A stretch of 64,000 bases of DNA from Paludibacteraceae bacterium (lineage in GTDB: Bacteria; Bacteroidota; Bacteroidia; Bacteroidales; Paludibacteraceae). Below are positions 1 to 64,000 of the stretch, piece after piece (the first letter of the stretch is position 1; the number at the start of each line of letters is the position of its first letter). Below the pieces are notes generated by a model. It worked only from the letters and a program-made list of their open reading frames with translations, made no database searches and was not told where the DNA came from. The position numbers and the translations under genes were made by a program. The stretch spans positions 1-64,000 of the forward strand of contig CAJOFU010000001.1 of NCBI GenBank assembly GCA_905233935.1, given 5' to 3'.

Positions 1-1
1 T

Positions 2-28
2 ATTCGTTTAATTCGTCTAATTCGTTGC
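2..28. repeat. 9-bp array (ATTCGTYTA) next to truncated TonB gene
   Basis: ATTCGTTTA/ATTCGTCTA/ATTCGTTGC. Confidence 0.8.
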
Positions 29-37
29 GCCTCTAAA

Positions 38-829
38 TCACTGCCTGCCTTTTCGCAGCCTCCTTCGTGGTGCCAGCACCTTGCCGTTCGTGGCGTTGAG
101 GTAGATGTTCACGCCGTTGAGATCGGAGTTGAGGAGTGCCGTAGCCTCTTTGTCGGTCGGATCAGGCGCATAGTAGCCGTTGCTGTGGGCATAGTCGGCA
201 CTGGCGAGTACGCGCCATTCGCTGCGTCGCCAGCCGCCTGTGAGTTCGGCTTTGGCATAGCGGTTCATACCCATCTGCAAAGATACGTGGTAGGTGTCCT
301 GCTCAGCGCGCCGCGTGACGATATTGATTGCCCCGCAGAAAGCGTTGCCTCCTACAAGCGATGCCGCTGCCCCCTCGAGCACCTCGATGCGCTCGATGGC
401 AGAGAGAGGGACAGGGATGTTCATGGCATAGTGCCCTGTCTGCGCGTCGCTGACACTGACGCCGTTGAGCAGGATCATCACCTGATCGAACGTGCCGCCG
501 CGCATGCTCACGTCGGCTTGGGCGCCACTGGCACCACGCGAACGGATATCCAGCCCGGGAAGCGATGCCAGCAGGTCTGCAATGGTTGTTGCAGGCAGGG
601 CAGCGATGGCTTCGCTACCGACCTCAGTCACCAGACGATAGGCTTGCGAATGGATCTCTGTCTGCCGCGAGACGACCTGCACTTCCTGCAAGCGAAGTTG
701 CGTCACCTCATCGGGGACAGCCGACGAATCAGCAACAGAAGCGAACGTGCTGATGACACCTGCAAACGCCAAGACAAGTACTCCAAGCAGAGCACGATAG
801 GAGCACAGCAATTGACGGTCAACAATCAT
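38..829 (-). pseudogene. Truncated TonB-dependent receptor (signal peptide plus plug domain only)
   Basis: Plug motifs (LLASLPGLDIRSRGASGAQADVSMRGGTFDQVMILLNGVSVSDAQTGHYAMNIPVPLSAIERIEVLEG); stops at 263 aa with basic tail NGKVLAPRRRLRKGRQ, no beta-barrel. Confidence 0.7.
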
Positions 830-1530
830 CGTACAGGGAAATCAAAATACGTGTCCGAATAGGGTTCGCCAGCAAGGGTAAAATGCCACCACTCGCTGTC
901 AATCATAGTGAATCCGTGCCGGAGCATCGCATCCCAGAGGATCCGGCGGTTGGCTCTCCACTCAGTGCTTTCGACTCTTGACATCGGACTTTCGGCTACG
1001 TAATCCGGATGGTTCTCCAAGCCAAACCAATCGAAAGGACTGCCCATATCGAGTTCTTTGCCCGTGGCTGCATCCACGAGCGTCAGATCAACCGTTGAAC
1101 CGCGGCTGTGTCCCGAACGCGCCATGATATAGCCTTGCTCAAACAGCAGGCTCTTGTCCACCATAGGATAGAAGACGGCTTTCATCGCTGTATCTTGCAG
1201 GTTTTCCGCCCAACGGATGAAATGATTCACAGCGCGTTGAGGGCGGTAGGCGTCCCAGATCTTGATACGGTAGCCTTGTGCCTTCAGTTCGTCGCTGGCA
1301 GCCTTGAGAGAGTCAGCGGCTTGACGCGTCATCAGGGCAATAGGCGCCTCGTAGCCGTCGATGCGGGAGCCGACGAAGTTATACGTACTAAAATACCGGA
1401 TCTCCAATATGGCATCCGGCACCACATCGGTGATTGCCACAAAATCCGAACGATCCATCGTCGGGTCGGTCTGTTTGGCACAACCGATGAACACAAGTGC
1501 CGTGAGGGCAAAAAGTATGATTTTGTTCAT
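826..1530 (-). CDS. D-alanyl-D-alanine dipeptidase, M15D/VanX-like lipoprotein
   Basis: Lipobox FIGCA; IWDAYRPQRAV, SGHSRGSTVDLTL, SEWWHF motifs. Confidence 0.88.
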   Translation of the reverse strand: MNKIILFALTALVFIGCAKQTDPTMDRSDFVAITDVVPDAILEIRYFSTYNFVGSRIDGYEAPIALMTRQAADSLKAASDELKAQGYRIKIWDAYRPQRAVNHFIRWAENLQDTAMKAVFYPMVDKSLLFEQGYIMARSGHSRGSTVDLTLVDAATGKELDMGSPFDWFGLENHPDYVAESPMSRVESTEWRANRRILWDAMLRHGFTMIDSEWWHFTLAGEPYSDTYFDFPVR

Positions 1531-1850
1531 AATTGTAAAATTTAAGCTAAATCGACTGCAAAGTTACAAAAAAATTCTGATATTTGCAAAAAAAAGTTGA
1601 TATTTTGATGATATCGTAATTTTCATTTTGAAAATTTGACAAAGATATGATTTGATACCTGAACAATACGTATCGGCAAAAAACGGGGCAAAAAATGAAT
1701 ATTTTGCGCCAAAAACTTGCCGAAGTCAGCAAAATTTCATATCTTTGCATAGGGTTTCAGTATTGGTGCGATAAATTTTAGAAAATAAAACCAAATAAAA
1801 TCGAAGCCAGATCAAAAATGGCAAAAATTATTTTCAAAGCGAAATAACTT

Positions 1851-2999
1851 ATGCAAGGCAACTTTAAGTACCACAATCCAACGAAATTGTATTTCGGCGA
1901 AGAGTCTTTGAAGTATCTCAAGGACGAGTTAGCGAACTTCGGTGAGCGCGTGCTGCTCAACTACGGCAGCGGCAGCGTGAAGCGTAACGGCATCTACGAT
2001 GAGGTCGTAGCAATCCTTCGTGAGGGCGGCAAAACGATCGTAGAGAATCCGGGCGTAATGAGTAATCCGACGCTGGAAAAACTGCACGAAGGTGTACGTA
2101 TAGCCCGTGAGAACAAGGTCGATTGGATACTGGCGCTGGGTGGCGGCAGCGTGTGTGACTACTCGAAAGGCGTAGCTGCGTCTGTATATTTCGAGGGCGA
2201 CTACTGGCAGGAGTTCTGGCTCGACGGACACCAACCCGCCAAGAAACAACAGATTCTGCCCGTAGGATGCATCCTGACGATGGCAGGAACAGGTAGTGAG
2301 ATGAACGGCGGCTGTGTGATCACCGATGCGGCGAACAGTTTCAAGACCGGACACGTGTTCGACAGCCGGTTGATGCCGAGATTCTCGATACTTAATCCGC
2401 GTTATACAATGACCGTGCCGATCGAGCAGATGAAAGCGGGAATATACGACATAATGAACCACATCTTCGAGCAATACTTCTCCGACTTCGACGACAACAC
2501 GAGCGATTACATATCCGAGGGATTGATGCGCAGTCTGATTGTGGCTTCGCGTGAAGCGGTCAAAGACCCGCAGAACTACGAGGCACGCAGCAACATTATG
2601 TGGACGGCTACGTGGGCTCTGAACACGCTGATCAAGTGCGGCAAGTCGGAGGACTGGATGGTTCACATGATCGGTCACTCACTGGGTGCTTGGACGCACG
2701 CACCGCACGGATATTGTCTGGCAGCCTGCTCGATGGCTTACTATCGCCGTGCTATGGAACAGGGACGGCCTAAATTCGAACGTTTTGCGCGAAACGTTTG
2801 GGGCGTGAATACAGCCGAAGAAGGTCTTGAAGCCCTGAAGAGCTGGATGCTTGAGATCGGTCTGCCGCTGACCATCACAGAGATTGGTGCCACGCCGGAA
2901 ATGATCGATGACATCGTTTCGACTACCGTCATCTTCCCCGCAGGCTACCTTGACCTCAAACCAGAGGACATAAAGCAGATATTGAAGGAGAGCTTGTAA
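1851..2999 (+). CDS. Iron-containing alcohol dehydrogenase (YqhD/BdhA-like)
   Basis: LALGGGSVCDYSKGVA, MAGTGSEMN, IGHSLGAWTHAPHGYCLA motifs. Confidence 0.88.
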   Translation: MQGNFKYHNPTKLYFGEESLKYLKDELANFGERVLLNYGSGSVKRNGIYDEVVAILREGGKTIVENPGVMSNPTLEKLHEGVRIARENKVDWILALGGGSVCDYSKGVAASVYFEGDYWQEFWLDGHQPAKKQQILPVGCILTMAGTGSEMNGGCVITDAANSFKTGHVFDSRLMPRFSILNPRYTMTVPIEQMKAGIYDIMNHIFEQYFSDFDDNTSDYISEGLMRSLIVASREAVKDPQNYEARSNIMWTATWALNTLIKCGKSEDWMVHMIGHSLGAWTHAPHGYCLAACSMAYYRRAMEQGRPKFERFARNVWGVNTAEEGLEALKSWMLEIGLPLTITEIGATPEMIDDIVSTTVIFPAGYLDLKPEDIKQILKESL

Positions 3000-3030
3000 A
3001 CAACGAACAAACATACAAATATCTAATCAT

Positions 3031-4452
3031 ATGAACACAACGAATGGTAATTCCAAGCAGCAAGCGTTTCGCTTGGAGTCAGATCTGTTAGGAGAGTTGC
3101 GCGTACCGGCTGAGGCGTACTACGGCGTGCAGACGCAACGCGGCATAGACAACTACAAGGTGTCGAACCTGAAGATGTCGGATTTTCCGGAGTACATCAT
3201 TGCGATGGCTTACATCAAGTTAGCCGCCGTGGAGGCGAACCACGAGTTAGGGATCATCAACGATGCGATCTACGCAGCCATTGCGCAAGCGTGCCACGAA
3301 CTGATTGAGGGCAAGATGCATGATCAGTTCCCGACGGATATGGTGCAAGGAGGCGCGGGTACGACGGTGAATATGAACGCCAACGAGGTGATAGCCAACC
3401 GTGCGTTGGAGATCATGGGGCATAACCGCGGTGAGTACCAGTTCTGCTCACCCAACGACCATGTGAACTGTGCGCAGAGCACCAACGATGCCTACCCCTC
3501 AGCGTTCCGCTATGCGTTCATTAGAATGAACAGAGGGCTGGTGGAAGAACTCAAGAATCTGATTGCCTCGTTGAGGAAGAAAGGTGACGAGTTCAACGAC
3601 TCACTGAAGATGGGTCGTACGCAGCTGCAAGACGCCGTACCGATGACCAGCGGGCAAGAGTTCCACGCGTTTGCGAACAACCTCGAAGAGGAGGTAGCCA
3701 ACCTCGACAGGAACATCAAGTTGCTATACGAGATCAACATGGGCGGTACGGCTATCGGTACTGGTCTGAACGCCGCAGCGGGTTATGCGGAGTTGTGCAT
3801 CAGGAAGATGTGCGAACTGACCGGCGAGCCGTTTGAGTTGGCGAGTGACCTGGTAGAAGCTACACCGGACACCGGCGCGTACGTGAGCTACTCAGCATCG
3901 CTCAAGCGTCTGGCAGTTAAGCTGAGCAAGACCTGCAACGACCTGCGACTGATGGCGAGTGGACCGCGATGCGGCTTGCACGAGATCAACCTGCCGCCTA
4001 TGGCACCGGGATCATCGATTATGCCGGGTAAGGTTAATCCCGTTATCCCTGAGGTAACGAACCAAGTATGCTTCAAGGTGATAGGTAACGACACAGCCGT
4101 GACCTTCGCCGCCGAGGCAGGACAACTGCAGCTGAACGTGATGGAGCCGATCATCACCGAGTGTATCTTCGAGTCGATCACATGGCTAAGGAACGTGATG
4201 AAGATCCTTCGCGAGAAGTGCATCGACGGCATAACCGTCAACCGCGAGCATAACGAGAAGATGGTGAAACAATCCATCGGTATCGTGACGGCTCTGAACC
4301 CCGTGATAGGTTACAAAGCCTCGACGAAGATCGCCAAAGAGGCATTGGAAACAGGCAAGGGCGTATATGACCTCGTATTAGAGCACGGCTTGCTGAGCAA
4401 GGAGCAGTTGGATAAGTTGCTTGATCCCGAAAACATGTTAGCTGCGCATTGA
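3031..4452 (+). CDS. aspA: Aspartate ammonia-lyase
   Basis: GSSIMPGKVNPVIPEV signature; full-length 473 aa. Confidence 0.93.
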   Translation: MNTTNGNSKQQAFRLESDLLGELRVPAEAYYGVQTQRGIDNYKVSNLKMSDFPEYIIAMAYIKLAAVEANHELGIINDAIYAAIAQACHELIEGKMHDQFPTDMVQGGAGTTVNMNANEVIANRALEIMGHNRGEYQFCSPNDHVNCAQSTNDAYPSAFRYAFIRMNRGLVEELKNLIASLRKKGDEFNDSLKMGRTQLQDAVPMTSGQEFHAFANNLEEEVANLDRNIKLLYEINMGGTAIGTGLNAAAGYAELCIRKMCELTGEPFELASDLVEATPDTGAYVSYSASLKRLAVKLSKTCNDLRLMASGPRCGLHEINLPPMAPGSSIMPGKVNPVIPEVTNQVCFKVIGNDTAVTFAAEAGQLQLNVMEPIITECIFESITWLRNVMKILREKCIDGITVNREHNEKMVKQSIGIVTALNPVIGYKASTKIAKEALETGKGVYDLVLEHGLLSKEQLDKLLDPENMLAAH

Positions 4453-4453
4453 T

Positions 4454-5668
4454 ATGAACCGCGAGTTTATACTGATCAACATCATCGGTTTTGACAAACC
4501 CGGTGTGACCTCGGCTGTGACTGAGGTGTTAGGCAGGTACGGAGCGTATATCCAAGACATCGGTCAGTCGAACCTGCATCATCAGTTGAACCTGAGTATC
4601 CTGATCCGCATTGATGACCCCAGTAAGAGCGGTGACATGATCAAAGAGGTGCTGTTCTGCTGTTCGCGGTTGGAGATGATCGTTCGCTTCACGCCGCTGA
4701 GCGAAGAGGAGTACGCAGCGTGGGTAGGTCGTCAGGAGCAAGACCGTTACGTAGTGACGCTGCTGGCGCGCGAATTGAATGCACGCCATGTAGCCCGCGT
4801 AACCGAGTTGGTAGCCAAACGGCAACTGAACATTGACAATATCCTAAGACTGAGCGAACGCCCGAATGTAGAAGTGCCTGTAGAGAAACGCCACAGCTGC
4901 ATTGAGTTCTCGCTGCGCGGCAACCTGTCCGACCGCGAGGCACTGCAACGCGAACTGCTGGAAGTGTCAAGGGAAGAAGGTATCGATATATCCTTCCAGA
5001 AGGATGATATGTTCCGTCGTAACCGCCGCCTGATATGCGTGGATATGGACTCGACGTTCATCCAGACGGAGGTGATCGACGAACTGGCAATGCGTGCCGG
5101 TGTGGGCGACGAGGTGAAAGCCATCACGCTGTCCGCCATGCGCGGCGAGATAGACTTCAAGGAGAGCTTCACGCGCCGAGTAGCACTGCTCAAAGGGCTG
5201 GATGCCAATGTGCGTCAGGATATCATTGATAACCTGCCGATTACCGAAGGTGCAGACCGGCTGTTCAGTGTGCTCAAGAAGTGCGGATTCAAGATTGCTA
5301 TCCTGTCCGGCGGATTCACGTTCGTGGGCAAGTACCTACAGGAGCGTTTCGGCGTGGATTACTTGTACGCCAACGTACTGGAGGTGGAGGACGGCAAGTT
5401 CACCGGCAGGTATGTAGGCGAGGTGGTGGATGCCAAGCGCAAAGCCGAACTGCTTGAGCTCATCGCGCAGGTTGAGCATATCGACATGGCGCAGGTGATA
5501 GCCGTAGGCGACGGAGCCAACGACCTGAACATGTTAGGAAAAGCAGGATTAGGTATAGCGTTCCACGCCAAGCCGAAGGTCAAAGAGAGTGCCGCGCAGG
5601 CTATCTCAACCGTTGGTTTGGACGGCATATTATACTTCCTCGGATTCAAAGATTCGTTCCTCAAGTAA
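4454..5668 (+). CDS. serB: Phosphoserine phosphatase with N-terminal ACT-type domain
   Basis: CVDMDSTFIQTEVIDELA, ILSGGFTFVG, AVGDGANDLNML HAD motifs. Confidence 0.93.
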   Translation: MNREFILINIIGFDKPGVTSAVTEVLGRYGAYIQDIGQSNLHHQLNLSILIRIDDPSKSGDMIKEVLFCCSRLEMIVRFTPLSEEEYAAWVGRQEQDRYVVTLLARELNARHVARVTELVAKRQLNIDNILRLSERPNVEVPVEKRHSCIEFSLRGNLSDREALQRELLEVSREEGIDISFQKDDMFRRNRRLICVDMDSTFIQTEVIDELAMRAGVGDEVKAITLSAMRGEIDFKESFTRRVALLKGLDANVRQDIIDNLPITEGADRLFSVLKKCGFKIAILSGGFTFVGKYLQERFGVDYLYANVLEVEDGKFTGRYVGEVVDAKRKAELLELIAQVEHIDMAQVIAVGDGANDLNMLGKAGLGIAFHAKPKVKESAAQAISTVGLDGILYFLGFKDSFLK

Positions 5669-5680
5669 ACGGCTGAAAAC

Positions 5681-6337
5681 ATGATCATCATCTTCGATCT
5701 GGACGGCACTTTGCTCAACACGATAGACGATCTGGGCTATGCGTGCAACTTTGCGTTGGGGCAATCAGGTTACCCGACGCATCCTATTGCCGACTATCCG
5801 AAGATGGTAGGCAACGGGATTAACAACCTTATTAGGCGTGCGCTGCCCGTCACAGAGCGAACAGAGGAAAACGTGCAATACGTCCGAATACATTTTGTGT
5901 CATACTACAACCGGCACAACTGCGACTACACCCGTCCATATGACGGCATCCGTGCACTGCTCGCTACGCTCAAGGCAGAGGGACACCAACTCGCCGTGGC
6001 AAGCAATAAGTACCAAGTCGCAACGGAAAAGATCGTCACGCACTTCTTCCCTGACACCTTCGACGTCATCTTGGGCGAAAGAGACGGCGTGAACCGCAAA
6101 CCCGATCCGCGGATAGTGTTTGATATAGTCGAAAGCGAAAAGTCGAAAGTCGAAAGTTCGCAGGTTCTATATATCGGGGACAGTTTGGTGGATATGCAGA
6201 CGGCGCAGAATGCGGGAGTGCCGTTCATTGCGTGCTCGTGGGGATTCGTGCCGCGCAACGAACTGGTTGCCGCAGGTGTGACGCATATAGCAGACACACC
6301 CGGGCAAATAATAGAACTGTTGAAAGAGCGAGTTTAA
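5681..6337 (+). CDS. HAD hydrolase, phosphoglycolate phosphatase-like
   Basis: IIFDLDGTLLNTIDDL, VLYIGDSLVDMQTAQNAG. Confidence 0.85.
   Translation: MIIIFDLDGTLLNTIDDLGYACNFALGQSGYPTHPIADYPKMVGNGINNLIRRALPVTERTEENVQYVRIHFVSYYNRHNCDYTRPYDGIRALLATLKAEGHQLAVASNKYQVATEKIVTHFFPDTFDVILGERDGVNRKPDPRIVFDIVESEKSKVESSQVLYIGDSLVDMQTAQNAGVPFIACSWGFVPRNELVAAGVTHIADTPGQIIELLKERV
6128..6160. repeat. 7-bp array (GTCGAAA family) inside HAD phosphatase CDS
   Basis: GTCGAAA/GCGAAAA/GTCGAAA/GTCGAAA/GTTCG. Confidence 0.9.
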
Positions 6338-8856
6338 TCTTCCTTGCGGTCGAGTGCCCAACGGAAACCAAGATATATCTTCCAACCGGTAGTAGGCGCC
6401 CAGACCATCGAGGCATCAAACGGGGCAGAGTAATCAAGGATTACCTGTCCTGTTTCGTTATATGTACCGGCAATCGGATGATCCTGCGTGAAGTTCGTCA
6501 TGTTCTCTGCGCCAAGATAGAGCGAGCATGTGCGCCAGTACTTCGTGACTTGCGCGAGCAACTGCGGATACCACTGGTGGTACACATTGCCGTTCTTTTC
6601 GAAGTACTGCATGTTGGTGGCTGCATGTTGGAAGCCATCGGGCATTCGTCCGTAGCCGTTGAACTGGGCGGTGACATCGAACTGCCACTTCTTGAGAGGC
6701 GTGACGTAACTCATGGTTATCAGTCCCTTAAACTTGTTTTGAAGGGCTTTCTCGCGCAGTTCAAAGTTGTTGGTGGCGGCATTGAAGGTTGTCTGGCGCA
6801 CGTCGTTGTAACGGAATGCTGCAGTGATTGTCCAGCCGCGCAGTACTTCCATCGAGGCTTCGATCTGTGCCGTGTGGCTGAGTGAACGCGCTCCGGGTAT
6901 ATCGCTCAGGTTGTAGAACGTTACAGCATTAGGCGAGCCATCCAAATCGACCAGCACGCCGTCGAAGAAGTTCGTAAAATAATATTCCGCTGAGATTTGC
7001 AGGTTGCGTTTGCCTATGGGGATATCAAACACGGTAGTCAGACCAGCGTTCATGCTGCGCTCCTGTGACTGCGCGTTAATGGTGAATGTGCGCGTGGATG
7101 CGAGCAGTCCGGCGTTGTCCGCTATGATGTTCGGCGAGCGGTAACCCAGACCTACACTGCCCCGCAGTGTCCACCACTCGAACGGCGCATAGCGGATGTT
7201 CAGTCGCGGTGTGGCAAATAAGCCGTAGCGCGTCGAGTAATCGCCTCGCAGACCGGCAATCAAGGAAAGTTGTTCGCCGTACGTGAGCGTATATTCGGCA
7301 AAGATGCCGGGTGTGAGTTCGCGGCGGTCGAAGTTGATGGTGGATGGTGTAGGGTGTGGGGTGTACGGTGTAAGGGTTTCCCAGTATTGGTCGTAGTTGA
7401 GGGAGAGACCTGCGGAGAGTTTGTGGGAGAGGGCTTGGAGAGATCGACCATGCATGGTCGATGCATTATCTAAGGTAGATGCATTATTGGTGGTAGATGG
7501 CTCGTTCGTCCATGTGTTCTCAAAGATGGCGTTGAGGTAGGCGTTAGCCTGCGAGGCACGCCATGTAGTGCTACCGTAATGATTGTCCTGATCGTGGTAG
7601 GAACCTGCGACAATGATGCCGAGCGACATACCCGACTCCTCGTCAAAGACGATGCCGTTTTTCATGAATCCGTCAATGCGGTCGGTGCGGAGGTCGATGA
7701 GGTAAGGTGAGCTCGGCGGAACAGCGCCGAGAGCCGAACTATGCGTGGAACGTTGACCGCCATGGCGTTCGTCGTGCAGTCCGCGCACGAGGAACATGAA
7801 GGTGTAATTGTCGTTCTTGTAGCGCCAGCGGTTGAGCAGGTTGAGGTTGCGGTTGAGAGGCATATCAAGCACGCCGTCGTGGTTGTCATCCATGGGGAAC
7901 GCACCTTCCTGATAGTGCGCTAATACGCTCGTCGCCATCGAACCAAGCATGGGGTCGTTGGGCAGAGGAATCATCCATCCACCGGTGAGATTCGCCTCGG
8001 TGTAGAGCTCTTTGTTGAGCATCACATTCACGGCAAGAGGACTCTGTGTGTGAGGTTTGAGGTACTCGACATTGATCTGTCCGGTGATGGCTTCGTAGCC
8101 GTTGATGACGGATGAGGTGCCCTTGCTGATCTGCACGGCGTCCATCCACGAGCCGGGTATATACTCCAAGCCGAAGGACTGCGCCAAGCCTCGTACGGCA
8201 GGTGTGTTCTCGGTGAGCAGTTGCACATACGTGCCGCTGAGTCCGAGGAGTTTGATCTGCTTGGCTCCTGTAGCGGCATCGGCATAGGAGACGTCGACGG
8301 ATGCTGAGGTCTCAAAACTCTCGCTGAGGTTACAGCAAGCTGCGCGGCATAGTTCGCCCTGACCAAACGACTCGACATCGAATGCCGAGAACCGTGACTT
8401 GATGACCGACTGCCGGCGTGCCTCAATAGTGACTTCGTCAAGTTGCTGATCGTCGGGGATGAGGACGATAGCAAGGGGTTTGCGGTCTTTGACGCGCGTG
8501 GTGTCGTTACGGTAACCGAGGAAGGAGGTGACGAGGAGTTTGGTTTGGCGGATCGGTTCGATCTCAAAGAATCCGTCGGCGTTGGTTGTTGTGCCGACGG
8601 TTGTTTCCGCCCACCAGATGTTCGCTCCGGCAAGGGGCTCGCCCTGGTCGTCATAGACGATGCCTTGCAGGTGAGCGTGTATAGGGAGAGAGAGCGTGAT
8701 GAGGGCGACGAGAAGAACGGCTTTGTTGCAATTGGACACCAAGGGGCAACCCGTGCAGCCTTTCGTGCAGTCTGCACGCCGCTGACGGCGGATGACAAGG
8801 TACATGCCGATGGCGGCAGCGAGGATAAGTAATATAGTTAGTATCTTTTGTATCAT
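6334..8856 (-). CDS. TonB-dependent receptor with CarboxypepD_reg-like domain and N-terminal FeoB-associated Cys-rich segment
   Basis: N-term MIQKILTILLILAAAIGMYLVIRRQRRADCTKGCTGCPLVSNC then QGIVYDDQGEPLAGANIWWAETTVGTTTNADGFFEI and beta-barrel. Confidence 0.85.
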   Translation of the reverse strand: MIQKILTILLILAAAIGMYLVIRRQRRADCTKGCTGCPLVSNCNKAVLLVALITLSLPIHAHLQGIVYDDQGEPLAGANIWWAETTVGTTTNADGFFEIEPIRQTKLLVTSFLGYRNDTTRVKDRKPLAIVLIPDDQQLDEVTIEARRQSVIKSRFSAFDVESFGQGELCRAACCNLSESFETSASVDVSYADAATGAKQIKLLGLSGTYVQLLTENTPAVRGLAQSFGLEYIPGSWMDAVQISKGTSSVINGYEAITGQINVEYLKPHTQSPLAVNVMLNKELYTEANLTGGWMIPLPNDPMLGSMATSVLAHYQEGAFPMDDNHDGVLDMPLNRNLNLLNRWRYKNDNYTFMFLVRGLHDERHGGQRSTHSSALGAVPPSSPYLIDLRTDRIDGFMKNGIVFDEESGMSLGIIVAGSYHDQDNHYGSTTWRASQANAYLNAIFENTWTNEPSTTNNASTLDNASTMHGRSLQALSHKLSAGLSLNYDQYWETLTPYTPHPTPSTINFDRRELTPGIFAEYTLTYGEQLSLIAGLRGDYSTRYGLFATPRLNIRYAPFEWWTLRGSVGLGYRSPNIIADNAGLLASTRTFTINAQSQERSMNAGLTTVFDIPIGKRNLQISAEYYFTNFFDGVLVDLDGSPNAVTFYNLSDIPGARSLSHTAQIEASMEVLRGWTITAAFRYNDVRQTTFNAATNNFELREKALQNKFKGLITMSYVTPLKKWQFDVTAQFNGYGRMPDGFQHAATNMQYFEKNGNVYHQWYPQLLAQVTKYWRTCSLYLGAENMTNFTQDHPIAGTYNETGQVILDYSAPFDASMVWAPTTGWKIYLGFRWALDRKED
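7333..7374. repeat. Six-unit 7-bp array (GTGTNNG) inside TonB receptor CDS
   Basis: GTTGATG/GTGGATG/GTGTAGG/GTGTGGG/GTGTACG/GTGTAAG. Confidence 0.92.
7443..7462. repeat. Palindromic element ATCGACCA-TGCA-TGGTCGAT inside TonB receptor CDS
   Basis: Perfect 20-bp palindrome. Confidence 0.9.
7456..7500. repeat. 18-bp tandem repeat, 2.5 copies, inside TonB receptor CDS
   Basis: GGTCGATGCATTATCTAA/GGTAGATGCATTATTGGT/GGTAGATGG. Confidence 0.9.
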
Positions 8857-8885
8857 ATTTGTCTTTATTCTTTCAGCGAAGCGGT

Positions 8886-10550
8886 CTATAATATCAAGTT
8901 ACAAACAAATGCGGCGAGCCACGCGAGGAGCAGGGAGTTGATGACGGAGAACGCCGCCCAACGCCAACCTATCTCCTTGCGGAGCGTGGAAACGGTTGCT
9001 ACGCAAGGGAAATACAACAGGATGAACACGAGGAACGCATAGGCGGTACCCGGTGCGAGAGCCATCGTTGTCATGTCATAGCCAAATAGGATGGCGAAGG
9101 TTGCAGCGATGGCTTCCTTAGCAGGTACGCCGGTCATCAGGCAGACGCACATTCGCCAGTCAAAACCGAGGGGCGCCATAAGCGGTTCGAGCCAATGACC
9201 TATAGCCGCCAACCATGAATCTTCCATTGCATTGATATCTCCGGCAGGGAAGAACTCCAACGCCCAGATAATGATTGAGGCAAAGAGTACGACGGTAGTG
9301 ATCTTTTGCAGAAAATCCTTGACACGATGCCAGACGTGCGCGGTGATGGAGCGCAATGAGGGCATACGGAAATCCGGCAACTCGTTGACGCAGTCTTCTT
9401 CAGAGGTGCGGAACCATTTGGTCTTCTTGAGGATGAATGCCATGACGAAACTAAGCAACATTCCGAGCAGATAGAGCGAGGCGAGGATCAAAGCGTGGTG
9501 ACGTTGAAAGAACGTGGTGATGAGCAATATATATACCGGCAGACGTGCCGAGCAACTCATGAAGGGCACCATGAGCATCGTTACGGCGCGGTTCTTGGGG
9601 TTAGGTATCTGATCGCGGGCAGCGATGATGGCAGGCACGTTGCAGTCAAAACCCATCAGCAGCGGGAAGAAACTCCGTCCGTGCAAACCCATGAGGTGCA
9701 TGATCCTATCCATGAGGAAGTTGATACGTGCCGTGTAGCCTATGTCCTCAATAAGGCTGAGGCAGAAGAACAGGATGATAATGTTCGGCAACGCGGTGAC
9801 GAGTGAGCCTACGCCTTGCACCACTCCATCCGCCAACAGACTGCGCAGCCAACCCTCTGGCATAGTGCCAACAATCCAGTCGTAGAGCCAATCCACGCCG
9901 CTCTGCATCCAATCCTGAATGGGTGCGCCGATGGCGAACGTACACCAGAAAACGAAGCCCATGACGGCAAAGAAGATAGGGAATCCTGTCCATTTGTTGG
10001 TCAGGATGCGGTTGACACGTTCTTCCCAGGTGGCGGTATCCGTTTCGGGGTGAACGAGTACCTGCATGAGCAAACCTTCCATGTAGGCGTGCCAGGCTTC
10101 CTCGTCGGTTTGCTCCCAGCCGTGGACGATAAAATGTTGCAGGCTGTCAGCCTTTAGCCATTGGCTGTCGGCTTGCAGCAACCCAGACAGTTCGCTGATA
10201 CCCTCGCCGGTTACGGTTGATACGAGCAGTGTCGGCACGCCGGTTTGTTCGCGGAACGCTGCGAGGTCAAGGCTGTGACCTGTTTGGAGCAACAGGTCGT
10301 ACCTATTGATGGCTATGATCATCGGATGCCCGTGCTCCATGAACGACGGGGTCATCTGCAAACACTCGCGCAAACGGAGTGCATCCACAACTTGGAGCAC
10401 GACATCTGTCGGTGTGGTCAGATGATCCATCTGCTCGTGCGACGAGCACTCGGCAAACACTCTGCCGGGTGACGTAAGTCGCTCAATGACAGCACTCTTG
10501 CCGCTGCCGTCGAGTCCGACTACTGTAATATATAAAGGTTTGTTATCCAT
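8886..10550 (-). CDS. feoB: Ferrous iron transport protein B, short/atypical G domain
   Basis: Gate motifs GFDCNVPAIIAARDQI, MSCSARLPVYILL, TGVPAKEAIAATFAILFG; P-loop GLDGSGKS. Confidence 0.9.
   Translation of the reverse strand: MDNKPLYITVVGLDGSGKSAVIERLTSPGRVFAECSSHEQMDHLTTPTDVVLQVVDALRLRECLQMTPSFMEHGHPMIIAINRYDLLLQTGHSLDLAAFREQTGVPTLLVSTVTGEGISELSGLLQADSQWLKADSLQHFIVHGWEQTDEEAWHAYMEGLLMQVLVHPETDTATWEERVNRILTNKWTGFPIFFAVMGFVFWCTFAIGAPIQDWMQSGVDWLYDWIVGTMPEGWLRSLLADGVVQGVGSLVTALPNIIILFFCLSLIEDIGYTARINFLMDRIMHLMGLHGRSFFPLLMGFDCNVPAIIAARDQIPNPKNRAVTMLMVPFMSCSARLPVYILLITTFFQRHHALILASLYLLGMLLSFVMAFILKKTKWFRTSEEDCVNELPDFRMPSLRSITAHVWHRVKDFLQKITTVVLFASIIIWALEFFPAGDINAMEDSWLAAIGHWLEPLMAPLGFDWRMCVCLMTGVPAKEAIAATFAILFGYDMTTMALAPGTAYAFLVFILLYFPCVATVSTLRKEIGWRWAAFSVINSLLLAWLAAFVCNLIL
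10142..10179. repeat. Degenerate 7-bp array inside feoB
   Basis: GGCTGTC/AGCCTTT/AGCCATT/GGCTGTC/GGCTTGC. Confidence 0.7.
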
Positions 10551-10557
10551 ATTTAAC

Positions 10558-10613
10558 TTTGACCGTTGGCTATTGGCTGTTGGCTGTTAGCCATTAACTG
10601 TTGGTCATTCGAC
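10558..10613. repeat. Eight-unit 7-bp array (GTTGGCT family) upstream of feoB
   Basis: TTTGACC/GTTGGCT/ATTGGCT/GTTGGCT/GTTAGCC/ATTAACT/GTTGGTC/ATTCGAC. Confidence 0.95.
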
Positions 10614-10753
10614 AAAACACTGCAAAGGTACAACATTTTTATGATATTTGCAATAGCTATTTGTGGGGATTTTTGGGCTATAAATGTGAAGTCGAACCAA
10701 AATCACGGGATATATACATAGTATATATAGGTAGTGGTGGGATACGATGAACC

Positions 10754-10902
10754 CCCGATAAGCCTCCGACACGCTCCCGATAAGCCTTCATGTTGTCTTA
10801 TCCTGAAAATAGGTTTGTCTTATTGTGAAATAGGTTTACTCATAAAAAGAAACAAAAATATGCTATTTGTTGCGGATTAGTATGCTATTTATCACAGATT
10901 AG
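10754..10902. repeat. Three successive pairs of ~22-bp-period direct repeats
   Basis: CCCGATAAGCCT at 10754 and 10776; TTGTCTTAT..GAAAATAGG at 10793 and 10815; TATGCTATTT..GATTAG at 10859 and 10881. Confidence 0.88.
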
Positions 10903-10979
10903 GGGGATTTGGGCACGAATATTGCATAATTATTTGCAAATATGGATTTTTTTTCGTATTTTTGCGGCGAAATTGAAAA

Positions 10980-12338
10980 TTGAGACTTTTTGTGATGAAG
11001 AAAACCAGCATTATACTGTTGTTTATTTTTGCGCTTGTGCAAGGTGTGCATGCGGAGTCACCCCGTGCGGAGTTTCGTGCGGCGTGGCTGACGACGCTAC
11101 TGAACATAGACTGGCCAAAGACTGTTATAGACAGCGTTTGTCCGGAAGCAATAGCGGTTCAGAAGGCAGAGTTGACAGACTTGCTTGATCAGTTGCAGGC
11201 AGGGAACATCAACGCTGTATGTTTTCAAGTCCGACCGTCAGCAGACGCGCTGTATGAATCGTCGTACGAGCCGTGGAGTCCGGTGCTGACGGGAGTACGC
11301 GGTATGTATCCCGGGTACGATCCGTTGGCGTTTGTGATACAAGAGGCACACAAGCGCGGGATGGAGTTACATGCGTGGGTTAACCCGTTCCGCTACGAGC
11401 GCTATGCTGGCGAGCGCATATTGGATATAGAAGCGTACATAGCGTCGGAGGACTCCGATCCGCTGCGTATCTACCACCCCGAGTGGCTGTTGATATACAA
11501 CACCAACCAGTACAAAGGCTCGATCATCGATCCCGGGCATCCGGAAGCACGGATGTATGTGATGCAGGTGTTGATGGAGATCATCCGCAACTATGACATT
11601 GACGGGTTGGTGATGGATGACTATTTCTACCCCTACGGAGGCACGACGAACGAAGACCGCAGAAGTCAGAGGAAGTACAAACCTGCAGATATGGCTGTTG
11701 GTAACTGGCGCAGAGCCTGTGTGAACGAGGTGATCCGCACGATCCACGACTCAATACAAGCCACTAAGCCGTGGGTGAAGTTCGGCATGTCGCCGTTCGG
11801 CATCTACTCGATGACCGACAGTGCGGCAGGTCAGTTCGGTTTGCAGTTGCCTACGGGTATCGTGGGCACGGATGCTTGGGCAGACTTGTACTGCGACCCG
11901 CTGGCGTGGGTGAAATGGCGTTATGTCGATTACCTGGCTCCGCAACTGTACTGGTCAACGCAGACCATCCGTCAGAACTACGAGACGTTGTGCCGTTGGT
12001 GGTGTGAGAGCGTGGCGTCGATCGACAAACAGCGTGGCGACGGCAGGCAGACGCACGTATATATCAGTCATGCTTCGTACCGTTTCGGCTCGGAGGAGTT
12101 GGCGACGCAGATAGATATCAACCGCAAATATGCTCCGCACAACGCTCCGGGAAGCATCTTCTACAACACGAATCAATACCTGAATTTTACAGGTGGCAAG
12201 AAGACGGAGAACAGTTGTGCGAACCTCAGGAAGATCCGCTTTGCACAAAAAGTGATGCCGCCTGTTATGCCGTGGAAAGAGCGCAAGCCACTGACCACAC
12301 CGGCGCCGATTGTTCCGGACACTCTAACGGCATTTTGA
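10980..12338 (+). CDS. Family 10 glycosylhydrolase-like protein (GHL10/DUF187), exported
   Basis: EFRAAWLTTLLNIDWPK, NAVCFQVRPSADALYESSYEPWS, HAWVNPFRY; start probably 10995 (MKKTS). Confidence 0.88.
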   Translation: MRLFVMKKTSIILLFIFALVQGVHAESPRAEFRAAWLTTLLNIDWPKTVIDSVCPEAIAVQKAELTDLLDQLQAGNINAVCFQVRPSADALYESSYEPWSPVLTGVRGMYPGYDPLAFVIQEAHKRGMELHAWVNPFRYERYAGERILDIEAYIASEDSDPLRIYHPEWLLIYNTNQYKGSIIDPGHPEARMYVMQVLMEIIRNYDIDGLVMDDYFYPYGGTTNEDRRSQRKYKPADMAVGNWRRACVNEVIRTIHDSIQATKPWVKFGMSPFGIYSMTDSAAGQFGLQLPTGIVGTDAWADLYCDPLAWVKWRYVDYLAPQLYWSTQTIRQNYETLCRWWCESVASIDKQRGDGRQTHVYISHASYRFGSEELATQIDINRKYAPHNAPGSIFYNTNQYLNFTGGKKTENSCANLRKIRFAQKVMPPVMPWKERKPLTTPAPIVPDTLTAF

Positions 12339-12368
12339 TTGCTGCATTTGCCAATTATCAATTCAAAG

Positions 12369-12395
12369 AGGGGTTATTTTGCACAAATAGCCCCT
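12369..12395 (+). terminator. Stem-loop downstream of GHL10 gene
   Basis: AGGGGTTATTT-TGCAC-AAATAGCCCCT; weak U tract. Confidence 0.5.
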
Positions 12396-12483
12396 AAAAT
12401 TTGCAATATTTCGAAATATTACGTAATTTTGTACGCGCGTTCGACTGAGCGTTCGGCAAAAGCAGAAAAATAAAAAACTATCT

Positions 12484-12933
12484 ATGATACTTGACAAATT
12501 AGAGAACGCTGACTGGTACTTTGGTTGTGTACCCGGTTTTCAGCAATTCATGAAGTTCTTCAATGACAACGACCTGGAAGAACTGCCCGCATGCAAAATC
12601 AAGTTGGACGGTCAGGATCTGATTATGGAAATCCGTGACCAGGCAGCCAAAGACGAGAAAGACTGCAAGCTTGAAGCTCACAAAGATTACATTGACATCC
12701 AAGTACCTCTGACGACATCGGAAACGATGCTTTGGAGTTCGATTGAGGATTGCCAGAACGTCATCAAGGAGTATGACGAAGGCAAGGATGTAGAGTTATA
12801 CGGCGACAAACCCGCCGCACGCTTCAGCGTGCCGAGAGGTTATTTCGCTGTATTCTTCCCCACGGATGCACATGCCGCAGGCATTGCTTCATCCACGTTC
12901 AGAAAGATAATTGTTAAAGCTAAAGTAGAATAA
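12484..12933 (+). CDS. YhcH/YjgK/YiaL family protein (DUF386)
   Basis: EAHKDYIDIQVPLTTSETM, FAVFFPTDAHAAGIA. Confidence 0.85.
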   Translation: MILDKLENADWYFGCVPGFQQFMKFFNDNDLEELPACKIKLDGQDLIMEIRDQAAKDEKDCKLEAHKDYIDIQVPLTTSETMLWSSIEDCQNVIKEYDEGKDVELYGDKPAARFSVPRGYFAVFFPTDAHAAGIASSTFRKIIVKAKVE

Positions 12934-12949
12934 ATCCATTCATTTAACT

Positions 12950-14959
12950 ATGCTACAGATTGTACAAAACGAGCCGGGTCTTCAACCCTACGAACAGGCA
13001 CTACAAGCACGTCACGATTATGCCGAACGCAAGATTAAAGAACTGACCGGAGGTAAGAAGAAACTCGCCCCATGGGCAGACGGTTACCTGTATTTCGGTT
13101 TGCATCATTTGAACCCGGGATGGGTTCTTCGCGAATGGGCACCCAATGCCACAGCCATCTACGTAAAAGGCGACTTCAACAACTGGGAGAAAAACGAGAG
13201 CTATCGCCTCTACCCTGTCGGCAACGGTGTATGGGAAGGCTACTTCACAGAGGATCAGATCTTTCACGGTCAGCACTACAAGTTGCTGGTAGAGTGGTTG
13301 GGCGGTTACGGAGAGCGTATTCCGTCGTATGCACGCCGCGTGGTGCAAGACGAACAGACGAAGATCTTCTCAGCCCAAGTGTGGGCACCTGAAAAAGAGT
13401 TTGATATGGGCAAACGTCGTGGTCCGAGAGGCTGGAAGAAAGACCGTCCGCTGTATATCTACGAGTGCCACATCGGTATGGCTACCGAGGAGCAGCGTGT
13501 GGGCACCTATAGCGAGTTCCGCGAGAATGTGCTGCCGCGTATAATCAAACTCGGCTACAACTGCATCCAGATCATGGCTATTCAGGAGCACCCGTACTAC
13601 GGATCATTCGGATACCATGTATCGAACTTCTTTGCTCCGTCATCTCGCTTCGGCACGCCGGAAGAGTTGAAAGAACTCATCAAAGCGGCTCACGACAAAG
13701 GTATAGCCGTAATCATGGATATAGTACATTCGCACGCTGTAAAGAACGAGCTCGAAGGTTTGGGTAATTTCGACGGCACGCCGTATCAGTACTTCCACGA
13801 CGGTGCACGCCGCGAGCATCCGGCTTGGGACAGTCTGTGCTTCAACTACGGCAAGAACGAGGTGATGCACTTCTTGTTGTCGAACTGCAAATACTGGCTT
13901 GAGGAGTATGACTTTGACGGATTCCGTTTTGACGGTGTAACATCGATGATGTACCTCAGTCACGGACTCGGCGAGGACTTTAACGGCTACGGCTCGTACT
14001 TCAACGGCAACGAGGACGGCGATGCTATATGCTACCTAACGCTGGCGAACAAACTGATACATGAGGTAAAGAAGAACGCCATCACCATCGCCGAAGATAT
14101 GTCCGGCATGCCGGGTATAGCTGCTCCGTTTGCCGATGGAGGAATGGGATTTGATTACCGTCTGGCTATGGGTATACCTGACTTCTGGATCAAGTATATC
14201 AAGGAGGTACGCGACGAGGACTGGAAAGCCGGTCACATCCTGTATGAGATGACCAACCGTCGTCAGCATGAGAAAACGATCTCCTACGCCGAGAGTCATG
14301 ACCAGGCACTTGTGGGCGACAAGACGATCATCTTCCGTCTGGTGGATGCCGACATGTACTGGCACTTTGAGCACGGGCACTCGACATATATGGTTGACCG
14401 CGGTATAGCGCTGCACAAGATGATCCGACTGATCACCGCATCAACCACGAACGGCGGTTACCTGAACTTCATGGGCAACGAGTTCGGTCACCCCGAATGG
14501 ATCGACTTCCCGCGCCAAGGCAACGGCTGGAGTTACAAATACGCACGCCGTCAGTGGTCGCTGGTTGACAATCAGAACTTCTACTACGCCGACCTCAACC
14601 GATTCGATGCGGCAATGATAAAGATGCTACGTAAGTCGGGCATCACACCCGAGACGCCGATCATCAACCTGTGGGATCGTGAGGGTGATCAGGTAGTAGC
14701 ATACATGCGTGGAGACTACGTGTTTGTATTCAACTGGAACGGAACAAAGTCGTTCCCCGACTACGGATTCCTCGCTCCGGAAGGCAAGTACCATGTGGTA
14801 CTCAATACCGACGACCCGCAGTTTGCAGGATTCGAGCAGACGGATGACAGTGTGGATCACTTCACTATGCCCGATCGCGAGTATGCCAAGGACAAGAAAG
14901 GCTGGCTCAAGCTCTACTTGCCGGCACGTAGTGCGATCGTTATGAAGAAAATGGACTAA
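12950..14959 (+). CDS. glgB: 1,4-alpha-glucan branching enzyme, GH13
   Basis: [38 protein letters not shown]. Confidence 0.93.
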
Positions 14960-14970
14960 TAGAAAATACT

Positions 14971-15765
14971 ATGAGACTTATTATCGAAAAGAACTACGAC
15001 TTGATGTCGGAGTGGGCAGCAAACCATGTTGCCAAACGTATAAATGAATTTGCGCCGAAGGAGAGCAATCCTTTTGTGCTTGGTTTGCCGACAGGCTCAT
15101 CGCCATTAGGTATGTACCGCAAACTGATTGAACTGAACAAAGCCGGCAAGGTATCCTTCCGCAACGTGGTAACGTTCAATATGGATGAGTATGTAGGTCT
15201 GCCCGAAGAGCATCCTGAAAGCTACCACAGCTTTATGTGGAACAACTTCTTCTCGCACATCGACATCCGCAAAGAGAACGTAAATATCCTGAACGGTAAC
15301 GCAGCTGACCTCGAGGCTGAGTGCGCACGTTATGAGGCAAAGATCAAGAACTACGGTGGTATTCATCTGTTCCTCGGAGGCATTGGCCCGGACGGTCACA
15401 TCGCCTTCAACGAGCCGGGTTCGTCGCTGACATCGCGAACACGTAAGAAAGAATTGACCACTGACACCATCATCGCCAACTCGCGCTTCTTCAACAACGA
15501 TATCAACCTCGTACCGAAGACCGCTCTGACGGTAGGTGTGGGGACCGTAATGGACGCCAAAGAGGTGCTGATTCTGGTGAACGGTCACAACAAAGCCCGC
15601 GCATTGCAGCACGCAGTGGAAGGCAGCGTTTCACACATGTGGACGATCAGTGCATTGCAGATGCATCAGCACGGAATCATCGTTTGCGACGAACTCGCCT
15701 GCGGCGAACTGAAGGTCGATACCTACAAGTACTTCCTCGACATCGAGAAGAATAACCTTTTGTAG
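14971..15765 (+). CDS. nagB: Glucosamine-6-phosphate deaminase
   Basis: [44 protein letters not shown]. Confidence 0.95.
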
Positions 15766-15793
15766 AAGTCAGACATCAGAAATCAGAAGTCAG
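15766..15793. repeat. 7-bp tandem array AAGTCAG/ACATCAG/AAATCAG/AAGTCAG
   Basis: Four exact 7-mer units filling the nagB-cysS spacer. Confidence 0.9.
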
Positions 15794-15796
15794 ATT

Positions 15797-17314
15797 ATGC
15801 TATACCTATATAATACGCTCGCGCGCACGAAACAACCTTTCCGTCCCTTGCATGAGGGACATGTAGGTATGTACGTATGCGGTCCGACGGTGTATGGCGA
15901 TGCCCATCTGGGTCACGCCCGACCGGCTATCACTTTTGACATATTATTCCGCTACCTGACGGCCATCGGCTATAAGGTGCGCTACGTGCGTAACATCACC
16001 GATGTAGGTCACCTCGAGCACGATGCGGATGAGGGCGAGGACAAGATAGCCAAGAAAGCCCGTCTGGAGCAACTCGAGCCGATGGAGGTTGTGCAGTTCT
16101 TCACCAACCGCTACCATCACGATATGGAAGCACTGAACGTACTGCCACCATCGATTGAGCCGCACGCTTCGGGGCATATCATCGAGCAGATTGCCTTCGT
16201 GCAGAAGATCCTAGACAAGGGTTACGCGTATGTGAGCAACGGCAGCGTATATATGGATGTGGAGCGTTATGCACAAGACTTCCCCTACGGCAAACTCAGC
16301 GGACGCAACCTTGAGGATATAGTAACCGACACACGCGAATTGGACGGTCAAGACGAGAAACGTCACTCGTACGATTTCGCCCTGTGGAAGAAAGCTGCGC
16401 CGGAGCATATCATGCACTGGCCGGCAGAGTTCCGCTATACAGAGGACGGCGAGCAGAAAGTGCTCAAGAGCGAAGGATTCCCGGGGTGGCACATGGAGTG
16501 CTCGGCTATGGGAACGAAGTATCTGGGCGAGGAGTTTGACATCCACGGAGGTGGTATGGATTTGATGTTCCCGCACCACGAGGCAGAGATAGCACAGAGT
16601 TGCGCAGCACTTGGGCACGACACCGTGCACTATTGGCTGCACAACAACATGATCACCATTGCGGGCAAGAAGATGGGTAAGAGTTACAATAACTTCATCA
16701 CCCTCAGGCAGTTCTTTGCAGGCGATCATCCGTTGCTAACGAAGGCATTCAGCCCGATGACCATCCGGTTCTTTATTCTGATGGCACATTACCGTTCAAC
16801 GGTGGATTTCTCGTCCGAAGCACTGGAAGCGGCTGAGAAAGGTTTCCAAAGGATGGCGGAAGCGTACGCACGTTTGCAGAAGATCAGCGCTGCGGCTACG
16901 TCAACGGATGAGGTGCATAGCCTTGTAGCCGAGCTAAGGCAACATTGCGCTGAGGCGATGGATGACGACCTGAATACTCCGATTGTTATATCCAACCTGT
17001 TTGACTCGACAAAGGCGATTAACAGCGTTGCTGACGGGAAAGCCACGATTAGCGAGGCGGATTTGAAAGAACTCCGTGAAGTTTGGCAACAGTTCGCTAT
17101 TGACATCCTCGGTCTGCAACTTGCCGGCACTCAGCAGTCAGCAGTCGGTGGTCAACAAGAAGCCTACAACAAGGCTATTGACCTGCTACTGAACATCCGT
17201 TTGGATGCCAAGCGCAACAAAGACTGGCCGACATCCGACCGCATCCGCAACTCGCTGACCGAACTCGGATTCAAGATCAAGGACACCAAGGAAGGCTTTG
17301 AGTGGTCGCTGTGA
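15797..17314 (+). CDS. cysS: Cysteinyl-tRNA synthetase
   Basis: [31 protein letters not shown]-term [13 protein letters not shown]. Confidence 0.95.
17127..17154. repeat. 7-bp array (GCAGTCA) inside cysS
   Basis: GCACTCA/GCAGTCA/GCAGTCG/GTGGTCA; encodes [11 protein letters not shown]. Confidence 0.88.
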
Positions 17315-17317
17315 TGA

Positions 17318-17341
17318 GGATTAGCGGGTTAGTGGATTAGG
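17318..17341. repeat. 8-bp tandem array GGATTAGC/GGGTTAGT/GGATTAGG
   Basis: Direct reading; related array in 22343-22376. Confidence 0.85.
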
Positions 17342-17361
17342 GGTTCCGATATGAACAACAA

Positions 17362-17390
17362 AACAGCAGAGCGATGAACTCTGCTGTTTT
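17362..17390. terminator. Probable bidirectional terminator between cysS (+) and tRNA-Pro (-)
   Basis: AACAGCAGAG-CGATGAA-CTCTGCTGTT followed by T run. Confidence 0.75.
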
Positions 17391-17392
17391 TG

Positions 17393-17466
17393 TCGGGATG
17401 ACAAGATTCGAACTTGCGACCTCCGGTCCCCCAGACCGTTGCGCTACCGGACTGCGCCACATCCCG
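17393..17466 (-). tRNA. tRNA-Pro(GGG)
   Basis: CGGGATG...CATCCCG acceptor stem, anticodon loop CTGGGGG, TTCGAAT T-loop; no encoded CCA. Confidence 0.92.
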
Positions 17467-17592
17467 TCGCGTTCGGCAATGATTCTTTTTACAAAGGACC
17501 ATAAACTTTCGCGAAAGCGGATGCAAAAGTACGACAATTTTTGCAGAAAAACAATTATTTTCCCCGAAAAATGTGCATGAGTGGCATAATTC

Positions 17593-18210
17593 TTGCTTTT
17601 TGCAATCTGTAGAATAAAATATATGCGTCTGAAAGCTGTACATATAGCCGTTGCATGCTGCCTGATAGCAGTCAGTCCGATGTATGCCAAAGTGAGTTTG
17701 CAGACGAATACGATGCCGAACGAGCAGGAAAACGATACGCTATACCAAGCCATACTTCACGAGGTGTATTGCTATGCGCCGTTGAAGTTCAAGAATAAGC
17801 AACAAGAGCGGTTCTACTGGCGCACAGTACGCGATGTGAAGAAGACGCTACCTTACGCCAAGCGCATCAACCAAGCGATCATCGAAGCGGAAGATACATT
17901 GGCGAAGATGACTCCTAAAGAGCGGCGACGTTGGTGGAACAAGCGCGAACGCGAACTGTTTCGCGAGTACGAAAAGGATTTTCGGAACATGACGGCTTCG
18001 CAGGGGCGGATGCTGATGCTACTGCTTGACAGGGAGAGTAACCGCACGTCGTACGAACTGATCCGCACATTTAAGAGCAAGTTCGCCGCAGACTTCTGGC
18101 AGTTCATAGCCAAACTATTCAAGAACGACCTGAAAGAAGAGTACGACGCCAACGACAAAGACAGAATCACCGAGCGCATCATTACGCTCGTGGAAAATGA
18201 TCAATTATAG
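17593..18210 (+). CDS. DUF4294 domain-containing protein
   Basis: FYWRTVRDVKKTLPYAKRINQAI, QGRMLMLLLDRESNRTSYELIRTFKSKFAADFWQ. Confidence 0.75.
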   Translation: MLFAICRIKYMRLKAVHIAVACCLIAVSPMYAKVSLQTNTMPNEQENDTLYQAILHEVYCYAPLKFKNKQQERFYWRTVRDVKKTLPYAKRINQAIIEAEDTLAKMTPKERRRWWNKRERELFREYEKDFRNMTASQGRMLMLLLDRESNRTSYELIRTFKSKFAADFWQFIAKLFKNDLKEEYDANDKDRITERIITLVENDQL

Positions 18211-18235
18211 CACATCTGACTGCACAACAGTCAAC

Positions 18236-18270
18236 AAAAATAGGAGTGACTCACGTCGCTCCTATTTCGT
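18236..18270. terminator. Bidirectional terminator between DUF4294 gene and rpsO
   Basis: AAAAATAGGAG-TGACTCACGTCG-CTCCTATTT. Confidence 0.75.
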
Positions 18271-18285
18271 TTAGCAGTGTAAGGA

Positions 18286-18561
18286 TTACTTACGGATACC
18301 GAGTTCCTTGATGAGTGCACGGTACTTCTCGATGTCTTTCGCCTTCAGGTAGTCGAGCAGACGACGACGCTTACCAACGAGGTTGGTCAGTGCGCGCTCT
18401 GTGCCAAAGTCCTTGCGGTTCAGCTTCAGGTGCTCGGTGAGGTGGTTGATACGGAAAGTGAACAGTGCGATCTGACCTTCGGTCGAACCGGTGTCCTGTG
18501 CGTTCTTGCCAAACTTGGCAAAAAGCTCTGCTTTTTTCTCTGATGTCAAATACATAGACAT
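18286..18561 (-). CDS. rpsO: 30S ribosomal protein S15
   Basis: DTGSTEGQIALFTFRINHLTEHLKLNRKDFGTERALTNLVGKRRRLLDYLK. Confidence 0.96.
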   Translation of the reverse strand: MSMYLTSEKKAELFAKFGKNAQDTGSTEGQIALFTFRINHLTEHLKLNRKDFGTERALTNLVGKRRRLLDYLKAKDIEKYRALIKELGIRK

Positions 18562-18576
18562 TTTTTCATTTTGTCA

Positions 18577-18686
18577 TTTACCATTTGTTCATTTATGTAT
18601 GGTAAACGGCGCGGTTAAACAATCATGGCTAAAGCAGCATTGTGGAAATGACAACTTCGCCACATTTCAATGCTTTTTAATCAAAG
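18577..18686 (-). promoter_or_regulatory. Structured 5' leader of rpsO
   Basis: Two hairpins: TTTACCAT...ATGGTAAA (18577-18606) and AGCATTGAAATG...CATTTC..CAATGCT (18636-18674); promoter TACTTTTG at 18693-18700. Confidence 0.6.
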
Positions 18687-18777
18687 CGGCTGCAAAAGTA
18701 CATAAATTTTCCGATATTTGCAAATATTTTGGCAAAAAAATGAAAAATTTACTTCGTTTTGTCCTATTTAGCTACCT

Positions 18778-20235
18778 TTACAGGGCAGCGAGTGTCGCTT
18801 TGAGCCACTTCCATGTTTTGGCTGTGGATGAAATGCTCAGCCGCTCTTTGGGTGAATGTACGTCGTACATCTGCGGTCCTACGCTGACCATATCCATGTC
18901 AGGGTACTTGGTTAAGAACAACCCGCACTCCAGTCCTGCGTGGATAGCCAGAACTTTCGGCTCGCTGCTGAACAGCTGCTTATGTGTGGCAACTATTACA
19001 TCCAGTAGCGGAGAGTTGACATTCGGTGCCCACCCCGGGTAGCCGTCACCATGTGTCACTTCGTCGCAAGCGATGGAGAGTGCGTATTCTACGTGCCGCT
19101 TGATCTGATGTTTCTGCGCTTCGATGGACGAGCGCTGCGAGGTGTTGATCTCGATATACGGGCGACCATCTGCTTCGGCTTTGCTGTGAACGGAGGCAAG
19201 GTTGGTGGAGGTTTCAACGAGGTCGGGGATGTCGGCACTCATGCGAATCATTCCGTGAGGACACGTAGTGAGGGTAGCCAGCAGACGTGAGGTGTCGCTA
19301 AAACTCATCACAGCATCGGGCAGCGCCGTTGTTTCCATCTGGCAGTGGATATCGGGGTTGGTAGCTTGATAGACAGCCTCCACTTGTGCCGCTTTCTCGT
19401 TGAAGAGGATACGCAGACGCTCACGATCCTCAAACGGTACGCACACGATAGCTTCCGCCTCGCGGGCGATAGCATTGCGCAGGTTACCGCCGTGGATGGT
19501 TGCGAGGAACATATCCGTCGAGTCGAATATCTCTGCGAGGAAGTACGCCAGCACCTTGTTGGCATTCGCTCTGCCTTTGTTGATATCCTCACCTGAATGC
19601 CCACCGGGCAGTCCGTCCACACGCAGACGCAGTCCGAGCCATTTGCCCTCGGGAAGTGGCTGTGGGGTGTAATGCATCCTGCCGAGACTGTCTATACCTC
19701 CGGCGCAACCTATACAGATATGTCCGTCATCCTCGTTGTCGAGGTTGATGAGTCGGCGACCGCGTAGAATGCCGTCTTGCAGTCGGTCAGCGCCTGTCAG
19801 ACCGGTCTCTTCGTCCACGGTGAACAATGCTTCAAGAGCGGGATGTTTGACATCGGAGCAGGTGAATGCTGCCAGAGCCATGGCAATACCGATGCCGTCG
19901 TCTGCGCCGAGGGTTGTTCCTTTGGCGTGCAGCCAGTCGCCTTCGACAACAGTCTGGATGGGATCGTTCATGAAGTCAATGGTGCAGTCGGCATCTTTCT
20001 CGCACACCATATCCTGGTGCGCTTGCAGGATGACAGCAGGATGGTCTTCGTAACCCGGGGTAGCAGGTACACGCATGACGACGTTCATAGCGTCATCAAC
20101 GATGCACTCTATCTGATGCTCGGCTGCAAAGTCCTGCAACCAACGGCTGATCTTTTGCTCGTGCTTTGACGGACGAGGAATCTGATTGATTTGGGCGAAG
20201 ATGTCAAATACTTCGCGGGGTTCTATGTTGTTCAT
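18778..20235 (-). CDS. pepD: Aminoacyl-histidine dipeptidase (Xaa-His)
   Basis: ILQAHQDMVCEKD, GTTLGADDGIGIAMALA, INLDNEDDG. Confidence 0.92.
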   Translation of the reverse strand: MNNIEPREVFDIFAQINQIPRPSKHEQKISRWLQDFAAEHQIECIVDDAMNVVMRVPATPGYEDHPAVILQAHQDMVCEKDADCTIDFMNDPIQTVVEGDWLHAKGTTLGADDGIGIAMALAAFTCSDVKHPALEALFTVDEETGLTGADRLQDGILRGRRLINLDNEDDGHICIGCAGGIDSLGRMHYTPQPLPEGKWLGLRLRVDGLPGGHSGEDINKGRANANKVLAYFLAEIFDSTDMFLATIHGGNLRNAIAREAEAIVCVPFEDRERLRILFNEKAAQVEAVYQATNPDIHCQMETTALPDAVMSFSDTSRLLATLTTCPHGMIRMSADIPDLVETSTNLASVHSKAEADGRPYIEINTSQRSSIEAQKHQIKRHVEYALSIACDEVTHGDGYPGWAPNVNSPLLDVIVATHKQLFSSEPKVLAIHAGLECGLFLTKYPDMDMVSVGPQMYDVHSPKERLSISSTAKTWKWLKATLAAL

Positions 20236-20251
20236 TATGCAATTGGATTTT

Positions 20252-20271
20252 ATCAGCCAATCATGGCTGAT
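20252..20271. repeat. Palindromic element ATCAGCCA-ATCA-TGGCTGAT
   Basis: Perfect 8-bp arms, 4-nt spacer. Confidence 0.85.
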
Positions 20272-20277
20272 GCATTA

Positions 20278-21942
20278 TTATTCATGCAGTGTTTCGGGTG
20301 CGATGGTGCGCAGGAACGGTTCGGGGAAAGGAGGACGATTTGGCATCGTAGGCTGACCGTAGGGGTTGCGCACGAACTGTCCGTTCTCGAACTTACGTTC
20401 CTGACCGTCGATGTACTTGGTGATGAGGTAGATGTACAGATCTTTCCAATCTTTGACCACCTCTTCGCCTTGCTTGCAGGAGTAAGCTGTCAGCAGTTTG
20501 CGTGCATCTTCGGCAGAGAGCAATGCAATCTCACGGTCAAGACCTTCAACTTGTGTGTTGAAGCGTTCTTCCCACATCGCCTGACGCTCACGGATCTCAG
20601 GCAGGATGCGTTCGTACTTTTCGTAGGCTTTGTTTGCCACGAGGTTGAATGCCCACCATGCAGAAGTTGGAGAATAGGTATAAAGATCGCCATTGCCTTG
20701 CTTCATGCAGTCGGGCACCTCAGTGATACAACTGAATATAGGTACATATACGTTGGTGGCTGCATCATCTACGCCAAACCAGAAGATTCCTGCGGGTTTG
20801 CCGCTGCGCATCTGCGAAACAAACGACCACGCGGTTTGCTGGGTAGCGGTAGGACGCTGATACCAATATTTGACGCTGTCGAGTTCGAATGCCAAACCAC
20901 CGTAACGCAGTTTACTATGCCATGCACCGGCAGCAGCACCTTGGGTTATATCCAGCGGTGTGCCTTCGTACTGATCGCGCATGCAATCCTTGATCTCCTG
21001 TGCGCTTACTTTGTGGTTGGGACGGATATAGAGCGGCATCGGTTCGCCGGCATCTTTGCCATCGGTAGCGAGAAAGGTCTGACCGGTTACGAACGGAAGG
21101 TATTTATCCATATCGTTGTCAAAGTGGCGGAAGAAACTCCACACACGTGCTTCGCAGGCGAGCAGACCGGAGAAATCGTAGGGGTTGAATGCCTTCTGGA
21201 ATGAGAACTCGGAATCCTTGCCTTCGAACAGTCCTTTGCGTCGGGCAAACTCGATGATGTCTGCCGAGTAGAGCACATCGCCCATATCCACGATGCCTGT
21301 CTTCTTGGCTTTCTTGGCTGCAGCTTTGGTTGGAGCGGGTATTCCTTGTGTGCGAGCTTGGTTGGCATGTGCCGCAATGCAGTCGTCCGGGATGCGTGTG
21401 GCAACCCACACTGCACCTTTCTCGCCGGCTCCCCGACCGATGATATCCATGATCCATATCTCGTTCGGATCACCAAACGACAGGCTTTCGCCCTCGCTGG
21501 CGTAACCGTACTCTTTGACGAGAGAAGTCACACACTCTATAGCCTCACGGGCTGTAGAGCAACGCTCCAGAGCAATGTATATCAGGCTGCCGTAGTCGAT
21601 ACCTACGGTATCCCATAACTCTTCGCGTCCGCCCCACGTTGTTTCGCCGACAGTGAGCTGGTGTTCGTTGGTGTTACCGACAACAGAATATGTGTGCGCT
21701 ACTTGCGGGATGGAACAGAGCGGCTTGCCGGTGTCCCACTCTACTACCTCACGCACCGAGCCAGCCGGATGATCGGCTGCGGGAGCGAAATGCAGATAAC
21801 CATAGAAAGAATACGCGTCGGCTGCATACGAAATAATCGTGCTGCCGTCAACAGTTGCATCTTTGCCTGCAAGGAAATTGGTGCAGGCTAAAACTGCTGT
21901 CCAAGCGGCGAGAAGTACGCCAAGAGAAAAAACTTTTTTCAT
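20278..21942 (-). CDS. C69-family dipeptidase, exported
   Basis: Mature start CTNFLAGKDATVDGSTIISYAADAY; VVGNTNEHQLTVGETTWGG; start MKKVFSL preferred over the longer ORF. Confidence 0.88.
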   Translation of the reverse strand: MKKVFSLGVLLAAWTAVLACTNFLAGKDATVDGSTIISYAADAYSFYGYLHFAPAADHPAGSVREVVEWDTGKPLCSIPQVAHTYSVVGNTNEHQLTVGETTWGGREELWDTVGIDYGSLIYIALERCSTAREAIECVTSLVKEYGYASEGESLSFGDPNEIWIMDIIGRGAGEKGAVWVATRIPDDCIAAHANQARTQGIPAPTKAAAKKAKKTGIVDMGDVLYSADIIEFARRKGLFEGKDSEFSFQKAFNPYDFSGLLACEARVWSFFRHFDNDMDKYLPFVTGQTFLATDGKDAGEPMPLYIRPNHKVSAQEIKDCMRDQYEGTPLDITQGAAAGAWHSKLRYGGLAFELDSVKYWYQRPTATQQTAWSFVSQMRSGKPAGIFWFGVDDAATNVYVPIFSCITEVPDCMKQGNGDLYTYSPTSAWWAFNLVANKAYEKYERILPEIRERQAMWEERFNTQVEGLDREIALLSAEDARKLLTAYSCKQGEEVVKDWKDLYIYLITKYIDGQERKFENGQFVRNPYGQPTMPNRPPFPEPFLRTIAPETLHE

Positions 21943-22113
21943 TATGTATGCAATAAATGATAATAATCGATGACCAGCATTGCCGATTGAAAGAACACTC
22001 AATTGACAATTTGCGTGCAAAGATACGATTTTTTTTGCAAATATGCAAATTTTTTTGCAATATTCAATAATTTTTAGTAACTTTGCCCGAAATATCACAA
22101 AACAACAAGCGGC

Positions 22114-23367
22114 ATGACAACCATAATTCTCAAACCTCATAAAGAGGAATCCGTCTTGCGATTTCATCCATGGGTTTTCTCGGGAGCGATAGCCCGTATT
22201 GTATTAGATGCCACTCATCGAGCCGCAGCGCCGGAGGAAGGCGAGTTGGTGTGCGTACAAAGCGCAGACGAGAAAGTGCTCGGTGCAGGTCATTGGCAAG
22301 TGGGATCTATCGCTGTGCGGTTGTTGGCATTTGGGGATGAACGGATTAGCGGGACAGAGGATGAGTGGATTAGGGGCTTGCTGCTCAAGCGCATAGCCGC
22401 AGCATACCGGATGCGTCAACGGCTCGGACTGCTTCGCGAGGATAACAACACATACAGGCTGATACACGGCGAGGGAGATATGCTGCCCGGATTAGTGGTG
22501 GACGTGTACGGTGATACCGCCGTAGTGCAGGCACACTCGGTGGGAATGCATCAATGCCGGAAAGCAATAGCCGAGGCGATTGTGAAAGAGGTGAAGGAAG
22601 TAGATGCGGTGTACTATAAGTCGGATGACACTCTACCGTTCAAGGCACAGATAGAAGGGGAGAAGACGGGGTACTTGATTGAGAAATCAGAAGTCAGAAA
22701 TCAGAAATCAGACAATATAGAATACTGGGCGAAGGAGAACGGAATTGATGTGCGCATTGACTGGCTGCGGGGACAAAAGACGGGATTCTTTATCGACCAG
22801 CGTGAGAACAGAGCATTAGTGGAGCGTTATGCGGCAGGGAAAGATGTGTTGAATATGTTCTGCTATACGGGAGGATTCTCGCTGTACGCGCTACGCGGCA
22901 GAGCGAAGAGTGTACATTCGGTGGATGTGAGCCAGAAAGCGATAGATCTGGTGAATGCGAATGTAGAGAGGAATTTTCCTCATTGCCCAAACCACAAAGC
23001 CGTGACGGCTGATGCATTTGACTACTTGAGCGAGCAACGGGCACAGGGGCACCAGTATGACCTGATCATATTAGATCCACCTGCGTTTGCCAAGCACCGT
23101 GACGCGGTTAAGAATGCATTGCGCGGATACCAACGGATCAACGCCAAAGCGATAGAAATGATCCGTCCGGGAGGAATACTGTTCACGTTCAGTTGTTCGC
23201 AAGCAGTAGATAAAGAGGCGTTCAGGCTGGCAGTATTCAGTGCTGCGGCACAGACAGGCAGAAAAGTGCGGATATTGCACCAACTGCATCAGCCACAGGA
23301 TCATCCGATCAATATCTATCACCCCGAAGGAGAATATTTAAAAGGACTTGTATTGTACGTAGAATGA
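22114..23367 (+). CDS. Class I SAM-dependent 23S rRNA methyltransferase, RlmI/YccW-like
   Basis: LKPHKEESVLRFHPWVFSGAI, GQKTGFFIDQRENR, VLNMFCYTGGFSLYA, DLIILDPPAFAK. Confidence 0.9.
   Translation: MTTIILKPHKEESVLRFHPWVFSGAIARIVLDATHRAAAPEEGELVCVQSADEKVLGAGHWQVGSIAVRLLAFGDERISGTEDEWIRGLLLKRIAAAYRMRQRLGLLREDNNTYRLIHGEGDMLPGLVVDVYGDTAVVQAHSVGMHQCRKAIAEAIVKEVKEVDAVYYKSDDTLPFKAQIEGEKTGYLIEKSEVRNQKSDNIEYWAKENGIDVRIDWLRGQKTGFFIDQRENRALVERYAAGKDVLNMFCYTGGFSLYALRGRAKSVHSVDVSQKAIDLVNANVERNFPHCPNHKAVTADAFDYLSEQRAQGHQYDLIILDPPAFAKHRDAVKNALRGYQRINAKAIEMIRPGGILFTFSCSQAVDKEAFRLAVFSAAAQTGRKVRILHQLHQPQDHPINIYHPEGEYLKGLVLYVE
22343..22376. repeat. 8-bp array in RlmI-like CDS: GGATTAGC/GGGACAGA/GGATGAGT/GGATTAGG
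   Basis: Encodes DERISGTEDEWIRGL; same family as 17318-17341. Confidence 0.75.
22684..22711. repeat. 7-bp array in RlmI-like CDS: AAATCAG/AAGTCAG/AAATCAG/AAATCAG
   Basis: Encodes EKSEVRNQKSD. Confidence 0.9.
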
Positions 23368-23834
23368 AACGATTCATTAGCATTATTATCGGAGTGCTGT
23401 GTGCAGTGTGGATGCAAGCTGCCCTGCCGAGTGTGGCACTCAAGGATGTGGACGGCAAAACCGTCAAAACGGAGAGCTTGGCAGAACAAGGCAAGCCGGT
23501 GATTATTGCATTCTTTGCAACATGGTGCAAGCCGTGTATGCGCGAGTTGGAAGCCATCAACGAGTTGTATGCTGACTGGCAGGAACAGACCGGCGTGGAG
23601 ATGTATATTGTATCCATCGACCAAGGGCAGGATGTGAAGAAAGTCAAACCGCTGGTTGACGGTTACGGTTGGGATTACCATGTGCTGCTTGACCCGAACA
23701 GCGAGCTGAAGCGGGCGATGAACGTGCAGAATGTGCCTCATCTGTTTGTGATTGACAGCAAGGGACAGACGGTATATAACCATACGGGATATACCGATGG
23801 CAGTGAGAAGGAAATCAAGCAGTTCTTGAAATAG
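23364..23834 (+). CDS. TlpA-like thioredoxin-fold protein, exported
   Basis: FFATWCKPCMRELEAINELY. Confidence 0.88.
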   Translation: MKRFISIIIGVLCAVWMQAALPSVALKDVDGKTVKTESLAEQGKPVIIAFFATWCKPCMRELEAINELYADWQEQTGVEMYIVSIDQGQDVKKVKPLVDGYGWDYHVLLDPNSELKRAMNVQNVPHLFVIDSKGQTVYNHTGYTDGSEKEIKQFLK

Positions 23835-23883
23835 TTCTTATCTCGGCAAAGCCTCGAACGATCGGCTAAAGCCGTATGGAGTG

Positions 23884-23911
23884 TTGAGAGTTTAGTGTTT
23901 AGAATTGAGAG
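23884..23911. repeat. 7-bp array TTGAGAG/TTTAGTG/TTTAGAA/TTGAGAG
   Basis: Start of DUF6029 gene; sister array at 25614-25641. Confidence 0.88.
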
Positions 23912-25607
23912 ATTACATATTGCGGTGCTGGTATTAGGGTTGCTATTGGCGAATAGCCGATGGCTAACTGCCAATGATACCGTGTATGTGAGTGGCGGCA
24001 TTCAGCATGACGGGCTCTTCCCTACGCGGGATGTATCGGCTGTACGCACTGCGCCACGAGGCGAGTGGGCGAAGATCGACCATTTGAGCAACAACTATCT
24101 CGACTTGTCAATGAATTACCTGCGCACTGATAGTAATGCCGCACAATTTCGCGGTTTGCGCGCGGACACACGATTAGAATTGAATCAATGGCCGCTACTC
24201 GGTTATGAACCCGGATTCGCCGGTCACGGCATAGGCAGGCTGAGTGTGATGGCAGACTTTGCATGGGGACAGATCTGCGTAGGCGATGTGTATGGACAGT
24301 TCGGGTCGGGAATGATTCTAAACTTGTACGAAAACAGAGACCTTGGTATAGACAACCCGTTGCGAGGTGCAAAGATCAGTGCATCACCGTACAAAGGTAT
24401 TCATCTGACACTGCTTGGCGGCAAGCAACGACGTTATTGGAATTGCTATCATGATGGTGCGTGGGGCTGGAACTACAAGCAGGATGCCGCATTGGGGGCA
24501 GACCTGGAGTTAGGTTTGCACGAGTGGTTACACGGGCTGCAACAGAGTGATCTTGAACTGACTATAGGCGGAAGTTACGTGAGCAAGTACGAACATGAAG
24601 ACACCGTGTTGGTTACACTGAGTGACGGTTTGTATCGATACAACTTGCCACGTTGGGTAGGCGCCGGTGAGGTGCGAGCCAACCTGCAAGGAAAAGGCTG
24701 GGATGCACTCATCGAATATGCCTACAAAGCCAACGACCCGACGCTGGAGAATAGTTACAGTTACCGTTCAGGACAGGCGTTGCTGCTGTCATTGGGCTAC
24801 TCACGAAAGGGATTGTCGGTGCTGGCACAAGCCAAACGTTCGGATAACATGTCACTGCGTTCGTCGCGTAGTGTAAGAGGCTTGGCAGGCAGACTGAACC
24901 TGTTGCCGGTGTTCACTCCACAGCACACCTACGCTCTGGCAGCCCGTTACCCCTACGCCACGCAGTATATCATCGGTGAGTGGGCTTTTCAGGCAGAAGT
25001 GCGCTATACAGCTCCGAGGAAGAGCAAGGTGGGCGGAAAGTACGGCACGACGTTCAAGCTGAGTATTGCTCATGTGCGCGGACTACGTGAAGAGGGCAGT
25101 TGGGCAGTGAACACCACAACCGACGGCACGTACTACACGGATATCCATGCGGAGTTACATAAGAAAATCAATGCATACTGGACGCTCAACGCAATGCTGA
25201 TGTATCAGACCTACAACCGAAAGGTCATTGAAGGTGAAGGCGGTTTGGTGCGTGCAGGAGTCGCTGTATTGGATAACAAGATACATATTACGGATAACAT
25301 CACTCTGCGTAATGAGTTGCAATACTTATATACAAGGCAGCACAAAGGGCAGTGGGTATATGTGTTAGCAGAACTGGATTTGTGGCAACATTGGACGGTT
25401 TCCGGCAGTTGGGAGTATAACATCGGCTACGCACCGGATGAGACGAAGGAGCACAACTACACGGCTATGCTGACTTATTCAAACGGTGCACACCATGTAT
25501 CAGCAGGTTACGTGAAGACGAGCAGCGGGTTCAATTGTTCAGGTGGAGTGTGCCGCTATGAGCCGGAGCAGGAAGGAGTGAGGATGAGTTATAGTTTTAC
25601 GTGGTGA
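23895..25607 (+). CDS. DUF6029-type outer membrane protein
   Basis: LGYEPGFAGHGIGRLSVMADFAWGQICVGDVYGQFGSGMILNLYENRDLGIDNPLRGAKI; C-terminal beta strands. Confidence 0.75.
   Translation: MFRIERLHIAVLVLGLLLANSRWLTANDTVYVSGGIQHDGLFPTRDVSAVRTAPRGEWAKIDHLSNNYLDLSMNYLRTDSNAAQFRGLRADTRLELNQWPLLGYEPGFAGHGIGRLSVMADFAWGQICVGDVYGQFGSGMILNLYENRDLGIDNPLRGAKISASPYKGIHLTLLGGKQRRYWNCYHDGAWGWNYKQDAALGADLELGLHEWLHGLQQSDLELTIGGSYVSKYEHEDTVLVTLSDGLYRYNLPRWVGAGEVRANLQGKGWDALIEYAYKANDPTLENSYSYRSGQALLLSLGYSRKGLSVLAQAKRSDNMSLRSSRSVRGLAGRLNLLPVFTPQHTYALAARYPYATQYIIGEWAFQAEVRYTAPRKSKVGGKYGTTFKLSIAHVRGLREEGSWAVNTTTDGTYYTDIHAELHKKINAYWTLNAMLMYQTYNRKVIEGEGGLVRAGVAVLDNKIHITDNITLRNELQYLYTRQHKGQWVYVLAELDLWQHWTVSGSWEYNIGYAPDETKEHNYTAMLTYSNGAHHVSAGYVKTSSGFNCSGGVCRYEPEQEGVRMSYSFTW
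23943..23977. repeat. 7-bp array (GCTATTG/GCGAATA/GCCGATG/GCTAACT/GCCAATG) in DUF6029 signal peptide
   Basis: Encodes LLANSRWLTAN; family of 10558-10613. Confidence 0.8.
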
Positions 25608-26434
25608 TTTTAGTTGAGTGTTTAGTGTTTAGAGCTGAGAGATATATTGCTATCATGTTGTCAGTAATAGTGCTGGCAGGATGCGAGGTGATCGGCGAGA
25701 GTGAACGGCTCATACCGATGCCAGTGCCGGTTGACAGCACCGAACGGGCGCATGTATTGATAGAATTCACGGGATTTCGTTGTGTGAACTGTCCGAAAGC
25801 GTCTGCTGAGGCAGAGGCACTAAAACAAACATACGGTGAACGCCTGATTGTCGTGGCTATGCACCCGGCATCGAATCCGTTCACGCAGGGCGCAGCACTA
25901 TTCGATTATACCTGCGAGGAAGCGGATGTCTATTACCGATATATGGGCGGCAATGCCACAACGCCATTTCCAACAGGGAATATTAATTTTACGAGCGATG
26001 AAGAGGGTTTTCTGAACGATTACCCAACGTGGGCAACTCTGCTTGCGCAGCAGATGAGTCAGCCGACAGAGGTACACTTGAGCGTACAGGCAATGCGTGA
26101 CAACAATACAAATAACATCACCGTAACAACCACTGCATCTGCTGACAAGATGCAAGACTGCAGGCTGGTAACGTGGCTCATTGAAGACAGTATACAAGGT
26201 GCACAAGCAATGCCTGACGGCAGTGTGAACAGAGACTATTATCATCGCCATGTGCTACGTATGGCAGCGGGCGATGCGTGGGGAGAGAACAAGACAATTC
26301 CGTTCACAGCGGTTACCGTTACCACAACAATGACGCTGCCTGACGGCTGCGAGCCTAAGCATTGCAGCATAGTAGTTGCAGCATTGGACGAAAATAACAG
26401 AATAATCAACGCAAGACAAACAACTATACAATGA
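25601..26434 (+). CDS. Omp28-related lipoprotein, thioredoxin-like
   Basis: Lipobox VLAGCE (likely start 25655); HVLIEFTGFRCVNCPKA. Confidence 0.78.
   Translation: MVILVECLVFRAERYIAIMLSVIVLAGCEVIGESERLIPMPVPVDSTERAHVLIEFTGFRCVNCPKASAEAEALKQTYGERLIVVAMHPASNPFTQGAALFDYTCEEADVYYRYMGGNATTPFPTGNINFTSDEEGFLNDYPTWATLLAQQMSQPTEVHLSVQAMRDNNTNNITVTTTASADKMQDCRLVTWLIEDSIQGAQAMPDGSVNRDYYHRHVLRMAAGDAWGENKTIPFTAVTVTTTMTLPDGCEPKHCSIVVAALDENNRIINARQTTIQ
25614..25641. repeat. 7-bp array TTGAGTG/TTTAGTG/TTTAGAG/CTGAGAG
   Basis: Close relative of 23884-23911. Confidence 0.88.
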
Positions 26435-26985
26435 AGAAATTGATTTTTACACTGACAGCCCTACTGCTCATGCAGAGTGCGCATGCACTGATCGTAAGCG
26501 TCAAGGGCGAAGGCGAAGTGAGTGAAGAAGGCATGAGCCTGATCATCACTGAAGGCGAAGAAGACATCCTGACAGGAAAGTACACGATGGAATTGGAAGG
26601 CGATGTGCTGATCAATTCCGGCGAACTTGAGATGCAGATCATCCGTTCTTCCAGTGGATTAGAAGACGAGTTCTGCTGCGGGAACAATTGCACAGCAGGC
26701 AATGGCGAAACTCAAGAGACGAAGACATTCAACATCAACGATGGTGTTGCACATTGGTATTCGCATTACGTGCCGGTGTTAGGTTCGAACGAAACCATCC
26801 GGTATATCTTCCGCGACGGTGAGGAAAGTCTTGAGGTGCGCGTGCAATATGTATATCAGACCGACGCTGTAAGCGAGGTGAAGGATGATAAGGCTGCAAC
26901 GAGCAAGATATTACATGACGGTCAAGTGTATATCCAACGTGACGGACAGCTGTTCACTATAACCGGAACAATGGAAAAGCAATAA
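26431..26985 (+). CDS. Exported protein of unknown function with C-terminal GQxxIxRDG motif
   Basis: Signal peptide MKKLIFTLTALLLMQSAHA; DEFCCGNNC; C-term KILHDGQVYIQRDGQLFTITGTMEKQ. Confidence 0.7.
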   Translation: MKKLIFTLTALLLMQSAHALIVSVKGEGEVSEEGMSLIITEGEEDILTGKYTMELEGDVLINSGELEMQIIRSSSGLEDEFCCGNNCTAGNGETQETKTFNINDGVAHWYSHYVPVLGSNETIRYIFRDGEESLEVRVQYVYQTDAVSEVKDDKAATSKILHDGQVYIQRDGQLFTITGTMEKQ

Positions 26986-27006
26986 AACGGCATAAACTAT
27001 GAACGT

Positions 27007-27477
27007 ATGAAAAGAACGATTTTGATTTTACCATTGCTGCTGTTGACAGTGATGGCGCGGGCAGAAGCAGGGCTGCAAGTTCACTATCTGACAGGTAGTG
27101 ACAAGCAATACGCTGTTTCGCTCATCGGGCAAATAACGTTTGCCGACAATGTGATGTATTTGTACGACAAATCGAAAACCGAGTTGGGACATACAGCCGT
27201 AGCAGATATTGACAAGATTGTGTTTGGCGAATATGTGCCCTCTTCGGTGAATGATATCGAAGTACGTGTGGCTGTCTATCCGAATCCGACACATGATGCC
27301 ATGGTGATTAAGGGTTTGTCGGCAGGTCAGACAGTACGTGTATATGACTTGCAGGGACGACTGCTATCCGCTACGCAGACGCAAGCAGAAAGTACGCTTA
27401 TTGATGTCAGCGCTTTGCAGAATGGTACGTACCTGCTGCAGATAGGTGCAGAAGTTGTGAAATTTATTAAGGAATAA
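27007..27477 (+). CDS. Small exported protein with T9SS type A sorting domain
   Basis: C-term VYPNPTHDAMVIKGLSAGQTVRVYDLQGRLL...NGTYLLQIGAEVVKFIKE. Confidence 0.82.
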   Translation: MKRTILILPLLLLTVMARAEAGLQVHYLTGSDKQYAVSLIGQITFADNVMYLYDKSKTELGHTAVADIDKIVFGEYVPSSVNDIEVRVAVYPNPTHDAMVIKGLSAGQTVRVYDLQGRLLSATQTQAESTLIDVSALQNGTYLLQIGAEVVKFIKE

Positions 27478-27492
27478 CAAATATCGAGCAAT

Positions 27493-28980
27493 ATGAAGAA
27501 ATTATTTACATTGGTTCTTACTGCAGTGGCAGTAATGTGCATGGGCTTTGAGGTAACCCGCACCGAGATGCGCGTATGGGTAGGTGACGAGATCGCTTGT
27601 CAGAAAGACATAACAGAGATTGACAGCATAACGTTTGTGGAAATAACCGAACAACTACCTGACGCTTTCCCCAAGAAACATCTGATAGAGGAGTTCACGG
27701 GTCAGGACTGCGGTTGGTGCCCTTACGGAATGGACTGCGTACACGACTTCATTGGCGATGATGAGAACTGGGTACTTGTACTGCATCACTATGGTTATAA
27801 GAAAGACAACTTCTCAGTAACCGGCAGTCAGAATATTATGAACAAGTTAGGTGTCAATGGCGCGCCGAGTATTTCCATTGACAGAAAGGCAACAAAAAGT
27901 GACGCAGGAAATGCAATCTGCTTTCACCCGGGTTATCTGCCAACAGTAACATCGCAGTTTGAAACAACCACGTACGCTTCGATAGAGATTGAGAACACGT
28001 ACAGCGAGACTGATCGGAAATTGAACGTACATCTTAGCGGTTTGATCGTGAAAGAAGACTACCCCAACCTGATGCTTACTGTGCTGGTAAAAGAGTCCGG
28101 AATGATTGATTACCAACAGGATTATTACGGAACATTCGAAGGTTGGCAGGAGTTTCGTCACGCCAATGCCGTGCGCGCCTATCTCACTGCTCCGTTAGGT
28201 GACAGTCTGCGCGTGAAGAGCAACCACTCGTGGTCGGCGGATTATGAACTGACACTTGACAGCAAATGGGTAGCAGATAACTGTGCTGTAGTAGCATTTA
28301 TTTCTGAGAACTTCAAACCCGTTGTACAAGCCGAGCAACGTCCTGTTGTAGATGGTACGAAAGGTGGTTTGGATATATTGCACGGAGGTATTACTGCTGT
28401 TCCGGTAGCCGATTACTACCCGGAACCAGGAGAGGATATATCGCCGAGTACCTATTCCGGCAGAGACGCTGATACAATTACCACGGCGTATGGATATTAC
28501 TATTCGTATCCGGACGAGGGCTTCAATTACTGGCAGGTTCAGGCGTACGACTTAACCAAGACTGTAAAAGTGAACAATACGACCTGTGTGCCGTTCTTGG
28601 ATTTGTATCTGTTCACCAAGATTGACGAGACCACTATTCCTGTAGGTACATACAGATTGAACACCTCTATGAGACCTGGGACAGCTTACGCCGGATTCCG
28701 TGATGATGAGAAGATTCAGGTAGATGGTACGAGTTTCTACTATACGTCAAAAAGTTACTTATCGCAGGGTTATCTTGTTCCTGAGGCACAATGGCTCATA
28801 GCAAGCGGCACACTTACCGTAACGAAAGAGGGTTGGAAGATTACGGGGAAAGCTCGTAACGGATCAGACATCCAACTGGTAGGTACGAAGCCTATCAGCA
28901 TTCAAGGCAAAGCCGGTGCGCCGATGCGCGTCAAGACAAATGAAGCAACTGCTCCACAACGCGCGGTACGCCTACAGTAG
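27493..28980 (+). CDS. Omp28-related exported thioredoxin-like protein
   Basis: LIEEFTGQDCGWCPYGM; Omp28-type layout. Confidence 0.78.
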   Translation: MKKLFTLVLTAVAVMCMGFEVTRTEMRVWVGDEIACQKDITEIDSITFVEITEQLPDAFPKKHLIEEFTGQDCGWCPYGMDCVHDFIGDDENWVLVLHHYGYKKDNFSVTGSQNIMNKLGVNGAPSISIDRKATKSDAGNAICFHPGYLPTVTSQFETTTYASIEIENTYSETDRKLNVHLSGLIVKEDYPNLMLTVLVKESGMIDYQQDYYGTFEGWQEFRHANAVRAYLTAPLGDSLRVKSNHSWSADYELTLDSKWVADNCAVVAFISENFKPVVQAEQRPVVDGTKGGLDILHGGITAVPVADYYPEPGEDISPSTYSGRDADTITTAYGYYYSYPDEGFNYWQVQAYDLTKTVKVNNTTCVPFLDLYLFTKIDETTIPVGTYRLNTSMRPGTAYAGFRDDEKIQVDGTSFYYTSKSYLSQGYLVPEAQWLIASGTLTVTKEGWKITGKARNGSDIQLVGTKPISIQGKAGAPMRVKTNEATAPQRAVRLQ

Positions 28981-29626
28981 CCGGTTCACGTACCAACTGA
29001 ACACGTGAGGCATAAATGCCTAACTGAGGATCGCCCGGATCAACCATAATGATTCGGGCGTTTTCAGGTGCGTAATGCAACAGTGACGCGGCTGGATAAA
29101 CGTTGAGTGAAGTGCCTACGACAACAAGGATATCGGCTGTGGCGGCAATGTTGCAAGCCTCGGTGAAGTACGGAACACCTTCGCCGAAGAAGACAATATA
29201 CGGGCGAAGGAGCGAGCCGTTAGGATGACGGTCGCCATAATGTTGCTCCCAACCTTCGATCGGTACAGTGGCTATCTCGTCGTTCTCCGCACGGAGTTTG
29301 CGGATCTCGCCATGCAGGTGAACGACATTTGTCGCTCCGGCACGCTCGTGGAGATCGTCGATGTTCTGGGTAATGATACGTGTCCCCGGGATCGCTTGTT
29401 GCAGACGGGCGATAGCCTCATGGGCTGCATTGGGTTTGGCGTTGATGACATCACGGCGACGCGCGTTGTAGAAATCCACACAGAGTTGCGGGTTACGCAG
29501 CCATGCTTCGTGCGTGCACACGTCTTCAATACGATACTTCTCCCAGAGTCCGTCGGAGTCACGGAAGGTTCCTAAACCACTTTCAGCCGAAATACCGGCG
29601 CCGGTAAAAACAACAATTTTTTTCAT
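28931..29626 (-). CDS. cobB: NAD-dependent protein deacylase, SIR2 family
   Basis: VVFTGAGISAESGLGTFRDSDGLW, TQNIDDLHERAG, VVGTSLNVYPAASL. Confidence 0.92.
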   Translation of the reverse strand: MKKIVVFTGAGISAESGLGTFRDSDGLWEKYRIEDVCTHEAWLRNPQLCVDFYNARRRDVINAKPNAAHEAIARLQQAIPGTRIITQNIDDLHERAGATNVVHLHGEIRKLRAENDEIATVPIEGWEQHYGDRHPNGSLLRPYIVFFGEGVPYFTEACNIAATADILVVVGTSLNVYPAASLLHYAPENARIIMVDPGDPQLGIYASRVQLVREPATVGVPRVVEQLLHLS

Positions 29627-29650
29627 GGTCGTATAGTTTTTATTATTCAC

Positions 29651-29685
29651 TTTCAAATGTCAAATAACAAATCTCAAATCTCAAT
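29651..29685. repeat. Five-unit 7-bp array overlapping manA stop
   Basis: TTTCAAA/TGTCAAA/TAACAAA/TCTCAAA/TCTCAAT. Confidence 0.9.
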
Positions 29686-30585
29686 GTACACTTCCAAGGC
29701 GCGGAAAGAGCCTGAGAGGCGGACATCAGCGGTTGTGGCGGAAAGGAGGATGAGTTCGCCCTTAGTGATAGTGGTTTGGGCATCATTCTCCAGTTCGGTC
29801 AGTGTGCATTCGCCATCCAAGCAGATAAGGCAGACGAAACTGTCAAGACGACTATATTCACGCAGAATGGGCTCAGTGACTTGCAGTACATTGGTGACAA
29901 AATACGGACAAGAAACGAGATTGTTTACTGCCTTGTCGTTTGCGGCGTTATCGCTGGTTCGCGCCAATTGCACATCATTGTAGTTGATGCACTCGGCGGC
30001 ACGCTCAGTGTGCAGTTCGCGCGGATTGCCCTCTTTGTCTCGGCGGTCGTAGTCGTAAATGCGGTAGGTGGTATCGGACGTCTGCTGAATCTCGCAGAGT
30101 TGACATCCCGAACCAATGGAGTGGATTCGTCCGGCAGGAATAAAGAAACAGTCACCGTCGCGTATCTCGTACTCAGCGAGTGCGCTAAGAATGGTTTTGT
30201 CGGCAACCATCTGTTTGTACTCATCGGGTGTGAGTTGCCGCTTGAGCCCGCAATAAATACGTGCACCCGGTTCGGAGGGAAGTGCATACCACATCTCGGT
30301 CTTGCCCCACGGCTCGCCGTACTTCTGTGCCCACTGATCGGAAGGATGAACCTGCACGCTGAGATCGTCACGGGCATCAATGAACTTGATGAGTAGGGGG
30401 AAAGTATCGCCATAACGGGCAAAGACGTGCTTGCCGACCAGTTGCTCTTTCTGCTCACATAGCATGCGCCAGATATTTTGTCCGGTCTCGACGCAGATAC
30501 TATCTCGTCCCGGGTAAGCAGAGAGAATCCATTGCTCTGCTCCCCAGATCATGGGTCGGTCTATGGGATAGAAGTGATATATCAT
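29674..30585 (-). CDS. manA: Mannose-6-phosphate isomerase, class I
   Basis: LIKFIDARDDLSVQVHPSD, FFIPAGRIHSIGSGCQLCEIQQ. Confidence 0.9.
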   Translation of the reverse strand: MIYHFYPIDRPMIWGAEQWILSAYPGRDSICVETGQNIWRMLCEQKEQLVGKHVFARYGDTFPLLIKFIDARDDLSVQVHPSDQWAQKYGEPWGKTEMWYALPSEPGARIYCGLKRQLTPDEYKQMVADKTILSALAEYEIRDGDCFFIPAGRIHSIGSGCQLCEIQQTSDTTYRIYDYDRRDKEGNPRELHTERAAECINYNDVQLARTSDNAANDKAVNNLVSCPYFVTNVLQVTEPILREYSRLDSFVCLICLDGECTLTELENDAQTTITKGELILLSATTADVRLSGSFRALEVYIEI

Positions 30586-30611
30586 TTATGATTTCAAATT
30601 TATGATTTTGT
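30584..30611. repeat. Four-unit 7-bp array bridging dnaG stop and manA start
   Basis: ATTTATG/ATTTCAA/ATTTATG/ATTTTGT. Confidence 0.88.
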
Positions 30612-32656
30612 TAATGCATGCGGTTGCCTAAGAACTTGCATATCTCGCGTTTGACGGATTGCAGTTCACTAAGTTGCCCGAGCAGTTGCAGAGACTGATC
30701 CGTATCGCCTGATTCCATCTGTTTCTTGACTGCGGCTATGCGTTCATTGATCAGACTGAGTTTGAGTTCGCACAGCAGTTGCGGCACGAGTTCATTAAGC
30801 AGATCTTGCTCCGAACGCTGCTCAACGTCTTGTACCACATTCTCGGATATAGCGACCTTGTAGAAAATGGATGACAGCTGATAGCGGTCGGCAATCAAAT
30901 CACAGGCAAGAGCATTGATCTCTTGATCCGGATGGAACTTAAAGAATGTTTCCGCCACGAACCCATCGGCATTTTGGTGGGCACGAAACTCCTCAAAAAT
31001 GCGTTTGTCAACAGGCAGAGGTATATCCACTCCATCGGCATCGAGTTGTTGCAACAGATAATTACCTACAGATACAGTCTGTCCGTTCGGGAAACGGAAG
31101 AATGGTCGTTCGCCATAACGCACGAGCAGTTGTGTCAGGTTGCGAATATTCTGATCCACCTTCGACATTCGTCCGATAATAGCCCGATCTTCCCGTACGT
31201 TTTCACTCTTTTCTGTCGGGGTATCGGTTGACGTCGGTTTAGAGGTGAGTATGCCTTCGCGCTCTTTTTCGCGGCGTTGGGCGTTATACGATTCCGTAGC
31301 GTTCTTGCGTCGTTCGAGGCGTTGTTGCTCAACTGCACGAGTAAGCACCTCGGCAGAGGTCTGGAGTAGTTCGGCGCAATCGCGGATATATTCGTAACGG
31401 GTAATCTCATCGGGGATAAGAGAGATAGACTCCACGAGATCGTGCGTCAGTTCGGAGCGTTTGGAAGGGTCAGATTTGACCTGTTCCCAACTAAACTGCG
31501 CCTTAAAACGGATAAAGTCCTGCTGGTGGGTGCGGATATACTCCATAAACTCCGATGCATCGTGGCTGCGGGCGTAGGAGTCGGGGTCTTCGCCATCGGG
31601 CAGGAGTACGACCTTAACGAAGAATCCCTCACTAAGGAACATATCTATACCGCGTATAGCAGCATGAATACCGGCTGCATCGCCGTCGTAGAGGACAGTG
31701 ATGTTCGTAGTGAAACGTTTGATGAGGCGTACCTGCGGTTGCGTGAGGGCTGTTCCACCGGAAGCAACGACGTTTTCGATACCTGCCTGATGCATGGAGA
31801 GGGCATCCATCTGTCCCTCAACAAGGTAACAGAGGTTGGTCTTCGCGATGGATTGTTTGGCTTGGAAAAGTCCGTACAGTTCGTTGGTCTTGGAGTAGAT
31901 AGTCGAACCGGGCGAGTTGACGTACTTGCCCATTGGGATTTCCTTGCCGTCCTTGTCGTATTTCTTGCGCAGGATTCGTCCGGCGAAAGCAACCGTCTTG
32001 CCTGAGGGAGTGAAGATAGGGAATATGACGCGGTCACGGAAACGGTCGTAGGCTTCCCCTTTTTCGTTCTTACCGCAGACACCTGTACCGATGAGGGTGT
32101 CAACATCGTTAGTCAGGTACTTGTCGATATATCCGGCTTTGTGTGCAGCATCGGTCAGAGCATTGCCTTTGTTGGGCGAGTAACCCAAGCCGAACTTGCG
32201 GATGGTTGTGTCCTGCATCCCGCGCTCACGGAAATACTTAAGACCAATGGTTTGTCCCTCCTCAGTGTTCCACAGTTGGTCTTGAAACCACTTGTTTGCC
32301 CACTCATTGACCGCGTACATTGCTTCGCGGTCATCCTGATGCTGTTGCTCTTCGGGAGTCAGTTCGCGTTCCTCTATCTCGATGTGGTACTTCTTGGCGA
32401 GTGTACGCAGAGCGTCGGCGTAGGAGCAGTTGTCAATCTTCATGACGAACCCAACGGCATTTCCGCTCTCGCCGCAACCGAAGCATTTGAATATGCCTTT
32501 ACTCGGTGACACCGTGAACGAGCCTGTTCGCTCCGAGTGGAACGGACAAAGCCCGATGAGGTTCGCACCGCGTCGTTTGAGCGGAACGTAATCCTGTACC
32601 ACCTCTTCAATCTTGGCGGCACTAAAGATCTTGTCTATGGTCTGCGGAGGTATCAT
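30611..32656 (-). CDS. dnaG: DNA primase
   Basis: LIGLCPFHSERTGSFTVSPSKGIFKCFGCGESGN, LVEGQMDALSMHQAG. Confidence 0.96.
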   Translation of the reverse strand: MIPPQTIDKIFSAAKIEEVVQDYVPLKRRGANLIGLCPFHSERTGSFTVSPSKGIFKCFGCGESGNAVGFVMKIDNCSYADALRTLAKKYHIEIEERELTPEEQQHQDDREAMYAVNEWANKWFQDQLWNTEEGQTIGLKYFRERGMQDTTIRKFGLGYSPNKGNALTDAAHKAGYIDKYLTNDVDTLIGTGVCGKNEKGEAYDRFRDRVIFPIFTPSGKTVAFAGRILRKKYDKDGKEIPMGKYVNSPGSTIYSKTNELYGLFQAKQSIAKTNLCYLVEGQMDALSMHQAGIENVVASGGTALTQPQVRLIKRFTTNITVLYDGDAAGIHAAIRGIDMFLSEGFFVKVVLLPDGEDPDSYARSHDASEFMEYIRTHQQDFIRFKAQFSWEQVKSDPSKRSELTHDLVESISLIPDEITRYEYIRDCAELLQTSAEVLTRAVEQQRLERRKNATESYNAQRREKEREGILTSKPTSTDTPTEKSENVREDRAIIGRMSKVDQNIRNLTQLLVRYGERPFFRFPNGQTVSVGNYLLQQLDADGVDIPLPVDKRIFEEFRAHQNADGFVAETFFKFHPDQEINALACDLIADRYQLSSIFYKVAISENVVQDVEQRSEQDLLNELVPQLLCELKLSLINERIAAVKKQMESGDTDQSLQLLGQLSELQSVKREICKFLGNRMH

Positions 32657-32659
32657 CTA

Positions 32660-32694
32660 AATACTGACTTCTGAATACTGAACACTGAATACTC
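32660..32694. repeat. Five-unit 7-bp array between dnaG and the barrel gene
   Basis: AATACTG/ACTTCTG/AATACTG/AACACTG/AATACTC. Confidence 0.92.
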
Positions 32695-33422
32695 TAATTC
32701 TGCCAGATGTACATACCGATCTTGATCTGCCACTGGTCGAAACGTCCGCGGGTGTAGAGTTCGGAATCTATCCCCATGGCTTTGAAGGTATCCTTTTTGT
32801 AGGGATTGAACAAGCCGAAGTCGTAACCGCCACGGATAAAGTAGCGCTTATATTGAAAACCTGCTCCTACACCCCATGTGACATTCACGCGTTTGTAATC
32901 CTCACCGTCATGGTTGTCACGATGCGTATAACCGTAATACGCACCGGGAGCGTCGGCATCAACAGGGAACACACCTTCCGCTGTGCGTATATACTCGTAC
33001 TCTTTGAGTGACAGGTGGACTTGGATCGAAGGGCCTGTATAGAGCATCAGATAGGTGTTTCCGGCTATTTGGAACTTGTATTGCCAATCGCAGAAGATTT
33101 CTAACCCATGATAGTTTCCGCGATAACGCGCCTGATCGGTTGACATATCGCTGATGTATGTCCACTTGGAGTGATACGTAGCGAAGGTATAGTTCAATCC
33201 GAGGGTTGTACCGAAGCCTTTGACGATGGAAGCGTCATAACTCAGACCGATCTTCACACCATTCATTGCAATGGTTTCCAACTTCTTGGAGGTAGGTGAG
33301 TTGATACGCAAAGTAGGGGAAGCATAACCTACGTGGATGCCAAAACCTCCCATTTCGTCGTCTTGCGCCATTACACCTGCTGCCAACAGCAGGGCAAAAA
33401 GAATTGTTGTTGTACGTTTCAT
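32694..33422 (-). CDS. Outer membrane beta-barrel protein, unknown function
   Basis: Signal peptide, alternating barrel strands, C-term WQIKIGMYIW. Confidence 0.6.
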   Translation of the reverse strand: MKRTTTILFALLLAAGVMAQDDEMGGFGIHVGYASPTLRINSPTSKKLETIAMNGVKIGLSYDASIVKGFGTTLGLNYTFATYHSKWTYISDMSTDQARYRGNYHGLEIFCDWQYKFQIAGNTYLMLYTGPSIQVHLSLKEYEYIRTAEGVFPVDADAPGAYYGYTHRDNHDGEDYKRVNVTWGVGAGFQYKRYFIRGGYDFGLFNPYKKDTFKAMGIDSELYTRGRFDQWQIKIGMYIWQN

Positions 33423-33445
33423 TATTTTGTACGTTTCGTTTATAG

Positions 33446-35164
33446 TTATTTGCTAACAGATATTTTGCTTCTTCCTGTTTTTCCTGCGCCCGTGTTGGGT
33501 TTGTTCTGCGGTTTGGATGGCTGGTCGTCTTTCGTTTCGGAATCATCCGTTGCGCTCACGCTCTGCTTGTCGGGGCGAGCTGTGTGCTCAACCGAGAGCA
33601 AGACATCAGCCGGTACGCGTGGGCGTTCGTCCTCTGCCCAAAAGAACGAGCCGAGGTGCATAACCTCATCACTGACCTGATCCATCGGATACATCGTGCC
33701 AGTCGTAGCGGTGGTGAAGAGTACGTGATGCACGTGACGGTTTTCGATATACACCTTGACAAAACTGCTCTGCGTGCGGTTACAACCGCTGAGGGTGTTA
33801 TCTTTCTCGTCGATGGGAAAGAACACCGTTTCCGCATTGCCGTTGACATCAACGCGGTAAATATCGCCATCCTTGACGTGCGCAATAATCTCCTTACCGC
33901 TCATCTGATTGAAGTGCATCAGATCATGTTGCTGAATACAGATGGCTGAACCCATCCCGTGGGCATAATCCACTTCCTCGTTGCGGAAATAGATGTAGAT
34001 GCTATCCGCAGACACCTGGTTGTTATCGCTCCAACAGACGGGATTGCCGTACATTTTGCCGATGGAATCGTTGCCAAGATAGACTGCCGAATCACATACT
34101 GCCTGCATATCGTCGCGGTATATGCGTACGTTGTGATGTGCCCGCACGCGACGGTATGTGCTGTCTTCCGGCAATGTATCTGACAACGCAAGCTCCTCGG
34201 TAAACAAGGTATCGGCGTGCATGAAGGTGTGCAGACTGTCGCCCCAACTCTCCAGTAGGGCTTGGTGGGTGGCAAATCCGTGTGAACCCCATTCGGGGTG
34301 TTTGGATGCCGGTGAGTCATCTTCGTACAGTTCGCCGTAGTTGCCCCGGAGCGTGACCTGTTGAACGGAGTCGATGAGTTCGATGTTTCCGTACAACCTG
34401 CCAAATGCCTGATGCTTATCATAATAGATCGTATCGCCGGTCATGAACTTGCCGTCCGTGTGGCTGATGGTTGAGCGGTCGTACAGTTCGGATTCCTCGG
34501 TGCGGGTGTTATACAGCCCGCGGGAGGATAGGATCGTGGTCTCCTGCTCATAGAGAACGGTTGTCGGCGAAACGAGTTCGGCTACGTGCGTCTCGGTGTC
34601 GTAGAGCAGGGTGTCGGTATCCATCGTGAAGCGGTCGTTGACCAGATGCACACTATCGCGAAACGCTGCATGTTTGTTGTACGGCGTGTATTGTCCCCAG
34701 CGCGAGGTGAGGGTATTCAGGTCATCGACAATCTTGCCGCCGGAGTAGTAGTACGCTATGTCAGCAACGCGGTCGTAGTTCAGGCTGTCAGTGGTCAGGA
34801 TCGCCTCGTGATGCAGCAGTCGTACGTTTTGTCGCAATCGGGCAATCTTGGTATTGCCGTTGTAGAAGAGTTTGTCGCCATAACCGGTGAGGGTATCGCC
34901 TTGTACCATCTTCACGTGCCCGTAGGCTTCCAGCGAGTTGCTTGCCTCAAAGAAGTTCGCCGAGTCGCAATACATCAGCGCATCATCGTGCCGGAACAAC
35001 ACGTTGCCCACTACGATGCGAGCATCGGGCAATTTCTCCTGATCAAACAACAGGTTGTTGGCGCGCTCAAGATACACGAGAGTTTGTGCAGTTGACAGTT
35101 GACAATTGATAGTTGACATTACGCCAACCAGCAACATGAACAAATATGAAATGTGCTGTTTCAA
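33446..35164 (-). CDS. OstA-like protein (LptA/OstA N-terminal family)
   Basis: DARIVVGNVLFRHDDALMYCDSANFFEASNSLEAYGHVKMVQGDTLTGYGDKLFYNGNTKIARLRQNV. Confidence 0.85.
   Translation of the reverse strand: MKQHISYLFMLLVGVMSTINCQLSTAQTLVYLERANNLLFDQEKLPDARIVVGNVLFRHDDALMYCDSANFFEASNSLEAYGHVKMVQGDTLTGYGDKLFYNGNTKIARLRQNVRLLHHEAILTTDSLNYDRVADIAYYYSGGKIVDDLNTLTSRWGQYTPYNKHAAFRDSVHLVNDRFTMDTDTLLYDTETHVAELVSPTTVLYEQETTILSSRGLYNTRTEESELYDRSTISHTDGKFMTGDTIYYDKHQAFGRLYGNIELIDSVQQVTLRGNYGELYEDDSPASKHPEWGSHGFATHQALLESWGDSLHTFMHADTLFTEELALSDTLPEDSTYRRVRAHHNVRIYRDDMQAVCDSAVYLGNDSIGKMYGNPVCWSDNNQVSADSIYIYFRNEEVDYAHGMGSAICIQQHDLMHFNQMSGKEIIAHVKDGDIYRVDVNGNAETVFFPIDEKDNTLSGCNRTQSSFVKVYIENRHVHHVLFTTATTGTMYPMDQVSDEVMHLGSFFWAEDERPRVPADVLLSVEHTARPDKQSVSATDDSETKDDQPSKPQNKPNTGAGKTGRSKISVSK
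35091..35118. repeat. 7-bp array (GTTGACA) in OstA-like signal peptide region
   Basis: GTTGACA/GTTGACA/ATTGATA/GTTGACA; encodes STINCQLSTA on minus. Confidence 0.92.
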
Positions 35165-35204
35165 CTTTCAACTAATTAGGCTTTTGACTTTTTACTTTCG
35201 ACTA
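35161..35204. repeat. 7-bp array (TTTCGAC family) between surA and OstA-like gene
   Basis: TTTCAAC/TTTCAAC/taattaggc/TTTTGAC/TTTTTAC/TTTCGAC. Confidence 0.88.
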
Positions 35205-36548
35205 TTTGTGAATCCAGTTCGGGAACTCAAAGTCACATCCCGCCCAACGCGGATCGATCTGTATGTATGTCTCTTTTTGCTTTTTGATGATCCAGTCGTG
35301 GATATACTCGGCGGAGAGTTTCTGCTCGAGCATCGACTTGATCGTTTGGAAGTCATCCGTCAGGTTTGCACGGTGAACATCGGTCTTGCGTTTGAGCTTG
35401 ACGATGGCGCATACCTCTTTGTTCTTCGTCGGGTCAATCATCACAAACGGGTCGGATATATCGCCCTCTTTCATCGAATAGATCTGCTTAGCCACCTCGG
35501 AGGGCAGATCTTGGTACTCAAACTTCGATGCGCCGGTGTTGGGGTTGGTCATCAAACCGGCATTCATGACGGTATTTTTGTCTTCAGAGTACATGAGGAT
35601 TGCTTGTTCGAAGCTCAGGCTATCAGCGCGGACAACTCGCGCTATGGAGTCAAGACGATTGAGTGCATTGAACTTGTCGGAGGCAGAAACGCGCGGCTTG
35701 AGCAGGATATGGCGACAGTTGATGCGCTCACCATGTTTCTCGATGAGTTGGATGATATGGAAGCCGTATTCTGTTTCGACTATTCGGCTGACTTTCTTCG
35801 GGTCGTTGAGCGCGAACGCCACTTCGGCAAACTCCGGCACGAGTTGTCCGCGACCCACGAAGCCTAATTCCCCACCATGCTTGGCTGACTCGGTATCCTC
35901 GGAATAGAATCGTGCAAGCATGGCAAAATCAGCCTGACCACTTACGACGCGTTCGGTGAACTCGCGCAGACGGCTCTTGATGCGCTCCGTCTCTTCGATA
36001 GGCACCGGTGGCACGAAACTCAGGATCTGTACCTCTACATCCGCCGGCATCATCGGGATAGAATCCAAGGGCAGCGAGTTGTAGTAGCGGCGAATCTCTG
36101 CCGGTGTAGGCTTGATGTGCGAGGTGAGTTTCTGCTGCATCTGTTGGATGGTCATCTGGTTACGCACGCTCTTCATCATCTCTTCGCGGATCTCCGAACT
36201 GGGTTTACGGAAGTATTCCTCCATCTTTTCCTTGGAGCCGATCTGCGAGATGTAGTAGTTCATTCGCATATCAACCTGATGGCTGACCGTGGATTCGGAC
36301 ACCTCAATCGAGTCGAGTTCGGCTTGGTGCAGAAAGAGTTTTTGCACAGCAAGCTGCTCGGGGATAACACAATACGGGTCACCGGCAATCGGTTGTCCTT
36401 CGTACTGCGCACGCAATCGCTCCTCTTCCACTTCCGAACGAAGGATAGCGTCATCGCCGACAATCCAGATAACTTCATCAATGATGTTGTTTTGTGCCAC
36501 GCATGGCAACGCTAACATCAGCACACAAATATATAGAATTCGCTTCAT
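35202..36548 (-). CDS. surA: SurA-like periplasmic peptidylprolyl isomerase
   Basis: FAMLARFYSEDTESAKHGGELGFVGRGQLVPEFAEVAFAL, INCRHILLKPRVS. Confidence 0.9.
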   Translation of the reverse strand: MKRILYICVLMLALPCVAQNNIIDEVIWIVGDDAILRSEVEEERLRAQYEGQPIAGDPYCVIPEQLAVQKLFLHQAELDSIEVSESTVSHQVDMRMNYYISQIGSKEKMEEYFRKPSSEIREEMMKSVRNQMTIQQMQQKLTSHIKPTPAEIRRYYNSLPLDSIPMMPADVEVQILSFVPPVPIEETERIKSRLREFTERVVSGQADFAMLARFYSEDTESAKHGGELGFVGRGQLVPEFAEVAFALNDPKKVSRIVETEYGFHIIQLIEKHGERINCRHILLKPRVSASDKFNALNRLDSIARVVRADSLSFEQAILMYSEDKNTVMNAGLMTNPNTGASKFEYQDLPSEVAKQIYSMKEGDISDPFVMIDPTKNKEVCAIVKLKRKTDVHRANLTDDFQTIKSMLEQKLSAEYIHDWIIKKQKETYIQIDPRWAGCDFEFPNWIHK

Positions 36549-36553
36549 ATATC

Positions 36554-36595
36554 TTTTGACTTATTGCTTTCGACTTTTGATTTTCGACTTTCGAC
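36554..36595. repeat. Six-unit 7-bp array (TTTCGAC family) between lipoprotein gene and surA
   Basis: TTTTGAC/TTATTGC/TTTCGAC/TTTTGAT/TTTCGAC/TTTCGAC. Confidence 0.94.
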
Positions 36596-36597
36596 TA

Positions 36598-37446
36598 TTA
36601 ATAGATAATTACTTTCCCGAATCGCACAGCATCATCGTAGAGTTCTTGCCGTTGCTGTTGCAGAAACGACACGCGCCGTTCGGAGAGGATCATCTTGTCT
36701 ATAGTTGCCCGCGCATAATCAATAGGCATCGGTTGCCCGGCAAGACGGCAGTCGGTCACCTGCAGCAGATAGACGGATGTGGTATCTTGCTCGGCGTACT
36801 GCTTACCCGCTGCGAGGGATTTTTGCCATTTGTTCGATGGCATGCGCATCAGGATCTGGTTGCCTGTGCACCACTGCGCGGTAAACAGCTCGTAACCGCT
36901 TGCATATTGGTACGCATATTTCTCGATGTATTCGAGGTTTTCCTCGTCCGTCAGATCCATTAGTCTCTTCTTTAGTTCAGGCTGCGAGGGTGCATCTTGC
37001 GGGATAACGAGCAGTGCGCCTTGCAGGATGTTCTCTTGCAGAATAAATCGCTCCTGATGATGCACATAGAACGTATCCGCCTCGGCATCGGTAACTGTTT
37101 TCGGCATTCTCTTGTCCACAATGTGCCGCTCATATTCCGCCACGTAAAGGCTGCGGCGGTAATCCTCGACCAGCGCCTCTATCTCCGGAGTGCTGTGACT
37201 CTTGCCTTCCTGATATTGCAGGATATCCGTCGCCCAGCGGCGGATGAACTGTTCGGCATAACGTGCACTGTCCTCAGGCGTGGTTGCACTTGAGGTTACG
37301 GCATCCAAGTCTGCCTGATAGAGGTAATAGTTGCCCACCTGCGCCACAGCGCCCTCTTTGACGTCGCGCTGAAACAGATTGCAACTGCTAAGGCACACCA
37401 AACAAAGGCACACCATAGCAAGCGGATATAGTAGATGTTTAGTCAT
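36598..37446 (-). CDS. SurA/PpiC-type lipoprotein
   Basis: Lipobox CLSSCN; AEDGxxK-type N-domain layout; adjacent to surA. Confidence 0.65.
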   Translation of the reverse strand: MTKHLLYPLAMVCLCLVCLSSCNLFQRDVKEGAVAQVGNYYLYQADLDAVTSSATTPEDSARYAEQFIRRWATDILQYQEGKSHSTPEIEALVEDYRRSLYVAEYERHIVDKRMPKTVTDAEADTFYVHHQERFILQENILQGALLVIPQDAPSQPELKKRLMDLTDEENLEYIEKYAYQYASGYELFTAQWCTGNQILMRMPSNKWQKSLAAGKQYAEQDTTSVYLLQVTDCRLAGQPMPIDYARATIDKMILSERRVSFLQQQRQELYDDAVRFGKVIIY

Positions 37447-37463
37447 ATTGTTGTTGTTTCATC

Positions 37464-37481
37464 TCCGCCAGATGTGGCGGA
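37464..37481. repeat. Palindromic element TCCGCCA-GATG-TGGCGGA
   Basis: Perfect 7-bp arms. Confidence 0.85.
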
Positions 37482-37566
37482 TGGCTGTAAACGCGCAAAG
37501 TTACGAAAATTTTTGCATATATGCAAATTTTCTTGCAATTTTCGTTTAGATTAGCGTCATTTTGCC

Positions 37567-38580
37567 TTACGAATGATATATTGTGTATAATTTTGAACCA
37601 TCAACCTCTTCGTACGTGTCCGGCAGTTTCATGTCGGGTGCGGGCACTCCCTCGCCGATGGTGACGGGTGCTACTTCGATGTGCATCTCATCCCAGATGT
37701 CTGTTTCCAGGATGTGTTTGAGTAGGGTTGTACCGCCTTCAACCATTACGGAGTGGATATTACGCTGAGCGAGGTCGCTGAGGATGAACGACCACTCGGT
37801 ACACTCGTCATATACGATGGTTGGCGCGTCGTCGGAGAAGATCTTGGCGTCCTTCGGGATGCGGTGATGACGGTCGAGGACTATGCGCACGGGATTACGT
37901 CCAGACCAGCGGGTCGTCAGCAGCGAGGGGTTATCCAGTAGTGCGGTGCGTGTGCCGACCATGATCGCCATATTCTCGGCACGCATCTTATGAACAAGTT
38001 GCTTGGTTACGGGTGTAGAAATAACCAGTGGCGTACCATCCTTGCGGATCAAGTCCACGAACCCATCCGCCGTTTGTGCCCATTTGAGGATAACGTACGG
38101 ACGATGTTTCTCGTGCAGGCAGAGAAACCGTTTGTTCAGTTCGCGACAAGCTTGCTCCTCTACACCTACTGTCACTTCTATACCTGCATCACGGAGTTTC
38201 TGCACACCTCGTCCGGCTACTTGCGGGTTGGGGTCAAGGCAACCGATCACCACCCGCTTAACACCTTTGCTAATGATCAGGTCGGCGCATGGCGGTGTCT
38301 TACCGTAGTGCGAACAAGGCTCTAATGATACATATAGTGTGAATCCGCCATACATGGCGGATATTGCATCTTCCGATAGTCCCGCCATCTTCTGATCCGC
38401 TGCGTGGAAACACTCCACCTCGGCGTGACCCTCACCATAACGATGATGCCACCCTTCGGCGAAAATAGTGTCATCGGCAGGATTGACCAACAAGGCACCC
38501 ACCATCGGATTAGGGGGAACATAATACTCGCCATTACGCGCCAACTCAACGCATCGCAATATATAATCTGAATCTGTCAT
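37567..38580 (-). CDS. ribD: Bifunctional riboflavin biosynthesis deaminase/reductase
   Basis: PNPMVGALLV, GHAEVECF, TLYVSLEPCSHYGKTPPCADLI; start MTDSDYILRC. Confidence 0.94.
   Translation of the reverse strand: MTDSDYILRCVELARNGEYYVPPNPMVGALLVNPADDTIFAEGWHHRYGEGHAEVECFHAADQKMAGLSEDAISAMYGGFTLYVSLEPCSHYGKTPPCADLIISKGVKRVVIGCLDPNPQVAGRGVQKLRDAGIEVTVGVEEQACRELNKRFLCLHEKHRPYVILKWAQTADGFVDLIRKDGTPLVISTPVTKQLVHKMRAENMAIMVGTRTALLDNPSLLTTRWSGRNPVRIVLDRHHRIPKDAKIFSDDAPTIVYDECTEWSFILSDLAQRNIHSVMVEGGTTLLKHILETDIWDEMHIEVAPVTIGEGVPAPDMKLPDTYEEVDGSKLYTIYHS
38345..38364. repeat. Palindromic element ATCCGCCA-TACA-TGGCGGAT inside ribD
   Basis: Perfect 8-bp arms. Confidence 0.88.
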
Positions 38581-38590
38581 AGCATTTTTA

Positions 38591-38622
38591 TTTGCAAATG
38601 TCAAATATTTTTTGTATCTTTG
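38591..38622 (+). promoter_or_regulatory. Bacteroidetes-type promoter for prmC
   Basis: TTTGCAAAT at 38591 and TATCTTTG at 38615-38622; ATG at 38627. Confidence 0.75.
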
Positions 38623-38626
38623 CAGC

Positions 38627-39466
38627 ATGAAAGCAATAGTGGAACATATTGTCACGCAACTGACGCCCTGTTACGGCGAGCACGAGGCACGTGAACTGGC
38701 ATATTGGATCATTGAGGAAACAACCGGAATGAACCGTTTTGACCTGTGCACGCACAAAGGTACAAAAAATATACCAGATTTGGAAATAATTTTGAAAAAA
38801 TTATGTAAATTTGTTCCTGTGCAGTATATTTTCGGTCATACAGAGTGGTTAGGCTTGGATTTGGATGTAAACGAAGCCACCCTTATTCCCCGACCCGAAA
38901 CGGCAGAATTGGTTGAGGCAATCAGCAATCAGCAGTCAGCAATCAGCTGTCAGCGATCAGCAATCAGCAATCAGCAATCAGCAGTCAGAGTGTTGGATGT
39001 GGGGACGGGAAGCGGGTGTATTGCTTTGGCACTCAAAAAGAAACACCCTGAGTGGATTGTTGAAGGGCTGGACAAAAGCGAAGAAGCTATTGCAGTCGCT
39101 AAACGCAATGCTGCGAAACTGGGATTAGACGTGCGGTTCTTTGTGGAGAATATACTCAGCGACGAGATCGGCGAATATGACCTCATTGTGTCTAACCCGC
39201 CGTATATCCGACCGTCGGAAAGAGGGACAATGACAGAGAACACTTTGCTTCACGAACCCAAAGAAGCATTGTTTGTGCCGGAAGACGATCCCCTACTCTT
39301 CTATCGGCGCATAGCGCAGTTACATAAAGCAAAAGAACTGTGGTTCGAGATCAGCGAGACACAAGGCGATGCAATGCTTGAACTGATGCATCAAACGGAC
39401 TACGAGGCTGAATGCCTCAACGATATGTACGGCAAACAACGATTCATTCATGCAATACAAAAGTGA
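38627..39466 (+). CDS. prmC: Peptide chain release factor N5-glutamine methyltransferase
   Basis: LIPRPETAELVE, VLDVGTGSGCIALAL, DLIVSNPPYI. Confidence 0.93.
   Translation: MKAIVEHIVTQLTPCYGEHEARELAYWIIEETTGMNRFDLCTHKGTKNIPDLEIILKKLCKFVPVQYIFGHTEWLGLDLDVNEATLIPRPETAELVEAISNQQSAISCQRSAISNQQSAVRVLDVGTGSGCIALALKKKHPEWIVEGLDKSEEAIAVAKRNAAKLGLDVRFFVENILSDEIGEYDLIVSNPPYIRPSERGTMTENTLLHEPKEALFVPEDDPLLFYRRIAQLHKAKELWFEISETQGDAMLELMHQTDYEAECLNDMYGKQRFIHAIQK
38920..38989. repeat. Ten-unit 7-bp array (AATCAGC family) inside prmC
   Basis: AATCAGC x6, AGTCAGC, TGTCAGC, GATCAGC, AGTCAGA; encodes ISNQQSAISCQRSAISNQQSAVR. Confidence 0.97.
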
Positions 39467-39926
39467 ACAGATAGAAGACAAGAAGCCTGTTGACACCAAG
39501 GTCTATCTGGAGCGTGCGGAGCGTTATTGCGCCGGTGCGGAACATTGTGCAGTAGAGGTTGCACAACTGCTTGAGCGGTTGGGTGCAACCGATGTACAGA
39601 TCGACGATGTCATCGGGATTTTGCAAAAGCAACAATACCTCGATGAACAACGGTATTGCCGGGCATTTGTGCACGACAAAGTAGCGTTTCAAGCTTGGGG
39701 CAGAATGAAGATCATCATGGGTTTACGCACCAAACACTTGCCCGAACAGGAGATACAACAAGCATTAGACGATATGGATGAAACGGTGTACGCAAGCAAT
39801 ATCCGTAAAGCCATTCAGAGCAAGCGGGGACAAGACAAGCAGAAGATAATACGGTTTATGCTGCAACGCGGCTACACATTTGACGATTTGCGGCGTTACG
39901 CCAATTTGGATGCAGAGGAAGAATAA
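39450..39926 (+). CDS. recX: Regulatory protein RecX
   Basis: LERLGATDVQIDDVIGILQKQQYLDEQRYCRAFVHDKVAFQAWGRMKI. Confidence 0.85.
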   Translation: MQYKSEQIEDKKPVDTKVYLERAERYCAGAEHCAVEVAQLLERLGATDVQIDDVIGILQKQQYLDEQRYCRAFVHDKVAFQAWGRMKIIMGLRTKHLPEQEIQQALDDMDETVYASNIRKAIQSKRGQDKQKIIRFMLQRGYTFDDLRRYANLDAEEE

Positions 39927-39928
39927 CC

Positions 39929-40528
39929 ATGAAACAAACGACGGAAGCAATAGTATTAGGACTAAAGAAGCACTCCGACAAAATGTCGTTGCTGCAAGTC
40001 TATACCAAGGCAGAAGGACGTCTTGCGCTGCAGGTGTATGGTGCACACGGCAAGCACAAGATCAAAGCAGCCTACCAGCCGCTTTCCATCGTCGAACTAA
40101 CCTACAGCGTCAACCCGTCAAAACCTTTTGCTACTGTCGATACCATCGACCCTGTCTTCCTACCCGAGCAGGTCTATGCCGACATCCGCCGGCAATCTAT
40201 CGCTCTGTTTGTTACAGAGATGCTGATGCTCACACTCACGCACCCGCAACAGGACGAACCGATCTATGAATTCCTCGATGACTTCGTCCACGAACTCAAC
40301 GACGATCCCGAACCCGAGAACTTGCACATCTCATTCATGATGCAACTCGCCGAACTCCTCGGCATAGGTTCACCCGCCGAAGAACTCACCGTGAACCTTT
40401 CACCATTAACCCTCTCACGCAAAACGCGTCAGGAGATCCTTCGTCAACTCTGCGACTACTACCTCACACACGTTGACTCCTTCCGCCTACCCAAATCCCT
40501 CGACATCCTCATCGAGGTCTTCAACTAA
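39929..40528 (+). CDS. recO: DNA repair protein RecO
   Basis: TEAIVLGLKKHSDKMSLLQVYTKAEGRLALQVYGAHGK. Confidence 0.85.
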   Translation: MKQTTEAIVLGLKKHSDKMSLLQVYTKAEGRLALQVYGAHGKHKIKAAYQPLSIVELTYSVNPSKPFATVDTIDPVFLPEQVYADIRRQSIALFVTEMLMLTLTHPQQDEPIYEFLDDFVHELNDDPEPENLHISFMMQLAELLGIGSPAEELTVNLSPLTLSRKTRQEILRQLCDYYLTHVDSFRLPKSLDILIEVFN

Positions 40529-40593
40529 TCCCGTTAAGCCCATGTTTCCCCCTTAATAGTCACGTAATGGTATCGCTTTTTTGTCGAGACAAT

Positions 40594-40648
40594 CTTTAGT
40601 TCTTCTTTAGTTGTTCTTTAGTTCTTATTTAGTTCTTCTTTGGTTCTT
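40594..40648. repeat. Five-unit 11-bp array (CTTTAGTTCTT)
   Basis: CTTTAGTTCTT/CTTTAGTTGTT/CTTTAGTTCTT/ATTTAGTTCTT/CTTTGGTTCTT. Confidence 0.92.
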
Positions 40649-40704
40649 CATGCTATCATCTGCGAAGCATTAGCCACTCTCACTACTACGTCTATATACA
40701 CAAA

Positions 40705-40733
40705 TTAAGGCGATGCATCGTGCATCGCCTTAA
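40705..40733 (-). terminator. Strong stem-loop, terminator of the 40760-42646 gene
   Basis: TTAAGGCGATGCA-TCG-TGCATCGCCTTAA, 13-bp perfect stem, TTTG on the minus side. Confidence 0.75.
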
Positions 40734-40759
40734 TAGTAGTTCAACGGAAATTGTTCCGA

Positions 40760-42646
40760 TTATTTTACAGCAGCGCCGTTGGCGTTGAACATAACGCCGT
40801 CGCGGATAATGAAGAGTTGACCGTCAATGATCATCTTCTGCGCCTTGCCGGCAACAGTAGCGTTGTCAACAGCTGTTTCGATAGCTTTCTCGCGTGAAAC
40901 GAAGATAGCGTTCTTAGCCTGTGGGTTGCCGTTGTACTCGTTGTAAGTAGCCTTAATGGTGAGAACATCGTTTACTGCAACATCCAATGTGTTGAACTTC
41001 TTCGACTCGCCGGCAGGAGTGAGTACGCCATAAACGTAGAGCGAACCTGTTGCATCTTCAATCGTGAGGTTACCATACTGATCGTTGGCAATATTAATCA
41101 CTTTACCTGTCAGAACGCAGGTGTCCTTCGTGTTCTTGAGTTCAAGGAATTCTGCGATGGTCTTCTCACCGAGGTTCTCGGGCTCTTCAACTTCAGCGCG
41201 CTCTTTGATCTCTACGGTGCAACCTGCAGCAAACTCCGGAGTGGTGTTGTACTTGGTCAGTTTACCAGTAACAGCAACCTTGTCACCTACGCGAACAGCG
41301 TCTTCCTCTTTCTCGATAGCGCACTTGAAAGCCTCAAGCACGTTGCCGCCTTCCTTGGTGTCAGCCATCCAGAAGCTCATTGAGCCGTCTTTCCAAGCAT
41401 AAGCGATAGATGTTACAAATCCTTCGATGGTGTACTCCTTACCACCATTGTACTCTTCGTTGTTTGCACTTACTGACAGCGCAGCTTCGCGAGCCTCAGC
41501 ACAGTTGGTCGGATCCGGGAGAACAACAGGGAAGGTAACTTCGAGAGTTTGGGTTTCGTACGTATATGTGAAGGTGTACTCACCGTCAACATCAGCTGTG
41601 AGGTGCATATCACCACTACCGCTTGCGAGTGAGGTAGAAGCGTTTTCGCGAGTGATGGTAGCACCATTAGCTTTCCATGCGCCATCGAGCTTCAAACCGA
41701 ACTCAATGTCGCCTGCAGCCAATGTCAGTTTGAGCGAAGCAGTCTTCTTGTCCTCAGTTGTAGCAAAAGCCTCTGTGTCTGCCCAGTCGCTGGATACGAA
41801 AGTACCGTGCATAACTACTGTCGGAACAACAACAGCCTCACCGGTTTTGGTAGCAAGAGCGCTAACGTTGTTGCTATTGTCCGGCTCGAAAGTGATGGTG
41901 ATGGTATAGATACCGTCAGCATCAATAGCGAGATTATAGTCTTGGGAAGGATAAGCTTCATCCCACGAGTGGTTCTTGACTACTTTGAAGTTAACAGAAC
42001 CGGCAGCGAGTTCGAGGTTCTCTTTCTCCCACTTGAAGGTACCATCGTTTTGCTTAACCATATCGTTAGCAGTATTGGTCGGATCCCAACTTGTACCGAA
42101 AGCAACAGTCGAGCTACCTGCTACAGTCCAAGTATCACCAGCAGGAGCATCTGCATAGTTAATGGTGATATACTTAACATAGCCACGCTTTGCGGCAGTA
42201 CCCAAGACAATAGTCGTTACTTGAGTAGCGCCATCGTACACATACGTAAAGTCTCCAAAAGTACCTTTTGCACCTGTTTTGGTAGTCGCAAAAGTAGAGT
42301 CTTGCAGCAGACCTGAACCCTCAGTTGCACTCCAAGGCGAAGCATTCATTACGATGGATGTTGGAGTAACGGCAGCAGCTAAGGTCAAAGTAATTGAACC
42401 TGAGCCAGAACTGTTTCCGAACTTTAAGCCATAGCCTTCCTGACCATTGTACACTTTACCTGACGCAGCAATAGCAGAAACATACTCAGCACCCTCAGCA
42501 ATGTAATCAGAAACCGTCGTACTTGACAAACTTGTGCTACTGTCACCTTTACCTTCACCAGCATCCTTAAAGGCAATAGTGTACGAGCCAGCCATCATAC
42601 TACCTGCGAAGAGCACGGCAGCGAATAAAGAAAAGATTTTCTTCAT
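40760..42646 (-). CDS. Exported multidomain protein with OB-fold-like and carbohydrate-module-like segments
   Basis: Signal peptide; GFVTSIAYAWKDGSMSFWMAD, VLTGKVINIANDQYGNLTIEDATGSLYVYGV; C-term MIIDGQLFIIRDGVMFNANGAAVK. Confidence 0.65.
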   Translation of the reverse strand: MKKIFSLFAAVLFAGSMMAGSYTIAFKDAGEGKGDSSTSLSSTTVSDYIAEGAEYVSAIAASGKVYNGQEGYGLKFGNSSGSGSITLTLAAAVTPTSIVMNASPWSATEGSGLLQDSTFATTKTGAKGTFGDFTYVYDGATQVTTIVLGTAAKRGYVKYITINYADAPAGDTWTVAGSSTVAFGTSWDPTNTANDMVKQNDGTFKWEKENLELAAGSVNFKVVKNHSWDEAYPSQDYNLAIDADGIYTITITFEPDNSNNVSALATKTGEAVVVPTVVMHGTFVSSDWADTEAFATTEDKKTASLKLTLAAGDIEFGLKLDGAWKANGATITRENASTSLASGSGDMHLTADVDGEYTFTYTYETQTLEVTFPVVLPDPTNCAEAREAALSVSANNEEYNGGKEYTIEGFVTSIAYAWKDGSMSFWMADTKEGGNVLEAFKCAIEKEEDAVRVGDKVAVTGKLTKYNTTPEFAAGCTVEIKERAEVEEPENLGEKTIAEFLELKNTKDTCVLTGKVINIANDQYGNLTIEDATGSLYVYGVLTPAGESKKFNTLDVAVNDVLTIKATYNEYNGNPQAKNAIFVSREKAIETAVDNATVAGKAQKMIIDGQLFIIRDGVMFNANGAAVK

Positions 42647-42795
42647 GATTTTTGAATTTAAGTTAATATAAAGATTGATTATTTATGTTATATAAACATA
42701 TATTCTTAGGGAAAATCCCATTTTCGTTACAAAGGTACGACTTTTTATTGACATTTGCAAATATTTTTGCAGAAAAATGTCAAAAAAGTGCGTTT

Positions 42796-42990
42796 TTACT
42801 TTTCAGCGCCCTCTGCAAGAGCTTGCTCCATGTCGCGGAGTTGGGATTCGCAGAAGCGGAGAAGTTGTTGGGCTTCCTGGGCTTTTTGTTTGTAGAGAGA
42901 TACAGAGAGCGCCTCTGTCTGTTCGAGTTCGCGGACAATCTGTTCAACGCGTTTGATGGCGGCGTCGTACGAAAGATTCGTTGTTTCCAT
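42796..42990 (-). CDS. xseB: Exodeoxyribonuclease VII small subunit
   Basis: YDAAIKRVEQIVRELEQTEALSVSLYKQKAQEAQQLLRFCESQL. Confidence 0.85.
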   Translation of the reverse strand: METTNLSYDAAIKRVEQIVRELEQTEALSVSLYKQKAQEAQQLLRFCESQLRDMEQALAEGAEK

Positions 42991-43041
42991 ACACTATAAA
43001 ACTATATCAAATTTGGAGTAAACCCTACTAAAACCCCGATA

Positions 43042-44313
43042 TTACTTGCCTTTGCCGTCGAGGATGACGCCGATGGTGTAGAAGAGGATCTTGGCATCAA
43101 GACGGAGTGACATGTTTTCGATATAAACGATGTCGTAGTTGAGTCGGTCGATCATCTTCTGCAGGGTATCGGTGTAACCTACGCGGATGGGACCCCAGCT
43201 GGTCAGTCCCGGGCGAATCTTATAGAGCAGGCAGTAATACGGCGCCTGTTCGACGATCTGGTTGATAAAGAACTCCCGTTCAGGTCGAGGTCCTACGACA
43301 GACATGTCGCCCTTGAGGATGTTCCACATCTGCGGAAGTTCGTCGAGACGGTAGCGGCGCATAAACTTGCCGACGCGTGTAACGCGCGGGTCGTCGTCGG
43401 CAGAGAGTTGCGGGACTTCATCTTCGGCATCTTGCACCATCGTGCGGAACTTATAAATCATGAAGGGTTTGCCATGCAGACCGATACGTTGCTGACTGTA
43501 GAACGCAGGCCCTTTGGATGAACTGTAGGCGAGAATCCACAGCACGAGATACAGCGGGGAGAGGATGATCATGGTGAGTATAGCCGAGACGACATCAAAA
43601 GCGCGTTTGATGCAGAGTTCGGAGTCCGAGGCTTTGTGGCGGGTGATCATGATCAAGGGGTTCTCGCCTATCTCGGAGATCTTGGCAGCGCCGGTAAGCA
43701 TGTCATAGAGTTTGGGGACGATAGCGATCTCGACATCCAAGGGATAGACGCGCTGGATGATGCGATAGAGGGTATTATCGTCTTTATCCTGAGGCAGGTC
43801 GATGACAACCATATCGCCTTTGCTGACACGGAGGTTGGCAACCTCGGCTTCGCTGTGGATGGTGTGCGTAGCCGGAGGCGTAGCGTGGCGACGGAGAATA
43901 AGCGTGAAGCAGAGGCGGAAGAAGTAACTGATGCAGAACTGCAATAGCCACAACACGCCGAGCGAAACGACATAACGGTGGTAGTCCTCAACCTGGTCGT
44001 CGATAATGATGATAAAGAACGCCACAAACGATATAACGAGCGAGGATATGAAGGTAGTCAGTAATTCCTGACTGAGTTTTTTGCGCCGTACGTGCAGGTA
44101 GTAGCCGGAGAGATAGTAGATGCCCAAGCAGACCAAGGGGTAGAACAACAACGGGGTGTAGAAGTTAAACGCAGGGATAAGAACCGAATCCACACCGAAC
44201 ACCCTGCCTTCGTACACGAGCCAGCGGAACAACAGGAAAGCGAGCCAAACGAGTTCGGCGGAGAGGAAGTCAAGCAATATGTATCCTAATTGGAGTTTGC
44301 GACGCGGGCTCAT
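43042..44313 (-). CDS. Undecaprenyl-phosphate sugar phosphotransferase (WcaJ/WbaP-like)
   Basis: IKRAFDVVSAILTMIILSPLYLVLWI, RIGLHGKPFMIYKFRTMV, RRYRLDELPQMWNILKGDMSVVGPRPE. Confidence 0.93.
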   Translation of the reverse strand: MSPRRKLQLGYILLDFLSAELVWLAFLLFRWLVYEGRVFGVDSVLIPAFNFYTPLLFYPLVCLGIYYLSGYYLHVRRKKLSQELLTTFISSLVISFVAFFIIIIDDQVEDYHRYVVSLGVLWLLQFCISYFFRLCFTLILRRHATPPATHTIHSEAEVANLRVSKGDMVVIDLPQDKDDNTLYRIIQRVYPLDVEIAIVPKLYDMLTGAAKISEIGENPLIMITRHKASDSELCIKRAFDVVSAILTMIILSPLYLVLWILAYSSSKGPAFYSQQRIGLHGKPFMIYKFRTMVQDAEDEVPQLSADDDPRVTRVGKFMRRYRLDELPQMWNILKGDMSVVGPRPEREFFINQIVEQAPYYCLLYKIRPGLTSWGPIRVGYTDTLQKMIDRLNYDIVYIENMSLRLDAKILFYTIGVILDGKGK

Positions 44314-45560
44314 GGGCGGATGATGGTTATCGAATTATCGGAATTGACCTTGATGATACTACTGGGTTGGGCGGGTTTGTTCTCGCTACGGCGGGAGCGG
44401 CAGACATAGTCAACGCTCTCAAGGAGTTTGGCATCTATCTCGCAGAACGCCTTGGGCGTAGGACGACCGGCGAAGTTGGCGGAAGTCGAAACGAGGGGTT
44501 TGCCGAGTTGATGACAGAGAAGGTTGGAGAACTTCTCGTAGGTGACGCGGATACCCAGACTGCCATCTTCGGCGAGGATAGACGGCGAGACGTTGCGGGC
44601 TTCGGGATAGATGAGCGTGATCGGTTTGGGCGCAACGCCTTCCTCGGGGGCAGAAACCTCCAAGAGATTAGCCGCCGCGTCAGGGATTACGGGAATATAG
44701 TCTGCAATGCGTTCGGGCGAATCGACGAGCACGAGTACGGACTTGCCTTTGTCGCGCTGCTTGAGGCGGAAGAGCTTGGCAACCGCCTCGTCGTTGGTGG
44801 CATCACAACCCAAGCCCCAGACGGTGTCGGTGGGATAAAGGATCACTCCGCCATTGTTCAAGACGTCGATTGCAACGTCTATATCCTTGTGCATATTGAT
44901 GTCGAGCTGATGCTGCACTTGTGCTTCGCGCTCGGCGAACTTGAGTTGTTCGACCTCACGGTTAGGCAGTTGCTTGGAGTCGAGCAAAGCATTGTAGATG
45001 AGCAGCGTAGCCCACGCATCGGTAGCCGCATAGCGTGCCTGTTCGGGCGTGAGTGTATCGGCTTCCCAGTTGGTGAGTTGTTGCGACTTGCTGATCTTCT
45101 TGCCAAAGACGATGGCAAAGATCTTTTGCAGCCCGAGATCGAGGATACCGTAACGCGCCACGAGCGATTGCAGGTCGATGCAGTTCGCCGGTTTGAAGTC
45201 GTGCAAGCGTCTCAGACCATTGAGGTCATCTTTGAAGGCTAAGCCTACCTTGCAGATCTGTTTGTTGCTGAACAGTTTCGCCAAGTTTGGCGAAAGACCG
45301 ATCTTGTTGAGGCGGAAGAGGTAACAACGCTGTTCGGTAGCAATCTGTACGAGAGCAGTCGGGTAATGGATGCCGCGTGTGAACGAAGGTCGGGCTTCGG
45401 TATCGATACCCAAGACCGTGCACGAACGAAGATAGGCAACCGCCTCGTCGACCTGCTCGGGCTGATCGACAATAATCGTCTCGCCATCAAACTGCGCAAG
45501 AGGCATCAGATTGACCAGTTCTTTCGAAATATGGTGTACAAATTGCTTAGTGTGTTCCAT
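44310..45560 (-). CDS. RNase D-like 3'-5' exonuclease fused to threonylcarbamoyl-AMP synthase (TsaC/Sua5) domain
   Basis: VLGIDTEARPSF...VGLAFKDDLNGL...YAATDAWATLLIYNAL then GGVILYPTDTVWGLGCDATNDEAV...KPLVSTSANFAG; start MEHTKQ. Confidence 0.88.
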   Translation of the reverse strand: MEHTKQFVHHISKELVNLMPLAQFDGETIIVDQPEQVDEAVAYLRSCTVLGIDTEARPSFTRGIHYPTALVQIATEQRCYLFRLNKIGLSPNLAKLFSNKQICKVGLAFKDDLNGLRRLHDFKPANCIDLQSLVARYGILDLGLQKIFAIVFGKKISKSQQLTNWEADTLTPEQARYAATDAWATLLIYNALLDSKQLPNREVEQLKFAEREAQVQHQLDINMHKDIDVAIDVLNNGGVILYPTDTVWGLGCDATNDEAVAKLFRLKQRDKGKSVLVLVDSPERIADYIPVIPDAAANLLEVSAPEEGVAPKPITLIYPEARNVSPSILAEDGSLGIRVTYEKFSNLLCHQLGKPLVSTSANFAGRPTPKAFCEIDAKLLESVDYVCRSRRSENKPAQPSSIIKVNSDNSITIIRP

Positions 45561-45588
45561 TAAAATGGGGGCATTTTCAAGAAAAGCA

Positions 45589-45640
45589 CACAAAGTTACA
45601 ATTTTTTTTGCAAATTTACAAATTTTTTTGTATCTTTGTG
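45589..45640. promoter_or_regulatory. Divergent promoter pair between exonuclease-TsaC and upp
   Basis: Minus TAACTTTG (45591-45598) and plus TATCTTTG (45631-45638) flanking TTTGCAAAT. Confidence 0.75.
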
Positions 45641-45728
45641 CGCCGAAAATGAAAATTGTCGCTCAAGTGCGAAATAAATGTACTTTTTAGACACCCTAAA
45701 ATCGCCAAACAAATCAAAACAGAATACT

Positions 45729-46403
45729 ATGCAAGTTATCAACTTATCGGAGAACAACAGTGTTCTCAATCAGTTTCTCGGCGAGATTCGCGACGTGAAC
45801 ATCCAGCGTGATTCTCTTCGTTTCCGTCGTAACATCGAGCGCATCGGCGAGGTGATGGCGATGGAAGTGAGCAAGCATCTTCATTACGAAGCTCGCGATG
45901 TAACCACTCCTCTCGGCACGGCTGTGGTGCCGCAGATCACGGATCAGATTGTGTTGGGTACAATACTGCGTGCGGGACTGCCGTTACATCAAGGATTTCT
46001 GAACATCTTCGACCGTGCAGAGAACGCGTTCCTCAGTGCCTACCGCCGCGTCAACGACAAAGGCGAACTGGAGATCGTAGCCGAGTATATGGCAGCCCCG
46101 TCGATTGTTGACAAGACGCTGATTCTGGTTGATCCGATGCTGGCTACGGGAATGTCGATGGAAGTAGGCTACCTCGCACTACTCAGACACGGCAAGCCTG
46201 TACACACACATATGTGCAGCGTGATTGCTACGCCTAAGTCTATCGAGTATATGCGCCGCGAACTCAACGACAGTCCCGATGTAACCCTTTGGTGCGCAGC
46301 AATTGATCCGATCCTGAACGACAAGAAATATATCGTTCCGGGTCTGGGTGATGCCGGCGATTTGTGTTACGGAATAAAAATACATCTGTCCGATCGTTCT
46401 TAA
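45729..46403 (+). CDS. upp: Uracil phosphoribosyltransferase
   Basis: GTILRAGLPLHQGFLNIFDRAENAFLSAYR, LVDPMLATGMSM, GDAGDLCYGIK. Confidence 0.9.
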   Translation: MQVINLSENNSVLNQFLGEIRDVNIQRDSLRFRRNIERIGEVMAMEVSKHLHYEARDVTTPLGTAVVPQITDQIVLGTILRAGLPLHQGFLNIFDRAENAFLSAYRRVNDKGELEIVAEYMAAPSIVDKTLILVDPMLATGMSMEVGYLALLRHGKPVHTHMCSVIATPKSIEYMRRELNDSPDVTLWCAAIDPILNDKKYIVPGLGDAGDLCYGIKIHLSDRS

Positions 46404-46443
46404 TAATAGCCATAGTACAGTCTATCTGCCATCGGCGATTGTA

Positions 46444-46803
46444 ATGACAGGCATCACATGGCTTAGCCTTGTGAAAGAAGTGCCTGCGCCCCTAATAGGT
46501 GATATACCGTTGGCAGACAAGTGGGGTCACATGTTAGCGTATCTGGTCTTTGCCCTATGTCTGGCAGTTGACAGTTATCGTGTGCGTGTGAGTTCGCGCG
46601 TATTATATATAGTATCGCTTATGCTGCCCGTGGTATATGGCGGATTTATGGAGTGGATGCAATTGTACTGTCCGCCACGTTCGTGCGAGTTACTGGACTG
46701 GGTTGCTGATTGTATCGGAACATTGGCAGGTGTGGGATTGTTTGGCATCTTTCATGTTATACATCTTCACCGCAAAGCGAACAAAGACTTAGACAAGTTA
46801 TGA
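46444..46803 (+). CDS. VanZ-like membrane protein
   Basis: DKWGHMLAYLVFALCLAVD, YGGFMEWMQLYCPPRSCELLDWVADCIGTLAGV. Confidence 0.78.
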   Translation: MTGITWLSLVKEVPAPLIGDIPLADKWGHMLAYLVFALCLAVDSYRVRVSSRVLYIVSLMLPVVYGGFMEWMQLYCPPRSCELLDWVADCIGTLAGVGLFGIFHVIHLHRKANKDLDKL

Positions 46804-47876
46804 TGAACAGTGACAAACTGCCTTATATCATCGCTCTGACGCACTTGTACAACGGCAAGCACCGTTTGCTGCGGGAAGTGCTGCAGCGTTATCCCGATCC
46901 CGAAGAAGCTTGGGAGCGTGTAATGTTGCCCGGAAAAACGGCTTCGTGGCAACGTGCGCAAGAGGAAATGGCGTTTGTTGACAAGCATCAGATAGCGACA
47001 TACTACCGATATGACCCCGATTATCCCGTACGTTTGGCAGAGTGCGCTGATGCGCCGATACTGCTATATGCCAAGGGAAATATCAACCTCAGAGACGGGC
47101 ATTTCGTTTCGATTGTCGGCACGCGACAGGCTACAGAGCGGGGGAAGATGATCACGCGGGAGATCGTGCTCGGGTTGGCAGAAAAGTTGCCGAAGTTAAC
47201 CATTGTGTCAGGGTTGGCGTACGGGATAGATATTTCGGCTCATCGTGCAGCTTTGGAAGCAGGTATCCCGACGCTGATTATTCCCGGGCACGGGTTAGAC
47301 CGGATCTATCCGGCATATCATCGCCCTGACGCTGTTCGGGCGTTGGAGAATGGCGGGATACTGACCGAATATATGTCGGGCAACACGCCTGAAAAACATC
47401 ATTTTGTGGCGCGAAACCGAATTATCGCGGGATTGTCGGAGTGCACAATCGTTGTAGAGTCCCGTGCGCGCGGTGGGTCGCTGATAACGGCATCGATGGC
47501 GTTTGACTATAATAGACCGGTGTTTGCAGTGCCCGGGCGAATAAGCGATGACAGTTCGGCAGGCTGCAACAGTCTAATTCGTGATCAGCGTGCGATGCTG
47601 ATGCAAAGCCCTGACGACCTGATAGAAGCGATGATGTGGGCTACAGCAGGAAGACCGGTACAGACCAGCCTGCCGATGGACGAAGATCTGAGCGGATTGA
47701 GCAACGAAGAGCGGACGCTGCTACAGTTGCTCAGAGAGGCAGATGACGGCATATTGGTGAACGACCTCGCCGAAGAAGCGGATATTTCGTACTCGGATAT
47801 CATCACGCATCTGATGCTGTTGGAGATGAAAAAACTCATAAAATCGTTCCCAGGAGGTAAATTTAGGGCTGTGTGA
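46800..47876 (+). CDS. dprA: DNA-processing protein DprA
   Basis: SIVGTRQATERGKMI, IVSGLAYGIDISAHRAAL, RNRIIAGLSECTIVVESRARGGSLITA. Confidence 0.93.
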   Translation: MMNSDKLPYIIALTHLYNGKHRLLREVLQRYPDPEEAWERVMLPGKTASWQRAQEEMAFVDKHQIATYYRYDPDYPVRLAECADAPILLYAKGNINLRDGHFVSIVGTRQATERGKMITREIVLGLAEKLPKLTIVSGLAYGIDISAHRAALEAGIPTLIIPGHGLDRIYPAYHRPDAVRALENGGILTEYMSGNTPEKHHFVARNRIIAGLSECTIVVESRARGGSLITASMAFDYNRPVFAVPGRISDDSSAGCNSLIRDQRAMLMQSPDDLIEAMMWATAGRPVQTSLPMDEDLSGLSNEERTLLQLLREADDGILVNDLAEEADISYSDIITHLMLLEMKKLIKSFPGGKFRAV

Positions 47877-47971
47877 GCATTTTTTTGTCAAAATAATTTG
47901 CAAATGTCATTTTTTTTTCGTAACTTTGCAGGCAATTCTGTTTTTTAGAAAATTCTTAAATCTAGATTAAT

Positions 47972-48139
47972 ATGGATTCATTACTTAAAAACCTCGGTTT
48001 AATTATCTTCCTTTGTGGAGTTATTTGCTTGTGTATTTACTATTTCGGCACGCCAAGCAACGTATTGCTGGTTAGCAGTCTGGTGCTTGAGTTTATCGGT
48101 ATTGTCGCTTATATCATCATCAACAAGCGCATTGACTGA
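47972..48139 (+). CDS. Small two-helix membrane protein, 55 aa (absent from the ORF track)
   Basis: MDSLLKNLGLIIFLCGVICLCIYYFGTPSNVLLVSSLVLEFIGIVAYIIINKRID; promoter TAACTTTG at 47921. Confidence 0.7.
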   Translation: MDSLLKNLGLIIFLCGVICLCIYYFGTPSNVLLVSSLVLEFIGIVAYIIINKRID

Positions 48140-48147
48140 TAGCATTC

Positions 48148-50778
48148 ATGGCTGACTTCAGCGACGCAATCAAATATCACTTGACGGGCATGTACCAAGA
48201 CTGGTTCTTGGACTATGCCTCATACGTTATTTTGGAGCGAGCCGTCCCTGCGATAGAGGACGGCTTGAAGCCTGTTCAGCGCCGTATATTGCACGCGATG
48301 AAAGCCGTGGATGACGGCAAGTACAACAAGGTGGCAAACATCGTCGGTCAGACGATGCAATATCACCCGCACGGTGACGCTTCTATCGGTGATGCGCTGG
48401 TGCAACTCGGGCAGAAAGACCTGCTGATTGATTGTCAGGGAAACTGGGGCAACATCCTCACCGGTGACGGTGCAGCTGCTCCGCGATACATCGAGGCGCG
48501 CCTGTCGAAGTTCGCACTGGAAACGGTGTTCAACCCCAAGACAACACACTGGATGGCGTCGTACGACGGCAGGAAGAAAGAGCCTGTACATCTGCCGGTT
48601 AAGTTCCCGCTGCTGTTAGCGCAAGGCGTGGAAGGTATTGCTGTCGGCTTGAACTCAAAGATCCTGCCGCATAACTTCAACGAACTGTGCGATGCATCGT
48701 TAGCGTACTTGAGGGGTGAGGAGTTCACGTTGTACCCCGACTTCCCGACCGGCGGAGAGGTCGATGTGAGCCGTTACAACGACGGCGAGCGCGGCGGCGT
48801 GATCAAGATCCGCTCGCGTATCAGCAAGGCGGATGACAACAAGACGCTGATCATCAGTCAAGTGCCGTTCGGCACAACCACCTCGAAGATTATCGACACC
48901 ATCCTCAAGGCACAAGAGCGCGGGAAGATCAAGATCAAGAAAGTCGATGACTTCACTGCGGAAGAGGCGAAGATCGTTGTGCAACTCGCTCCAGGCGCAT
49001 CGTCCGACAAGACGATTGATGCGCTCTATGCGTTCACCGACTGCGAGGTATCTATCTCGCCGAACTGCTGCGTTATTCAGGACAAGAAGCCGATATTCAC
49101 GAATGTATCGACGCTGCTGAAATTGTCAACTGACAACACAAAGGATTTGTTGCGTCAAGAGTTAGAGATCCAGAAAGCCGAACTTGAGGAGCAATACTTC
49201 TACACCTCGCTGGAGAAGATCTTCATCGAGAACCGCATCTACAAGGAGCAAGGTTACGAGCAGGCGCCTAACAAAGAGAAACTGATTCAGTTTGTGGACG
49301 GAGCGTTGGAGCCGTTCAAGGCGAAACTTATCCGCGAAGTCAGGACAGAGGATATAGAGCGACTGTTCGATATCCGCATGATCCGCATCACGAAGTTCGA
49401 TGCCAAGAAGGCAGACGAACTGATGAAGGATCTGGACAGGAAAATCAAGGATACCATCCATGATCTCAAGCACCTGACCGAATACACGATAGCGTGGTTT
49501 GAGATGCTCAAGCAGAAATACGGCGCACGTTATCCGCGCAAGACGGAAGTCAGAAACTTCGCGAACATCAATGTCAAGACGGTTGTCGAAGCCAACGAGA
49601 AACTGTACATCAATTATGCCGATGGTTTCGTAGGCACAGGTCTGAAGAAAGACGAGTTCCTGTTCAACTGCTCGGATATCGACGATATCATCGTCTTCCA
49701 CAAGGACGGCAAGTACAAGATTACCCGTGTGGCGGAGAAAGTGTTCATCGGCACGGATATTCTGCATATCGCCATTTTCAAGAAAGACGATGTGCGCACG
49801 ATATACAATGTGGTTTACCGTGACGGCAAGGGCGGCATCTATTACATGAAACGCTTCCATGTGACGGGTGTGACGCGCGACAAGGAGTACGATCTGACGC
49901 AAGGCAAGCCTGGCTCGAAGATTGTATATTTCACAGCCAACCCGAACGGCGAGGCTGAGATTATCCGCGTGGCATTGAAGCCTCAGCTGCACCTGAAGAA
50001 GGTTGAAGTACTGAAAGATCTATCCGAACTGGCTGTCAAGAACCGCAATGCGATGGGCAACGTGCTCACGAAGTTCGAAGTCAAATCAATCACCTTGAAG
50101 CAGAAAGGTCATTCGACGCTTGGCGGACGAAAAGTGTGGTTTGATCAGGATGTATTGCGCGTGAATTATGACAACCAAGGCACATATCTTGGCGAGTTTG
50201 ATGACGAAGACCGCATATTGGTTATCACTACCGACGGCAACTACTACCTCAATACGTTTGACCCAACTGCGCACTTTGATAACAATATCCTGCACATCGA
50301 GAAGTGGCAACCGGAGAAAGTGTGGTCACTGGCTATGTGGAACGACGAGTTGCAGTTCTATTACGGCAAGCGTTTCACCCTGTCAGATGCAGCAGCCAAA
50401 CCGCAGTCGATACTCGGCGAATCCAAGGAGCATCGGATTGTTGTGCTGTCAGACAGAGAGGAAGCAGTGTTCCAATTGCAGTTTGCGGATGAAAACCGTC
50501 CGGCATTGGATGTGGTTATGGCAGAGTTCATTGATGTCAAGTCAGCCAAGGCTCGCGGCAAACGTCTGAGCACGTACGATATAGCCAACATTAGCGACGT
50601 TACTCCAGCTCTGCCGGAACCTGAACCGGAGCCGGAGCCACAAGAGACGCCGGATGATCCTGACAATACAGATAATCCGGAAACCCCGGATACCGCGGAG
50701 ACTCCTACTCCTCCGGCATCTATACCGTTCACCATCACGAATGGCGAATCGGATGTGCAATTGTCATTAGACCTTTAG
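48148..50778 (+). CDS. parC: DNA topoisomerase IV subunit A
   Basis: DGLKPVQRRILHAM, HPHGDASIGDALVQL, GNWGN..GDGAAAPRYIEARLS. Confidence 0.9.
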   Translation: MADFSDAIKYHLTGMYQDWFLDYASYVILERAVPAIEDGLKPVQRRILHAMKAVDDGKYNKVANIVGQTMQYHPHGDASIGDALVQLGQKDLLIDCQGNWGNILTGDGAAAPRYIEARLSKFALETVFNPKTTHWMASYDGRKKEPVHLPVKFPLLLAQGVEGIAVGLNSKILPHNFNELCDASLAYLRGEEFTLYPDFPTGGEVDVSRYNDGERGGVIKIRSRISKADDNKTLIISQVPFGTTTSKIIDTILKAQERGKIKIKKVDDFTAEEAKIVVQLAPGASSDKTIDALYAFTDCEVSISPNCCVIQDKKPIFTNVSTLLKLSTDNTKDLLRQELEIQKAELEEQYFYTSLEKIFIENRIYKEQGYEQAPNKEKLIQFVDGALEPFKAKLIREVRTEDIERLFDIRMIRITKFDAKKADELMKDLDRKIKDTIHDLKHLTEYTIAWFEMLKQKYGARYPRKTEVRNFANINVKTVVEANEKLYINYADGFVGTGLKKDEFLFNCSDIDDIIVFHKDGKYKITRVAEKVFIGTDILHIAIFKKDDVRTIYNVVYRDGKGGIYYMKRFHVTGVTRDKEYDLTQGKPGSKIVYFTANPNGEAEIIRVALKPQLHLKKVEVLKDLSELAVKNRNAMGNVLTKFEVKSITLKQKGHSTLGGRKVWFDQDVLRVNYDNQGTYLGEFDDEDRILVITTDGNYYLNTFDPTAHFDNNILHIEKWQPEKVWSLAMWNDELQFYYGKRFTLSDAAAKPQSILGESKEHRIVVLSDREEAVFQLQFADENRPALDVVMAEFIDVKSAKARGKRLSTYDIANISDVTPALPEPEPEPEPQETPDDPDNTDNPETPDTAETPTPPASIPFTITNGESDVQLSLDL

Positions 50779-50782
50779 AAAT

Positions 50783-51751
50783 ATGAAAAAGCATTTATTG
50801 ATTTTGCTATCTCTGATAGCCGTGCTTTGCATATACCAGCCTGCCAAGGCTGCAAAAAATGCGGGTACTATCGAGCGGGATACATTGCTTGGTGTGCCTT
50901 GCTGCGTTTATCTGCCATATCAATACACCATGCGTGCCGGCTTGGATAAAGCGGTGTTCCCTGTGTTGTATCTTCAACACGGTATGTACGGCTCAGAGGA
51001 TGACTGGCAAAAACAAGGCGAACTGCTCAAATGGATGAACATGCTGCTGTTAGCAGACCAAGTCAGAGAGATGGTGGTAATTATGCCTGACAACTTCCTT
51101 GGCAGTATACCGCCGGAAGAACGCGACAAACTGATGCAGGCACCAAATGTCACACCATCGGGCGAGACTTTCAGCACGGAAAAGGGTTCGGCACATTGGC
51201 GCAAACTGACGGAGGAACAAGAACAGGACTACGAGATGTCAGGCTATTGGGAGGAACATTTTCAGGAATTTATGCAGGAGGCTGAACGCCGCTACAGCAT
51301 AAGCAAAAATCCCGGACAGCGAGCCATAGCAGGTCTGTCAATGGGTGGCTTTCACACGATGCATATCTCTCACTACCTGCACGGACAATTTGCGTACGTA
51401 GGTTTGTTCTCAGCTGTGATTATCCCCCGCAACGGTGCGGAACTGATGGAAGATGTAGAAGACACACAGTTTCACACGGCAGGATTTGATATGCAGCTTA
51501 ACTATGCATCGCCCGCATACAACAACTGGATGGCTGATATGCGCCACATGGTTCCGACACCGCCGATGTACTGGATCGGAATGGGGCGCGATGATTTCCT
51601 TTATGCACAGATGCAGGACTACCGGCTGTGGCTCGATCTGAACAATTTCGAATACACCTATTACGAGAGTTTAGGCGGACATACATGGACAAACTGGCAG
51701 AACTATCTCTGCCGATTCCTTAAAAAGATTTTCTGGGACGAAAAGTTCTAA
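50783..51751 (+). CDS. Alpha/beta-hydrolase esterase (esterase D family), exported
   Basis: PVLYLQHGMYGSEDDW, RAIAGLSMGGFHTMHIS. Confidence 0.85.
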   Translation: MKKHLLILLSLIAVLCIYQPAKAAKNAGTIERDTLLGVPCCVYLPYQYTMRAGLDKAVFPVLYLQHGMYGSEDDWQKQGELLKWMNMLLLADQVREMVVIMPDNFLGSIPPEERDKLMQAPNVTPSGETFSTEKGSAHWRKLTEEQEQDYEMSGYWEEHFQEFMQEAERRYSISKNPGQRAIAGLSMGGFHTMHISHYLHGQFAYVGLFSAVIIPRNGAELMEDVEDTQFHTAGFDMQLNYASPAYNNWMADMRHMVPTPPMYWIGMGRDDFLYAQMQDYRLWLDLNNFEYTYYESLGGHTWTNWQNYLCRFLKKIFWDEKF

Positions 51752-51769
51752 ATCAAAAATGACAAGCTT

Positions 51770-54529
51770 ATGAAGAAGTTCTTACTATCTGTCATCGCTT
51801 TGCTGAGCGTCTGCATCATGCAGGCACAAGAGTACGAATACCCTATTCTGAAACAAGTGCAGAAAGGCAACTATGATGCTGCACAGAAAGATATCGAAAA
51901 ACATCTTGCCAAAGACCCGGCAGATGTACCCTATCTATACTCTGCCGCTAAGTTGTACTCTATGGCAGAATTTAGTGGTCGGGATATACCCAAGGCATAC
52001 AAGTATATCAATGACTGTAAAACGAAGTTTATGCGTCTTGATTCCGGTAAGCAGGACAAACTTATAGCCAAAGGTCTGTCCAAAGAACTGCTGAACACCA
52101 CGATTCACGAGGTTTGTTCGGAAGCACTCAAAGATGCCGAAGCGATCAACACCGAAGAGGCATACAACCAGTTTCTGAAAGACTACCCGAGAGCTGTGTC
52201 GTCGCTACAACGCCAAGCCAAGGAGCATCTGAGTCATCTGGCATTTGAGCAGGCAGTCGAGCAGAATACGATTGAGGCGTACGAGAACTTCATCGGGCAG
52301 CATCCTGACGGTAAGGATAAGAAGGAAGCCGTGCAGCGTCGTAATGCACTTGCGTACCAGCAGACCAAACAGACGAACACACTGGAGAGTTACCGTGCGT
52401 TCATTGACAAGTATCCCGAATCGGCAGATGTGCCCGACGCAAGGCAGCAGATCTATGCATTGGCACTACGTGAGGCGCAAGCTGTCGGCACCGACGAAGC
52501 TATTCAGCAATACATGAGTACTTACCCCGAAAGCCCGTTCGCTCAACAGCAACTCGCCAAGCAGGCTGCGGACAAATATGCCGAAGAAATAGCCAGCGGC
52601 AATTGGATGAGCCTGCGTGACAAAGCTGCCAAACGCAAAGATCTGATAGAAAAGCGATGTCTGCACTACGCCATCCTGCAGATTGCGGACAACCGTCACA
52701 GTCTGCCGGCAGCACAGTTCGTCTATCAAAATGCGCCGAGCGAGATTATGAAAGACTCCGCATGGATGATTATCCACGATGTGTATTGCAGCACCGGCGT
52801 ACTTGCCGACATAACCAAACTGTATGAGCACTATCCTAATCCGCGTTTTGCAGCCCTTGAGAATCATGATCGGAAGATCATATCGCAATACGATATTGTG
52901 ATGACTACCGGTACGGGTTGGCAAAGTCTGATTAAGGATGCTGCACCTTATCGCGTTGCATATGAATGGCTTACCGGACAGATTCGTGACTATCTTGTCA
53001 GGCAGGATATAGATATGGCATTACAGACTGTTCAACCGTTTGCCGAAGCGTTTGGCAGCAACTCGGACTACAAGAATCTGATTGCCGCCTTGGAACAAGG
53101 GCAACTGAAAGAGCTTACGCCTCAGGTAATATCCGACTCCATCAATACGTCCGAAAAAGAGTATTCGCCCGTCATGACTGCCGACGGCAATACCATTTAT
53201 TTCGTACGCGAAGTATATGACAAGACATATGGCAACAGCGAAGATATTTTTACCTCTACCAAACATAAAAACAGGTGGGAGAGAGCTATGCCGCTTATCG
53301 AACTGAATTCCCCGGCATCTAACGAAGCCATGCAATCTGTGTCGGCAGACGGTACACAGCTGATCTTCTTCCGCAACGGACTGCTCTACTCTACCAATAA
53401 AACTTCAGGAGGCTGGTCGCAACCTGAAATTCTGTCAAACAACATCAATATAGCCCAGTGGCAAAGTGATGCTATGATTACCAGTGACGGTCGGGCTATG
53501 CTCTTCTCTGCACAAAAACAGGTTGAAAACGAAGTGGGCACATCAATTAACATCTTCGTTTCACTGATGGATGCTGACGGTGAGTGGGGAGAACCTATTG
53601 ATCTCGGACCGAAGATTAACACTCCGGGGTTGGAGCGTAAGCCGTTTTTGCATCCCGACATGCACACCTTATACTTCAGTTCTGACAAGCACGGTAATCT
53701 TGGCGAACTGGATGTATTCAAGGTCACTCGTCTGAGCGATGACTCATGGACGGAGTGGAGTGAACCGGTTAATTTAGGCGCTCAGATCAACTCACCGCGA
53801 CAAGAGTGGGGCTACAAGATCAGCACCGACGGCAGCACAGCTTATTACTCCAACGGTGCTGACCTATATACATTGGAATTACCGCTGAACATGCGACCGA
53901 ACGCCGTGGCGACTATATCGGGAACCGTGCGTGACGATAACGGTCGGACAGTAGGAGTAACCATACGCTGGGAAGATCTGGAGACTCACGAGAGTATCGG
54001 TCAGTTGCAAACCGACCCAAGCAACGGTTCGTTCTATCTGGTTATGCCGTTAGGCAAGAACTACGGTTACTATATCGATGACGAACGTTACTTCCCGCTC
54101 TCCAACAACATTGACCTGCGTGAGCAAAAGAAATCGATTGATATAGTAAAGAATATTCAGCTCACCTCCTACAAGCAGATGATTGAACAAGGCTTGGCAG
54201 TGCAGGTGAACAACCTGTTCTTCCCGGTTAACGAATACGAACTGCTGCCACAATCAGAGAACGAACTCATCCGCGTAGCCGGAATCATCAAGGAGCGTAA
54301 TTTGCGCGTGGAGATCAGCGGCCACACCGACTCTACGGGCGATGCGAAAAAGAACATGATCCTATCCGGCAAACGTGCCGAGTCGGTTCGAAACTTCCTG
54401 ATCAAACAGGGTTGCAACGCTTCACTGCTCGTGGCTAAAGGATACGGTGCAACACGTCCTATCGCCGATAATGACACCGACGAAGGCAGACAACAGAACC
54501 GGCGCGTAGAACTCCAGTTCATCAAGTAA
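51770..54529 (+). CDS. OmpA-family protein with TPR-like N-terminus and PD40 repeats
   Basis: PHLYSAAK/TPR-like helices; DGNTIYFVREVYD, HTLYFSSDKHGNLGELDVFK; VEISGHTDSTGDAKKNMILSGKRAESVRNFLIKQG. Confidence 0.85.
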   Translation: MKKFLLSVIALLSVCIMQAQEYEYPILKQVQKGNYDAAQKDIEKHLAKDPADVPYLYSAAKLYSMAEFSGRDIPKAYKYINDCKTKFMRLDSGKQDKLIAKGLSKELLNTTIHEVCSEALKDAEAINTEEAYNQFLKDYPRAVSSLQRQAKEHLSHLAFEQAVEQNTIEAYENFIGQHPDGKDKKEAVQRRNALAYQQTKQTNTLESYRAFIDKYPESADVPDARQQIYALALREAQAVGTDEAIQQYMSTYPESPFAQQQLAKQAADKYAEEIASGNWMSLRDKAAKRKDLIEKRCLHYAILQIADNRHSLPAAQFVYQNAPSEIMKDSAWMIIHDVYCSTGVLADITKLYEHYPNPRFAALENHDRKIISQYDIVMTTGTGWQSLIKDAAPYRVAYEWLTGQIRDYLVRQDIDMALQTVQPFAEAFGSNSDYKNLIAALEQGQLKELTPQVISDSINTSEKEYSPVMTADGNTIYFVREVYDKTYGNSEDIFTSTKHKNRWERAMPLIELNSPASNEAMQSVSADGTQLIFFRNGLLYSTNKTSGGWSQPEILSNNINIAQWQSDAMITSDGRAMLFSAQKQVENEVGTSINIFVSLMDADGEWGEPIDLGPKINTPGLERKPFLHPDMHTLYFSSDKHGNLGELDVFKVTRLSDDSWTEWSEPVNLGAQINSPRQEWGYKISTDGSTAYYSNGADLYTLELPLNMRPNAVATISGTVRDDNGRTVGVTIRWEDLETHESIGQLQTDPSNGSFYLVMPLGKNYGYYIDDERYFPLSNNIDLREQKKSIDIVKNIQLTSYKQMIEQGLAVQVNNLFFPVNEYELLPQSENELIRVAGIIKERNLRVEISGHTDSTGDAKKNMILSGKRAESVRNFLIKQGCNASLLVAKGYGATRPIADNDTDEGRQQNRRVELQFIK

Positions 54530-54565
54530 GAAAACGTGGTATTGTAAAAAGAGTGGTATAGCCGC

Positions 54566-56314
54566 CTACTCGTCAGAGAAGTGCACAAGCACGTGACGGT
54601 AGGAGTTGAATATCTTGGATTTGGAAACGAATCCAAGATATTTCTTGTTAGCATCTACCACCGGCAGGTTCCATGCGCCGGTGTCCTCGAAAATCTCCAT
54701 GACTTTTTCCATGGGCATATCGTGGCGGAGGACTACTTGGGGATAGTTCATCAGTTGTGCTACCGTGAAGCGGTTGTACAAGCGCGGTTGGAACATGATG
54801 TTACGCACCTCATCTAAAAGGAGGATACCTTGCAGTTCGCCGTTGGCGTCCACTACAGGGAAGATGTTACGCTTGCTATCGGCTATGACCTTGACGAGTT
54901 GTCCGAGCGTCATGTCGGGCGAAACGGTACGAAGGTCGGTTTCCAAGACATTATTCATCTTGAGCAAGGTAAGTACCGAACGATCCTTGTTATGCGTGAG
55001 CAACTCGCCTTTCTGCGCCAGACGCATGGCGTAGAGGCTGTGTGGCTCGAAGAACATGATAGTAAGATAGGACACAACCGCCACAATCATCAGAGGCATG
55101 AGCAGGTGATAGCCGCCGGTGAGTTCGGCGATGAGGAAGATACCTGTGAGCGGCGCATGCATCACACCGGACATCAAGCCCGCCATTCCCACCAGAGTGA
55201 AGTTGACAACCGGCACCGATATACCAACCAATTTTAGCAGGTATGCACAAATAAACCCTACCAATGCGCCCATGAACAATGAGGGTGCAAATATACCACC
55301 TACTCCACCGCCGCCGTTGGTGGCTACCGATGCTACGATCTTCAGTAGAAGAACAGCCGAGAAATATACAATGATCAACCACATACCATCACCGAGCTTC
55401 GCAAACGGGCTGTACATGATACCCGACTGCGGATCGTCGTTGAAGAGTTGCAGGATCACGTCGTAGCCCTCACCGTAGAGTGGTGGAAACAGATATACCA
55501 GCAAGCCTAACACCGAGCCGCCGATGATGATTTTCAGCCACATATTCGGCAGACGTTTGAAGTGCTGCTCGAGCCAGTTCATCCCACGCGTGAAGTATAG
55601 CGACACAAAGCCGCACGCAACGCCTAACAACAAATACCAAGGAATACGTCCGAGCGTGAACGACTCGATGGTGGTCAGTTCGAACATCGGAGTAAAGCCG
55701 GAAGTGAAATAAGCGATAGCGGTAGCAGTGACCGAGGAGATAAGCAATGGCGCGATGGAGTTCATTGTGATGTCCATCATCAACACCTCAAGGGTGAACA
55801 CAAGCCCGGCTATAGGAGCCTTGAATATACCGCCTATAGCACCCGCTGCACCACAACCGATCATGAGCATCATCGTCTTCTGGTCGAGGTGGAAAAGTTT
55901 GGCGAGGTTGGAGCCTATAGCTGCACCGGTCAGCACGATAGGAGCCTCAGCACCGACAGATCCGCCGAAACCGATGGTTATGCCGCTACCAATGAGACTC
56001 GACCACATATTATGCGGCTTGATGATAGACTTGCGCTGAGATATGGCGTACAGAATCTTTGTTATACCGTGGGATATATCATCGCGTACTACATACTTGA
56101 CGAAGAGTGCTGCCAGAGCGATACCTATCATCGGGCAGACGATAAGCCACCACCAGTGCTCTCCGGCGATAAGGTACGTATTGATCAGATGCTGAATCAA
56201 ATGAATGAACAATTTAAGCAAATAGGCTGCAATAGCCGACAATATGCCGACCATCAGACTAAGTAGCAACACCAGTTGCTTCTGACCTATATGCTGCTGT
56301 ATCCACCTAACCAT
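54566..56314 (-). CDS. ClC-type chloride channel with C-terminal CBS domains
   Basis: GSGITIGFGGSVGAEAPIVLTGAAIGSN, GGVGGIFAPSLFMGA; two CBS segments. Confidence 0.92.
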   Translation of the reverse strand: MVRWIQQHIGQKQLVLLLSLMVGILSAIAAYLLKLFIHLIQHLINTYLIAGEHWWWLIVCPMIGIALAALFVKYVVRDDISHGITKILYAISQRKSIIKPHNMWSSLIGSGITIGFGGSVGAEAPIVLTGAAIGSNLAKLFHLDQKTMMLMIGCGAAGAIGGIFKAPIAGLVFTLEVLMMDITMNSIAPLLISSVTATAIAYFTSGFTPMFELTTIESFTLGRIPWYLLLGVACGFVSLYFTRGMNWLEQHFKRLPNMWLKIIIGGSVLGLLVYLFPPLYGEGYDVILQLFNDDPQSGIMYSPFAKLGDGMWLIIVYFSAVLLLKIVASVATNGGGGVGGIFAPSLFMGALVGFICAYLLKLVGISVPVVNFTLVGMAGLMSGVMHAPLTGIFLIAELTGGYHLLMPLMIVAVVSYLTIMFFEPHSLYAMRLAQKGELLTHNKDRSVLTLLKMNNVLETDLRTVSPDMTLGQLVKVIADSKRNIFPVVDANGELQGILLLDEVRNIMFQPRLYNRFTVAQLMNYPQVVLRHDMPMEKVMEIFEDTGAWNLPVVDANKKYLGFVSKSKIFNSYRHVLVHFSDE

Positions 56315-56335
56315 AAAGAAATCAGAAGTCAGATA

Positions 56336-57514
56336 TTAATTATCAGCTTGCGTATCCCAACCGATACCGGCGTACTTCGAGAGATCCCACTCCTCTTCGA
56401 CCTCGTTGAGGTAGATAGTGTGTTCCTCTTCGTCCTGCTCGTTGCCGGCTTCGGCTTCCTGACGCTCCACGCGCTCGATATCCAGCGGCGAATGCGATAT
56501 CTCAATAACCTGATTCTGCTCCTTGGAGAGTTCTTCCCAGAGAATGTCTTTGAGTTCGCTGATACCTTGACCGCTGACTGATGAGAACGCCACTACGGGG
56601 ATATGGAACTCGTCGCCAAGCTTGGCGACAATCTTACTAACCTCATCCTCAGACATCGTGTCCGACTTGCTCACGGCGAGAATACGAGCTTTGGTCAGCA
56701 GTTGGGGATTATACTTCTCCAACTCGGATAACAGGATTTCATATTCGTGTTTGGGGTCCTCGGTACAAGCCGGAACAAGGAAAAGCAGTACGGCATTACG
56801 CTCAATGTGCCGTAGGAACCGGAGTCCAAGACCTTTGCCTTCGGCAGCACCCTCAATGATGCCGGGAATATCTGCCATGCAGAACGAGCGGTCGTCGCGA
56901 TAGGAAACTATACCAAGTTGCGGCGTGAGAGTAGTGAACGGATAGTCAGCTATCTCGGGTTTAGCAGCTGACACAACAGACAGAAGCGTTGACTTGCCGG
57001 CATTGGGGAATCCCACCAGACCTACATCAGCAAGCACCTTGATCTGCATGATTACCACACGTTCCTGTGCCGGTTCGCCGGGCTGGGCATAACGCGGTGC
57101 TTGGTTGGTGGAAGTGCGGAAGTGCCAGTTGCCCAGACCGCCCCGACCACCTTTGAGCAGGATAACCTGCTGACCATGCTCCTTGACCTCAGTAATCCAC
57201 TCGCCTGTTTCGCCGTCATATACCACAGTACCACACGGCACCTCGATGATGCGATCTTCACCGTCCTTGCCGAACGAACGGGACTCACCACCTTTGCCGC
57301 CATCAGTTGCTTGAATATGCTTCTGGTACTTGAGGTGCAGCAACGTCCACAAGTTTCGGTTGCCACGCAAGATAATATGTCCGCCTCGACCTCCGTCACC
57401 ACCATCAGGCCCACCTTTAGGCACGTATTTCGCCCGATGGAAATGCAGACTGCCTGCACCGCCCTTACCCGAGCGACAGTAGATCTTAACGTAATCAATA
57501 AAGTTAGACGCCAT
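56336..57514 (-). CDS. obgE: GTPase ObgE/CgtA
   Basis: [49 protein letters not shown] at 57514 preferred over upstream TTG. Confidence 0.95.
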
Positions 57515-57525
57515 ACGCAATATGC

Positions 57526-57545
57526 ATCCGCCAAGATTGGCGGAT
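57526..57545. repeat. Palindromic element ATCCGCCA-AGAT-TGGCGGAT
   Basis: Perfect 8-bp arms. Confidence 0.88.
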
Positions 57546-58120
57546 TAGTAAATCTTTTTCAAAATACGGCTGATACGTCCGTAAATTTCACTAATGGTAC
57601 CCAGCCCCTGAATACGTGCGTACTTGTCGTGCAACTCATAGTAGTCATCCACGGGGCGTGTTTGCTCGTGATAGACAACGAGGCGCTCTTTGATTGTATC
57701 CAGATTATCGTCAGCCCGGCCGCTGATCTTACCGCGTTCGATAAGACGACGGATCAATTCTTCTTCCGGCACGTTGATGTCGATAAGAACAGCTGTCTCA
57801 TCGCCGCGTTTCTTCATCAAGCGCTCCAATTGAACGGCTTGATTGAGCGTACGCGGAAAACCGTCGAAAATAAGTCCTTTGGTGTCTGCAGGCAGTTTGT
57901 CGATATAATCCTCAAGCATCTTGATAGTAATATCATCTGGCACCAGATGTCCTTGGGCTGTATAACTCTCGATGAGTTTGCCCAGTTCACTGCCGGAAGC
58001 AGCCTCATGGCGCATCATTTGACCAGTGCTGAGGTGCAACAAACCGTAGTTGGCAACAATAAATTCCGCTTGCGTGCCTTTGCCGCAACCCGGAGCGCCA
58101 CATAGTATTATATTCTTCAT
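57545..58120 (-). CDS. adk: Adenylate kinase
   Basis: GAPGCGKGTQAEFI, LIFDGFPRTLNQAVQL. Confidence 0.94.
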   Translation of the reverse strand: MKNIILCGAPGCGKGTQAEFIVANYGLLHLSTGQMMRHEAASGSELGKLIESYTAQGHLVPDDITIKMLEDYIDKLPADTKGLIFDGFPRTLNQAVQLERLMKKRGDETAVLIDINVPEEELIRRLIERGKISGRADDNLDTIKERLVVYHEQTRPVDDYYELHDKYARIQGLGTISEIYGRISRILKKIY

Positions 58121-58125
58121 AAGAA

Positions 58126-58167
58126 GTAGTCAGTTTTCAGTGTTCAGTTATCAGTAATCAGTTTTCA
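58126..58167. repeat. Six-unit 7-bp array (GTNNTCA) upstream of adk
   Basis: GTAGTCA/GTTTTCA/GTGTTCA/GTTATCA/GTAATCA/GTTTTCA. Confidence 0.93.
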
Positions 58168-58230
58168 GATGCACATTCATAAAAAACGAGTTACCCTTGC
58201 GAGTAACCCATTTTCCTTGAACGAGCAAGA

Positions 58231-58494
58231 TTAGAAAGCGAGCTTAGCACCTGCTTTGAACTTAACAGCCTTCTTTGCAGGGATGTCAATAACTTGCTTG
58301 GTAGCAGGATTGATACCCTTGCGAGCAGCCTTCTCAGCAACCTTCAAAGTTGCGAAACCGATAAGTTGTACAGCCTCACCTTTCTGAAGAGCTTCAGCAA
58401 TTGCGTCCAATGCAGCGTCAAGACCTTTAGCGGCAGCTGCTTTCGAAATCTCAGCTTTTGCTGCGATTGCAGCAACGAGTTCACCTTTGTTCAT
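58231..58494 (-). CDS. HU-family DNA-binding protein
   Basis: MNKGELVAAIAAKAEISKAAAAKGLDAALDAIAEAL...RKGINPATKQVIDIPAKKAVKFKAG. Confidence 0.94.
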   Translation of the reverse strand: MNKGELVAAIAAKAEISKAAAAKGLDAALDAIAEALQKGEAVQLIGFATLKVAEKAARKGINPATKQVIDIPAKKAVKFKAGAKLAF

Positions 58495-58684
58495 AATAGT
58501 TAGATTAATTTAAACGTTTAAAAAATCGGAGAATTCTCCGTACTAACACTGCAAAGATACAACATTTTTTGCAAATCCGCAAATATTTTTGAGAAAAAAT
58601 GCATGAAAGCCCTGTTTTTTTTGTATTTTTTACTGTTTAGCACGGAAATTGTTACCATTTTTGTAGAATTTTACGCAATTTTAC

Positions 58685-59398
58685 ATGAGAAATTTACCTA
58701 TTGTTACAAAGAATTTATTGCTTGCTAACGTCATTGTCTGGCTGTTGGATTCGCTTCTGGAGCGATATAACGTGCATTTGGTAGAGTGGTTCGGACTGAT
58801 GAACTGGTCGTTTTCGTCATTTGGTAACGGTTACGGTTCATTTCACTTGTGGCAGTTGTTCACATATATGTTCATGCACGCTAATTTCTCTCACCTGTTC
58901 TGCAATATGTTTGCCGTACTAATGTTCGGGCCTGCACTGGAGCGTGAATGGGGTGAGCGGAAGTTCCTCTTGTACTACCTTGTATGCGGCGTGGGTGCTG
59001 CGCTTGTACAGGAGCTCGTATGGATGGCATTTATGCCGGGTCAACTATCCGTCACTATAGGTGCCAGCGGCGCAGTGTTCGGTATCCTATTCGCATTCGG
59101 TTGGCTATTTCCCGATGTCCCATTATTCCTATTCTTTATACCCGTTCCTATACGCGCGCGAATATTCGTGATTGCTTACGCGGTGATTGAGTTGTTTGCC
59201 GGATTAGCAAACTTCTCGGGCGACAACGTGGCACACTTCGCTCACCTTGGCGGGATGCTCTTCGGCTGGCTGCTGATATTGTGCTGGCAGAAAGGATGGT
59301 TTGAGGGGAAATGGAAAGACAAGATACACCTTGCTTCCGACCGACGCGAGAAGGGTGAACGGGACTTTTCCGGCTATCATTATCACAAATCAGAATAG
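58685..59398 (+). CDS. Rhomboid family intramembrane serine protease
   Basis: FMHANFSHLFCNMFAV, SVTIGASGAVFGILFAF, VAHFAHLGGMLFG. Confidence 0.93.
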   Translation: MRNLPIVTKNLLLANVIVWLLDSLLERYNVHLVEWFGLMNWSFSSFGNGYGSFHLWQLFTYMFMHANFSHLFCNMFAVLMFGPALEREWGERKFLLYYLVCGVGAALVQELVWMAFMPGQLSVTIGASGAVFGILFAFGWLFPDVPLFLFFIPVPIRARIFVIAYAVIELFAGLANFSGDNVAHFAHLGGMLFGWLLILCWQKGWFEGKWKDKIHLASDRREKGERDFSGYHYHKSE

Positions 59399-59421
59399 TC
59401 ATTACCACGAATCAGAATACC
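59378..59421. repeat. 22-bp tandem duplication between rhomboid and PfkB genes
   Basis: CATTATCACAAATCAGAATAGT/CATTACCACGAATCAGAATACC, 18/22 identical. Confidence 0.9.
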
Positions 59422-60321
59422 ATGCAGAATCTCATCACAGTCATCGGGGGATCAAATGTTGATTTATCTGCCGCATTGTTTGACAGCTTTATTGCTGCCG
59501 ACTCCAACCCGGGAAAAGTAGATATAGGCTATGGCGGCGTTGCGCGAAACATAGCCCACAACCTCGCCCTGCTCGGTAATCGTGTGCAACTGCTTACAGC
59601 ATTCGGTGGAGACCTGTTTGGCAAGCTCCTGCGCGATCATTGCACGCAGCAGGGTATAAGTACACATCTGTCATCCAGCGTGGAGAACATGCGCAGCGGA
59701 ACATACTTGTGCATCAACAACCATGGCGGCGAGATGATAGCTGCTGTGGCGGATACTGAAGTCGTCAGCATTATCACCCCCGAGTGGTTGGAGCGACGCA
59801 TAGGCGACATCAATTTGTCAGACTACGTGGTAGCAGACACGAACATCAGCGAGAATGCTATACGGTTCCTCATGGATAACACGACTGTACCGCTACTTAT
59901 TGACGGCGTAAGTTCCACCAAAGCGCATCGCGTGATGAATGCGCTTACCAATGCCAAACTCCCCTATCTCCATTCGCTCAAACTCAACCTGAAAGAGGCT
60001 ACGGCAATCACCGGCGAAGCGAGTTATGCGCTCGCTGCGCAGCGACTCATCGATCTTGGAGTGCAATATGTGTATATCACCCTCGGCAGCGAAGGAGTTT
60101 ATTGCCGCAATGCCGCCGAAGAGTGGCTCTATCCCGCTCTACCCTTAACAGAAGTAGCGAATACTACCGGAGCAGGTGACGCATTCCTTGCCGGAGTGGT
60201 GTATGCGCTCAGCAAAGGGCTCGCGTTCCCGCAAACGGCGCAATATGGACTCATGGCAGCACGCGCCACACTCATGAGCCCCAAGGCCGTCAACCCTGAT
60301 ATAGCCAATATCCTATTATAG
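59422..60321 (+). CDS. psuK: PfkB-family carbohydrate kinase, probable pseudouridine kinase
   Basis: GGSNVDLSAALFD, GGVARNIAHNLALLGNRVQLLTAFG, TTGAGDAFLAGVVYAL; adjacent psuG. Confidence 0.85.
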   Translation: MQNLITVIGGSNVDLSAALFDSFIAADSNPGKVDIGYGGVARNIAHNLALLGNRVQLLTAFGGDLFGKLLRDHCTQQGISTHLSSSVENMRSGTYLCINNHGGEMIAAVADTEVVSIITPEWLERRIGDINLSDYVVADTNISENAIRFLMDNTTVPLLIDGVSSTKAHRVMNALTNAKLPYLHSLKLNLKEATAITGEASYALAAQRLIDLGVQYVYITLGSEGVYCRNAAEEWLYPALPLTEVANTTGAGDAFLAGVVYALSKGLAFPQTAQYGLMAARATLMSPKAVNPDIANILL

Positions 60322-60323
60322 TA

Positions 60324-60343
60324 AGCAGCCAATATTGGCTGCT
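60324..60343. repeat. Palindromic element AGCAGCCA-ATAT-TGGCTGCT
   Basis: Perfect 20-bp palindrome. Confidence 0.9.
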
Positions 60344-60363
60344 ATAGCAATCACATATCACAA

Positions 60364-61275
60364 ATGAACAAATACTTATCCATATCGCCTGAAGTGGCGA
60401 AAGCACTTAGCGAGGGCAAACCGGTTGTAGCCCTCGAGTCAACCATCATCAGCCACGGCATGCCTTATCCGCAGAACGTCGAAACCGCTTTGCGCGTCGA
60501 GCAGACTATCCGCGACAATGGTGCTATACCGGCTACCATAGCTATCATTGGCGGCAAACTCAAAGCCGGATGCACTCCCGAGGAGATTGAGTATCTCGGC
60601 AAGAAAGGTCAGGATGTCATCAAAGCCTCACGGCGCGATCTGCCCGTGCTCATTGCACGCGGCGAAGATGGTGCTACAACGGTTACCACCACGATGATCA
60701 TCGCAGCCATGGCAGGCATCAAGGTCTTTGCCACCGGCGGTATCGGCGGCGTGCACCGTGGAGCACAGCAGACATTTGATATATCTGCTGACCTTGAGGA
60801 ACTTGCACAGACGCCGGTTATGGTGATTTGCGCAGGTGCGAAATCCATCCTTGACCTCGGACTCACACTCGAGTATCTCGAAACGAAAGGTGTTCCCGTT
60901 ATCGGTTACGGTACTGACGAACTGCCGGCGTTCTACACGCGCCACAGCGGATTCGGTGTGGATTACCGTATTGATTCGCCGGAAGAACTTGCCGCAGCTT
61001 TTAAAGCCAAACTGGACTGTGGACTCAAGGGCGGAATGCTCGTAACGAATCCCATTCCCGAAGAGTACTCGATGCCCAAAGAGGTTATCGACAAAGCCAT
61101 CAGTCAAGCGCTGCGTGAGATGGACGAACAAGGCATCCACGGCAAGCAATGTACGCCGTTCTTGCTCGCCAAGGTAAAGGACTTGACCGGCGGTGAGAGC
61201 CTCGCATCGAATATCCAGCTTGTTCTCAACAACGCACGCCTTGCTGCCCGCACTGCAGCCGCTTTGGTGCAATAA
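60364..61275 (+). CDS. psuG: Pseudouridine-5'-phosphate glycosidase
   Basis: [48 protein letters not shown]. Confidence 0.95.
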
Positions 61276-61290
61276 TCCGGCACTATAAAC

Positions 61291-61329
61291 ACTAAAACCG
61301 TCACACAACGATGTATGGCGGCTTTTAGT
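61291..61329. terminator. Convergent terminator candidate between psuG and clpC
   Basis: ACTAAAACCG ... CGGCTTTTAGT. Confidence 0.5.
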
Positions 61330-61348
61330 ATATCTACAGCTCAGTGTA

Positions 61349-63595
61349 TCACACCATTATCGGCTCATCAGTCGGTTGGTTAAGCAGGATCTCTGTGATA
61401 ACGTCTTCCACATGGGTCTGTATGGCACGACGTAACGGGCGGGCACCGTAACGCGGGTCGGAACCCTCCTTGATAATCTGCTCGCGTACCTCGGGTGTGA
61501 TGGTTACATTATAGCCCATTACCGCAGTACGAGCCAGCAGTCCGCTCAGTTCAATATCCACAATACGCTCCAGGGCTTCACGCTGCAAGGAGTGGAAGAA
61601 CACTACGGCATCCAGCCTGTTGACAAACTCCGGCGGGAAGGTGCGGTTGAGCGCCTTGGTCAGTATCGACTGCGAGGTACGTGCGTCGGGTATAGATGAC
61701 TCAAAACCTATACCTGCACCCTGCTCGGCAAGTTGGCGCGTACCGACATTAGAGGTAAAGATGATTATCGTGTTACGGAAATCCACTGTGTGACCTTGAC
61801 GGTCGGTCAATCGACCTTCGTCCAGCATCTGCAACAGCACGTTGAAGATGTCCGAGTGTGCTTTCTCTATCTCGTCGAACAGGATAATTGAGTAGGGTTT
61901 ACGCCGCACGGCTTCGGTTAGTCTGCCGCCGTCCTCGTGGGCTACATATCCCGGAGGCGCACCTACCATCAGCGAAGCTGTGTGCTTCTCGCCGTACTCC
62001 GACATATCAAAACGGATGAGAGCATCCTTCGAGCCGAACATCTCCTCTGCAAGACATTGCGCCAAATACGTTTTGCCCACACCGGTTGGACCAAGGAAGA
62101 AGAACGAACCGATAGGTCTGTTCGGATCCGCCAAACCGAGTCGTGAACGACGAATGGCTTTTACCACCTGACTGACAGCCTCATCCTGCCCGATGACGCG
62201 TGAGCGTAGTTCGCGGTCAAGTTCGCGTAGACGCTGGCTCTCCGCCGTAGCAACCCTCTGCACCGGCACGCCGGACATAATGCTCACCACCTCGGCTATA
62301 TCGGCATCGGTAACCTCTGAATTCTGATCTCTGACATCTGAATTCTGACTCCTCGATGCCAGCAGTGCTCCGGCTTCATCCAACACGTCAATCGCCTTAT
62401 CAGGGAACGCACGATCCGTAATATACCGCTCCGACAAACGAACACACGCCTCGATGGCTTCCGGCGAATATTCCACATGGTGGTAGTCGCTGTAGTACGG
62501 CGCAAGTTGCTGCAATATGCCTACGGTCTCATCGGCAGTTGTGGGCGGAATAACAATCTTCTGGAATCGACGCTCAAGAGCCCCGTCTTTCTCTATTGTT
62601 TTCTTGTACTCGGCAAGCGTTGTGGCACCAATGCACTGTACCTCGCCGCGAGCCAATGCCGGCTTGAGGATACCTGCTGCATCCAGCGACCCCGATCCGT
62701 TGCCTGCACCCATGAGGGTGTGAATCTCATCAATGAACAAGATAATCTCGGGGTGTTTGCGCAGCTCTTGCAGCACGTTCTTCATGCGCTCCTCAAACTG
62801 CCCGCGGTACATTGTGCCGGCTACGAGTACAGCCAGATCCAGACTGATGATCCGTTTATTCTGCAGTTCGGGCACATCGGTTTTAATCAGCCGTTCTGCC
62901 AACCCTTCGACGATAGCCGACTTGCCTACACCCGGGTCGCCAAGCAGGATAGGGTTGTTCTTCCTGCGGCGCGAGAGAATACGCAGCACACGGGTTATCT
63001 CCTGCTCACGACCGACTACGGGATCCAACTTGCCCTCAATAGCCATGCGCGTTAAGTCACGACCGTACGCATCCAATGCAGGAGTATCGGATTTACTCTT
63101 GCCTTTCACCTTTTGTCTTTCGCCTTTTTCCTCCTCTTCTTCCGCTGTTCCGTCAGCCATCACCCGCTCGGGTTTGGGGTACAACTGCTCGATGACTTCG
63201 TACGTTACGCCATAGGCATTCTCCATGGTTTGTGCCACGAAGTTGATGCGCTCGCGCAGAATTGCCAGCAGCAGATGAATCGACCCGGCAACCTCAGATC
63301 CGTAGGCGTCACGCTCTATACCTACCAGACGGATGATCCGCTCTCCTGCAGGCGACAGATGAATGGTGTTGTTCTCCACCTGCTCCGGCGGGTCTTGACG
63401 AACATGATCGTCTAAAACGTGTTTGAGTTCAGTGAACTTGACGGGTGTCTTGCTGAGTATGTCGTAAGCTGTGCCTTCCGCCAAGCGCAGAATGCCGAGC
63501 ATCAGATGTTCGGGACTAACCTTGGCATTACCCAGACGAACAGTCTCCTGTCCTGCGTAAGAAATAATCGTTTTCAGTCGTGCTGTATATTCCAT
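61349..63595 (-). CDS. clpC: ATP-dependent Clp protease ATP-binding subunit ClpC
   Basis: Clp_N repeats, [35 protein letters not shown]; start MEYTARLK. Confidence 0.92.
62311..62352. repeat. 7-bp array (TGANNTC) inside clpC, between AAA+ domains
   Basis: TAACCTC/TGAATTC/TGATCTC/TGACATC/TGAATTC/TGACTCC; encodes [15 protein letters not shown]. Confidence 0.92.
63096..63130. repeat. 7-bp array (CTTTNNC) inside clpC N-terminal linker
   Basis: CTCTTGC/CTTTCAC/CTTTTGT/CTTTCGC/CTTTTTC; encodes [12 protein letters not shown]. Confidence 0.88.
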
Positions 63596-63614
63596 AACTA
63601 ATACCTTATCATTT

Positions 63615-63634
63615 AGCAGCCAAGATTGGCTGCT
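63615..63634. repeat. Palindromic element AGCAGCCA-AGAT-TGGCTGCT
   Basis: Perfect 8-bp arms plus A/T closing pair. Confidence 0.88.
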
Positions 63635-63639
63635 GTCTA

Positions 63640-64000
63640 TTACTTGTAGAAGTGCCACGCCAACCCTGCGCGGAACATGGGCGGGTTAAGCGGATAGCGA
63701 GCCATTGAGAAATATTTGGCGTCCATAAAATGTCCGTTCAAGTGCTGGTATTCAACAAATAGCCGCAGCTTGATCAGGCGGACATAGAAGTTGGCATACA
63801 CATTAACAATCGGGTAGTTGCCAACCAGAACCTCGTTCTGCGTGCAGAACTGCGAAGTTGCTGGGCATAGTAGCGGTGCGTAGTATGCCGTGTGGTACCG
63901 TACGTTCGCTCCGAACTGTGCATCCAAGGCGCGAAACCACACGCCGTGGTAATACAAGTTGCTGTACAATGCTACCGTTGGCAGGGGCAACACGGCATTC
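63640..64000 (-). CDS. C-terminal part of a putative porin/outer membrane barrel, runs off the window
   Basis: FVEYQHLNGHFMDAKYFSMARYPLNPPMFRAGLAWHFYK. Confidence 0.65.
   Translation of the reverse strand, partial: NAVLPLPTVALYSNLYYHGVWFRALDAQFGANVRYHTAYYAPLLCPATSQFCTQNEVLVGNYPIVNVYANFYVRLIKLRLFVEYQHLNGHFMDAKYFSMARYPLNPPMFRAGLAWHFYK

Follow-up and report, generated by a model that had tools for sequence, protein, structure and literature searches.

A FeoB-associated Cys-rich segment joined in frame to a TonB-dependent receptor: a probable precursor of two membrane proteins

The FeoB-associated Cys-rich proteins are encoded by free ORFs of 45–60 aa located directly after feoB, and consist of one hydrophobic helix, a basic stretch, and a CxxxCxxCxxxxxC motif. 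Transcript data for such genes exist for Bizionia (PMC9478572) and Porphyromonas (PMC10434189), and a 2022 survey of Feo systems considers it unanswered whether these ORFs give functional peptides (PMC8749426). The TonB-dependent receptors of Bacteroidota that have a CarboxypepD_reg domain start at their own Met and have a signal peptide of 20–25 aa. Internal signal peptides are found, for example, in FbcH of Bradyrhizobium, a cytochrome b/c1 polyprotein in which an inner-membrane protein is followed by an exported protein, while autotransporters can have extended signal peptide regions with an n1-h1-n2-h2 architecture. The Cys-rich proteins, the TonB receptors, and the internal signal peptides are thus each already known; our literature search found no description of a join between a Cys segment and a receptor.

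Such a join is present in a 64,000-nucleotide stretch of DNA from a Paludibacteraceae bacterium (the window), whose source contig is part of a 2.2 Mb metagenome-assembled genome (92 contigs, 77% complete). The locus shares with the FeoB-associated proteins the helix, the basic stretch, the Cys motif, and the location directly after feoB, but the C-terminus of the segment runs on into a signal peptide and a receptor, and the remnant left after cleavage would have two helices instead of one. With the Bacteroidota receptors it has in common the domain order, the conserved ELCRAACCNLSESFET plug entry, and the predicted mature N-terminus (A/H, the slash marking the cut), whereas its signal peptide is internal. 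As in FbcH, one bacterial precursor would contain an inner-membrane part, an exported part, and a signal peptidase site; however, both FbcH products belong to one inner-membrane complex, while the second product here would be an outer-membrane receptor. With its two hydrophobic segments preceding the predicted cut, the fused protein recalls the autotransporter regions, which, however, lack a Cys motif and do not stem from a separate gene. The same kind of Cys segment is also fused to a neighboring gene in G716, a genome of the same order, where the helix and the motif form a C-terminal extension of FeoB itself (L126:2-1642) rather than being placed on a receptor.

Parts of the fused frame and their conservation

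The fused ORF (6334–8856, minus strand, as for all features of the window given below) comprises 840 codons, starts with ATG, and has no interruption. A preliminary description, which covered 8707–8856, i.e., residues 1–50 with the Cys segment and the beginning of the second signal, had proposed that one ORF continues in frame through a second signal-like segment into a TonB receptor, and this continuous frame is now confirmed.

The FeoB-associated segment occupies residues 1–43 (8728–8856). Its hydrophobic helix 1 (residues 5–22, 8791–8844; Kyte–Doolittle mean of 2.81, helix 2–29 in the structural model) is predicted to lie in the inner membrane with the N-terminus outside, and is followed by the basic stretch RRQRR (residues 23–27, 8776–8790), predicted to be on the cytoplasmic side, and by the motif C-x3-C-x2-C-x5-C (residues 30–43, 8728–8769). 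The family model PF12669 (FeoB_associated) matches residues 5–43 with 23.2 bits when the 57-aa N-terminus is submitted and with 24.6 bits for residues 1–45, compared to a gathering score of 27, which is exceeded by the fused orthologues of G008 (29.2) and G006 (27.7) as well as by the unfused relatives G092 (32.0) and G045 (33.5). The single N-terminal helix, the basic stretch, and the four Cys follow in the order typical of the family, and the gene is located on the same strand directly after feoB, at a distance of 29 nt. The layout recognized in the preliminary description is borne out, and so is its remark that the segment is normally a separate gene after feoB. The family trait that is absent is the free-standing small protein, the segment being in frame with a receptor in the window and in seven relatives, although it could become free after the predicted cleavage.

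The four Cys are kept in all 12 sequences compared, fused and unfused, and R23, R24, and R26 are identical in the eight fused species. In the codon alignment of these species, the pN/pS ratios (Nei–Gojobori proportions), which are upper guides and not exact values because the synonymous sites are near saturation, amount to 0.28 for residues 1–46, 0.30 for residues 23–46, 0.62 for the signal core (residues 47–61), 0.15 for residues 62–144, and 0.16 for the receptor. For the Cys segment pN is lower than pS in all 28 species pairs, and insertions of 7 and 10 codons in the Cys region (indels of 21 and 30 nt) leave the frame intact. The signal core drifts yet is hydrophobic throughout, as expected of a signal peptide. 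The purifying selection on the Cys segment supports a function, although conservation of the four Cys could have a cause other than an accessory role in the Feo system. The Cys profile gives one match per fused genome, namely the fused copy; a second Cys-rich copy was not found in the eight fused genomes, which are metagenome assemblies of 73–94% completeness, any one of which may hide one.

Residues 64–840 match CarbopepD_reg_2, Plug, and TonB_dep_Rec_b-barrel. The CarboxypepD_reg-like N-terminal domain (residues 64–144, 8425–8667; PF13715) is beta-rich in the model, and the plug (residues 163–259, 8080–8370; PF07715) and the beta-barrel (residues 260–840, 6337–8079; PF00593) both score above the cutoff. 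The predicted structure, based on a 33-sequence alignment, has a mean pLDDT of 72 with a poorly modeled plug, and its receptor part resembles solved TonB-dependent receptors (BtuB, FecA, ZnuD, and others), these matches being generic as to the substrate. In seven relatives (G006, G136, G165, G065, G153, G104, and G128), an outer loop at residues of about 445–480 (7417–7524 in the window) is His-rich, with up to eight consecutive His, hinting at metal binding; the window copy lacks this feature.

Two further observations concern receptors of related genomes. In G123, two TonB-dependent receptors occupy one frame of 1589 codons (L134, reverse complement 3584-8353), the signal-like segment of the second one (LFTMIAVPVLA/QHD) coming directly after the last strand of the first; this arrangement, seen in one genome, could reflect either a faulty assembly or another fusion with an internal signal. 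In G036, the receptor is followed by a small exported protein (L130, reverse complement 4855-5001) that by eye resembles a heavy-metal-associated domain.

The feoB gene upstream (8886–10550, 554 aa) ends 29 nt before the fused ORF, and its product matches TIGR00437 with 403 bits (cutoff of 316). The NTPase domain of FeoB is shortened in the genus (also in L043:2226-3992 and L046:2586-4076): it lacks the stretch that connects the P-loop (GLDGSGKS) with VVDA and that contains switch I and G3 in the intact FeoA-FeoB of G036, and L043 and L046 additionally lack the P-loop. Of the 13 genomes searched, one yielded a FeoA (PF04023), and three of the others are 94–96% complete. The Feo system of the genus is, as judged from these genes, possibly NTPase-degenerate and FeoA-less. 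A literature search on FeoB without a G domain gave nothing usable.

Distribution and origin of the fusion

The fusion was searched for in 178 genomes of the genus and in public genome contigs, with the alignment starting from residue 1. The same in-frame join is found in eight species of one genus (G000, G133, G006, G169, G008, G039, G136, and G128), which form a small set of uncultured bacteria from gut and rumen; the homologue search suggested in the preliminary description thus yields seven further species. Within the genus, strong matches of the Cys-segment profile in long frames (838–878 aa, and 470 aa in G128, where the contig ends) are confined to these eight. The remaining convincing matches, about 25 strong loci, are small separate frames of 33–136 aa, and a few of the weakest ones (E near 0.01) lie in unrelated longer frames.

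Among 300 genomes of the family, the fused N-terminus used as the query was covered in full only by fused members of this genus. The Cys profile matches 50 of 393 genomes of the order, all of them in frames of 51–116 aa except for the window and G716, and no further fusion of a Cys segment to a receptor was found. The same holds for 346 genomes of the phylum searched with PF12669, where the matches are separate and those few that lie in longer frames comprise no more than the helix. The longest of the latter frames (G868) was checked and discarded as an unrelated membrane protein.

In the outgroups G036, G082, and G092, the Cys gene is a separate ORF a few bases ahead of the receptor. The close sisters G165, G065, G153, G104, and probably G037 also have separate genes, between which a small secreted protein rich in Cys and His is encoded. 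This protein of about 120 aa, which has an N-terminal signal-like segment (about 2592-2984 of L131 in G104), has no match in Pfam or NCBIfam. The tree of receptor and FeoB is compatible with a position of the four separate-gene sisters either before or within the fused group, a single clade not being rejected (AU p of 0.30). One fusion event is enough in either case, with or without a later split. The join point lies near the expected start codon of the receptor and has left intact the Cys motif as well as the basic end of the signal peptide. The fusion is a clade-specific variant built from known parts.

Start codon, cleavage, and topology

In four of the fused species (G133, G008, G136, and G006), the TGA stop of feoB and the ATG of the fused frame overlap as ATGA. 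This favors M1 as the start in use, with coupling to feoB.

The signal-like segment of the receptor is located at residues 44–61 (NKAVLLVALITLSLPIHA, 8674–8727) and not at the N-terminus, and it aligns with the N-terminal signal peptides of the unfused orthologues. All eight fused species have a basic residue at position 45, ahead of the hydrophobic core, and the predicted AxA-type cut, PIHA/HLQG (A61/H62), coincides with the mature start of the orthologues, e.g., SGSLTVSA/HLHG in G104 and MVLPIWA/HLQG in G036. More distant relatives such as L044 have A/Q at the aligned junction; signal peptidase I products of Bacteroidetes mostly begin with Gln (PMC5837995). We infer that the internal signal peptide is cut by signal peptidase I after A61. 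The signal peptide and topology assignments are derived from alignment, hydropathy, and charge, and not from a trained predictor.

In the structural model, helix 2–29 is followed by the Cys-bearing loop, helix 40–55, the beta domain, and the barrel. Because the receptor must be exported, the second helix should run from the inside to the outside, which would place the RRQRR/Cys loop in the cytosol and the N-terminus of helix 1 outside, provided that both hydrophobic segments span the membrane. With RRQRR placed behind helix 1, this orientation is also the one expected from the positive-inside rule.

The best model, which we consider probable, is a single precursor that signal peptidase I divides at its internal signal peptide. 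Translation would start from M1, adjoining or overlapping the feoB stop, and helix 1 would insert with the N-terminus out and the C-terminus in, leaving RRQRR and the four-Cys loop on the cytosolic side. Starting from this loop, the second hydrophobic segment would then act as an ordinary signal peptide, with the rest of the chain passing through Sec and the cut taking place after A61. The 61-residue remnant would stay in the inner membrane beside FeoB as a two-helix hairpin that keeps the Cys-rich accessory role, while residues 62–840 would reach the outer membrane and form a TonB-dependent receptor of the usual kind. The coincidence of A61/H62 with the mature N-terminus of the unfused orthologues argues for the cleavage, and the order of helix, Cys loop, helix, and beta domain in the structure, together with the coupling to the Feo genes suggested by the ATGA overlap, is in line with the single precursor. 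The single Cys-rich match per fused genome is also in line with this model. The membrane topology, the cleavage, and the stability and function of the remnant are, in this model, all predictions.

The alternative that survives best, albeit an unlikely one, is that the Cys segment has no Feo role and merely extends the signal sequence, to be cut off and degraded. The two hydrophobic segments ahead of the cut, as in the long signal sequences of autotransporters, the subject of PMC2805444, would fit such a leader. However, all four Cys and most of the basic stretch are unchanged among the eight species and are also present in the unfused FeoB-associated proteins, residues 23–46 are under much stronger selection than the signal core (0.30 versus 0.62, as upper guides), and another FeoB-associated Cys-rich copy was not found in the fused genomes.

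Somewhat less likely still are two separately started products, with the receptor initiated at a codon of the same frame close to the second signal, and the long frame being incidental. The preliminary description had proposed a GTG or TTG start there, and the window indeed has TTG (L39) and GTG (V40) just ahead of the signal, both of which are used as starts among bacteria. Neither codon is conserved across the fused species: GTG40 occurs in the window only, codon 39 reads TTA in G006 and CTG in G128, and a codon-by-codon check of the latter two found no ATG, GTG, or TTG downstream of the Cys motif and ahead of the signal core, so that no start-capable codon near the signal is common to all eight. 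The ATG of M18, within helix 1, is invariant in the eight fused species, but Met is also found at this position in the unfused G045, G086, and G157 and is hence not specific to the fusion; a shorter product from M18, as a minor start, is possible. Moreover, a start of its own for the receptor would free the Cys region from the frame, yet eight species keep the frame through indels of 21 and 30 nt. The lack of a conserved internal start and the in-frame join in eight species thus argue for the single precursor.

That the protein stays uncut and tethers the receptor of the outer membrane to the inner one is highly improbable. The ORF is continuous and the cleavage is a prediction, but only two residues separate the predicted cut from the carboxypeptidase-regulatory-like domain, which starts at residue 64. 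There is thus no long linker that could bridge the periplasm, and an uncut product would hardly arrive at the outer membrane. In addition, the AxA-type junction corresponds to that of the unfused receptors. The fusion spanning both membranes that the preliminary description had considered is accordingly implausible. A lost stop or frameshift, which it had named as the finding that would undo the fusion and which a metagenome assembly could produce, has practically no chance and was rejected, given the same open frame and in-frame join in eight independent occurrences from several independent projects.

Implications

An extension of the single-precursor model, which we regard as quite improbable, is that the Cys loop would be a cytosolic iron or redox sensor, metal binding altering the insertion of helix 2 or the cut. 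If so, the export of the receptor would be set by the cellular iron during synthesis of the chain.

Since the receptor would hardly be made unless the Cys-rich ORF is translated, the fusion acts as a natural translation reporter for a poorly understood Feo accessory, and as such bears on the question, raised in the literature, of whether Cys-rich ORFs of this kind are translated (PMC8749426). It is likewise a topology reporter: the Cys motif has to face the cytosol if the receptor is exported and both hydrophobic segments cross the membrane. The locus is a likely bacterial case of one ORF giving rise to an inner-membrane and an outer-membrane protein by means of an internal signal peptide.
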